Shown here one piece after another: positions 1-37,658 of a DNA stretch of 37,658 nt (positions within the stretch are counted from its first letter, which is position 1; the number at the start of each line of letters is the position of its first letter). This DNA comes from an uncultured bacterium (GTDB lineage: Bacteria; Dictyoglomota; Dictyoglomia; Dictyoglomales; Dictyoglomaceae), in NCBI GenBank assembly GCA_938034905.1, contig CALHLF010000010.1:70108-107765 (forward strand), in the 5' to 3' direction. The notes beneath the pieces are model-generated. The model saw only the letters and a list, made by a program, of their open reading frames with translations. It had not been told where the DNA came from and made no database searches. The position numbers were made by a program, and so were the translations under genes.

Positions 1-25
1 AGAGGGAAGCATTAGGCTTCCCTCT
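1..25. terminator. Hairpin at left edge
   Basis: A perfect 10-bp inverted repeat (1-10 with 16-25) closes a 5-nt loop. The bases after it on the plus strand are A-rich rather than T-rich, so if it terminates a plus-strand gene lying left of the window it lacks a good U-tract. It could equally serve a minus-strand transcript leaving the window, where the following bases are not visible. It is seen directly in the sequence; the function is inferred. Confidence 0.5.
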
Positions 26-115
26 AAATAAAGAGATTTAATCCTCTAAAGTTTGATTCTCCAAAGTAAGTTGTAGCCTTTTATCTTGAATTTAAAGGAG
101 AATTTTTTAAAACGA

Positions 116-144
116 TTGCCTACAAATAAATATTATTGTAAACT
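116..144 (+). promoter_or_regulatory. Possible promoter of the sugar isomerase gene
   Basis: A TTGCCT hexamer (116-121) and TAAACT (139-144) are separated by 17 bp, with 31 bp from the -10 to the start codon. Each matches the sigma-70 consensus at 4 of 6 positions. The rest of 26-175 is AT-rich non-coding DNA in which I recognise no other element. Confidence 0.35.
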
Positions 145-175
145 ATTGTGAAACTTGTAAAAAGGAGGTATTGGT

Positions 176-1282
176 ATGCCCTTTGTGGATCATCGTCCCC
201 AAAAGGTAAAGAAAAATAAAGAAGAACTTATAAAACATCTTAAGACTTTTAGATTAGATCTAAAATTTTCTGTGGGAATTTGGTATTTTGCCCCTTCTGG
301 TGGAAGATTTCATGAACCTTATGTTGAACCAAAAAGTATTCCCGAAAGATTGGAAATGGCAGTAGAAATGGCAAAATTTGGTGTTAAGGGAATTGAAGCT
401 CATTATCCTGCTGAGGTTAACGAGGAGAATCTACATTTATATAAAAAACTTGAGAAAGAAACAGGTATTAGACTTATAGCGATTCCCCTAAGTTTATTTT
501 ATGATAAAATCTTTGAATTTGGCTCCCTCTCAAATCCTTATGAAAAATATAGAAAAATTGCCTATGAGAGATTAGTGGGAGGACTAAAACTGGTTAAGGA
601 GGCTAATGCAGATATATGTATAATTTGGCCTGGAATTGATGGATACACCTATTCCTTTGGGCATCTATACTACCATATGTGGGATACCTTTGAAGAATTA
701 GTAGCAGAAGCCATGGATGAAGTCCCAGGAGTGCAAGTTGCTATCGAACCAAAACCTTACGAGCCTGCTCCTAATAATATTTATAGAACCACTGCGGATG
801 GAATCTTAGCAGCAAGAGATATTGAAGCAAGATTAAAAAATCCAGAGAATCTAAAACTACTAAAAGAGGGACATGCCCTTGTGGGATTAAATCCTGAGGT
901 AGGACATGTAAGAATGGGATTTGAGGACTTACCTTATGCGTATGCTAGAGTAGCAAGAGAAGGAAGGTTATTCCATACTCATTGGAATAGCCAGCCCTTA
1001 GGAAACTACGATCAAGATCTTAATATAGGGGTTGTGGATTGGGATTCTACAGAAGCTCTTCTTTATACTTTAAAAATGGTGGGATATCAAGGATATTTTG
1101 GAATTGATATAAATCCAGAAAGAATTCCCGTTATAAAAGCTATAGAGATAAATACTAAGGTTTTAAATATAATGAATGAAAGAATTGAAAGACTTCCCCA
1201 TGAAAGAATTATCGAATGTTATTTTGATCCAGAAAATCATAGGGGAGAATTAGAGTTAATATTGGCAGAAAACCATAAATAA
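176..1282 (+). CDS. Xylose-isomerase-superfamily sugar isomerase (TIM barrel)
   Basis: This 368-residue protein probably interconverts an aldose and a ketose in the cytoplasm with two divalent metals. The residues expected of xylose and rhamnose isomerase relatives can be read: an EPKPYEP segment (Glu191, Lys193), NPEVGH (Glu241, His244), an HTHWNSQ stretch at 267-273, a D-x-D around 279-281 and GIDINPER with Asp311. It is shorter than true xylose isomerases (about 440 residues), so the exact sugar cannot be named. The ATG is preceded by a strong AAAAGGAGGT site at 161-170. The gene stands alone between a hairpin and the nrd promoter, with no sugar kinase or transporter beside it in the window. 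There is no signal peptide. The superfamily assignment is firm; the substrate is open. Confidence 0.8.
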   Translation: MPFVDHRPQKVKKNKEELIKHLKTFRLDLKFSVGIWYFAPSGGRFHEPYVEPKSIPERLEMAVEMAKFGVKGIEAHYPAEVNEENLHLYKKLEKETGIRLIAIPLSLFYDKIFEFGSLSNPYEKYRKIAYERLVGGLKLVKEANADICIIWPGIDGYTYSFGHLYYHMWDTFEELVAEAMDEVPGVQVAIEPKPYEPAPNNIYRTTADGILAARDIEARLKNPENLKLLKEGHALVGLNPEVGHVRMGFEDLPYAYARVAREGRLFHTHWNSQPLGNYDQDLNIGVVDWDSTEALLYTLKMVGYQGYFGIDINPERIPVIKAIEINTKVLNIMNERIERLPHERIIECYFDPENHRGELELILAENHK

Positions 1283-1288
1283 ATTTTT

Positions 1289-1310
1289 GGGGGAAGAAGA
1301 TTCTTCCCCC
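1289..1310 (+). terminator. Terminator after the sugar isomerase gene
   Basis: A perfect GGGGGAAGAA/TTCTTCCCCC hairpin (1289-1298 with 1301-1310) lies 6 nt after the stop codon. The 3' side is only moderately T-rich (TTCATCC), so termination may be partial. It separates the isomerase from the nrd operon. Confidence 0.7.
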
Positions 1311-1412
1311 TTCATCCTACAAATATTTTACACGTGGTCAAAATCTAAAGAAAAATAAAGAGAAATTATTTTTTTGGGTAAAAAATCCAAGAAAAAAACT
1401 ATTTTTTAACCT

Positions 1413-1441
1413 TTGACTCTATATATAGGGTATGCTATCCT
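1413..1441 (+). promoter_or_regulatory. Promoter of nrdR-nrdD-nrdG
   Basis: TTGACT at 1413-1418 and TATCCT at 1436-1441 are spaced by 17 bp, giving a sigma-70-type promoter. NrdR box 1 begins inside the -35 and fills the spacer, so repressor binding should exclude RNA polymerase. The same TATCCT -10 occurs in front of the opine dehydrogenase gene. Confidence 0.6.
1416..1431 (+). promoter_or_regulatory. NrdR box 1
   Basis: The 16-mer ACTCTATATATAGGGT matches the known NrdR box consensus (acaCwAtATaTwGtgt) at 14 of 16 positions. It overlaps the -35 end and spacer of the predicted nrd promoter. Together with box 2 it implies repression of the operon, including autoregulation of nrdR. Confidence 0.75.
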
Positions 1442-1448
1442 TTGTTTA

Positions 1449-1464
1449 ATACCATATATAGTGG
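1449..1464 (+). promoter_or_regulatory. NrdR box 2
   Basis: The 16-mer ATACCATATATAGTGG matches the NrdR box consensus at 13 of 16 positions and starts 33 bp after box 1, about three helical turns. This is the tandem arrangement usual for NrdR operators. It lies around the predicted transcription start and ends just before the nrdR start codon, overlapping the GTGGAG ribosome binding site. Confidence 0.7.
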
Positions 1465-1475
1465 AGATTAAAATT

Positions 1476-1946
1476 ATGAAATGTCCCTTTTGTGGAAATT
1501 TAGAAACAAATGTTTTAGATACTCGAGAAATTGAGAATCAAACCGTAGTTAGAAGAAGAAGAGTGTGCTTAAAATGTGGGGGAAGGTTTACCACCTACGA
1601 AAGAATAGAAGAGAAACCTATTTTAGTAATTAAAAAAGATGGAAGGAGAGAACCCTTTGATAGGAATAAACTTCTTCTTGGTCTTCAAAGGGCAACAGTA
1701 AAAAGAAATATAGAAAATGAAAAATTGGAAGAGATAATTGATGAAATATTAGGAGACATAAGAAAACAGGGATTAAGTGAGATAAAATCTAAAGAATTAG
1801 GGATGATGGTATTAGAACGATTAAGAAAATTGGATAAGGTGGCATATATTAGATTTGCTTCTGTATATCAGGAATTCAGCTCTGTTGAGGAGTTTGCAAA
1901 ACTTCTTTCTCAATTAGAAAAGGAAAAATCTGAAAGGGAGGGCTAA
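1476..1946 (+). CDS. nrdR: Transcriptional repressor NrdR
   Basis: NrdR represses ribonucleotide reductase genes when its ATP-cone domain binds dATP/ATP. The 156-residue protein has an N-terminal zinc ribbon with Cys3, Cys6, Cys31 and Cys34 (MKCPFCG and CLKCGG), followed by an ATP-cone domain from about residue 48 to 138. Its length is normal for the family. The open frame extends upstream to 1413, but that part would overlap the promoter and NrdR boxes; the ATG at 1476 gives the canonical MKCPFC start and follows a GTGGAG site. It is the first gene of the operon, 6 nt before nrdD, and its promoter carries two NrdR boxes, so it should repress itself and the reductase. Confidence 0.96.
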   Translation: MKCPFCGNLETNVLDTREIENQTVVRRRRVCLKCGGRFTTYERIEEKPILVIKKDGRREPFDRNKLLLGLQRATVKRNIENEKLEEIIDEILGDIRKQGLSEIKSKELGMMVLERLRKLDKVAYIRFASVYQEFSSVEEFAKLLSQLEKEKSEREG

Positions 1947-1952
1947 AGAGAG

Positions 1953-3836
1953 ATGGAAAAGGAAGCGAAGAATTTAATAAAGGAATACCTAGAGAGAAGT
2001 GATTGGAGGGTAAACGAGAATTCAAATATGGCTTACTCCCTTCAGGGTTTAAATTATTATCTTTATTCCAGTTTAATCGCAAAATATTGGTTAGAGAGTA
2101 TCTATCCAAAGGATATTGCAAAGGCTCATCAGGAGGGAGATTTCCATATCCACGATTTAGGATCCCTTTCCGTTTACTGTGTAGGATGGGATTTAGAGGA
2201 TCTATTATTAAGAGGATTTGGAGGAGTAGAAGGTAAAATATCAAGTAAGCCTGCAAAACATTTTAGAACTGCCTTGGGACAAATTGTCAATTTTATGTTT
2301 ACTCTACAGGGAGAAGCGGCAGGAGCAATTGCCTTTTCCAATTTTGATACCTTCTTAGCTCCATTTATAGCTTACGATGGTCTTTCCTATAAAGAAGTAA
2401 AACAAGCCCTTCAAGAGTTTATATTCAATCTTAATATTCCTACAAGGACAGGATTCCAAACACCCTTTACAAATTTAAGCTTTGACCTTGTAGTTCCCAA
2501 TGATTTAAAGGATAAAAGGGTTATTATTGGAGGAGAAAGAAAAGAGGCTACTTATTCAGAATTTCAAAAAGAAATGGATATGCTCAACGAAGCTTTCTGT
2601 GAGGTAATGCTTGAAGGAGATGCCCATGGCAGAATCTTCACCTTTCCCATTCCCACTTACAGTATTACAAGAGATTTTCCTTGGGAAAAATCCAACCTTA
2701 CTAAGATATGGGAAATGACTGCAAAATATGGGACTCCATATTTCTCTAATTTTGTAAATTCTAATATGGATCCTTCTGATGTAAGGAGTATGTGTTGTAG
2801 ATTAAGATTAGATAATTCCCTTGTAAGACAAAGAGCCTTAAGTTTTTCTCTAAATAATTCAGGTAAAAACGTAGAAGAATTAAGACATAGAGGTGGAGGA
2901 CTCTTTGGTGCCAATCCCCTAACTGGAAGTATCGGAGTTGTTACTATAAATCTTCCAAGAATTGGATATCTCTCTAAGAATGAAGATGAATTCTTTGAGA
3001 GATTAGCATTTCTTATGGATTTGGCAAAGGAAAGTTTAGAAATAAAAAGAAAAGTTCTTGAGGATTTAACCCATAAAAATCTTTATCCCTATTCTAAATA
3101 TTATCTTTCTGGTGTTTATGAACTCACAGGACAATATTGGGGTAACCATTTCTCAACTATAGGAATTATAGGGGCCCATGAAGCATGTGTAAATCTTTTA
3201 GGAGAGGGAATTGAGGGAACAACGGGTAGAGAATTTGCCATTAAGATTTTAGAATTTATGAGGGAAAGGCTTTTAAAATATCAAAGGGAGACAAATAATT
3301 TATATAATCTTGAAGCCACCCCTGGAGAAGGAACTTCCTACAGATTAGCTCGAATTGATAAAATGAAATTTAAAGATATATATACCTCTGGAGAAAAGGA
3401 GCCATTTTATACAAATTCCACCCAACTTCCTGTAGATTATTCAAAAGATCCCTTTGAGGTATTGGAACATCAGGATAAACTTCAAAGTCTATATACTGGT
3501 GGCACAGTTCTACATATCTTTCTAGGAGAAGCTATAGACGATATAAACTTAGTAAAGGATGCGGTGAAATTGATTTCTTCTAACTATCGCCTCCCATATT
3601 TTACCCTTACTCCTACCTTCAGTATATGTCCAGAGCATGGATATATAAGGGGAGAAAAGAAAAACTGTCCCTATTGTGGAAAGGAAACAGAGATTTATTC
3701 AAGAGTTGTTGGATATTATAGACCTGTTAAAAGTTGGAATAAGGGAAAGCAGGAGGAATTCAAATTCAGGAAATCCTTCATATTAACTTTAAAGGAGAGT
3801 AGAAGAATTGAAAATCTCAGGCTACCTGGGATTTAG
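1953..3836 (+). CDS. nrdD: Anaerobic (class III) ribonucleoside-triphosphate reductase
   Basis: This glycyl-radical enzyme makes dNTPs from NTPs without oxygen. The 627-residue protein shows the candidate active-site cysteines (Cys76 in SVYCVGW; Cys281-Cys282 in SMCCRL), a zinc site near the C-terminus (CPEHGY plus CPYCG, i.e. three Cys and a His), and the glycyl radical at about Gly587 in RVVGYYRP. It begins directly with the catalytic-domain motif VNENSNMAYS, so the N-terminal ATP-cone found in many NrdD proteins is absent. A GGGAGGG site lies within the end of nrdR. The last 29 nt overlap nrdG. It is activated by NrdG and presumably repressed by NrdR through the two upstream boxes. Confidence 0.96.
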   Translation: MEKEAKNLIKEYLERSDWRVNENSNMAYSLQGLNYYLYSSLIAKYWLESIYPKDIAKAHQEGDFHIHDLGSLSVYCVGWDLEDLLLRGFGGVEGKISSKPAKHFRTALGQIVNFMFTLQGEAAGAIAFSNFDTFLAPFIAYDGLSYKEVKQALQEFIFNLNIPTRTGFQTPFTNLSFDLVVPNDLKDKRVIIGGERKEATYSEFQKEMDMLNEAFCEVMLEGDAHGRIFTFPIPTYSITRDFPWEKSNLTKIWEMTAKYGTPYFSNFVNSNMDPSDVRSMCCRLRLDNSLVRQRALSFSLNNSGKNVEELRHRGGGLFGANPLTGSIGVVTINLPRIGYLSKNEDEFFERLAFLMDLAKESLEIKRKVLEDLTHKNLYPYSKYYLSGVYELTGQYWGNHFSTIGIIGAHEACVNLLGEGIEGTTGREFAIKILEFMRERLLKYQRETNNLYNLEATPGEGTSYRLARIDKMKFKDIYTSGEKEPFYTNSTQLPVDYSKDPFEVLEHQDKLQSLYTGGTVLHIFLGEAIDDINLVKDAVKLISSNYRLPYFTLTPTFSICPEHGYIRGEKKNCPYCGKETEIYSRVVGYYRPVKSWNKGKQEEFKFRKSFILTLKESRRIENLRLPGI

Positions 3837-4509
3837 TTTGATAGATTTTCCTAAAAGAATATCTTTTGTTATATTCACTCAGGGATGTAATTTTCGATGC
3901 CCTTTTTGTCATAATCCAGAATTAATATCTACAAGAAAAAAGGGGCAATATTCCGAAGAATTTATATTAGAAGAATTAGCAAGAAGGAAAAAGATAATAG
4001 ATTCAGTGGTGATAACGGGAGGAGAACCTACATTGCAAAGGGATCTCCCCCAGTTTTTATTCAAGCTAAAAAAGAGAAGATTCTTTATAAAATTAGATAC
4101 TAATGGGAGTAATCCTTATATGCTGATGGAGCTAATTCAGGCAAAATTAATAGATTATATTGCGTTAGATTTTAAAAATTCCGAAGGGAAATATGCAAAA
4201 ACTATTGGTTTAAAAGAGGATTTAGCAGAAAAATATTATAAGAATCTTATGGAGTCTTTGAGGATTTTAAAGAGAAGTAACATAAATTTTGAGATAAGAA
4301 CTACAATAATTCCAGAGTTAGTAGAAGAAGAAGATTTAAATAATATAAAAGAGATTATTGGAGATGTTCCCTATTATTTACAGCAATTTAATCCTGAGAA
4401 AACTCTAAATTTTGAATATAGATTTCAGAAACCATATTCCTTAGAAAAGATTATAGGTTTTAAAGAAAAAGTTAAAGGGAAATTAAGGGGAATTATTAAT
4501 TCTTCTTAG
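3808..4509 (+). CDS. nrdG: Anaerobic ribonucleotide reductase activating protein (radical SAM)
   Basis: NrdG uses S-adenosylmethionine and a 4Fe-4S cluster to install the glycyl radical on NrdD. The 233-residue protein carries the radical-SAM CxxxCxxC motif (Cys27, Cys31, Cys34), followed by a GGEPT motif. I chose the TTG at 3808 because an AAAGGAGAG site (3791-3799) sits 8 nt upstream, even though this overlaps the end of nrdD by 29 nt; the overlap suggests translational coupling. The protein is longer than E. coli NrdG (154 residues) and resembles the longer form common in thermophiles. Its 3' end overlaps the convergent transporter gene by 27 bp with no terminator between them. Confidence 0.93.
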   Translation: MKISGYLGFSLIDFPKRISFVIFTQGCNFRCPFCHNPELISTRKKGQYSEEFILEELARRKKIIDSVVITGGEPTLQRDLPQFLFKLKKRRFFIKLDTNGSNPYMLMELIQAKLIDYIALDFKNSEGKYAKTIGLKEDLAEKYYKNLMESLRILKRSNINFEIRTTIIPELVEEEDLNNIKEIIGDVPYYLQQFNPEKTLNFEYRFQKPYSLEKIIGFKEKVKGKLRGIINSS

Positions 4510-5664
4510 GACCAATAGGGCAATAATGGATATTATTGCTCCTTGAAGAAAATTAATTCTATAGCTTCCATAATCAATAATTAAACCCGAAACAAAGTAG
4601 GAAATAATTTGAGCCAAAGAAATTACTAAATTGTTTATTCCCACAAAGCTTCCTGCTTTCTCCTTGGGAATATAACTTAATAAAAGACTATAAGGCACAA
4701 TTGACAATAAGGATAAGCTTAGTCCATAGAGAATTAATGGGGGATAAATATGAATTAATCTATAGACCTGAGAGAAAAGAACACTACTTATGGCTAAAAG
4801 AGATAATCCTATCGCACTTAATTTATCTTTAGAATATTTGTCCGCAAGAAAACCTATGGGAATAGTGGAAATCCAAGATAACACTCCAAAAATACCAAGA
4901 GCAATTATATATTCCTTTAAAGAGGCAGAAAGAGCATCTTGAAAAAAGAGAAGAATAAAGGAACTAATAGAAGATATACTATACCATATTAACCATTGCA
5001 AAGCAAAGAGCTTAAGCCATATTCTTCCCTTGAAATAATTAAAATCTATAAAACCTTTATTATGTATTTTTCCTTCCTCAGGGATAAGAAGGAGAAATAA
5101 TATGGAAAGGATTATTCCTAAATAGATTAAGAGAAATTTTATAAAATCAGTATGGAAGAACAAGATTAGTACAATATATATCCCTTGAGCTAAATAAGAT
5201 GAGAAATTTAATATTCCTGTAGCCTTTGCAAAGAAATTTTTAGGTATTATATCTGGGACCAAGGATTGAAAAGGTGCAAGACCAGCAAAGAAAAATATGG
5301 AGACAAGTAAAGTATTTATATATAAATCTTTTAAATCTTTTGATCCTTCAAATCTTAAAAGAGCTAAGATTAAGAATAATAAACTGAAGATAATGATATA
5401 TTTTCTTCCTTTTAAAATCTTGATTAATCTATCGGATAGTATACCAATTAATGGTGGAACCACCATTCCCGCAAAACTTATTATGGCCATAATAGTTCCA
5501 ATTTGAGTTTTGGAGTTTGTAAATTTACTTAAGAAAAATATTAAACTAAAACTTCTAAAGGCAGAAAACAAAGAAAACCCAGTATTTCCAATTCCTAATA
5601 GAATTATTAACTTGTATATATTTTTTATCTCAACAAATTCTCTTTCCAACTCCTTAACCTTCAT
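4483..5664 (-). CDS. Major facilitator superfamily transporter
   Basis: A 393-residue membrane protein with about 12 hydrophobic spans and the MFS loop 2-3 motif A (GILSDRLIKILKGRK). MFS carriers move small molecules by uniport, symport or antiport; the substrate cannot be read here. It is the last gene of the six-gene operon that begins with the opine-dehydrogenase-like enzyme, and its ATG shares one base with the stop of the upstream gene (TAATG). By analogy with opine metallophore clusters, which include an MFS exporter, it may export the product of that operon; this is inference only. Its 3' end overlaps nrdG. Confidence 0.85.
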   Translation of the reverse strand: MKVKELEREFVEIKNIYKLIILLGIGNTGFSLFSAFRSFSLIFFLSKFTNSKTQIGTIMAIISFAGMVVPPLIGILSDRLIKILKGRKYIIIFSLLFLILALLRFEGSKDLKDLYINTLLVSIFFFAGLAPFQSLVPDIIPKNFFAKATGILNFSSYLAQGIYIVLILFFHTDFIKFLLIYLGIILSILFLLLIPEEGKIHNKGFIDFNYFKGRIWLKLFALQWLIWYSISSISSFILLFFQDALSASLKEYIIALGIFGVLSWISTIPIGFLADKYSKDKLSAIGLSLLAISSVLFSQVYRLIHIYPPLILYGLSLSLLSIVPYSLLLSYIPKEKAGSFVGINNLVISLAQIISYFVSGLIIDYGSYRINFLQGAIISIIALLVLRRINNSP

Positions 5665-5888
5665 TAATCCTCTTTGACTTCCTCTGGTATGTTTAATAGC
5701 TTATAAACTTCTTCTACATTTTTCTTATAAAGTTCAGATTTTTCTAATTCTCCCTTCTCTTTATAAATTTCTGATAAAATAAGAGATATTTCTAAAATAT
5801 TCTCAAAACTATTGATTTCTTTATAATAGCTCAAAATCTTTAAAAGGGTTTCAATTAAATCTTGAAATTCTCTCACTCCTTTTTTCAT
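5664..5888 (-). CDS. Small helical protein, TPR-like
   Basis: A 74-residue, Lys/Glu-rich protein predicted to be all-helical, with a pattern (SEIYKEKGELEKSELYKKN) resembling one tetratricopeptide repeat. It overlaps the stop of the upstream cyclase/ATPase gene in an ATGA arrangement, and the MFS gene starts on its stop codon. Because the upstream protein ends inside a TPR region, this could be the detached last repeat of an originally longer protein, separated by a frameshift; or it could be a co-translated partner. No independent function can be assigned. Confidence 0.6.
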   Translation of the reverse strand: MKKGVREFQDLIETLLKILSYYKEINSFENILEISLILSEIYKEKGELEKSELYKKNVEEVYKLLNIPEEVKED

Positions 5889-7897
5889 TCTTTTTTGAAC
5901 TCAAGATATATAAGATTTTTCTCAAATAGTTTTCTTTCAGGAATTTTTCTTTTATTTTTTAACTTTTCTCCAACCCTTTTTAAGGTCTTTTCTGCCTCTT
6001 CCAACTTATTACCCTTAATCTGGGCAGAGGATAAGTAAATTAAAGCAAGAATTAGCCATTCCTCAACCCCTAAACTCTCCCATAGTTCTACTGCCCTTTT
6101 AATATATCTTTCTGCCAATCCCAAATTTTCCATAGCTAAATAACAGGTCCCTATATTACATAAAGAATGGGCTATACCTGAGAAGTATTTTATTCTTTCA
6201 CATATATTTAAAGCCTTCTCATACAAGGTATAAAGATCATCTCTTTCCCTTCTTATAAATCTTAATTTTTGAAGTTTTGAAAGGGTACTTTTTATCTCAT
6301 CAATACTATATTCTCCTTTACTAAAGTAGATAATATCATTCAGAGAAAATCTTTTCCCCACTATAGAAGCCCAACAAAGGATATTTTTTGCTAAAGAATC
6401 TAAGGAATCTATTCTTGTCTGCATAATCCCATATATATTATCGGGAATCTTGTTTAAGATTTCTTCCACCTTAAAATTTCTCTCTTTAATAATTCCTGAT
6501 ATCTCTTCTAAGAATAAGGGTTTTCTTCCCAATCTCCTTACAATTTCATCGATCATCCTTATATTTAAGTTCGGAACAATTTGATTAAGTAATTCCTTGG
6601 CTTCTTCAAAGGAAAGGGGATTAAGATAAATATATAGATCTGGGCAAAGACCTTTTAGGGTTTTGCGAAGAACTTCATTAGTTCTATAAATTAATATAAA
6701 ACTTATGGGAAAGGATTTTCTAAGATTAACAATCTCCCTAAGAACTCTTATAGTAGAAGCATCTCCCCAATGAAGATCATCAAAAACAAATATAACAGGT
6801 TTATCTTTATATGTGGAAATAAAAATTTCTTCCAACAATATTTTCCACAATTGTTCCTTTGAGCTTTGATCCCATTGGGATAAGAGGTCCTTTTTTGAAA
6901 GAAATAAAAAATTTAATATTAAAGATTTATAGTATTCTAAAGGTATTATAATTTCCCTTTTAGCAAAGATCTTTTTTAATTTTCTTTCTATCTTTTCCTC
7001 TACTTCATTATCTTTAATCTTCCATATACTTTTTATAATCTCAAGTATAGGATAATAAGGAAAATTAGATGTATAGGAGTAGGCTCTTCCTTTATACCAA
7101 ATAAAATCGTTCTGAAACTTATTCTTTACTTCTTTAATCAATCTTGATTTTCCAATCCCTTCTTCTCCTTCTATTAAAATTAAAACCCCTTTATCTTCAA
7201 TCTTCCTCAAAATATTCTCTATATTTTTTAACTCCTTTTTCCTTCCCACAAAGGGAAATATTAAATTTTTTCTTTCTTTTCTCTCTCCTATTACTAAATA
7301 AGCTTCTACTTCTTTATTGAGTTTTTGTATATTAAACTTACCCAATTTTTTATATAAAAATCTTTTACTTGCTAACTTCAAAGTATTAGAGGTAACAATA
7401 ACTCTGTCTAAGGGGCAAAAATTCTGAAGATAAACTCCCTCATTTACAGGATCTCCTAATAAATCTAATTCTCCTTTTAACATTCCCTGCCAAACTTTTC
7501 CAGTAGATATAGCTATTTTTAAAGAGAGTTCTGGAATATCCTTCTTGATTTCTCTTACCTTATTTAAAATGGACAAGGAGGCCAAAATAGCTCCGTCTGC
7601 AAAATTCTCAAAGGATTTTGGAACTCCAAAGGCAGATATAAAACCATCACCTAAAAATTTTATTATCCTTCCACCATATTTTTCTACTTCTTTTTCAAGG
7701 ATATTAAATAGTTCTTTTATAAGCTCTGCAGTATCATCTACGCCTAATTTTGATAGGATTTGACTGTAGTTTTTCAAGTCTAAAACTAAGATAGAAGCTA
7801 ATTTTAATTCTTCCTTTATCTCTCCTAAAGGTTTTCCACAATTATAGCAGAATTTTGCCTCTTCGGGATTATCGGTTCCACAATTTGAGCATTTCAT
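5885..7897 (-). CDS. Zinc-ribbon, adenylate-cyclase-like, STAND-type ATPase protein
   Basis: A 670-residue multidomain protein. Residues 3-20 form a zinc ribbon (Cys3, Cys6, Cys17, Cys20). Residues 35-200 are a class III nucleotide cyclase domain: metal-binding Asp40 and Asp84, adenine-selecting Lys80 and Asp145, and Asn152 are present, but the transition-state Arg expected four residues after Asn152 is Tyr156. An AAA/STAND ATPase follows, with Walker A GEEGIGKS (244-251) and Walker B ending in Asp373-Asp374. TPR-like helices run from about 557 to the end. Relatives are usually about 1000 residues or more; here the winged-helix part appears joined directly to a TPR near residue 555. A regulatory or signal-transduction role is likely. 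It lies 6 nt after the ATP-grasp gene in the same operon. Confidence 0.8.
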   Translation of the reverse strand: MKCSNCGTDNPEEAKFCYNCGKPLGEIKEELKLASILVLDLKNYSQILSKLGVDDTAELIKELFNILEKEVEKYGGRIIKFLGDGFISAFGVPKSFENFADGAILASLSILNKVREIKKDIPELSLKIAISTGKVWQGMLKGELDLLGDPVNEGVYLQNFCPLDRVIVTSNTLKLASKRFLYKKLGKFNIQKLNKEVEAYLVIGERKERKNLIFPFVGRKKELKNIENILRKIEDKGVLILIEGEEGIGKSRLIKEVKNKFQNDFIWYKGRAYSYTSNFPYYPILEIIKSIWKIKDNEVEEKIERKLKKIFAKREIIIPLEYYKSLILNFLFLSKKDLLSQWDQSSKEQLWKILLEEIFISTYKDKPVIFVFDDLHWGDASTIRVLREIVNLRKSFPISFILIYRTNEVLRKTLKGLCPDLYIYLNPLSFEEAKELLNQIVPNLNIRMIDEIVRRLGRKPLFLEEISGIIKERNFKVEEILNKIPDNIYGIMQTRIDSLDSLAKNILCWASIVGKRFSLNDIIYFSKGEYSIDEIKSTLSKLQKLRFIRRERDDLYTLYEKALNICERIKYFSGIAHSLCNIGTCYLAMENLGLAERYIKRAVELWESLGVEEWLILALIYLSSAQIKGNKLEEAEKTLKRVGEKLKNKRKIPERKLFEKNLIYLEFKKE

Positions 7898-7903
7898 GTA
7901 AAA

Positions 7904-8857
7904 TTATGTTCCTTTAATTCTTTTTAAAGCACTCTGAAGAATTTTTAATATTAAATCTTTATAGGAATATCCTTTAGCATTAGCCATCTTTATTATATCC
8001 GAATAATTGGGAATTAATAAAGGTAAAGAATTAACGTCTAAGATATGTATTTTATCTTCTTTAATTCTCATATCAATTCTTGCATAATCCCTAAGTCCAA
8101 AGGATGTAAAAATTTTTTTGGAAATTTCTTCTATCTTTTTCTCTATATTTTTTTCTATTCTTGCAGGACAAATATATTTTGTTTTATCTCCATATTCTTT
8201 TTTTACCCTCTCAGAGTAAAATTTTTCAATATCTTCAGGAATAGAAGAAAAATCAATCTCTAATAAAGGAAGGATTTCTAAATTATCATTATTTCCAATT
8301 ATTCCAACACTTATTTCTTTTCCTTCAATATACTCTTCTACAAGGGCCTCCTCCTCAAATTCTTCATGTATAAACTTTACAGCTTTTTCCAATTCTTTCC
8401 TGTTATCTACTAAAGATTCCTTTCTTATACCTTTTCCACTACCCTCTCTATTTGGCTTTACAAATAATGGAAAGGAAAGATCTATATCCTTAGGAAGATC
8501 TTTCCCAAAGGGGATAAGAATATATTTGGGAGTATCAATTCCGTAATAGTTAAGCACTATTTTTGTTAGGTTTTTGTTAACACATAGAGAATGAGTGTAG
8601 GCATTGGATCCTATATATTTTATACCTAAAAAATCACAGATAGAGGGAATAATAACTTGTTTTGTTTCCCTCCCTTGAGTATGTAGGTTAAATATGAGAT
8701 GGGCTTTTTTTATTTTTTCTATAAAACTTAAGTCTTCGAAGGATATGGGAATTAACGAAACTACATAGCCTTCCTCTTTTAAAATTTTTTCAATTTCCTT
8801 TACCATCAATTGATAATCCTTTGTTGTTGGAAAATTGAAAGTTAATCCTATGTGCAT
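7904..8857 (-). CDS. ATP-grasp ligase, D-Ala-D-Ala-ligase-like
   Basis: A 317-residue ATP-grasp enzyme that should join a carboxylate, through an acyl-phosphate, to an amine. An LFVKPNREGSGKGI segment is the ATP-binding lysine/glycine loop. ALVEEYIEGKEISVG is the hinge region, and ARIDMRIK plus HILDVNSLP supply metal ligands in the positions of the EVNTLPG motif of D-Ala-D-Ala ligase. The GEDG segment and the N-terminal Glu/Ser residues of a true Ddl are not evident, so peptidoglycan D-Ala-D-Ala synthesis is unlikely to be its job. It starts 10 nt inside the end of the B12-protein gene, so the two are probably translationally coupled. Likely substrates are amino acids made by its operon partners; unproven. 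Confidence 0.8.
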   Translation of the reverse strand: MHIGLTFNFPTTKDYQLMVKEIEKILKEEGYVVSLIPISFEDLSFIEKIKKAHLIFNLHTQGRETKQVIIPSICDFLGIKYIGSNAYTHSLCVNKNLTKIVLNYYGIDTPKYILIPFGKDLPKDIDLSFPLFVKPNREGSGKGIRKESLVDNRKELEKAVKFIHEEFEEEALVEEYIEGKEISVGIIGNNDNLEILPLLEIDFSSIPEDIEKFYSERVKKEYGDKTKYICPARIEKNIEKKIEEISKKIFTSFGLRDYARIDMRIKEDKIHILDVNSLPLLIPNYSDIIKMANAKGYSYKDLILKILQSALKRIKGT

Positions 8858-10485
8858 AGTAGTCTTTCAATTCTTTCTTTTTCTTTAATTATTCTTCCTC
8901 TGCTATCTATACAGTAATTAGCTCCGTTAATTACCTGAGTTCTTACCTCTCCTTTGGCAATGGAAAATCCTTTAAGTCCAGGAGCGTCTAAAATTCCACA
9001 CTTTATTGCATTATAAATATTCTCAGGAGATAGAAAATCTTTTTCTGATTTTGCCAAGCTTTTTATAGCTGATAAGATAAAAAGGGCTTCTTCTTTTAAC
9101 TCTTCTTTTCTCTCTTGAACTTCAGGATCAGAAGAAAAGTCAGGAAGACCCCATGAGGTTAAAATATATGCTCTCTTTACCATCTTTATGCTCTCTATGA
9201 TTTCTTTACTTGTAGCAGGATATAAAGCCTCACAGTAGGATACTACATGGATTATATTAGGTTTTAAATATGAGCCGTAAAAAATAGAAGATACAAGCTG
9301 TCCCATAGCTGAATAAGGATCTGCAGGAAAAGACAAAAGTCCTGTTCGGATCATTATATAGGGAGTAAAATTCTCATCTTTAAGGTTATCTAATAATTCT
9401 AATTTGGCAAGGGATTTGGCAATATCCATTTTGGGAGATAAATTGGGAGGAGTATTTAACATAATTTGAGCAATATATTCCTTTACTCCTAATTTTTTTG
9501 CCACTAATGCTGAGATATAAAAAGTAGCAACCCCAATGGAATCATGAGCATTTCTCAATTCCCATTGATGAGATTCATTTATTTCTACCGGAACATTATT
9601 TTCCACATTCCATTTTATAGCAGAAATATTTTCCTTTATAGCAGATAGAAGCTCTCTATCAGATCTTCTATCCAGTTGAGAATACCAAGTAAGGGGGATA
9701 GCAGCCCATGCATTGTTTATAGTCTCCTTTAAAAGTTTTGAAAATTCAATTAAATTTCTCGTTCCAGAATAGCATCTTAATAAAGGATAATTCCCTCTTC
9801 GTGAAGCCTCATATAACCTTATAAAGTCTTCTCTTTTTCTTAGTGGAACTCCCCCTGCCCCATCCTGCTTTGGATCCATTTTATCAGGCTCAAAGAAATA
9901 ACTTTGAGTATTTTGGTCGGGAGCAATAGATATAATATCAAGTAGCAAAGAATCTGCTAATTTTTCAATCTCTTTTATAGTTTGTTCCAAGCTTGGAAGT
10001 CCTATATGATGTCTAAAAAGGGGAAATGGCTTTTTCCATATGATTCTCTCCTTTAAGTTTTGAGGATAATCCTTTTTCTTGTCTTTGGATATAACTTCTC
10101 CTTGAATACTCTTTAAAAAATCAATAACATCTTCAATTTCTTCAGTTCCATCAAAAACTTTGTAGATAAAGGAAAATTCTCTGGCAGTATCGCCTGTTTC
10201 CTTTGTTCCCCCAAAAATAAAGATTCTATTTTCAAGCAAGTTTTTACTCTTGAGTTCTTTTTCTAAATCTAAAAGGAGATTTTTTAAGGGACCTTTTCCC
10301 AATCTATAGCTTATAGCCACAATTTCAGGATTTGCTTCCAATATGGCTCCAATTAATTCCTTTATAGAGATAGCTCCTCCAAGATAGATAGATTCAAAAC
10401 CTAAATTTTTAGCAAGTTCCAAAAAATTTAATAATCCTGCTACATGAATACAGCTACCAATACTTGCCCCTAAGATTTTCTTCAT
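8848..10485 (-). CDS. Single-chain glutamate-mutase-like coenzyme B12 protein (MutS-MutE fusion)
   Basis: A 545-residue protein with an N-terminal cobalamin-binding Rossmann domain (about 1-135) joined to a TIM-barrel half. The base-off B12 motif is GSCIHVAG with cobalt-ligand His14 and Gly17; the Asp of the usual DxHxxG is Cys12. IFGGT (90-94) is the downstream GG motif. By eye, residues about 155-545 follow the glutamate mutase epsilon subunit, including the C-terminal 'GILDAPG... DSRGRI' stretch, but the arginines and glutamate that bind glutamate in MutE are not clearly kept. It likely catalyses a carbon-skeleton rearrangement of an unidentified acid or amino acid. Its ATG overlaps the stop of the opine-dehydrogenase gene (ATGA). 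Confidence 0.75.
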   Translation of the reverse strand: MKKILGASIGSCIHVAGLLNFLELAKNLGFESIYLGGAISIKELIGAILEANPEIVAISYRLGKGPLKNLLLDLEKELKSKNLLENRIFIFGGTKETGDTAREFSFIYKVFDGTEEIEDVIDFLKSIQGEVISKDKKKDYPQNLKERIIWKKPFPLFRHHIGLPSLEQTIKEIEKLADSLLLDIISIAPDQNTQSYFFEPDKMDPKQDGAGGVPLRKREDFIRLYEASRRGNYPLLRCYSGTRNLIEFSKLLKETINNAWAAIPLTWYSQLDRRSDRELLSAIKENISAIKWNVENNVPVEINESHQWELRNAHDSIGVATFYISALVAKKLGVKEYIAQIMLNTPPNLSPKMDIAKSLAKLELLDNLKDENFTPYIMIRTGLLSFPADPYSAMGQLVSSIFYGSYLKPNIIHVVSYCEALYPATSKEIIESIKMVKRAYILTSWGLPDFSSDPEVQERKEELKEEALFILSAIKSLAKSEKDFLSPENIYNAIKCGILDAPGLKGFSIAKGEVRTQVINGANYCIDSRGRIIKEKERIERLLCT

Positions 10486-11567
10486 TTCTCTCCCTCTTCA
10501 ATATATTTAATTATCTCCTCAACAGTCATATTATTGAGTCCTAAACTTTCTACAGTTCTTCCTTTAGCAAAGTAATCTTCTCCTATCATTATAGAAGCAA
10601 GATGAATTATAGAATCTATAGTAGGAGTTGAAATACCAAAATATCTTCCAAAAGAGGAGATAGGCACAAGACTCATAGGTACGTCTTCTAATATATATCT
10701 ATTAGCTATAACAGTAGGAGCTAGAATATCTCTATATCCTGAATTACTATGGATAGCTTCATATAAATCCTTTCCATCTACGTCATAGGCATATTTTAGC
10801 CATTGCTTTGCAGTAAGGGGTTCTGTTTTAAGAGTTCTCATAACTTTACATCTTTCTTCATCAATTGCTTCTAAAACTTTGGCTACCGAGGGAGATATTC
10901 CCTCAAAATAGAACTCGAATTTACCAAAGGTAAATTCAATTCTTGCTGCATTAAGAATAGTGGTTGCAGGATGAAATATAGCACCTATATTGTTAAAACT
11001 TGTAATGATAATATTTTTAGCAATTTCAAATTCAGGCATTACTTTTTTTAAAGTTTTTTGCAAAATCGGATTATCTTTAGCAGGAAGGCAAGAAACAGGT
11101 ACTGCATTTTTCTTTTTAAATATTCTCACAACTCCAGGATTAGAGCATCTTGAGGCGAATATAAAAGTTTGGGCTTCTGCTATATATACCTTTTTATTAC
11201 ATCCTACCTCCTTTAAAACCTTTCTAAATTCTAATGCTCCCCCTGTTCTCCCTGGATTCAAGATTACTATTTGTCCCTCCTCTAAATGGGGAGCTAATTT
11301 TTCTGCAATGTCTTTATGGGCAAAGGCAGGAACTACAACTAAAATCAATTCCCTATCTTTAATAGCCTCTTTTATATCGGTAGTTGCTAAGGATATTTCG
11401 TATTCTCCTGAATATTCACCCTCTAATATGACTTTTCCGGTGTTTATTATGGGCTCTATTCTCCATAGACTACGGTTATATAAAGAAATATCATAACCTT
11501 TCATGGAAAGATATCCTGCTAAAGCTTGCCCTCCGTTTCCTGCTCCAATAACACAGATTTTAAGCAA
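10482..11567 (-). CDS. Octopine/nopaline dehydrogenase family enzyme
   Basis: A 361-residue NAD(P)-dependent enzyme of the opine dehydrogenase family, whose members reductively condense an amino acid with a 2-oxo acid. The N-terminal Rossmann motif GAGNGGQA, a central NNIGAIFHP with the family's catalytic His, and a C-terminal helical domain with the family's 'GRYFGISTPTIDS' segment are visible. The start is TTG at 11567, with a weak GAGGCGAG site and a good promoter upstream. It is the first gene of the six-gene operon and overlaps the B12-protein gene by 4 nt. Related proteins of unknown function are common in anaerobes, so the substrates are open. Confidence 0.82.
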   Translation of the reverse strand: MLKICVIGAGNGGQALAGYLSMKGYDISLYNRSLWRIEPIINTGKVILEGEYSGEYEISLATTDIKEAIKDRELILVVVPAFAHKDIAEKLAPHLEEGQIVILNPGRTGGALEFRKVLKEVGCNKKVYIAEAQTFIFASRCSNPGVVRIFKKKNAVPVSCLPAKDNPILQKTLKKVMPEFEIAKNIIITSFNNIGAIFHPATTILNAARIEFTFGKFEFYFEGISPSVAKVLEAIDEERCKVMRTLKTEPLTAKQWLKYAYDVDGKDLYEAIHSNSGYRDILAPTVIANRYILEDVPMSLVPISSFGRYFGISTPTIDSIIHLASIMIGEDYFAKGRTVESLGLNNMTVEEIIKYIEEGEK

Positions 11568-11599
11568 TTTTCTCGCCTCGGTTCATATTCTTTTTTAAG

Positions 11600-11629
11600 A
11601 GGATATCATTTTTTTATTTAAATCGTCAA
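11600..11629 (-). promoter_or_regulatory. Promoter of the opine-dehydrogenase/B12/ATP-grasp operon
   Basis: On the minus strand TTGACG (11629-11624) and TATCCT (11605-11600) are 18 bp apart, 33 bp before the TTG start. No terminator is visible after uppP just upstream, so readthrough from the rpmH-uppP operon is also possible. At 63 bp the gap is too short for a cobalamin riboswitch. Confidence 0.6.
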
Positions 11630-11630
11630 A

Positions 11631-12497
11631 TTATCTTATAGCCATTTTGATCCCTAAATATAAAACAGCTATGCAAAACATAATAATAGAAAAAATTTGC
11701 AGTTTTAAATAAGCAAATATTATCGCTAAGGCAAGAATAAATCTATAATAAGAGAAAACCTCCAAAGAGGATTTTTTTACATAATTTAATAGTACATGAA
11801 TAGTAAATAAACTTGTTATAAAAGATATAATGGTTCCATAAAGAATCAAGAATAATTCTCCAGAATTTCTACTTTTAATTAAATCTAAAAATCTAAAAAA
11901 TATAGCTCCCCCAATTATAGGAAGAGATAAATAGAAAGAAAATTTGGTTGCATCTTCCCTCTTTAATCCAGTAAACATACCCCCTGAAATGGTGGATCCA
12001 GATCTTGATACTCCAGGAAAAAGGGAAAGCACCTGCCAAAAACCTATAATTAAAGCCTTTTTGACATTAAGATCCTTTATCTCTAATTTCCCCTTTGAGG
12101 ACTTTTCCAAAAGTATAAATACTATCCCAAAGGTTATTAATCCGATAAGAATTATCCATATAGCAAAAGAGTATTTTTGGGGTTCTGAAATTTTTTCTAC
12201 ATAAGGATCAAGAATCATCCCAAAAATTCCTGCAGGAATTGTAGCTAAAAGAATTAATCCCAGAAATCTTCTTTTTTCTCCCCCTTTAAAGATGCTTATT
12301 ATTAACTCTTTCCAATCTTTTATAAAATAAATGAGAACTGCTAAAAAAGTGCCTAAATGAAGTCCCACATTAAAGGTAAGTCCAAAGTCGGGAATTTTAA
12401 CAAAATATGGAATCAATATTAAGTGAGCGGTACTACTTATTGGTAAAAACTCTGTTATTCCCTGAACAATCCCTAAAATAACTACCCAAAGCCCCAT
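11631..12497 (-). CDS. uppP: Undecaprenyl-diphosphatase (BacA/UppP)
   Basis: An integral membrane phosphatase that converts undecaprenyl diphosphate to the monophosphate and so recycles the lipid carrier for cell-wall synthesis. The 288-residue length, about eight hydrophobic spans, and both family motifs support it: QGITEFLPISSTAHL near the N-terminus and PGVSRSGSTISGG in the middle, which supply the catalytic Glu, Ser and Arg. The ATG follows a GGGGAGG site 15 nt after mnmE. It is the last gene of the rpmH-rnpA-yidD-yidC-jag-mnmE-uppP run. Confidence 0.96.
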   Translation of the reverse strand: MGLWVVILGIVQGITEFLPISSTAHLILIPYFVKIPDFGLTFNVGLHLGTFLAVLIYFIKDWKELIISIFKGGEKRRFLGLILLATIPAGIFGMILDPYVEKISEPQKYSFAIWIILIGLITFGIVFILLEKSSKGKLEIKDLNVKKALIIGFWQVLSLFPGVSRSGSTISGGMFTGLKREDATKFSFYLSLPIIGGAIFFRFLDLIKSRNSGELFLILYGTIISFITSLFTIHVLLNYVKKSSLEVFSYYRFILALAIIFAYLKLQIFSIIMFCIAVLYLGIKMAIR

Positions 12498-12512
12498 AAT
12501 TTTTCCTCCCCT

Positions 12513-13898
12513 CTATTTCCCTACACAAAAATTTTCAAAGATCTTATCTACTATATCAACGGAGACCTCTTCTCCCAAGATATTACCAAGAGCTTTTTCC
12601 ACCTCAAAAAGATTTTCTGCCAAGACATCCATTCCCCAATAGGGGTTTTTAAGAATTTCTAAAGATTGATTTAAAAGATCATAAGATTTTTTCAATTCTT
12701 GGAGATGGTAATTGTTTAAAAACAAAATATCTAAGGATTCATCCTTTCTTATATAATTTAATATCATTTCCTCTAATAAATTTAATCCTTCTTTTGTTAG
12801 TGTAGAGAGATAAACCTTTGGTACATTAGGAAATTTTTCCTCTAATTCTTTTTCTGTAATCTTCTTTCCAAGATCAATTTTGTTTAAAACCAAAATAATA
12901 TTTATACCTTCCCTATATATTTCCTTAAATAATTCCTCATCTTCTTTTCCTAAGGGTTCTGAAATATCCACTAAAAAAAGTATAAGATTTGCTTTTTTAA
13001 TTATTTCTTGGGTTTTTTTTACCCCAATAGCTTCAATTTCATCTTTCGGCTCTCTAATTCCTGCAGTATCAAATAATCTTATAAGAAATCCTGATAAAAT
13101 AAGTTCTCCTTCAATATAATCCCTTGTAGTTCCAGGAATTGGTGTTACAATAGCTCTATCCTCCCTCATTAATGCATTAAACAAACTTGATTTTCCCACA
13201 TTTGGTTTTCCAGTAAAAACTATCTTATATCCTCTCTTAATCCATTCCCCCCTTTCTGCCTTTTCAATAAGATTCTTTATCTCTTCCAATAAGTTCTCTA
13301 TTGAGACTATCCATTCTTTTCTTTCTAAATCACTAACATCCTCTGGGAAATCTAAGGATGCTTCTAAATATATTCTTAACCTTTCCGTTCCAGTTTTAAT
13401 TTCTTTTAGAATTTTAGAGGATTCTCCCTCTAATTTTTTAACAGCAATTTCTAAGGATTTTGAACTTGTTGCATAAATAATATCTAAAACTCCCTCCGCT
13501 TGTAAAAGATCAATCCTTCCATTTAAAAAGGCTCTTTTTGTAAATTCCCCCCTTTCTGCAAGTCTCGCTCCTTTACTCAAAATAAGATTAATAATTTCTT
13601 GAAGGGGGATAGGTCCTCCATGGGCATATATCTCTACCATATCCTCTCTTGTGTAGGTATTTGGTGCTCTTAAAATTGCTACCATAACCTCATCAATATC
13701 CCTTTCGCCATTGGAGATTTTTCCATAATGAAGGGTATGAGATGGAACTTTACTTATATCCTTTCCTTTTTTATGGGGAATAAAAATATCCTTTACTATT
13801 GAGATTACATTGGGACCAGAAAGACGAATAACACCAATTCCACTATGTCCTAAAGGAGTGGATATGGCAACTATGTCATCACTCAGATACCTTTTCAT
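12513..13898 (-). CDS. mnmE: tRNA uridine-5-carboxymethylaminomethyl modification GTPase MnmE
   Basis: MnmE with MnmG modifies the wobble uridine of certain tRNAs. The 461-residue protein has the N-terminal tetrahydrofolate-binding domain, a central helical domain, and an inserted G domain showing GKPNVGKSS (P-loop), PGTTRD (G2), DTAG (G3) and NKID (G4). The invariant C-terminal CxGK motif closes the protein (FCVGK). The length is normal. Its ATG overlaps the jag stop by 4 nt. Location next to jag and yidC is the common bacterial arrangement. mnmG is not in this window. Confidence 0.98.
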   Translation of the reverse strand: MKRYLSDDIVAISTPLGHSGIGVIRLSGPNVISIVKDIFIPHKKGKDISKVPSHTLHYGKISNGERDIDEVMVAILRAPNTYTREDMVEIYAHGGPIPLQEIINLILSKGARLAERGEFTKRAFLNGRIDLLQAEGVLDIIYATSSKSLEIAVKKLEGESSKILKEIKTGTERLRIYLEASLDFPEDVSDLERKEWIVSIENLLEEIKNLIEKAERGEWIKRGYKIVFTGKPNVGKSSLFNALMREDRAIVTPIPGTTRDYIEGELILSGFLIRLFDTAGIREPKDEIEAIGVKKTQEIIKKANLILFLVDISEPLGKEDEELFKEIYREGINIILVLNKIDLGKKITEKELEEKFPNVPKVYLSTLTKEGLNLLEEMILNYIRKDESLDILFLNNYHLQELKKSYDLLNQSLEILKNPYWGMDVLAENLFEVEKALGNILGEEVSVDIVDKIFENFCVGK

Positions 13899-14512
13899 AA
13901 TTCCTTTGGGGCTATTATTACCCTTCTTTTCGGTTCTTCTCCCTCACTATAGGTATATACAAAGGGATCTTCCTGAAGTGCCAAATGTATAATTCTTCTT
14001 TCCCTTGCTGGCAGAGGATTGAGAGCTATTTTCCTTTTTTCTTCCTTTACTCTTCTTGCTATTTTTTTAGCTAAATTAACAAGTTGAGCCTCTTTTCTCT
14101 CTCTATAATGATCAATATCTAAGGTAATTATTTCATGTATTCCTAATTTTGCACCATATAATCTTAGAATAAATTCAATAGCTGATAATGTTTTACCATT
14201 GTATCCAATAATCCTTCCCAGATTTTCTCCCTCTACACTTAATAAGATATTATTATCTTTTTTAATTTTTTTAATTTTAAAATTTAACTCCATCTTTTTT
14301 AAAATATTCCTTAAAAAGTCTTCTAAAATATCTTCAGATCTTTTTTTTATCCGAGCATAAATTCTATAAGGTTTAGAACCAATTCCTAAAATTCCTTCTT
14401 TTCCTACCTCTAATACTTCATATTCTATATCTTCTAAGGGAACTTCAAGAATAATTTGAGCCTTTCTTAAGGCATCCTCTAAGGTTTTTCCCTCTGTTTC
14501 CACCTCTTTCAT
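13895..14512 (-). CDS. khpB: Jag/KhpB RNA-binding protein
   Basis: A cytoplasmic RNA-binding protein (also called Jag or SpoIIIJ-associated protein) linked in other bacteria to cell division and membrane-protein expression. The 205-residue protein has a Jag-N domain (about 1-55, with the GILGIGSKPYRI signature), a KH domain with GRIIGYNGKT (about 117-126) and an R3H domain at the C-terminus (NPLPARERRIIHLAL). A GGAGG site within the end of yidC precedes the ATG. It sits between yidC and mnmE as in many genomes. Confidence 0.95.
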   Translation of the reverse strand: MKEVETEGKTLEDALRKAQIILEVPLEDIEYEVLEVGKEGILGIGSKPYRIYARIKKRSEDILEDFLRNILKKMELNFKIKKIKKDNNILLSVEGENLGRIIGYNGKTLSAIEFILRLYGAKLGIHEIITLDIDHYRERKEAQLVNLAKKIARRVKEEKRKIALNPLPARERRIIHLALQEDPFVYTYSEGEEPKRRVIIAPKEL

Positions 14513-14517
14513 TTTAT

Positions 14518-15147
14518 TTAGCCTCCCAAATGAAGCTTTACTATTATAAATTGTTGAAGAAGTTGGAAAAGGTTAGAGGTAAACCAGTAAAGCATAACCC
14601 CTGCAGGTATATTGAAGAAATAAAACATACCAGTAAATAAAACAGACATAATAATATTATTTAGTTCCTGCTGTTTTTTTGCATCGGGAGTTGCAGAAAA
14701 AGAAGATATTTTTCCTGAAAAATACTGAGTAACTCCCATTAGAAGTAAAAGGATAATATCAGGTTTTGTTAGATCAGAAATCCAAAGAAAAGTAGGAGTG
14801 GTAACATATTTATAATGTATAAGCAATTGATAAAGGGCGATAAGAATAGGAAATTGAAGGATTAAAGGTAGACATCCCATAGCAGGATTAATTTTATATT
14901 GTTTATAAAGAAGCATAATTTCCCTATTTAGAGTTTGAGGGTCATCTTTAAATTTCTGTTGAAGCTTTTGAACCTCAGGTTGTATCTTCTGCATAAGAAG
15001 AAGAGATTTAAGTTGAGCTTGAACTAAGGGATATAAGATAATTCTAACAGAAATAACCAGAAAAATTATAGCAAGTCCATAATTATTAGTCCAAGAATAA
15101 AAAAATTCTAATATTTTTCCTAAGATATCTACCAAAAATTGTATCAT
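14518..15147 (-). CDS. yidC: Membrane protein insertase YidC (short form)
   Basis: YidC inserts and folds membrane proteins, alone or with Sec. The 209-residue protein is the short type: it lacks the large periplasmic domain of proteobacterial YidC and has five hydrophobic spans with the hydrophilic-groove Arg35 (ISVRIILYP). A charged coiled hairpin follows ([14 protein letters not shown]), then the [11 protein letters not shown] signature and a C-terminal MLYWFTSN span. I see no lipobox. Its ATG overlaps the yidD stop by 4 nt. The ATP synthase c subunit encoded in this window is a typical YidC client in other bacteria. Confidence 0.96.
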
Positions 15148-15404
15148 TTCTTTTTCCTCCTATTTGTTTTTGCTTTTTTCATTTCTTCAAGGGTAGGAAC
15201 AGGATCATAACCTCCAGGATTAAAGGGATGACATCTTAATATTCTTTTAGCGCCAAGAATTCCCCCTCTAAAAATTCCATATTTTTCTATAGCAGTTAAA
15301 GTATATGTAGAACAGGTTGGGTAAAATCTGCAAGAATGGGGGAGTATTGGAGATATGAAGATCTTATAAAATTTTATTAGAAGAATTGCTATTTTCTTTA
15401 ACAT
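15144..15404 (-). CDS. yidD: Membrane protein insertion efficiency factor YidD
   Basis: A small (86-residue) membrane-associated protein thought to help YidC. The family core is clear: an N-terminal amphipathic/hydrophobic stretch, [37 protein letters not shown], and a basic tail. Its start lies 41 nt inside the end of rnpA, an overlap often seen for this pair, and its stop overlaps the yidC start. Confidence 0.96.
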
Positions 15405-15753
15405 CTTTTAAAATTTTTGCATCCTGCCATATTTTTTTAAGAATCTTTTCCATCTCCCAAAAATTCTTAATTACTTTATCCGACGGTTTTATCACTACCA
15501 CCATTTCAAAATCATTTAAAAGATAAGGTCGATTTAATCTATAAACCTCTCTCACAAGTCTTTTTAATCTATTTCTTACTACTGCAGGTCCTACTTTTTT
15601 ATTAACAATTATCCCAATTTTTCTAATATTACTTCCTTTTCTTATATATACTAAAAGATGAGAGAGAGTATAAACTCTTCCCTCTCTTATAACTCTTTTA
15701 AAATCTTCTCTCTTCTTAATTCTTTCATAAATAGGAAAAGAAAATAACCCCAA
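15364..15753 (-). CDS. rnpA: Ribonuclease P protein component
   Basis: RnpA is the protein subunit that helps the RNase P RNA cut tRNA precursors. The 129-residue protein has the KKREDFKRV segment near the start and the diagnostic [10 protein letters not shown] motif (about 60-69). The best start is a TTG directly abutting the rpmH stop (TAATTG), indicating translational coupling with L34. A short C-terminal extension (from about residue 112) rich in Lys, Asn and Ser results from the overlap with yidD. Confidence 0.95.
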
Positions 15754-15888
15754 TTATACTGCCAATCTCTTTCTTCCTTTTGCTCTTCTTCTCTTCAATA
15801 CTCTTCTCCCACCAGGAGTTCTCATTCTCCTTAAAAATCCATGGACCCTCTGCCTATGATGCTTCTTGGGCTGATAAGTCCTCTTCAT
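15754..15888 (-). CDS. rpmH: 50S ribosomal protein L34
   Basis: The translation is the 44-residue L34 protein, highly basic, beginning [18 protein letters not shown] and continuing with [20 protein letters not shown]. It is a component of the large ribosomal subunit. An AAGGAGAG site lies close upstream of the ATG, and a sigma-70-type promoter lies 40 bp upstream. It is the first gene of the run down to uppP. No dnaA gene or DnaA-box cluster lies on its other side, unlike many bacteria. Confidence 0.98.
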
Positions 15889-15927
15889 CTTATCTCTCCT
15901 TCCCTCATAAAATTTAACACAAAGGTT

Positions 15928-15956
15928 ATGTTAACAAAAAGAGATTTAATCGTCAA
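15928..15956 (-). promoter_or_regulatory. Promoter of the rpmH-rnpA-yidD-yidC-jag-mnmE-uppP operon
   Basis: On the minus strand TTGACG (15956-15951) and TAACAT (15933-15928) are separated by exactly 17 bp. The -35 overlaps the last codons and stop of the nicotinate phosphoribosyltransferase gene. The region 15889-15952 holds nothing else recognisable. Confidence 0.7.
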
Positions 15957-17137
15957 GGCTCAAACCTTACCTTATGGGGTTCTCCTCCTTTTATTATTTT
16001 TAGATTTTCAGGTAAAGATTCTAAATTTCTTAATACCCTTTCTCTAACTTTATCCACATCTTCAAATTCTCTTACAATTTTACCCTTCTCTATTAGGGGT
16101 TTTAATAAGGGTCTATATCCTGAGAAAATTTCAGATTTAAAAAGACGAATTACATCATTATAATCTTTGTCTCTTTGAACCTGTTTTCTTCCTGGCATAT
16201 TTCCTGATTTTGCCCTTGGTTCTCCATCAACTTCAACAATTTTTAATGCAAAATCAATAACTGGAGCATTAGCAACCCTTGTTCCTACTCCAAAGGCATC
16301 TACTAAATCCCTATATTTTTCTACTTCATATTCATCTAATCCACCACTAAGAAAAATCATAATATTTTCATATCCTCTTCTCTTAAATTCCCATCTTATC
16401 TCTTTAACAAGATAAGCATAGTCTTTACTATCTAATCTTATTCCCTGAAGTTTTGAACCCAAGGCTTCTAAAGCGGAAAGGGCCTCAACTATTGGAGATC
16501 CAAAGGTATCTACTAAGGCAATTCTTGGGATTTTTTCATCTACGTATTTATCAAAAGCTATAAAGGAGCTCTTTTCATCTCCAATAACAAGAATTAATGC
16601 ATGGGGCATAGTCCCCACAGGGATTTTCCCTAAATATTTTGCTCCAAGGACGTTAGAAACTCCATCAAACCCACACGCATAGGTAGCATATTCCACTGCA
16701 GGTGCTAAAAATGGATATTGACGTCTTGTCCCAAAACTGTAAATTTTCTTATTTCCTGCAGAAATCCTTACCCTTGCCGATTTTGTTGCTATTCCCGATA
16801 AGAAAGATACAAATCCTAAAATTGAAGTTTCGTATCTTGCAAAATCTTTATATCTACCTATTACTTGAATAACAGGTTCATAAGGGAAAAATATTTCTCC
16901 TTCCTCCATAGCATAGACATCTACTGGTAAGCCCTCAAGAAGCTTTGCAACCTCATAAACACCTAATAGGACTCCAAAAAGATAATTTTTATCAGGAAAA
17001 GATTTTGTAAAAAGCTCCATCACCACATAAGGATTCTTACCCAGACCTTCTAAAACTTCCTCGGTTCTTAAAAAATAAGCATCGGTAACTAATCCATTTT
17101 TAACTTCTTCGGGTTTTGCAATCAAGAAATTATACAC
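15953..17137 (-). CDS. pncB: Nicotinate phosphoribosyltransferase
   Basis: This enzyme makes nicotinate mononucleotide from nicotinate and PRPP in NAD salvage. The 394-residue protein shows family features: early VTDAYFLRT, a SFGTRRQYP segment, GTMPHALI, an IRLDSKDY stretch of the barrel, FLSGGLDEYEV and FGVGTRVANAP. It starts with GTG at 17137, 8 nt inside the end of the nicotinamidase gene, after an AGGTGG site. The two genes encode consecutive steps, which supports nicotinate over other substrates. Its 3' end contains the -35 of the rpmH promoter. Confidence 0.92.
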   Translation of the reverse strand: MYNFLIAKPEEVKNGLVTDAYFLRTEEVLEGLGKNPYVVMELFTKSFPDKNYLFGVLLGVYEVAKLLEGLPVDVYAMEEGEIFFPYEPVIQVIGRYKDFARYETSILGFVSFLSGIATKSARVRISAGNKKIYSFGTRRQYPFLAPAVEYATYACGFDGVSNVLGAKYLGKIPVGTMPHALILVIGDEKSSFIAFDKYVDEKIPRIALVDTFGSPIVEALSALEALGSKLQGIRLDSKDYAYLVKEIRWEFKRRGYENIMIFLSGGLDEYEVEKYRDLVDAFGVGTRVANAPVIDFALKIVEVDGEPRAKSGNMPGRKQVQRDKDYNDVIRLFKSEIFSGYRPLLKPLIEKGKIVREFEDVDKVRERVLRNLESLPENLKIIKGGEPHKVRFEP

Positions 17138-17678
17138 TTTTTTTCCACCTCTCCTTTACCATATCACAATTTACAATCTCTGCTCCATGAATTTCTTTCA
17201 TATATTTCAATGCTCTCTCATGCTCTTCAGGAACAAAGGATGCAACTGCATCAGAGACAACTACAATCTTAAACCCCCTATAAAAACCATCGGCAGAATT
17301 ATGAAGAACACAAATATGGGTGCTTGTTCCTGTTAAATATAAAGTATCAATGTTTAATTCTCTTAATTTCTCCTCAAGATCCGTTTCAAAAAATCCACTA
17401 TAAACCTTCTTTTTTATTATGTAATCCCCTTCCTTAGGAGCAAGCTCAGAGATTATACGAGAGCCTTCATCTCCCTCCATAGCATGTTCTCCCCAAAGGG
17501 AAATTTCAGGATCTTCCTTAGAATGGGTATCTACAAGATAGAAAATTGGAATATTATTTTCCCTTGCAGAATCTAAAAGTTCCCTTATTTTAGGAATTAT
17601 TTCTTGAGCATAGGGATTTCCAAATTTACCATATACAAAATCTACTATCATATCTATTATTAAAAGAGCAGATTTCAT
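17130..17678 (-). CDS. pncA: Nicotinamidase (isochorismatase family)
   Basis: A 182-residue cysteine hydrolase that deamidates nicotinamide to nicotinate. The catalytic triad can be read as Asp9 (LIIDM), a Lys in the IIKKKVYSGF segment (about 89-91) and Cys123 (THICVLHN). Metal ligands of true nicotinamidases, Asp50 and His52 (VDTH) and His65 (WGEH), are present, and a nicotinate phosphoribosyltransferase gene overlaps it, so nicotinamidase is more likely than isochorismatase. A GGAGGTGAG site precedes the ATG. A strong hairpin ends 16 nt upstream of the start. Confidence 0.9.
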   Translation of the reverse strand: MKSALLIIDMIVDFVYGKFGNPYAQEIIPKIRELLDSARENNIPIFYLVDTHSKEDPEISLWGEHAMEGDEGSRIISELAPKEGDYIIKKKVYSGFFETDLEEKLRELNIDTLYLTGTSTHICVLHNSADGFYRGFKIVVVSDAVASFVPEEHERALKYMKEIHGAEIVNCDMVKERWKKSV

Positions 17679-17694
17679 TCTCTCACCTCCATAT

Positions 17695-17726
17695 AAAAAG
17701 GGATGGACTTTACTCCATCCCTTTTT
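17695..17726 (-). terminator. Strong hairpin between the small membrane gene and pncA
   Basis: A perfect 13-bp stem (17695-17707 with 17714-17726) with a 6-nt loop, ending in five T residues on either strand. It has the form of an intrinsic terminator for the yjbQ/small-protein transcript, but it also lies immediately before the ribosome binding site of pncA. No promoter is apparent between it and pncA, so it may act as an attenuator or partial terminator for the NAD-salvage genes. Confidence 0.8.
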
Positions 17727-17750
17727 CCCATAAAAGAGCCCAAATTACTC

Positions 17751-17828
17751 CTATTTTTTCCCTTTTGTGAAATACCAAATTAATAGTATTATTACCACGA
17801 TTATTATTACCCACCAATACCATGCCAT
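17751..17828 (-). CDS. 25-residue single-span membrane protein
   Basis: A small open frame reading MAWYWWVIIIVVIILLIWYF followed by TKGKK and a TAG stop. It is one hydrophobic helix flanked by aromatic residues at the start and a short basic tail, so an N-out/C-in membrane peptide is likely. Its ATG has a near-perfect AAAGGAGGG site 6-7 nt upstream, much better than chance, and it is followed by a strong terminator. It lies 56 bp after yjbQ, behind a weak hairpin with a T-rich tail. I do not recognise a family; a small regulatory or accessory membrane protein is possible. Confidence 0.65.
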   Translation of the reverse strand: MAWYWWVIIIVVIILLIWYFTKGKK

Positions 17829-17853
17829 ATTAATCCCTCCTTTACAAAAAAAT

Positions 17854-17868
17854 AAGAGAAAATCTCCT
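17854..17868 (-). terminator. Weak terminator after yjbQ
   Basis: On the minus strand a 6-bp stem (one G-T pair) with a 3-nt loop is followed by ATTTTTTT. It is placed between yjbQ and the 25-residue membrane gene and could reduce, rather than stop, transcription into it. Confidence 0.45.
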
Positions 17869-17884
17869 TTTTAAAAGTTTAAAC

Positions 17885-18283
17885 CTAATTCCCTATTATG
17901 TCAACCCAAACCTTTCTTACCCTTGGTCCATCGAATTCTGCAAGAAATATTCCTTGCCATGTTCCCAATTTTAATCTTCCATTTTGAATAAAAGCTACCA
18001 CCTGATTTCCAAGAATTGTACTTTTAATATGAGCAGGAGCATTTCCCTCTGTATGGGAATAGCTCGCACTCCAAGGAATTAATTTTTCTAAGGTATTTAT
18101 AATATCCTTTACTACACTGGGATCATAATTTTCATTTATAATAATTCCTGCAGTGGTATGGGGAATAAAAATAAAACATCTTCCTTCTTTTATATTACTT
18201 TTTTTAATACACTCCTCAATTTTCTCAGTGATATCTACTAAAGCAGTCTTTGAAGGGGTAGAAACTGTAAATTCAAAGAACAA
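17885..18283 (-). CDS. yjbQ: YjbQ family protein (UPF0047)
   Basis: A 132-residue protein of the YjbQ/UPF0047 family, for which weak thiamine-phosphate synthase activity has been described in relatives; the main role is uncertain. The signatures are complete: HTTAGIIINENYDP, HTEGNAPAHIKS and GTWQGIFLAEFDGPR, which carry the conserved His and Glu residues of the metal site. It starts with TTG at 18283 after a GGAAGGAGG site. It is divergent from rtcB, separated by 121 bp of AT-rich DNA with promoter-like elements for both directions. Confidence 0.93.
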   Translation of the reverse strand: MFFEFTVSTPSKTALVDITEKIEECIKKSNIKEGRCFIFIPHTTAGIIINENYDPSVVKDIINTLEKLIPWSASYSHTEGNAPAHIKSTILGNQVVAFIQNGRLKLGTWQGIFLAEFDGPRVRKVWVDIIGN

Positions 18284-18304
18284 AACTAAAACCTCCTTCC
18301 CAAT

Positions 18305-18332
18305 TTGTAAATTTATATTTTAAAGGTATAAT
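18305..18332 (+). promoter_or_regulatory. Possible rtcB promoter
   Basis: TTGTAA (18305-18310) and a consensus TATAAT (18327-18332) are 16 bp apart, about 72 bp upstream of the rtcB ATG. The AT-rich context makes the -10 less specific. Confidence 0.45.
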
Positions 18333-18345
18333 TATTATATAGAAA

Positions 18346-18374
18346 ATTATATAGAAAAAACTAAAGGAAAACAA
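18346..18374 (-). promoter_or_regulatory. Possible yjbQ promoter
   Basis: On the minus strand TTGTTT (18374-18369) and TATAAT (18351-18346) are 17 bp apart. A second TATAAT at 18339-18334 has no good -35. The leader would be about 55-60 nt. Confidence 0.35.
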
Positions 18375-18404
18375 AATCAATAGTAACTCCTGGAGGTGAA
18401 AATA

Positions 18405-19865
18405 ATGGGAGATCAATGGAAGGGTCCTTTAGAGAAAATAGATGATTACAGGTATAGGATACCTGAAAATTATAAACCTTTTATGAAGGTTCCGGGAATT
18501 ATCTTTGCCGATGAGAAACTTATTCAAGATATTGTTCAGGATCAATCTCCTGAACAAGTTGCAAATGTGGCGAGCTTACCTGGAGTTATTTCTGCTTCCT
18601 TAGCAATGCCTGATATCCATTGGGGATATGGCTTCCCCATTGGTGGGGTTGCTGCTATGAGGAAAAGAGGAGGAGTTATCTCGCCTGGTGGAGTAGGATA
18701 TGATATCAATTGTGGAGTAAGATTAATTAGAACTAATCTATCTAAAGAAGAAGTAGAACCTAAGATAAAAGAGTTAGTTGATGCACTTTTCTCTGCAATT
18801 CCTGCAGGAGTGGGATCAGAGGGGGAATTGAGGGTAAAGGGTAAAGAATTAGATGAGGTTTTAACATATGGTGCAAGTTGGGCAGTAAAGCAAGGATATG
18901 GTTGGAAGGAGGATCTAAATAGAATAGAAGAGGAAGGATATCTAAAATTTGCAAATCCTGATAAAGTATCAAAGAAGGCAAAGGAAAGAGGAGAGTTTCA
19001 ATTAGGAACCTTAGGTTCTGGAAATCATTTCTTAGAAGTTCAGGTGGTAAGTAAAGTTTTTGAGCCAGAAATTGCAGATAAATTAGGTTTATTCCCTAAC
19101 CAAATTGTGATAATGATTCACACAGGATCTCGAGGTTTAGGACATCAGGTAGCAGAGGATTATATTAGAATAATGACTCAAGCTATGAATAAATATGGAA
19201 TAAATGTTCCCGATAGACAGCTGGCGTGTGCACCCTTTGATTCTCCCGAAGGACAGGATTATTTTCAGGCTATGTGTTCTGCTGCAAATTTTGCTTGGGC
19301 AAATAGACAAATGATCACCCACTGGGTAAGGGAAACCATGGAAAAGGTGTTTAAAATGGGAGCAGATAAATTAGGACTAAAACTAATATATGATGTAGCC
19401 CATAATATTGCAAAATTAGAAGAACATATAGTAGAAGGGAAAAGGGAAGAAGTTATCGTTCATAGAAAAGGAGCAACTAGAGCTTTTCCTAAAGGGCATC
19501 CTGAAATTCCTGAAGAATATAGAGATATTGGACAACCTGTTATAATCCCAGGAGATATGGGAAGATCTTCCTTTTTACTTATCGGACTTCCAAAGGCAAT
19601 GGAAATTGCCTTTGGTTCCACATGTCATGGAGCTGGAAGAACCCAAAGCAGAAGACAATTATTAAGGAGTGGAAAAAGGGCTTCAGATATTGAGAGGGAA
19701 CTTTTAGAAAAGGGAATTATTGTAAGAGCTGCATCTAAGGCATCCATTGTAGAAGAGGCATCAGAAGCATACAAAAATGTGGTAGATGTAGTAAATGTGG
19801 TCCATAACGCAGGATTATCTTTAAAAGTAGCTCAAATGAAGCCAATTGCTGTAATAAAAGGGTGA
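18405..19865 (+). CDS. rtcB: RNA-splicing ligase RtcB
   Basis: RtcB joins RNA ends bearing 2',3'-cyclic phosphate or 3'-phosphate to 5'-OH using GTP and Mn2+. The 486-residue protein has the DINCGVR motif with metal ligands Asp100 and Cys103, HTGSRGLGHQ, and the CHGAGRTQSR stretch with the guanylylated His. Length is typical and no intein is present. An in-frame GTG at 18396 would add three residues but overlaps the GGAGGT site (18392-18397); the ATG at 18405 is 7 nt from that site and is preferred. No archease or RNA-repair partner lies next to it. Its stop codon lies within the following terminator stem. Confidence 0.97.
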   Translation: MGDQWKGPLEKIDDYRYRIPENYKPFMKVPGIIFADEKLIQDIVQDQSPEQVANVASLPGVISASLAMPDIHWGYGFPIGGVAAMRKRGGVISPGGVGYDINCGVRLIRTNLSKEEVEPKIKELVDALFSAIPAGVGSEGELRVKGKELDEVLTYGASWAVKQGYGWKEDLNRIEEEGYLKFANPDKVSKKAKERGEFQLGTLGSGNHFLEVQVVSKVFEPEIADKLGLFPNQIVIMIHTGSRGLGHQVAEDYIRIMTQAMNKYGINVPDRQLACAPFDSPEGQDYFQAMCSAANFAWANRQMITHWVRETMEKVFKMGADKLGLKLIYDVAHNIAKLEEHIVEGKREEVIVHRKGATRAFPKGHPEIPEEYRDIGQPVIIPGDMGRSSFLLIGLPKAMEIAFGSTCHGAGRTQSRRQLLRSGKRASDIERELLEKGIIVRAASKASIVEEASEAYKNVVDVVNVVHNAGLSLKVAQMKPIAVIKG

Positions 19866-19883
19866 GAAAAATCTCACCCTTTT
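19856..19883. terminator. Bidirectional terminator between rtcB and the PorV-like gene
   Basis: A perfect 12-bp stem (19856-19867 with 19872-19883) with an AAAA loop and A/T runs on both sides. It lies between convergent genes and includes the last codons and stop of rtcB, so it can end transcription in both directions. Confidence 0.9.
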
Positions 19884-19884
19884 A

Positions 19885-20781
19885 TTAAAATATTAATGAA
19901 AGTCCTATTCTATGATGTACTCCTCCTATTCCAAGGGAATAAAGAAGAGCATAATCAATTCTCCATCTTCCATCGGGACTCTTAAAACCTAAACCAAAAG
20001 TAGGAGAATCTATATTCCAACCTAATCTAAAGTAAAGTGGATCAAAGAAGTATTCTCCTCCTATGTGGTAATATAAACTTGGAAAATCCAAATCAAAGGC
20101 AAGGATGAATTTTGGAGATTGATATGAAAATCCTATTTTAAAACAAGTTGTAATATTTTCTTCAGAAGTATCTTCCCCATCATACCAGGTAAGAGAAGAA
20201 AAAAGATTTTGAGCTGAAAATCCCAATTTAAAATTAGAAAATATTCTTAGTATAATCCCTAAATCTATACCCCATCCATCCCCTTTATATGGTGACGGCA
20301 TACTTACCCATAATTTCTTTATATTTAACCCCAAGGCTAAGTTTCTTATCCCAATAAAATCTAAGGATTTTGCCATAGAATATACCAATTGATTTTCTAT
20401 ATAAAGTATTCCTAAATTCTCAGAGGGGGCAAGACGAGTATAAAAAACTCCAGAAGACCAAAGTCCATTATCAGGAATTCCAAAGGCAATATAATTGGAT
20501 GTTATAAACATATCCGTTCCAAACCCAAAACCTTCTAAGGTCAACGGTAAATAGTTATAAGAGACACTAAATTGGGAGTTTAAGAGGCGAGCTATACTTG
20601 AAGGATTAAAAAGGACCCCATCTAAATCTCCTTCAACAGCACAAAAAGCATACCCCATACCTAATGCCCTTGTGCTCCACCCAAGGGTAGTTCCAGAAGA
20701 AACAAAGGCCCCCAAAATCTCCTGGCCAAAAGAAGGTGTTATTAGAAAAAGAATTAAGAATAAAAAAGCCAACCTTCTCAT
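19885..20781 (-). CDS. PorV/UPF0164-like outer membrane beta-barrel
   Basis: A 298-residue exported protein with a clear signal peptide (MRRLAFLFLILFLITPSFGQ). After it comes the segment typical of PorV/PorQ-like proteins, STRALGMGYAFCAVEGDLDG followed by VLFNPSSIA, then alternating hydrophobic/polar strands and a C-terminal Phe (LSLIF) that suits a barrel-assembly signal. It is probably a FadL-type barrel in the outer membrane. It lies 10 nt after the Ig-repeat protein gene, so the two are co-transcribed; in Bacteroidetes PorV works in secretion of surface proteins, but whether that applies here is unknown. Confidence 0.8.
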   Translation of the reverse strand: MRRLAFLFLILFLITPSFGQEILGAFVSSGTTLGWSTRALGMGYAFCAVEGDLDGVLFNPSSIARLLNSQFSVSYNYLPLTLEGFGFGTDMFITSNYIAFGIPDNGLWSSGVFYTRLAPSENLGILYIENQLVYSMAKSLDFIGIRNLALGLNIKKLWVSMPSPYKGDGWGIDLGIILRIFSNFKLGFSAQNLFSSLTWYDGEDTSEENITTCFKIGFSYQSPKFILAFDLDFPSLYYHIGGEYFFDPLYFRLGWNIDSPTFGLGFKSPDGRWRIDYALLYSLGIGGVHHRIGLSLIF

Positions 20782-20791
20782 AGCAAACCTC

Positions 20792-23700
20792 CTACTTTAT
20801 AACAACAAATCCCTTAAATTTCACTCTCTTTGCCCCACTACTTTCAGTAATTATTGCCTTAACTAAATAGTAACCATTGGAAACTAATCTTCCCCTTTCA
20901 TCCTTCCCATCCCAATATACTGTATCTTGAACCTGAGAATCATTATAGTTTTGAGAGCTTATTTTCTTTACTAAGATCCCATTTAAAGAATAAATTTCTA
21001 CTTCTACCCTTTGTATATTTCCAGATACTGCCTGAAATTGGTAATCTATCCTTAGATTTCCTTTATCGGGAGAAAATACCTTTTGAGAAACAACTAAATC
21101 TCCAACTTCTTGAGGAACCTGTTGAAGTTTAAAGGTATATGTATCCTCGGTAATATTCCCTAATTCGTCAGATACCTTTATCCTTACAGTATATATTCCA
21201 TTGGTCCATGTATATCCACTAATTTGTAATGTTAATGTTGCTGTCTTTTCATCGGTTGATTTTTCATAGGTATATGTTCCTGAAACTTCTTGATTGGAAG
21301 GATCATATAACTTTATAAAAGTCTTTGCTAATCCAAAATCTATTCTTAAGGTTTCATCTTCTACCTTTGCCCATATACTTTGAGGTCCTATTACTAAAGT
21401 AGAGTTCTTTGTTGGACTTACTTCCTTTATTTTTGGTCCAGATCTATCTAAGGTAAAGGTTGTTCTAGCTATTTCTGAATTTCCTGCTTGATCATATATT
21501 GTTACATCAACATTATATACACCATCCTTACTAAACACTTCTTCACCAAATCTTGCGATAAGTTCCGTGGCTGTAGATTCTGAGGGAATAAATAAGGTTG
21601 ATGTTGATATCCCTTGGAAAGTAATTGTTGCCCTTGATCTTGTAAAGTCTATCCCACTCCTTAGCTCCGAATATCTTACAACTATCTTTTCTACAGACTT
21701 TACATTACCTTCAGGAGATATACTTAAAACCTTAGGTGATATTAAATCTAAAGTAAATTTTCTTGGAATGTATAAAACATTGTCCAATAAATCTGATGCC
21801 TTTATGGTTAGATAATAATCTTCTTCTATCCATGTGTAAGTAGAGTATATATTTAAAATTAATTCTACAGTCTTTGAATTTACTATATTTAAAGTAAGAG
21901 TTGAAGGCACTGAATTTCCTGAGGAATCCTTTAAGCTTAGGAAGGTTTTTTGGGTATCTGTATGTATTCCCACAGTATCATCCTTTACTATAACTCTTAT
22001 TTGAGAAAGGGTATAGTTCATTAGAGTCTGAGTCAAATTAGTATCTATTATATATGGAGGAGTTCTATCTAATACAAAATACGTATAGGTATTGCTACTA
22101 TTTCCTGCTTTATCTACTAAGTAAATTACTAAATCATATTTACCATCACTAGATAAGATATTTTGAGGAACATTGGTAATAGCATATATATTTGACGAGA
22201 GATTCTTATCAAACAATAATGTTATCTCCTCTAAATTAGGAGTGTAGATTTTTATATGAGACTTTGAAGGAGGAAGAGGATAGTTATCCCAAAAGTCTAA
22301 TCCAGAACCGATATCTTGATATGAAACCCTAATTTGATTTACAAAAACTATATTACCTGTAGGATATACAGAAAAGATTTGAGGGGGAGAATTATCTATT
22401 ATAAAGGAAGATCTTGCAAGGGAGCCAACATTCCCATTTTTATCAATAGGAATAACTTCTATAAAATATTGTCCTGAGGTTAAAGTAGATGTAAAGGTCC
22501 AATATATAGTGTCAACTCCGTTATGGGATTTAATTCCTCCTATCATTCTTCCCAAACTATCTTTTACTTGTATACTTGATGCATCTAAATCGGGTCCCAC
22601 CCCTGGCCCATCATCTAATACTACAGAAACTAAGGAAATTTCAGATACTAAACTTCCATCCTCTGGAGTAAAAGATATAACCCTGGGAGGAGTATTATCA
22701 ACTTGAGGAGGATAGGCTTCTTGAAGTCTTAAAATAGTTGTTATCTCTTTTAATGGAATTTCTAATTCTCTTGTAGGATCTTCTGGATGGGCAATGGCAT
22801 ATGTGGCAGAAAGAACCAATCTATAATCTCCCGCGGGAACCCCCGTAATCATCCACCACCAGGAAGTAATTATATTGGGGTCATCTTTAATTAATTGAGG
22901 ATCCTTTTCTCCATACCAATAGAAATTTCCACTCCCCGAAAGATTAGAGGGAAGTGTAATACCCCTTACCAGTACTCCATTGGAATCATAAATTTTTATT
23001 CGTGAATTTTTAATGGTAGAAATGGATCCCCCTGGCCTTTGAAGAATATCAAATTGAAATGAGGCTCCAACAAGCATAATTGAAGATTGATCCAAATAAA
23101 ACTGGGGTGAAAAATTAAAGACATTTCCACTTTCATCGTGAGGAAATTTATAACCATCCTTTGAATATGAGGCCTTATATATCGTGTCACCTGATAATAC
23201 AGTATTAAAGGGATTTGGCATGCCAAAGAAGTTAGCAAGCTCCATATCAGGAATATCTAAGATAAATCTTCCTGTAGCAGAATTTATATTTCCTGCAAAG
23301 TCTCTTGCAGTTATTGTATATATAATAAATCCCTCAGGAGGAATGGTATAAGTTCCACCAAAATTTCCATAACCATCCCATTCAAAATAATAAGTTTTTG
23401 GAATAGGACATATGGCGTTATTCCATTCTGATGGAGTATAAATATTTCCATCTTTATCTTGTAATGTAATGGTCACAATGGAATATTCACTTAAATCGAA
23501 GGAAATAGTTATTTTATCTCTAAAACCATCACCATCAGGAGAAAAGGGATTGGGAATGGCATTTAAATTATCAATAATTGGTTTTGTCTTATCTGCTTTT
23601 GCAAATCCCACATTAGTAGTTAATGTTTGAGTTCCAGCATATATAGCAATCACATAACTATATAGAACGCCATCTTCTGTATTTGTATCGATATAAGTAG

Positions 23701-23920
23701 TTGATGTGGTTTGAGTATAAAAATAATTAGGGTAAGGATTTCCTTCCCCCTTTACTCTATATATAGAATAAGTTCCTGAGATAGTTGATGTCCAAGAAAG
23801 TTCTATTTTCCCGTCAGGAATCGACTTAGGATAGCCTTCTTTCCATTGGATACTTTGGGCAAAAGAGAGGGAAAGAAGATAAATTAAAATCGTCAAAGAG
23901 AAAATAAAACCTTTCCTCAT
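20792..23920 (-). CDS. Large secreted Ig-repeat protein with FlgD-like C-terminus
   Basis: A 1042-residue exported protein. I place the start at 23920, where the ATG has a GGGAGGAAG site and opens a signal peptide (MRKGFIFSLTILIYLLSLSF); the frame continues 12 codons upstream without such a site. Beta-sandwich repeats of about 100-108 residues are joined by a D-x-(T/S)-(P/G)-P linker, seen near 22690, 22385, 22062, 21739 and 21440, with a related one near 23585. A PNPFSPDGDG segment near the N-terminal side and the last 90 residues (GILVKK...YYLVKAI) are of the FlgD-Ig/CHU type. A cell-surface or sheath role is likely. It is co-transcribed with the PorV-like gene. Confidence 0.8.
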   Translation of the reverse strand: MRKGFIFSLTILIYLLSLSFAQSIQWKEGYPKSIPDGKIELSWTSTISGTYSIYRVKGEGNPYPNYFYTQTTSTTYIDTNTEDGVLYSYVIAIYAGTQTLTTNVGFAKADKTKPIIDNLNAIPNPFSPDGDGFRDKITISFDLSEYSIVTITLQDKDGNIYTPSEWNNAICPIPKTYYFEWDGYGNFGGTYTIPPEGFIIYTITARDFAGNINSATGRFILDIPDMELANFFGMPNPFNTVLSGDTIYKASYSKDGYKFPHDESGNVFNFSPQFYLDQSSIMLVGASFQFDILQRPGGSISTIKNSRIKIYDSNGVLVRGITLPSNLSGSGNFYWYGEKDPQLIKDDPNIITSWWWMITGVPAGDYRLVLSATYAIAHPEDPTRELEIPLKEITTILRLQEAYPPQVDNTPPRVISFTPEDGSLVSEISLVSVVLDDGPGVGPDLDASSIQVKDSLGRMIGGIKSHNGVDTIYWTFTSTLTSGQYFIEVIPIDKNGNVGSLARSSFIIDNSPPQIFSVYPTGNIVFVNQIRVSYQDIGSGLDFWDNYPLPPSKSHIKIYTPNLEEITLLFDKNLSSNIYAITNVPQNILSSDGKYDLVIYLVDKAGNSSNTYTYFVLDRTPPYIIDTNLTQTLMNYTLSQIRVIVKDDTVGIHTDTQKTFLSLKDSSGNSVPSTLTLNIVNSKTVELILNIYSTYTWIEEDYYLTIKASDLLDNVLYIPRKFTLDLISPKVLSISPEGNVKSVEKIVVRYSELRSGIDFTRSRATITFQGISTSTLFIPSESTATELIARFGEEVFSKDGVYNVDVTIYDQAGNSEIARTTFTLDRSGPKIKEVSPTKNSTLVIGPQSIWAKVEDETLRIDFGLAKTFIKLYDPSNQEVSGTYTYEKSTDEKTATLTLQISGYTWTNGIYTVRIKVSDELGNITEDTYTFKLQQVPQEVGDLVVSQKVFSPDKGNLRIDYQFQAVSGNIQRVEVEIYSLNGILVKKISSQNYNDSQVQDTVYWDGKDERGRLVSNGYYLVKAIITESSGAKRVKFKGFVVIK

Positions 23921-23964
23921 AATCTTCCTCCCAGGATGATATTTAAATAAAAACATTTTTGAAT

Positions 23965-23993
23965 ATTATATCACACCTTTGACAAAATAAGAA
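23965..23993 (-). promoter_or_regulatory. Promoter of the Ig-repeat/PorV-like operon
   Basis: On the minus strand an extended -10, TGATATAAT (23973-23965), is preceded 17 bp upstream by a poor -35 (TTCTTA, 23993-23988). It interleaves with the divergent glpP promoter. Confidence 0.55.
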
Positions 23994-24008
23994 ATTTTCT
24001 GATATAAT
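23979..24008 (+). promoter_or_regulatory. Promoter of the GlpP-like gene
   Basis: Perfect consensus hexamers TTGACA (23979-23984) and TATAAT (24003-24008) are 18 bp apart, giving a leader of about 40 nt. This is the best promoter in the window. Its -35 lies between the -10 and -35 of the divergent promoter. Confidence 0.75.
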
Positions 24009-24055
24009 TTTTTCAAAGAAAAATATTTAAAAATCTTTATGTAAAGGGGTTTAAA

Positions 24056-24640
24056 ATGGAAAAAAAGGTTAAAAAAAGTGATTTTCTTCAAATTTTAAAG
24101 AACAGTCCAATAATTGCTGCTGTAAGAGAAGAGGAAAGATTGACTCAAGCCCTTCAAAGTAAAACAAAAGTTATATTTTTATTAAAAACAAATATCTTAA
24201 CCCTTCCCAATGTAGTCCAGGAAATTAAAAGGCATGAAAAGTTAGCTTTTATTCATCTTGATCTTTTAGAGGGATTAGCCCAAGATAAATACGCCCTGAG
24301 ATATCTTGGAGAAGTGGTAGGAATTGATGGGATAATAACTACAAGGACTAATCTTATCCAACAGGCAAAAGAAGAGGAATTGATTGCGATACAAAGATTT
24401 TTTGTATTAGATTCATCGGCCTTAGCAACAGGAGTAAAGATAATGCAAACTTCAGAGCCTGATTTTGTAGAAATTTTACCTGGAATTATATTTATTCATT
24501 TAGGAGAGGAATTGAGAAATCAACTTTCTTATCCCTTAATTGCGGGAGGACTTATTAGGACTCCTGAAGAGGCAAAGGATATTTTAAATGCAGGAGCGGT
24601 AGGAATATCCACTACATCTATTGCTCTTTGGAACCTTTAG
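24056..24640 (+). CDS. glpP: Glycerol-3-phosphate-responsive antiterminator family protein
   Basis: A 194-residue protein resembling GlpP, which in Bacillus binds glycerol-3-phosphate and glp leader RNA to prevent termination. The fold is a small TIM barrel: SPIIAAVREEERL at the start, IFLLKTNILTL, AFIHLDLLEGLAQDKYALRYL, GIITTRTNLIQQAK, FFVLDSSAL, DFVEILPG and the phosphate-binding AGGLIRTPEEAK plus GAVGIS. Length matches the family. No glycerol kinase, glycerol-3-phosphate dehydrogenase or facilitator gene is nearby, so its targets are elsewhere or differ. It has a consensus promoter, and its 3' end overlaps the convergent atpC by 23 bp. Confidence 0.85.
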   Translation: MEKKVKKSDFLQILKNSPIIAAVREEERLTQALQSKTKVIFLLKTNILTLPNVVQEIKRHEKLAFIHLDLLEGLAQDKYALRYLGEVVGIDGIITTRTNLIQQAKEEELIAIQRFFVLDSSALATGVKIMQTSEPDFVEILPGIIFIHLGEELRNQLSYPLIAGGLIRTPEEAKDILNAGAVGISTTSIALWNL

Positions 24641-25051
24641 TTTCTTCAAGACTCTTTACCGCTCTTAATTTTGCAAGGGCTTTTTGAAGAGATGTATATA
24701 ATTGGATTCTTTGAGAGATAGCCTTCCTTTGAGAGAGAAGTTGCTCTAATTCTTCTTTTTCCTTCTTTACTTTTAATAAATCTATATCCTCTGCTTTTTC
24801 TGCAGAGTCCACTGTTATATATACATTATTATCAACTATTTCCATAAATCCTTCTCCTATAGCAAAATAATGAGATTCATTATTATAGATTACCTTTACA
24901 ACTCCAATGGTAAGATGAGCTAAGGTATTTATATGTCCTGGAAGAATACCCAAAAGTCCATCTTCCACAGGAACCACTATATAAGATACATCCCCTTTAA
25001 AAATAACTTTATCTGGAGTTGATAATTCCAAATGTAAAGATTTTTTATTCA

Positions 25052-25052
<1 letters not shown>
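24618..25052 (-). CDS. atpC: ATP synthase epsilon subunit
   Basis: The 144-residue epsilon subunit links the rotor shaft to the c-ring and can inhibit hydrolysis. The N-terminal beta-sandwich (LELSTPDKVIFKGDVSYIVVP, LPGHINTLAHL, AIGEGFMEI) is followed by a C-terminal helical hairpin (about 85-135). Its ATG shares a base with the atpD stop (TAATG). It is the last gene of the ATP synthase operon and overlaps the convergent GlpP-like gene; no terminator is visible. Confidence 0.95.
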
Positions 25053-27300
<2,248 letters not shown>

Positions 27301-27329
<29 letters not shown>

Positions 27330-28836
27330 ATTCCCTTTGAAACTCCTGAAAACTATTATGGAGCTCGTAGATTACCTGGTCATTCAATTCCAATTTTTGC
27401 CTTATAAGAGATAAGAGGGGAGAATACTTTGTAGAAATATATTCAATATATTTTGAAACAACCTGCTTTACCTCACTTACAGGATAAATATCTAAGAACC
27501 CTCCATTTAATAAATAGAAAGTAATAATTTCTTCCTCGATAGGCTGGACCTCATGAATACCCTGTTTCAGTATCTCTTCTATCCTTAATCCTCTTTCTAC
27601 TTTTTTCTTTGTGGTAGCATCAAGTTCTGTTCCAAATTCCAAAAACAGAGAAAATTCTCTATATTGAGCAAGACTTAATCTCAACATCCCTGCAACTTGT
27701 CTCATACCCTTAGGTTGTGCAGAACCTCCAACCCTTGATACAGAAAGTCCCACATTTATAGCAGGTCTTATTCCCGCATTAAATAAAGCAGTATCTAAAT
27801 AAATTTGGCCATCAGTTATGGAGATTAAATTTGTAGGAATATATGTAGATATTTCTCCAGCAAGAGTCTCTGCAATGGGAAGGGCAGTTAATGAGCCTCC
27901 CCCTTTTTTAATATTAAGTTTTGCAGATCTTTCTAATAAATGAGAATGAAGATAGAAAATATCTCCTGGATATGCCTCTCTTCCTGGAATTCTTCTTAAT
28001 AAAAGGGCAATCTCTCTATAGGTATTAGCATGTTTTGTTAAGTCGTCATATACAATTAAAACTTTCTCACCCTGCATCATAAAATATTCTCCCATGGCGC
28101 ATCCAGAAAAGGGAGCAAGATAACGAAGAGAAGGGGGTTGATCAGGAAAAGTAGCAATTATAATTGTATTCGCTAAGGCTTTATAATCCTTTAATGTCTG
28201 ATAAATACGGGCAATATTGGTCCTCTTTTGAGCAATAGCTACATATATACATATGGTCCCATATCTCCTTTGATTTATAATAGTATCTATAGCAATGGTA
28301 GTTTTCCCAGTTTGTCTATCTCCTAAGATCAGCTCCCTCTGTCCATGTCCTATAGGAATCAAAGCATCTATGATCCTTATTCCTGTATAAAGAGGCTCTT
28401 TTACAGGCTCTCTCTCAAAAATAGTAGGAGCAGGCCTATCTATTGGTAAAAATCCCTCAGGATAAATATTACCAAGATTATCTAAAGGATTTCCAAGGGG
28501 ATCAATTACCCTTCCTAAGAAACTACTCCCTACAGGTACTTGAATTATTTTACCTGTGGAATATACTAAATCTCCTTCTTTTACTTCTTTATCTTTACTA
28601 AGAAGAACTACTCCTACAAATTCTTCAGAAAGGCTAAGAACCATTCCTAAAGCTCCCGACGAAAAAACCACCATCTCCCCTAAAAATGCATCATCTAAAA
28701 GGGAAACCTGAGCTACCCCATCTCCTACATATTTTACATAACCTATATTGGAAAGTCTTGGAGTAAAATTATATTTTTCTATTCTTTTTTCTATCTCTTT
28801 CCAGGGAATTCCCAATATTGTTTCGGCCATACTCAT
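27301..28836 (-). CDS. atpA: ATP synthase alpha subunit
   Basis: The non-catalytic nucleotide-binding F1 subunit, 511 residues. The P-loop GDRQTGKT (172-179), IGHGQRELI before it, and the arginine-finger region (INVGLSVSRVGGSAQ) are intact. The N-terminal helix that normally contacts the delta subunit is present (about 3-22), of interest because delta here lacks its usual partner domain. Its start overlaps the b-delta gene by 4 nt; an alternative ATG two codons later is possible. Confidence 0.98.
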
Positions 28837-29570
28837 ATATTTTCAGTCTCCTTTATATATTGATATATTTGATTAAGATGAAAATCTAAAGAATGATCCA
28901 AAAGATATTCTCCAATAAAAATCCTAAAACCAAGAATCATTGTTGGATCCTCTTCATACACAAATTTCCATTCTCCTGGAAGGCTTTTTCTCAACTTCTC
29001 TTCAACTTTATTTATAATTCCAGATCTCAATTCATTAGAGGAAACAAATCGAATCTCCTTTATGGAACTGGTATTTAATTGGGGAAGATATTTTTCAAAA
29101 TCCTCTAAAAAAGAAAGTAAAAATATCTCTTGGGAATTTTGAGGAAGAAATTTGATAAAGAATTGACGAGTAATAAGTTTTGAAAGAGCAACAATTTCCT
29201 CCCTTGAAGTTTCCAATGCTCTTCTTCTTTCTGCCTTAGCTATATCATGGGCTTTTAAAATAATCTTTTCAGCTTCTTCCTCTGCCTTTGTAATTATCTC
29301 CTGCTTTATTTTTTCCGCGCTTCCTATTGCCTCTTCCACAATTTTTGCTGCCTCATCCCTTGCAGAAAGAAGCCTTTCTTCTCTCCTCTTTCTCAATTCT
29401 TCTGCTTCTTTCAATTTTTCCTCTGCATTCTTCAATGTCTCTTCTATCTTCCTTTTCCTTTCCTCCATTATTCTTAGAAGATTTCCAATAAAATATCTTT
29501 TTATAATCCATGCAAGGAGTAATAGATTAACTATAGATGAAAAAATAGTAAGAACGTTAAAGCTAAACAT
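28833..29570 (-). CDS. ATP synthase b-delta fusion subunit
   Basis: A 245-residue peripheral-stalk protein. Residues 1-30 are a single membrane span with a short N-terminus, 30-135 a highly charged coiled coil (EERKRKIEETLKNAEEKLKE) typical of subunit b. Residues about 170-240 match the C-terminal domain of delta (FVSSNELRSGIINKVEEKL, DPTMILGFRIFIGEYLLDHS). The roughly 105-residue N-terminal helical domain of delta, which caps alpha, is not recognisable; only a short linker region lies between. There is no separate atpH in the operon. Mycobacteria have a b-delta fusion, but it retains the whole of delta. Position between atpE and atpA agrees with atpF-atpH. Confidence 0.85.
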   Translation of the reverse strand: MFSFNVLTIFSSIVNLLLLAWIIKRYFIGNLLRIMEERKRKIEETLKNAEEKLKEAEELRKRREERLLSARDEAAKIVEEAIGSAEKIKQEIITKAEEEAEKIILKAHDIAKAERRRALETSREEIVALSKLITRQFFIKFLPQNSQEIFLLSFLEDFEKYLPQLNTSSIKEIRFVSSNELRSGIINKVEEKLRKSLPGEWKFVYEEDPTMILGFRIFIGEYLLDHSLDFHLNQIYQYIKETENI

Positions 29571-29573
29571 ATT

Positions 29574-29831
29574 TTACTTGAGTCTCCCTAATAATGGATT
29601 TGCGAAGAGTAATATTAAGGAAATCGTTAGGGTAAAGATAACAATGGTCTCAATAAAAGCTAAAGCAAAAAGAAGCATTCTATTAATTTGATCTCCTGCT
29701 TCAGGTTGTCGAGCAACACTTTCAAAGGCAGAAGAAGCTGCGTTTCCCTGAGCTCTTGTAGCAAACATGCCCACTAAAGCAATGGATAAACCTGAAGTAA
29801 TAATAGAAACAATTATAATCCATTCTATCAT
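29574..29831 (-). CDS. atpE: ATP synthase c subunit
   Basis: The 85-residue rotor-ring hairpin: helix 1, the polar loop FESVARQPEAGDQ, and helix 2 with the ion-binding Glu61. Aligned by eye to the sodium-type c subunit of Ilyobacter tartaricus, Gln28 and Glu61 keep the same 33-residue spacing as Gln32 and Glu65, and Thr62 takes the place of Ser66. The site's Tyr70 is Phe66 here, and the Pro four residues before the Gln is Ala24. So Na+ use is plausible but not certain. It lies between atpB and the b-delta gene. Confidence 0.96.
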   Translation of the reverse strand: MIEWIIIVSIITSGLSIALVGMFATRAQGNAASSAFESVARQPEAGDQINRMLLFALAFIETIVIFTLTISLILLFANPLLGRLK

Positions 29832-29843
29832 AACAAACCTCCT

Positions 29844-30500
29844 TTACTCTTCAAATACTGCGGCCAAATAGGCGGCTGAAAGGGTTGTAAAGATTAATGC
29901 TTGAATAAAACCCATAAACATGGAAAGAACCATTATGGGAATAGGAACAATGAGGGGAGCCAATAAGGAAATTATAGCTAAAACAATATGTTCCCCTGTA
30001 ATATTTCCAAAAAGTCGCAAGGCAAGGGAAATAGGTCGAGTAATCTGCTCCAAAATGTTAATAGGAAGAAAAAGAGGAGAAGGAGAAATAAAATTTTTAA
30101 GATATTTCTTTCCCTTTTCTTTGACTGCAATATATTGAATATATAAAATTGTTCCAAGAGCTAAGCCAATAGTTACATTTAAATCAGAAGTAGGAGAGGC
30201 AAAACCTGGAATAAGTCCTGACCAGTTTGAAAGAAGGATAAAGAGAAAAAGAGAAGAGAAGAATGGAAAATATTTAACAGATTTCTCTTCTCCTAAAAAT
30301 CCTCCTAAATATCTTTGAAAAATCTCAATAAGAGCTTCCACTAAGCTTTGTCTCTTTGAGACAATTTCTTCTTGTGGTCTATAGGAAAGCCAAAAACTTA
30401 TTATTAAAACTAATATACTTATAACCTGCAAACTTATAAAAGTATTTGTTATTTTGAAATCCCCTATTTTAAATATTACCTTAGGCCCTATTTCTTCCAT
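29844..30500 (-). CDS. atpB: ATP synthase a subunit
   Basis: The 218-residue stator membrane subunit forming the ion half-channels. The essential Arg is Arg162 in SLALRLFGNITGEH; the LLSNWSGLIPGFASPTSDLN segment and the C-terminal FIQALIFTTLSAAYL span are characteristic. About five to six membrane spans are visible, with no signal peptide. Its ATG overlaps the stop of the AtpI-like gene by one base. Confidence 0.97.
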   Translation of the reverse strand: MEEIGPKVIFKIGDFKITNTFISLQVISILVLIISFWLSYRPQEEIVSKRQSLVEALIEIFQRYLGGFLGEEKSVKYFPFFSSLFLFILLSNWSGLIPGFASPTSDLNVTIGLALGTILYIQYIAVKEKGKKYLKNFISPSPLFLPINILEQITRPISLALRLFGNITGEHIVLAIISLLAPLIVPIPIMVLSMFMGFIQALIFTTLSAAYLAAVFEE

Positions 30501-30838
30501 TATCTTTTTTCCTTCAAAATTTTAATTATCATATACCATTGCCCTATTATATATCCTAAAATAAAAAGCAGAACTCCTGAAAGTCCTGCCTTGAGACTCA
30601 TTATAAGTAAAATAATAAGTATTACATATCTTCTTACAAAATGTTTTTTATATTTATTTATACCATCTTTCTTAATATTTTCTGCCAACCAACATATGGA
30701 AATTATACTCCCAGAAAACCCAAAAGTCAAAGAAGATATACAAGGATATATTAGGTAAAAGCCTAATCCAATTAACAAAATAATTACTGCAATCTTTGTA
30801 TATTTATCGTAGAATTCTAAAGATGTCACGAAAACCAA
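30500..30838 (-). CDS. atpI: AtpI-like membrane protein
   Basis: A 112-residue protein with about four hydrophobic spans, directly before atpB, as expected of AtpI (ATP synthase protein I), which aids c-ring assembly or ion supply. The sequence is poorly conserved and the assignment rests mainly on position and topology. The start is uncertain: TTG at 30838 (with AGGAAT upstream) overlaps atpZ by 35 nt; a GTG three codons later is an alternative. Confidence 0.7.
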   Translation of the reverse strand: MVFVTSLEFYDKYTKIAVIILLIGLGFYLIYPCISSLTFGFSGSIISICWLAENIKKDGINKYKKHFVRRYVILIILLIMSLKAGLSGVLLFILGYIIGQWYMIIKILKEKR

Positions 30839-31007
30839 CCCATATTCCTAAAGCGATTCCCGCAAGGAGGAAAACAGGAGAAGAATGAAAAATCTTATCA
30901 AGATAATAACCAAGAAATATCCCTACAAGAAGGGCTGCCAAAACACTTGTTCCCAAAGAGAAAGCAATATTGAATATTTCCCATGGAGATCTTGGTTTTC
31001 TCTTCAT
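30804..31007 (-). CDS. atpZ: AtpZ-like two-span membrane protein
   Basis: A 67-residue protein with two hydrophobic helices and the family pattern SLGTSVLAALLVGIFLGYYL followed by DKIF and IALGIWVGFRDIFR. AtpZ proteins are encoded at the start of many atp operons and are proposed to act with AtpI in Mg2+/Ca2+ transport or assembly. It overlaps the yqeY stop by 4 nt. Confidence 0.88.
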   Translation of the reverse strand: MKRKPRSPWEIFNIAFSLGTSVLAALLVGIFLGYYLDKIFHSSPVFLLAGIALGIWVGFRDIFRILR

Positions 31008-31459
31008 TTATTTCCTAACAATTCCTCTACAACTTTTCTTATCCTTTCTCCATCAGCCTTTCCTCTTAATTCTTGCATTGCAGATTTCATTACTCTGCCT
31101 AAATCCTTTATATCCTTTGCCTCTACTTCTTCTATTATTCTTTTTAAAATTTCCTTTAATTCATTATAAGACATCTCCTCTGGAAGATATTCCTCTAAGA
31201 TTTTTACTTCCCTTTCCTCCTTCTCAGAGAGATCAAATCTTCCTCCTTTTTTATAAAGCTCTATAGCTTCTCTTCTCTTTTTTATTTCCTTATTTATCAC
31301 ATCTATAACATCTTCATCGGTCAATTCCTTTCCCTTTTCTCTCATATCAATCTCCCTATATTTTATGGCAGAACGAAGAAAGCTCAATACCTCTGCTTTA
31401 AAGGAATCTCTATCCTTTACTGCTCTAAGATAATCCTTTGTAATTTTCTCATAAAGCAT
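31004..31459 (-). CDS. yqeY: GatB/YqeY domain protein
   Basis: A 151-residue, helical cytoplasmic protein of the YqeY family, related to the tail domain of GatB of the amidotransferase. The family pattern is clear: RDSFKAEVLSFLRSAIKYRE, a central VINKEIKKRREAIELYKKGG, EEYLPEEMS and the C-terminal DLGRVMKSAMQELRGKADG. Free-standing YqeY proteins have no established function beyond possible tRNA binding. It lies 13 nt after the deacetylase-like gene and overlaps atpZ, tying it into the ATP synthase transcript. Confidence 0.93.
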   Translation of the reverse strand: MLYEKITKDYLRAVKDRDSFKAEVLSFLRSAIKYREIDMREKGKELTDEDVIDVINKEIKKRREAIELYKKGGRFDLSEKEEREVKILEEYLPEEMSYNELKEILKRIIEEVEAKDIKDLGRVMKSAMQELRGKADGERIRKVVEELLGNK

Positions 31460-31472
31460 ATTTACTTCCTCC

Positions 31473-32426
31473 TTAAATACCCTCGTTTATTACTTTTAAT
31501 ATCCTTAGCCAACCATTTTTCGTATTTTCTGGATTATAGCCCCCTCCACCTAATATTAAAACTCTTCCATCGCATATTCTATGGGCTAAGTTATGAATTT
31601 CTGAGACGAATTTTTCATAACCTTCATAGGAATAATTCAAATGGGTTATGGGATCACCTTGAATTCCATCTACTCCTGCTTGAAGGATAATAAGTTCTGT
31701 CTTAAATTCCATAGAGAAGTCTTCTACTTCTCTCAATGCAGATAATAAATCTTCATCGGAAGAACCAGGAAGAAGAGGAATATTCAATTTTGTTCCAAAG
31801 GCCTCTTTACTTCCCCTTTCATGTCTTCCTCCAGTTCCCGGATATAGAAATCTTCCATCCTCATGAATATCCACTATATATAAAAAGGGATCATCTAAAA
31901 ATTCATAAAATACTCCATCTCCATGGTGGGCATCAATATCTATATAAAGTATTTCCTTAATTCCATATTCTTTTCTCGCCTTATTTATAGCGATACCAAT
32001 ATCATTGAATATACAAAAACCAGAAGCACTATCTCTTTTTGCATGGTGAAGTCCTGCCATTGGAACGAAAATATGCTTATAATTTTCCTTAATTATTAAT
32101 TCTAATCCTCTTAAAGTGGCTCCTACCACATAAGATGCAGCCTCGAAACATCCAGGATAAGCAGGGGTGTCTCCATAATCTAAAAAACCTACCCCCTCCT
32201 TTGATTTTCTCTTAACCAACTCTACATATTCCTTTGTATGAAAGAGGAGAAGATCCAACTCCTTTGCTAAAACAGGGGGAAAAACCTTAATTTTCTTTTC
32301 CTCGATAATCTTTTCAAATTCCTTCCAGAAAGATTCCAACCTTTTCCGATTCATGGGATGATCCCCTGGAAAAGAATAGCTTAAGAGTTCTTCTCCCAAA
32401 ATTACTGCACTATAACCTTCTGACAA
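31473..32426 (-). CDS. Histone-deacetylase-family amidohydrolase (AcuC-like)
   Basis: A 317-residue zinc deacetylase of the class I/II arginase-deacetylase fold. The charge-relay pair (GLHHAK), the zinc ligands in DIDAHHGDG and in QAGVDGIQGD, and the transition-state Tyr in LGGGGYN are present, so it should be active. Bacterial relatives deacetylate acetyl-CoA synthetase or polyamines; the substrate here is unknown. It starts with TTG at 32426, 17 nt inside the yigZ gene, after a GGAGGG site. Confidence 0.9.
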   Translation of the reverse strand: MSEGYSAVILGEELLSYSFPGDHPMNRKRLESFWKEFEKIIEEKKIKVFPPVLAKELDLLLFHTKEYVELVKRKSKEGVGFLDYGDTPAYPGCFEAASYVVGATLRGLELIIKENYKHIFVPMAGLHHAKRDSASGFCIFNDIGIAINKARKEYGIKEILYIDIDAHHGDGVFYEFLDDPFLYIVDIHEDGRFLYPGTGGRHERGSKEAFGTKLNIPLLPGSSDEDLLSALREVEDFSMEFKTELIILQAGVDGIQGDPITHLNYSYEGYEKFVSEIHNLAHRICDGRVLILGGGGYNPENTKNGWLRILKVINEGI

Positions 32427-33000
32427 TCCCCATTCCCTCCTTCCCTAATAGATAATTTTCAAACTCTTCTCTTTTACTGACAGGAATTTTTATTTTTAAA
32501 ACTACTTTATCTAAAAATTCTTCCTCAATATTTGAAGAAAAATTTTTAAATATTTCCCTTTTCAATTGTGAAAAATAATTATATGGGATTGTTATATTAT
32601 ACTCTAATGTTTCAATTCTTTTTATTATACCACCCGCTTCAATCGCAGATTTAGAGACTAAATAATAGGCAGATATTAATCCTTTAATTCCCAATTTTAT
32701 TCCCCCAAAGTATCTTACTACAACAACCATTGAGTCCCAGAGATTATATTCCCTTAACGCCTTTAAAATAGGCCTCCCTGCAGAATTGGCAGGCTCTCCA
32801 CCATCAGAAAAATATTCCTGAGAAGGTAACCTCCTATATGCCCAACAATAATGGGTAGCAGAAGGATGTTCTTCTCTAATTTTTTGTAAAATTATATTAG
32901 GCTCTTGGATTAATGGAAAAGAAAAACCAAAAAAGGTTGATCTTTGTATTTTTATTTCCACCCTTCCTTCTTCTTTTATACTAAAATATTCATCTTCCAT
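32410..33000 (-). CDS. yigZ: YigZ/IMPACT family protein
   Basis: A 196-residue cytoplasmic protein of the YigZ (UPF0029) family. The N-terminal IMPACT domain shows ATHYCWAYR, SDGGEPANSAGRPIL and the VVVRYFGGIKLG signature, and the C-terminal domain (about 135-196) has a ferredoxin-like EF-G-type pattern. Relatives may bind RNA or ribosomes; the role is not settled. The DGEP motif is complete. Confidence 0.93.
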   Translation of the reverse strand: MEDEYFSIKEEGRVEIKIQRSTFFGFSFPLIQEPNIILQKIREEHPSATHYCWAYRRLPSQEYFSDGGEPANSAGRPILKALREYNLWDSMVVVVRYFGGIKLGIKGLISAYYLVSKSAIEAGGIIKRIETLEYNITIPYNYFSQLKREIFKNFSSNIEEEFLDKVVLKIKIPVSKREEFENYLLGKEGMGIVRRL

Positions 33001-33018
33001 ATTAAAATAAAATCTTAC

Positions 33019-33978
33019 TTATCCCTCAGCCCCCAATATTATTGAAAGGTTAATTAACTTATTTTCTCTTATAATTTTAAGGGATACTTTTGTTCCAGGA
33101 GGGGTATTACTAAGAAATCTATGTAAATCATCAATATTATTAACAACTTCTCCATTAATCTCCACTACTACATCCTGAGACTGTAATCCCCCTTTACTAG
33201 CAGGGCTAAAAGGAGCAACCCTTATTACATAAACTCCCCCTTCTTGATGAAGAGAAAGGATATCCCTAATTCTCTGAGGTAGTATAACACTTTGTCCAAT
33301 AATTCCAAGATAACTTCTTCTTACTCTTCCATCTTTTATTAGAAGACCTGCCACCCACTTTGCAGTATTTATAGGGATTGAAAAACATATACCTTGAGCC
33401 CCTTGAATTATAGCAGTATTAACTCCTATAGCCTTTCCATATATATCTACCAATGGTCCTCCAGAACTTCCAGGATTTAAAGGGGCATCAGTCTGAATAA
33501 TATTATCCATTAAATGTCCACTAAAACTTCTTAGGGATCTTCCTAAAGCACTTATAACACCACTAGTTACACTATGTCCAAATCCTAAGGGATTTCCTAT
33601 TGCCATAACAGGTTGTCCCACCTTCAGTTTATCAGAATCTCCAAATTCAAGCATAGGCAAATCCCTCTCAGAAATTCTTATAACCGCAAGATCTGTTTGA
33701 GGATCCTCTCCCACCAGCTCTGCTATAAATTGTCTTCTATCTGCTAAGGTTACTGTCAGTTTATTAGCCTGATGGGTTACATGGCTATTGGTAAGAATAT
33801 AGCCATCAGGAGTGAATATAAATCCCGATGCTACACCTTTTACCTCTTGAAATCCTGTAAAAAAGGAAAAACCAACCGCTTGACTGATATCTATATTTAC
33901 CACTGCAGGACTTACCTTTTCTATCACTTTTACGATAGCTTGGGAATATGCTTCTAATATCTTTTCAAAATCTTCCAT
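33019..33978 (-). CDS. HtrA/DegP-like serine protease, no signal peptide
   Basis: A 319-residue trypsin-like protease with the triad His66 (TNSHVTH), Asp96 (QTDLAVI) and Ser172 (NPGSSGGPL), followed by one PDZ domain (about 208-315; YLGIIGQ, GGVYVIRVAPFSPASKGGL, DVVVEINGE). Most HtrA proteins have an N-terminal signal or membrane anchor. Here the ATG at 33978 is followed directly by a hydrophilic helix, and an in-frame stop lies four codons upstream, so the protein appears cytoplasmic. A GGGGGAG site lies inside the end of the hydrolase gene. Confidence 0.92.
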   Translation of the reverse strand: MEDFEKILEAYSQAIVKVIEKVSPAVVNIDISQAVGFSFFTGFQEVKGVASGFIFTPDGYILTNSHVTHQANKLTVTLADRRQFIAELVGEDPQTDLAVIRISERDLPMLEFGDSDKLKVGQPVMAIGNPLGFGHSVTSGVISALGRSLRSFSGHLMDNIIQTDAPLNPGSSGGPLVDIYGKAIGVNTAIIQGAQGICFSIPINTAKWVAGLLIKDGRVRRSYLGIIGQSVILPQRIRDILSLHQEGGVYVIRVAPFSPASKGGLQSQDVVVEINGEVVNNIDDLHRFLSNTPPGTKVSLKIIRENKLINLSIILGAEG

Positions 33979-34873
33979 TTTCTCCCCCTATTATCCATTC
34001 TACTATATATTTTATACTTTTTTCTAAAACATCAAGATGATCTGTATCTTCCAGAATAATAAAAGATCTATCTTCCCTTTTATATGTATTAAAAACTCTT
34101 TCCACATCCTGTTTTTCATAAAACTCGTCCCTATCTCCAACAATAACTAGCATAGGAAGATTTATTTTCTCCCAGATTGTTTTTATATTAGAGGGAAACG
34201 CAGCATTAAAAAAGGCCAATGAATAGTTAGTAACTAACAATGGATCCTCTAATTTTTGTGAAAGATCCCAGGAAATGATCCTAAAATGGGGAAATATAGG
34301 GGCAAGAAATTGAAAAACCTTTGAAATAGTTTTTTGTTTTAGTAAACTCTCACTCCTTGAAGAGATTCTCTCTATGGGTAAACCTCCTGCAATTAAGATT
34401 AGTCCTGAAGGATATAGTGTTAATTCCTTTACATATTTTAAAGTTAAACCTGCTCCCATACTATGTCCCCCTAAATACACTGGGATGATGGGATTTTCTT
34501 TTAAAACTAATTGATAGAAGATACCCAAATCATAAACTAAGGTCATAGAATCAGGAACATCCCCTCTCTTCCCTTCAGAATTACCATGTCCCCTTAAATC
34601 GGGAAGATATACCTTTATCCCATAATTTGATAATTCTTGGGCAAAAGGAAGATAATATTTCCCATATCCTACAATTCCGTGGACAAATATTAACACTGCC
34701 TTTGGTTTCTCAGGGGATAAAACTCTATAAGCTAATTTTTTTCCATCTAATGCTTTATAATAAAAAATCTTATCGGGAATATTTTTAACTTTATCCCCAA
34801 AACTTTTAAAATCCAAGGAGAAAATTGGAAAAATAAGAAGAATAAAAATTAAGAAATAAATTTTACTCCTCAT
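33965..34873 (-). CDS. Secreted or anchored alpha/beta hydrolase (monoacylglycerol-lipase-like)
   Basis: A 302-residue serine hydrolase. Residues 1-19 are a hydrophobic signal or anchor sequence (KIYFLIFILLIFPIFS). The oxyanion HG motif (FVHGIVGYGKYY), PDLRGHGNSEG, nucleophile GHSMG, acid in VGDRDEFY and His in DTDHLD follow in order. This resembles lysophospholipase/monoacylglycerol lipases; the ester substrate cannot be named. It overlaps the oxidoreductase gene by 11 nt and the protease gene by 14 nt. Confidence 0.88.
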   Translation of the reverse strand: MRSKIYFLIFILLIFPIFSLDFKSFGDKVKNIPDKIFYYKALDGKKLAYRVLSPEKPKAVLIFVHGIVGYGKYYLPFAQELSNYGIKVYLPDLRGHGNSEGKRGDVPDSMTLVYDLGIFYQLVLKENPIIPVYLGGHSMGAGLTLKYVKELTLYPSGLILIAGGLPIERISSRSESLLKQKTISKVFQFLAPIFPHFRIISWDLSQKLEDPLLVTNYSLAFFNAAFPSNIKTIWEKINLPMLVIVGDRDEFYEKQDVERVFNTYKREDRSFIILEDTDHLDVLEKSIKYIVEWIIGGENGRF

Positions 34874-36050
34874 ATATTAATTCTTCCCTTTCCTCAATAA
34901 TTTTCTTTGATTTAATAAGATTTTGAATCTTATTAACATATTTTCTTTTATCTCCCAAAAGAATTGCTCCTACAATAATATTTTCTTTTAACACCAACTT
35001 TCTATAAAACCCTTTCTCCTCATCCTTTTTTATTATAACCTCAAATTCTTCACTTTTAGGAGGATCAATTTCTCCTATAGATGTAAGATCGATTCCCGTC
35101 ACCTTTAGGGTATTAGAGGGAATAGTCCCCTGATACTTAACTTTCTCCCCTATGATATTTTTTCCTGCCACATAGGACTGATCTAAGGATGCTGGTATAA
35201 TTCCATATATTTTTCCTTTAAATTCAACACAATCTCCACAGGAATATATATCTTCTATATTAGTTTCCATATATTCATTTACTATTATTCCTTTATTTAC
35301 CGAAATACCAGAATTTTTGGCTAAATCAATATTAGGAATAATACCAGCAGAAACCATAAGTAAATCTCCATATATTTTTCTTCCATCTTCTAATTCAATT
35401 CCCTCAAATCTTCCATTATAAGATATGATTTTTTGGACTCTAACTCCTAAATAAAATTCAAAATTAAATCTTTCTTCTATTTTTCTTTTTAAAATTCTTG
35501 CCCCATCCTCATCTAATTGTCTTGGAATTAATCTTGGAAAAAACTCCAAGCCAATAACCTTTAAGCCCCTTTGAGAAAGAGCTCTTCCAATTTCTAATCC
35601 CAATAGTCCACACCCTAAAATAATTACCCTTTCTTTATTTTTTATAAAGGATATAATATCCTTCGCATCATTTAAATTTCTTAAAGTAAATATTCCATCT
35701 ACATTTATATTATCTAAAGGAGGTTTAAAGGGAATAGCACCAGTAGCAATTAAAAGCTTATCAAATTTATAATTTTCCTTATTTGTATCTAAAATCTTTT
35801 TTTCTCCATTTATTTTTATGGCCTTTTCCCCATATAACACCTTTATCTTATTTTCTCTATACCAGCTTTCAGAATAAAAGGGAAGATCTTCTTCCTTTAT
35901 ATTTCCTGCTAAAAACTCAATTATCTGAGGTCTTGAGTAATAAGGAAAACCCTCTTCTGTAATTATTAAAATTGGAGTTTCTTTATCCTTTTCCCTTATT
36001 ACCTCTGCAGTATTTATTCCTGATATACCATTACCAATTATTAGATACAT
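34863..36050 (-). CDS. NAD(P)H:rubredoxin-type FAD oxidoreductase
   Basis: A 395-residue pyridine-nucleotide-disulfide-type flavoprotein. The N-terminal FAD motif (IIGNGISGINTAE), the middle ATGAIPF, the NAD(P) motif (ILGCGLLGLEIGRAL) and the second FAD motif (IYSCGDCVE) are in the normal order. No redox-active CxxxxC is seen, which fits the rubredoxin/nitrite-reductase-type branch. A rubredoxin gene lies 13 nt upstream and should encode its electron acceptor, suggesting delivery of electrons from NAD(P)H to an oxygen or peroxide detoxifying enzyme encoded elsewhere. Confidence 0.88.
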   Translation of the reverse strand: MYLIIGNGISGINTAEVIREKDKETPILIITEEGFPYYSRPQIIEFLAGNIKEEDLPFYSESWYRENKIKVLYGEKAIKINGEKKILDTNKENYKFDKLLIATGAIPFKPPLDNINVDGIFTLRNLNDAKDIISFIKNKERVIILGCGLLGLEIGRALSQRGLKVIGLEFFPRLIPRQLDEDGARILKRKIEERFNFEFYLGVRVQKIISYNGRFEGIELEDGRKIYGDLLMVSAGIIPNIDLAKNSGISVNKGIIVNEYMETNIEDIYSCGDCVEFKGKIYGIIPASLDQSYVAGKNIIGEKVKYQGTIPSNTLKVTGIDLTSIGEIDPPKSEEFEVIIKKDEEKGFYRKLVLKENIIVGAILLGDKRKYVNKIQNLIKSKKIIEEREELIYEE

Positions 36051-36063
36051 ATCTCTCCTCTAA

Positions 36064-36222
36064 TCATATGGGTCTAAACATATCCTTTTCAGCTCCACAC
36101 ACAGGACAAACCCAATCTTCAGGAAGTTCTTCAAAAGGAGTCTCAGGAGGAATATCATTCTCAGGATCTCCTTTAGAGGGATCATAAACATATCCACACA
36201 CAAGACATCTATACTTTTGCAT
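36064..36222 (-). CDS. Rubredoxin
   Basis: A 52-residue iron electron carrier with two Cys-x2-Cys pairs, [12 protein letters not shown] and [13 protein letters not shown], separated by the acidic loop [17 protein letters not shown] typical of rubredoxins. The ATG follows an AAAAGGAGG site. It is the first gene of the long minus-strand run that ends with the ATP synthase, and is followed by its likely reductase. Confidence 0.97.
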
Positions 36223-36256
36223 TATAAACCTCCTTTTAATAATTATTCTTAATAAA

Positions 36257-36265
36257 ATTATACCA
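36257..36265 (-). promoter_or_regulatory. Extended -10 promoter before the rubredoxin gene
   Basis: On the minus strand TGGTATAAT (36265-36257) is a complete extended -10 element; no good -35 is seen. It would start transcription near 36250, about 30 bp upstream of the rubredoxin ATG. It is the only convincing promoter I find for the tightly packed genes down to atpC. Confidence 0.55.
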
Positions 36266-36284
36266 GAAATTCCAGGATTTCATA

Positions 36285-37556
36285 CTAAAAGCTTGGAAGA
36301 AGAGAGAATCCAGAAGGTCCAATTTCTCCACCAATCCTTTTTGTTGGAATTGCTTTAAGGGAAACCTCAAATTGAATATTTCCATTATTGGGATTCCAGG
36401 TGAATTTTCCTAAGAAACAATGCAAATCCTTATCTAAGGAGATTATGGGATAAAAAGAAGATGAAGGATATGTTCCCCATAAGGTTATTTTCCCTGCAGT
36501 ATGCCATTCTCCTTTAATATCAAAACTCAATTTATAATCTAATCTCTGTAGGGGATTATCTAAATATGGGTTGAGAAAGGCTCCTAACCTTAGAGAAAAA
36601 GGAGGATAATTTACAGTTGATTGAAGTAAAATGGAAGAAAATTTTTGGGAATTCCAATTATAACTTGTGGTCCCTTCCATCACGAATATTTTTTTATAAT
36701 CAAATTTCCCTTTAATATTTAAAGGAGTTAGGGATCTTAAAAGAAAATTATAGGAATCAGAGAGGGTAATATTAAAATTAGGACTTCCTAAGATTAAACT
36801 TCCACTCAACAAACTATTTTCTCCTTGATAGTCAAAGTAAAAGGGCGTATTTCCAGAATCTCCTGTAATTATATCCTTACCTAAGAATTGAAAGTTATAA
36901 GAGGCAGAAAGAGAAAGAAGATTAAAAGGTTTAAATCCTAAAGAGAAATTTCCATATATAAAATACCTTGCATCTCCTGTCTCATAAAAATCCTGTTTAT
37001 ACCCTAAATTGGAACTCAGATTGAAATTAAAAATTCTAAAGAAGTAAGGAATTGAAATACCAAAACCAAGTTTTAAAGCCTTTATATATGAACTCGGCTC
37101 ATCATAGTACCCTAAAATTCCCTCTATCTTAAGGGGAAGATTCAAAAGAGAATAGGTTCCATTAAAGCTTATCTCTGGAATTTTTAAAAGCTGTAGATTC
37201 TTTGGATCTGAAATCCTATAATTTTCATATATAGATATTGTATAATTTTTACCTTTATGAATAAACCTTCCTTCTTCGTATATCTCATAGGTTCTTTTGC
37301 TTAAAAAAGTAGAATCGTTATATCTTAGATTAAACAAAAAAGAATTATTCTTATCAATTCCTTGAGAAAGATTCAAATTAGAGGAGAATCTCTTTGAATT
37401 GTTGTCTTCCTTATAAAAAAGTTGAAGAAAAGTTTTATTCAAGCCATAAGTAAATGTAAATTTTAAAATATCTTGAATTGTGTATAGATCATATTTGGTT
37501 TTGAAATTCAAGTAAAGAAAATTATTAATGGTTAATAAGAATGGATTTAGTACCAT
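36285..37556 (-). CDS. Outer membrane beta-barrel, LptD-like, probably 5'-truncated
   Basis: A 423-residue protein made almost entirely of alternating aromatic/polar beta strands, ending in Phe. The region DLHCFLGKFTWNPNNGNIQF near residue 380 resembles the end of LptD-type proteins, where 'D.HCW' and 'F.F.l.LKA' occur. It has no signal peptide, no ribosome binding site before the ATG at 37556, and an in-frame stop three codons upstream. A barrel cannot be exported this way, so the true gene likely extended further and is broken by a frameshift or an insertion at its 5' end. It could also be a translated remnant. The barrel nature is well supported; the LptD link is by eye. Confidence 0.6.
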   Translation of the reverse strand: MVLNPFLLTINNFLYLNFKTKYDLYTIQDILKFTFTYGLNKTFLQLFYKEDNNSKRFSSNLNLSQGIDKNNSFLFNLRYNDSTFLSKRTYEIYEEGRFIHKGKNYTISIYENYRISDPKNLQLLKIPEISFNGTYSLLNLPLKIEGILGYYDEPSSYIKALKLGFGISIPYFFRIFNFNLSSNLGYKQDFYETGDARYFIYGNFSLGFKPFNLLSLSASYNFQFLGKDIITGDSGNTPFYFDYQGENSLLSGSLILGSPNFNITLSDSYNFLLRSLTPLNIKGKFDYKKIFVMEGTTSYNWNSQKFSSILLQSTVNYPPFSLRLGAFLNPYLDNPLQRLDYKLSFDIKGEWHTAGKITLWGTYPSSSFYPIISLDKDLHCFLGKFTWNPNNGNIQFEVSLKAIPTKRIGGEIGPSGFSLLPSF

Positions 37557-37658
37557 GTGAGATCATAGCGTCAATTTTCTTGTTGATAATAGGGACCCAT
37601 ACAAAACTGCATATTTGCATCTTTACTGGATTTGAAGATGGATTCATCCGATTTTCGC
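37557..37658. other. Unassigned right edge, possible element boundary
   Basis: These 102 bases follow the barrel gene's first codon. On the minus strand one frame reads an uninterrupted stretch ending in a TGA at 37573-37571, with PYY and YDLTWY-like sequence around it. On the plus strand the run starts TGTGAGATCATAGCG and includes GGGACCCA. I could not decide whether it is the broken upstream part of the barrel gene or the end of an insertion element. Confidence 0.3.

Follow-up and report, generated by a model that had tools for sequence, protein, structure and literature searches.

What does a tightly packed row of six genes in an uncultured Dictyoglomaceae bacterium make, and which of its members take part? 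An earlier, sequence-only reading of this 37,658-nucleotide stretch of DNA (the window) had proposed that the six are expressed from one promoter and that a dehydrogenase, a B12 enzyme and a ligase build a product that is exported by the encoded MFS protein, as in opine metallophore systems. The six open reading frames (ORFs), which all lie on the minus strand between 4483 and 11567 (Table 1), are real, and their coordinates and junctions agree with that reading: a 4-nt overlap joins the octopine/nopaline-family dehydrogenase (ODH) gene to the B12 gene, a 10-nt overlap joins the latter to the ATP-grasp gene, a 6-nt gap separates this from the cyclase/STAND gene, and overlaps of 4 nt and 1 nt link the 74-aa ORF to the cyclase/STAND and MFS genes, respectively. 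The named families were likewise upheld by Pfam (Octopine_DH, B12-binding plus MutE, Dala_Dala_lig_C, AAA_16/Guanylate_cyc/TPR and MFS_1). A single promoter for all six genes is not established, as promoter-like sites are no commoner in the window than expected by chance (31 versus 35.8 in shuffled sequence) and bacA ends just 63 nt upstream of ODH.

Table 1. Features of the six-gene row and its upstream gap (positions in the window)
Feature	Position	Strand	Evidence or remark
MFS transporter	4483..5664	-	MFS_1 8.1e-28
74-aa helical ORF	5664..5888	-	TPR part of STAND homologues matched weakly (best E 1.7e-4)
Zn-ribbon/class III cyclase/STAND-ATPase/TPR regulator, 670 aa	5885..7897	-	AAA_16, Guanylate_cyc, TPR
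ATP-grasp ligase resembling Ddl, 317 aa, predicted to form amides	7904..8857	-	PF07478 (Dala_Dala_lig_C, C-terminal) 2.4e-36
Predicted adenosylcobalamin mutase, 545 aa: B12-binding domain fused to TIM barrel resembling glutamate mutase E	8848..10485	-	AlphaFold, Foldseek
Cobalt-ligand motif C-x-H-x-x-G, residues 12-17 of B12-binding domain	10435..10452	-	orthologue alignment
ODH, 361 aa	10482..11567	-	PF02317 1.4e-46
63-nt bacA-ODH gap	11568..11630	-	promoter-like TTGACG-18-TATCCT at 11629-11600; no riboswitch

Comparison of 95 loci from bacteria and archaea separated the row into two halves, since the neighbourhood is conserved for ODH, the B12 gene and the ATP-grasp gene but not for the cyclase/STAND gene, the small ORF or the MFS gene. 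ODH adjoins the B12 gene in 86 of these loci (several of the exceptions being contig ends), and an ATP-grasp orthologue lies at most four genes away in 32; elsewhere, the place of the ATP-grasp protein is taken by an AsnB-like enzyme that often lacks the glutaminase cysteine. Across 386 genomes, a close ODH (E<=1e-60) occurs in 15, the B12 protein in 15 (the window genome and 14 of the 385 others) and both in 14, and the trees of the two proteins mirror each other (r 0.74, while permutations reached at most 0.36). B12-protein orthologues occur in at least 577 GTDB genome stretches, and the module is also found on contigs labelled as archaeal (L055, L058, L064, L072 and L104); no plasmid homologues of the B12 protein were found. 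We conclude that ODH, the B12 protein and the ATP-grasp protein almost certainly form a functional unit.

The combination had seemed unfamiliar in the sequence-only reading, yet the association of a B12 protein and an ODH with D-Ala ligase or asparagine synthase was predicted in 2009 by Zhang, Rodionov, Gelfand and Gladyshev in 11 bacteria, without a proposed function (PMC2667541), and is therefore not itself new. The window copy fits that family, whose members have a B12-binding N-terminus and an always-adjacent PF02317 gene, in that its B12-binding-type N-terminal domain is fused to a TIM-barrel-like region and its neighbour is a PF02317 ODH. Genes for D-Ala:D-Ala ligase and asparagine synthase lay nearby in several of the organisms of that study, whose hosts include Clostridia and Thermotogae, whereas the MutE fold, the riboswitch described below and the present breadth of occurrence were not reported there (PMC2667541). 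We found no later papers on the family in the open-access literature, most subscription journals being outside the search; since 2009 the family has been no more than a prediction.

The remaining three genes are linked to the module in the window genome only. The MFS gene adjoins nrdG in four Dictyoglomus-like relatives (G001-G004) that have no module, so the exporter link fails; the transporter is native to the family and probably functionally unconnected with the module. The cyclase/STAND gene is absent from the family and lies outside the conserved module as an accessory gene; its homologues are about 1,100 aa long, and the window protein is short by about 200 aa internally, with residues 1-545 and 546-670 matching homologue regions about 200 aa apart. 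The 74-aa ORF, which has no Pfam match, is on sequence grounds probably a TPR remnant of this upstream gene. Apparent exporter and regulator alike are thus probably genomic accidents, and a false metallophore annotation is avoided.

ODH, which starts with TTG behind a Shine-Dalgarno-like GAGG stretch, combines a Rossmann domain with an Octopine_DH helical domain. Among solved structures it is closest to N-(1-D-carboxylethyl)-L-norvaline dehydrogenase (1bg6; phmmer 4.4e-80), and it also matches octopine dehydrogenase (E 4.8e-18), sharing with both the fold family and the catalytic His/Asp residues, His199 and Asp295, which are invariant in all 82 sequences aligned. It differs from both in having a near-obligate B12-mutase partner and no Asp after strand 2; at this place Arg32 is invariant (82/82) and Asn31 nearly so (78/82), a motif that suggests an NADPH-type enzyme, which would therefore work in reductive synthesis.

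For the fused B12 protein, the AlphaFold model (pLDDT 88.9) gave glutamate mutase E as its top Foldseek match (1cb7_B, E 1.1e-13, TM 0.58/0.64). Pfam recognised the B12-binding domain, and the MutE match was 0.0017 in the window protein (17.4 bits, below the family cut-off of 26.6) and 1.9e-05 in its best relative. Like glutamate mutase (GlmE/MutE plus GlmS/MutS), the protein combines a TIM barrel with a B12-binding domain and retains the cobalt-ligand His (His14, kept in 94 of 95 orthologues, with Cys at position 12 in 74 and Asp in 20) and an equivalent of GlmE Glu330 (Glu419, 94/95). Unlike glutamate mutase, it is a single chain with the B12 domain first, and an invariant Gln194 (95/95) occupies the position of Arg100. 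We take Arg66, Arg100, Arg149 and Glu171 to be the glutamate-binding residues of GlmE (their positions were confirmed on 1cb7_B); this set is not reproduced, the positions other than Arg100 being ambiguous in an alignment of 17-18% identity that is too weak to place every active-site residue. From its predicted fold and the conserved His14 motif, the protein is probably a B12-dependent mutase. The window genome also encodes a separate canonical MutE.

The ATP-grasp protein shares its domain with D-alanine-D-alanine ligase (Ddl) but lacks the acceptor-site signature NT-x-PG-x-T, which reads NS-LP-LL (DVNSLPLLIP) in the window protein, whereas a canonical Ddl encoded separately on contig C11 of the same genome retains it (EVNTIPGMT). 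The window ligase is thus probably not the D-Ala-D-Ala ligase of the cell.

A clue to the physiology of the module came from its leaders. In 26 of the 38 Firmicutes loci scanned, the operon is directly preceded by a c-di-AMP riboswitch (RF00379; scores of 63-118 bits, cut-off 38), which lies 1-170 nt ahead of the earliest possible start of the leading gene, ODH in 23 cases and ATP-grasp in three; RF00379 matched nowhere else in the DNA scanned. The presence of this riboswitch before Firmicutes copies of the module is new here. The window has no riboswitch at gathering score and none credible at E<=5, and the c-di-AMP riboswitch was likewise not found in the eight other scanned module loci not assigned to Firmicutes, the Thermotogae copies included, so the osmotic link rests on the Firmicutes relatives. 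Riboswitches of this class govern a gene for the precursor of the osmolyte N-epsilon-acetyl-beta-lysine (PMC9337991), and the arrangement in Firmicutes is similar, with a c-di-AMP OFF riboswitch ahead of genes whose proposed product is likewise an unusual osmolyte derived from amino acids; the enzymes differ, being here ODH and a predicted B12 mutase. The riboswitch before most Firmicutes copies checked suggests that the module makes a protectant against salt stress and not a metal-binding compound for export. Further neighbours of the module are mechanosensitive channels (L022 and L083, more weakly L103 and L108) and a Na+/H+ exchanger with CBS (L021/L022). An osmotic role was not among the earlier readings of this DNA. 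From the riboswitch matches and these neighbourhoods, we lean towards an osmolyte role, and the riboswitch provides the first concrete physiological handle (osmotic adaptation) by which an orphan B12 enzyme becomes a testable pathway.

Other functions would place the same genes differently. In a catabolic pathway, the B12 mutase and an ODH running oxidatively would feed fermentation by turning an opine or unusual amino acid into a 2-oxo acid. Such a role would fit, against the solute reading, the position of the module in eight or nine Tissierellia-type loci, where genes for 2-oxoacid:ferredoxin oxidoreductase, ferredoxin, ptb and buk lie upstream of it; a YheO/PAS_6-HTH regulator ahead of the module in five Thermoanaerobacter-type loci and the catabolic nature of glutamate mutase itself also favour it. 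In such Tissierellia loci, however, the riboswitch separates ODH from the oxidoreductase genes (at 6680-6813 in L065, for example), so that the transcription units are distinct, and with the NADPH-type motif, the presence in a third of loci of a ligase that consumes ATP and no conserved uptake gene, catabolism appears unlikely. We also consider it improbable that the ligase and dehydrogenase supply peptidoglycan with a modified amino acid or dipeptide, as the Ddl-like ligase, an alanine-racemase-like neighbour in L031, L092 and L105 and bacA directly upstream in the window might indicate. The c-di-AMP riboswitch class also controls cell-wall remodelling genes (PMC9337991), which favours such an envelope role and counts against the osmolyte reading. 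Conversely, bacA is located elsewhere in module-less relatives, the window genome has its separate canonical Ddl and no murein-specific gene is conserved next to the module. Moreover, archaea, on whose putative contigs the module also occurs, have no murein.

Synthesis and export of an opine metallophore, the scheme put forward earlier, fares far worse and is very unlikely. Its enzymatic half, with dehydrogenase, B12 rearrangement and ligase, is reasonable, and ODH has the family resemblance; the lack of a conserved neighbourhood, which would have refuted the scheme, was not seen for these three genes. Its export half depends on the MFS gene within the operon, which keeps its place next to nrdG in relatives that lack the module and has no recurrent counterpart at other module loci, the exception being a different MFS gene adjoining the pair in the distant relative L030. 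ODH is, besides, of the norvaline-dehydrogenase type, no nicotianamine-synthase-like or metal-uptake gene was recognised, and where a riboswitch precedes the module it is of the c-di-AMP class and not a metal-responsive one. A staphylopine-type cluster with its own exporter was rejected because the MFS gene is native to the nrdG neighbourhood, and L030 as a staphylopine dehydrogenase because Pfam gives PF02317. Equally remote is a two-enzyme route from alanine to beta-alanine for coenzyme A (opine formation, rearrangement and oxidative release), for which the invariant pair alone would suffice and which the absence of PanD from the window genome would accommodate; PanD occurs in 7 of the 14 other genomes with the module versus 256 of 386 overall, so there is no clear replacement pattern, and six Dictyoglomus-like relatives without PanD also lack the module. 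We rejected this route on the PanD distribution.

The explanation we prefer, held with about as much confidence as doubt, is that the module synthesises an opine-derived compatible solute and was acquired horizontally from a Thermotogae-like source. ODH would use NADPH to join an amino acid to a 2-oxo acid, giving a secondary amine of the opine type, and the B12/MutE-like protein would bind adenosylcobalamin and rearrange by radical chemistry the carbon skeleton of the opine, or of one of its components, to an unusual, metabolically inert isomer, for example N-(1-carboxyethyl) to N-(2-carboxyethyl) for a pyruvate-derived opine. The ATP-grasp enzyme (AsnB-like elsewhere) would then make an amide or lactam, and the product would most likely build up inside the cell and serve as a compatible solute, its synthesis in Firmicutes being kept OFF by the riboswitch when turgor is adequate. 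The opine rearrangement itself is a tentative and rather doubtful step: it would be the aza-analogue of the glutamate mutase reaction, and migration of an amine when no PLP takes part is chemically harder than the glycyl migration that glutamate mutase carries out, which counts against it. Bolder still, and unlikely as a whole, is the generalisation that an adenosylcobalamin mutase converts N-(1-carboxyalkyl)-amino acids to their N-(2-carboxyalkyl) isomers and that ring closure of the amide or beta-lactam-synthetase-like kind then gives an unknown class of compatible solute in thermophilic and anaerobic bacteria and archaea. If the preferred explanation is correct, the module would hold a new class of B12 mutase and an unrecognised osmolyte of thermophiles, clostridia and archaea.

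The six ORFs that the sequence-only reading had joined in one minus-strand operon were recovered at exactly the same positions in this 1.84-Mb genome, which resembles Dictyoglomus in its sequence and gene content; neighbouring ORFs overlap or lie apart by no more than 10 nt. Pfam assigns the first three to Octopine_DH (the octopine/nopaline-family dehydrogenase, ODH), B12-binding with a weak MutE match, and Dala_Dala_lig_C; of the others, one is a Zn-ribbon/cyclase/STAND/TPR protein, the 74-aa ORF has no assignment and the last is MFS_1. Since Zhang et al. 2009 (PMC2667541) had already reported that this B12 family always adjoins PF02317 and that genes for D-Ala:D-Ala ligase and asparagine synthase lie close by, and proposed no role, the locus adds a member to a module that is already published and uncharacterised.

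Among 386 genomes, the close ODH subfamily occurs in 15, the B12 protein in 15 and both in 14. More distantly related ODHs (29-35% identity) are encoded without the B12 protein. Strong B12-protein matches came from 14 of 385 other genomes sampled across the domain. In these, ODH is the gene next to B12 in every case that includes the flank, and ATP-grasp is adjacent in 6. A GTDB genome scan confirmed at least 577 relatives, 80 of which were retained, from Thermotogae, Thermoanaerobacterales, Tissierellia, Halanaerobiales, Bacteroidales and several contigs labelled archaea, many being MAGs for which any single taxon label may be wrong. ODH lies on the same strand within two genes of the B12 gene in 86 of 95 loci (several of the other nine are contig ends), ATP-grasp within four genes in 32, and the ODH and B12 trees are correlated (r 0.74; permutation maximum 0.36).

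Six same-genus or same-family relatives yielded no full-length match to the B12 protein, only one weak match the size of a B12 domain. In the tree, the window protein pairs with that of an unclassified bacterium (L032; support 0.62), inside a clade (support 0.95) that otherwise comprises Thermotogae and two Bacteroidales MAGs; this placement, together with absence from all close relatives, indicates that the module was acquired horizontally. The order ODH-B12-ATP-grasp is common to many Thermotogae copies. The MFS gene is 84% identical to its G002 counterpart, and most other relatives have it too. In the family relatives G001, G002, G003 and G004 it is convergent to nrdG, the very arrangement seen in the window, and none of the ODH, B12 and ATP-grasp genes adjoins it; the bacA-mnmE-jag-yidC block, upstream in the window, lies at other sites in these four. 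The window thus holds an insertion or rearrangement junction at which the module came to lie between two native blocks. No orthologue of the STAND gene occurs in the family. Homologues elsewhere are ~1,100 aa long; the match of the window copy covers their first ~545 residues and resumes ~200 residues further on, and the 74-aa ORF weakly matches their TPR region. Positions 5664-7897 probably hold a decaying cyclase/STAND regulator gene with a ~200-aa internal deletion and a remnant ORF, and these two ORFs and the MFS gene are best treated as accessory rather than conserved module. One distant ODH-B12 pair (L030) has another MFS gene as a neighbour, along with very large ORFs.

The AlphaFold model of the B12 protein (pLDDT 88.9) best matched glutamate mutase E in Foldseek (1cb7_B, E 1.1e-13), with ornithine and lysine aminomutases next in rank. 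The lower-ligand histidine is kept in 94/95 proteins, within C-x-H-x-x-G or D-x-H-x-x-G. Using GlmE numbering through the genome's own canonical MutE, aligned to 1cb7_B over its full length, a weak profile alignment puts Glu419 (94/95) at GlmE Glu330 and the invariant Gln194 at Arg100, the remaining substrate residues not being placeable with certainty. The fold and the kept His and Glu, but Gln at Arg100, lead us to predict an enzyme that works in the manner of glutamate mutase and yet, by the criteria applied, lies outside glutamate mutase proper. A separate canonical MutE is present in all 7 genomes of the family.

The ODH is nearest to N-(1-D-carboxylethyl)-L-norvaline dehydrogenase. His199 and Asp295 are invariant, and Asn31 (78/82) and Arg32 (82/82) stand where that enzyme has an acidic residue, a replacement that suggests NADPH as cofactor and hence the synthetic direction. 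The mutase may convert a pyruvate-derived opine, HOOC-CH(CH3)-NH-R, to HOOC-CH2-CH2-NH-R, the aza-analogue of the glutamate mutase reaction from 3-methylaspartate to glutamate. Alternatively, its substrate may be a glutamate-derived opine, in which an N-substituted glycyl group would migrate, an easier reaction chemically; the sequence data favour neither. The cell's Ddl is probably a different protein from this ATP-grasp: a canonical copy is encoded on contig C11, and the ATP-grasp has lost the NT-x-PG-x-T signature. In the distant module copies L031, L092 and L105 an alanine-racemase-family gene adjoins ATP-grasp, and on a contig labelled Theionarchaea an NAD-synthetase-like gene separates it from the B12 gene.

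Rfam revealed a c-di-AMP riboswitch (RF00379, 63-118 bits) immediately 5' of the module operon in 26 of 38 Firmicutes-type loci and nowhere else in the scanned DNA. All 26 share the strand of the operon and lie 1-170 nt before its earliest possible start codon, with ODH (23) or ATP-grasp (3) as the first gene; none was found in the window, in seven loci that are either Thermotogae or unnamed, or in the one scanned locus labelled archaeal. The link to c-di-AMP was not found in the open-access literature searched, and since many journals lie outside it, its novelty is provisional. MscS-type genes near the module (L022, L083), weaker mechanosensitive-channel matches after ODH (L103, L108) and a Na+/H+ exchanger plus CBS protein (L021/L022) support an osmotic role independently of the riboswitch. 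Riboswitch and neighbours together lead us to propose a compatible solute as the product. A precedent is the osmolyte N-acetylglutaminylglutamine amide, whose synthesis involves an ATP-grasp and an AsnB-like enzyme.

An AsnB-like gene occurs in 13 of 95 module loci. Most of the proteins begin M-[SAP]-G or otherwise lack an N-terminal cysteine, and three Thermoanaerobacter-type ones retain MCG; the cysteine-less partners listed below recall beta-lactam synthetase. One Bacillota MAG has a fluoride riboswitch in the region 5' of its B12 gene. In Tissierellia-type loci (L056, L057, L062, L065, L066, L069, L071, L073) ptb, buk, ferredoxin and 2-oxoacid:ferredoxin oxidoreductase genes lie upstream of the module.

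Coordinates of features in the window and in comparison loci (L, each in its own coordinates)
Feature	Locus	Position	Basis
ODH, minus strand	window	10482-11567	
Fused B12/MutE-like protein, minus strand	window	8848-10485	
Ddl-like ATP-grasp, minus strand	window	7904-8857	
Cyclase/STAND, minus strand	window	5885-7897	
74-aa ORF, minus strand	window	5664-5888	
MFS, minus strand	window	4483-5664	
RF00379 before ODH-B12 or ATP-grasp-ODH-B12	L050	6604-6771	
RF00379, same setting	L061	6671-6802	
RF00379, same setting	L062	6658-6786	
RF00379, same setting	L063	6660-6792	
AsnB-like, ~445-475 aa, without glutaminase cysteine	L096	9639-10976	N-terminus
AsnB-like, same type	L103	4927-6261	N-terminus
AsnB-like, same type	L108	6630-7970	N-terminus
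AsnB-like, same type	L055	8075-9418	N-terminus
AsnB-like, same type	L060	3420-4847	N-terminus
Canonical glutamate mutase E (MutE)	L145 (own genome, contig C33)	1378-2841	
Fluoride riboswitch	L110	6685-6746	
Alanine-racemase-family gene	L031	5547-6596	
Alanine-racemase-family gene	L092	8701-9417	
Alanine-racemase-family gene	L105	4138-4980	
NAD-synthetase-like gene	L058	9616-10401	
ODH-B12 pair beside different MFS gene	L030	7137-11944

Follow-up and report, generated by a model that had tools for sequence, protein, structure and literature searches.

The window, a stretch of 37,658 nucleotides from an uncultured bacterium of the Dictyoglomaceae, carries a cassette of three overlapping minus-strand genes (7904-11567), in which the dehydrogenase and mutase genes share 4 bases and the mutase and ATP-grasp genes share 10. 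In the direction of reading, its features are as follows:

11568-11630, minus strand: 63 bases separating bacA/uppP from the dehydrogenase gene, with GAGG before the TTG start and no riboswitch found
10482-11567, minus strand: Octopine_DH-family (opine-type) dehydrogenase, 361 aa, TTG start (PF02317, 158.6 bits)
8848-10485, minus strand: single-chain cobalamin-dependent mutase-like protein, 545 aa (open reading frame, profiles, fold model)
10092-10485, minus strand: its N-terminal B12-binding domain, about residues 1-131 (PF02310; PDB cobalamin proteins via the family profile)
8893-10038, minus strand: its C-terminal MutE-type TIM barrel, about residues 150-531 (hhalign, AlphaFold/Foldseek, weak PF06368)
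7904-8857, minus strand: ATP-grasp ligase related to D-Ala-D-Ala ligase, 317 aa (PF07478, 125.6 bits)

Beyond the ATP-grasp gene, and 6 bases from its end, follows a gene for a 670-aa protein with a zinc ribbon, a nucleotide cyclase domain, an AAA ATPase and TPR (5885-7897, minus strand), which we set aside as incidental because it was not seen at other cassette loci.

The mutase frame opens with an ATG at 10485 and runs for 545 residues, with the B12 domain first, then a linker and then the MutE-like barrel. Taken singly, the window protein stays below the Pfam cut-offs for both halves (PF02310, 28.3 bits against 32.1; PF06368, 17.4 bits at residues 316-502 against 26.6), but both become firm in an alignment of 81 family members. 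PF02310 is matched by all 81 members (best 1.1e-14), the family profile recovers cobalamin proteins of the PDB over residues 2-133 (4jgi, 1.9e-8; ornithine aminomutase, 5e-7), and hhalign of the family against an alignment of ten MutE proteins pairs 346 columns over residues 157-527 (P=1.6e-6; 3e-8 in global mode). PF06368 is reached weakly, at E<=0.01, by 43/81 members, and the NCBIfam MutE model by four (best 1e-4). The AlphaFold2 model (mean pLDDT 94.1, with a low-confidence linker at 131-136) retrieves as its top PDB matches in Foldseek the glutamate mutase E chains 1cb7_B and 6h9e_B (best E 1.4e-16; TM 0.59 by query and 0.66 by target), with ornithine and lysine aminomutases and methylmalonyl-CoA mutase ranking next.

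The open reading frame, the family-wide PF02310 matches, hhalign and the fold model thus agree on the single chain of cobalamin domain and TIM barrel that the preliminary description had read from the sequence, and the structure prediction that it had proposed returned the MutE-type barrel. The profile comparison with MutS and MutE that it had also proposed succeeded profile against profile and family-wide, but not with the window protein alone, and its appeal to the fusion as a mark of distinctness carries less weight than it was given: the fusion is real, but a true MutE is also fused to its S partner in Roseibium. The frame is kept across the best 80 of 169 matching loci at about 44-66% identity, and 59 columns of the family alignment are invariant. 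We found neither an NCBIfam equivalog nor a solved structure that spans the full chain, a plasmid search with the protein gave no match, and no close homologue among characterised B12 enzymes came to light, so that this is apparently a widespread B12-enzyme family with no characterised member found.

In the B12 domain the motif reads Cys12-x-His14-x-x-Gly17, the three residues being exactly as first described, and R61-L62 is invariant in the 81-sequence alignment. The cobalt-ligand His14 and Gly17 are present in 81/81 members, and at position 12 there are 75 Cys and six Asp (five Thermotogota and one Thorarchaeon), a pattern that needs three changes on the mutase tree; since the exchange runs both ways, we read it as a trait of the family rather than a sign of lost cobalamin binding. 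The Cys for Asp in DxHxxG, once offered as a hint of a new substrate, is genuine, but the six members that keep Asp make it weak evidence on that point.

The substrate pocket is more telling. In glutamate mutase, R66, R149 and E171 bind the glycyl part and R100 and Y177 the acrylate part (PMC10947579). When these residues are mapped onto the family by hhalign profile alignment (with the same placements in six hhalign settings), R66 falls on H160 (His in 81/81), R149 on Y239 (Tyr in 81/81), E171 on A261 (a small residue in the family) and R100 on a non-Arg position; Y177 corresponds to the invariant W267, and E330 and Y181 are retained as E419 and Y268. Also invariant are R158, H159, D190-Q191-N192, Q194, R216, R237, W260, D272, R274, R277, E301, H306, W308 and R311. 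As judged from the alignment, the pocket is strongly conserved yet unlike that of glutamate mutase, and the invariant R237, two residues from the R149-aligned position, may stand in for R149. The earlier impression by eye that the substrate-binding Arg and Glu residues of MutE are not conserved thus extends to the whole family, and the replacement of R66, R100, R149 and E171 makes a non-glutamate substrate likely, as had been suggested; that the host has a separate, ordinary glutamate mutase operon (see below) agrees with it. The evidence supports, as the best reading, a B12-dependent mutase-type enzyme with a non-glutamate substrate.

The dehydrogenase is of opine type in both domain and fold: its model (pLDDT 96.6) has 1bg6 as best PDB match (TM 0.92/0.96, 39% identity), and H199 and D295, which we take to be the catalytic His-Asp pair, are invariant in 69 sequences. 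By analogy with its family, it would condense an amino acid with a 2-oxo acid. A homologue adjoins the mutase in 79 of the 80 loci surveyed, and as these were the best-matching 80 of 169, this and the following fractions hold for the nearer part of the family. The sole mutase lacking a detectable neighbouring dehydrogenase gene is that of Youngiibacter fragilis (L022:5802-7460). The pair spans Thermotogota, Bacillota, Armatimonadota, Aminicenantes, Desantisbacteria, Omnitrophota, Atribacterota and several archaeal groups (Thorarchaeota, Lokiarchaeota and Theionarchaea).

Most of the functional information is held by this operon context. A third gene, scored only where co-directional with the pair, encodes an ATP-grasp protein at 17 of the best 80 loci and an asparagine-synthetase-like protein at nine, never both; about two thirds have the pair with neither ligase type adjoining. 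Aminicenantes have TldD/PmbA genes in the next position, and in Desantisbacteria genes for a CBS protein and a Na+/H+ exchanger follow. A small membrane protein encoded 3' of the pair at L039:9037-9726, with relatives in L044 and L053, weakly resembles a mechanosensitive channel helix (22.2 bits) and colicin V production protein. In Thermosipho (L005:6663-8891), genes for a MOFRL/DUF4147 (glycerate-kinase-like) protein and a 2-hydroxyacid dehydrogenase precede the pair and may supply a 2-oxo acid to the pathway. In Clostridiaceae bacterium 14S0207 (L015:4409-17844), a divergent pair, with a dehydrogenase about 35% identical to that of the window and an ATP-grasp gene in between, lies within a polysaccharide biosynthesis cluster that includes a Wzy-like protein.

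Rfam scans place a c-di-AMP riboswitch (RF00379) just 5' of the pair operon in Thermosediminibacterales, Tissierellia, other Bacillota and two unclassified bacteria, for example at:

L017:8600-8776, operon strand: c-di-AMP riboswitch (RF00379)
L033:7618-7758, operon strand: c-di-AMP riboswitch (RF00379)
L041:1254-1391, operon strand: c-di-AMP riboswitch (RF00379)

When a covariance model built from 12 operon riboswitches was run over 1.35 Mb, made up of the window and 82 related loci, it returned 21 matches in 20 distinct loci (L003 and L070 being one place). In 20/20 the element lies on the operon strand directly before the first gene, which encodes the dehydrogenase or the ATP-grasp protein, and none was found elsewhere in the 1.35 Mb. 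Riboswitch presence requires five changes on the mutase tree and occurs in several clades, so the association is not an accident of one clade. No such riboswitch was found in the window or host genome, nor in the Thermotogota loci scanned; the host genome does encode a c-di-AMP synthase. Promoter and terminator scans gave matches at chance level, including a promoter-like match in the 11568-11630 gap, and no scanned locus has a cobalamin riboswitch or T-box next to the operon; a single T-box, in L036, lies about 4.6 kb upstream of it.

The mutase is absent from six other genomes of the host's family, as is any Octopine_DH gene (two of the six genomes are partial), and this joint absence is consistent with gain of the two as one unit. 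Four of the six keep mnmE-bacA and have other genes after bacA, so that the cassette sits at a variable spot downstream of a fixed mnmE-bacA block. On the mutase tree the window protein groups with 12 Thermotogota and two Clostridiaceae sequences (100% SH-aLRT). On these phylogenetic and comparative grounds the cassette appears to have been gained laterally in the window's genome, with the direction unproven. Elsewhere in that genome the genes for MutL and methylaspartate ammonia-lyase adjoin that for a classical MutE, and the MutS gene is close by (contig C33, L085:1378-2838), which means that two glutamate-mutase-type enzymes coexist in one host; the genome also encodes a CobA-type adenosyltransferase, a member of the family that forms AdoCbl.

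Building on what was observed (the fold, the replaced glutamate-binding residues, the pairing, the position of the riboswitch and the patchy distribution), we infer a reaction, an order of steps, a substrate, a product and a physiological role. We hypothesize that the cassette is a mobile pathway of two or three genes, for an opine-type dehydrogenase, a B12 mutase and, often, a ligase that forms amides. The dehydrogenase, to judge from its family, would use NAD(P)H to join an amino acid to a 2-oxo acid; the mutase, carrying 5'-deoxyadenosylcobalamin on His14, would rearrange the carbon skeleton of the resulting opine, or of the amino acid that precedes it, by hydrogen abstraction in the barrel, as its fold suggests; and the ATP-grasp or asparagine-synthetase-like enzyme would cap a carboxylate as an amide or link a second amino acid. 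The product would probably be a neutral or zwitterionic compatible solute made at low c-di-AMP, that is, under osmotic stress. To our knowledge, a mutase that acts on an opine has no precedent.

That dehydrogenase, mutase and ligase together make an amino-acid-derived, probably osmoprotective solute has, in our judgment, about an even chance of being correct. In its favour are the near-constant pairing over many phyla (79/80, among the best 80 of 169 loci), the riboswitch that directly precedes the operon in 20 loci and is found nowhere else in 1.35 Mb, and the fact that the ligases encoded by the third gene are of two unrelated folds and never occur together. Amidation suits charge neutralisation, as in known amide solutes, and two unrelated amidating folds would fit a need for it. 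The CBS protein and Na+/H+ exchanger of some operons, or the weakly mechanosensitive-channel-like protein of others, suit osmotic stress; the joint absence of mutase and dehydrogenase from six host-family genomes fits gain as a unit; and the host has both a member of the AdoCbl-forming adenosyltransferase family and a c-di-AMP synthase. Against it stand the lack of a riboswitch in the window, host genome and scanned Thermotogota loci, the c-di-AMP riboswitches that also control cell-wall genes, the one locus within a polysaccharide cluster, and the roughly two thirds of loci where neither ligase type adjoins the pair. The fuller proposal is that anaerobic bacteria and archaea have a c-di-AMP-switched pathway to a compatible solute, in which an opine dehydrogenase and a carbon-skeleton mutase of a new kind produce a rearranged, N-substituted amino acid and an amide ligase caps it; this we hold more tentatively, at somewhat short of even.

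The same ligase and riboswitch could also serve the cell envelope, if the cassette made an unusual amino acid or opine for a cell-wall or surface polymer and the Ddl-like ligase formed the linking peptide bond. The kinship of the ATP-grasp protein to D-Ala-D-Ala ligase, the known use of c-di-AMP riboswitches by cell-wall genes, the clostridial pair that lies with an ATP-grasp gene and a Wzy-like protein in a polysaccharide cluster, and bacA/uppP directly upstream in the window all point that way. However, the window ATP-grasp protein scores far below every NCBIfam Ddl cut-off, and we rejected the bacA/uppP neighbourhood as a functional clue because relatives keep the mnmE-bacA block without the cassette, which makes the nearness incidental. 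Thorarchaeota, Lokiarchaeota and Theionarchaea, moreover, are not expected to make peptidoglycan, and their possession of the pair counts against a peptidoglycan-only role. We consider an envelope function unlikely.

Somewhat less probable again is a catabolic or redox pathway in which the pair feeds fermentation by breaking down an opine or amino acid taken up from outside. Anaerobic fermenters are common among the hosts, glutamate mutase is itself a fermentation enzyme, and an aminotransferase or hydroxyacid dehydrogenase stands beside the pair in some Thermotogota; yet its recurrent neighbours include no lyase, CoA-transferase or uptake system, the extra genes that do recur are ATP-consuming ligases, and c-di-AMP control is unusual for fermentation. 

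Returning to the mutase itself, its B12 domain alone scores equally against corrinoid methyltransferase proteins, OraE and MutS, and the ornithine and lysine aminomutases are its next Foldseek matches, as would be expected of a cobalamin-binding protein that is not a carbon-skeleton mutase, such as a corrinoid methyl-transfer protein or a PLP-dependent aminomutase. We find this decidedly improbable, given that the barrel matches glutamate mutase best and that the stretch bearing the PLP lysine in OraE (residue offset inferred) is an insertion missing from the family, with no invariant lysine in the B12 domain (residues 1-130); a PLP aminomutase was rejected on the absence of that stretch. An ordinary glutamate mutase fused into a single chain would explain the best fold match, the hhalign barrel alignment and the precedent in Roseibium, but deserves hardly any credence and was rejected on its active-site residues (R66, R100, R149 and E171 kept in 0/81 members), profile cut-offs (PF06368 not reached) and gene context (no MutL or methylaspartate ammonia-lyase adjoining, and a complete glutamate mutase operon elsewhere in the host genome). 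Even taken jointly, these last two accounts seem to us rather improbable.

The family is new within the B12 mutase fold class and has an undescribed partner system. Our literature search found nothing that links glutamate mutase with opine dehydrogenase or c-di-AMP with opines or octopine, which does not prove absence, and no description of the link between riboswitch and operon, with the proviso that an earlier survey (Nelson 2013) might mention the operon. Few AdoCbl carbon-skeleton mutase reactions are known, and a family with an altered pocket and a fixed partner enzyme offers a way to find another; with its opine dehydrogenase, and with the c-di-AMP riboswitch at many of its operons, a protein that lacked annotation becomes part of a pathway open to experiment. 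If the product is an osmolyte, salt-stressed hosts would accumulate a compound missing from the lists of known solutes, and if the B12 solute pathway is real, it would add a new mutase reaction as well as a new solute.

Several known systems share parts of this arrangement. With MutS/MutE of Clostridium cochlearium (1cb7, 6h9e) the mutase shares the Rossmann-type B12 domain, the His ligand, the TIM barrel and the invariant Glu (E330, here E419) and Tyr (Y181, here Y268); it differs in being one chain with the B12 domain first, at about 17% identity, in its replaced R66, R100, R149 and E171, in its usual Cys for the Asp of DxHxxG, and in its operon. The fused MutS-MutE of Roseibium aggregatum (WP_229006650) likewise has the B12 domain before the MutE barrel in one chain, but is a true PF06368 MutE (476 bits) outside the mutase family; encoded on a plasmid (L124:2664-4658, 664 aa) next to genes for an adenylation-domain protein, an aromatic amino acid lyase and a racemase, it probably belongs to a natural-product cluster with methylaspartate-type chemistry. 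D-ornithine 4,5-aminomutase and lysine 5,6-aminomutase also combine a B12 domain and a barrel, but are PLP enzymes with the B12 domain C-terminal or separate, and their lysine-bearing stretch is missing here. The closest regulatory parallel is the lysine-2,3-aminomutase that, under a c-di-AMP riboswitch, leads to the osmolyte N-epsilon-acetyl-beta-lysine (PMC9337991): the riboswitch class is the same and a radical amino-acid mutase is again placed under an osmotic signal, but that enzyme is radical-SAM/PLP rather than B12-dependent and has no opine dehydrogenase. The dehydrogenase, finally, resembles the N-(1-D-carboxylethyl)-L-norvaline dehydrogenase of Arthrobacter (1bg6) in sequence (39% identity; family E-value 5e-117), in fold (TM 0.92-0.96) and in the expected placing of the invariant histidine and aspartate, and is set apart from it by the B12 mutase that accompanies it in 79 of the best 80 of 169 loci.
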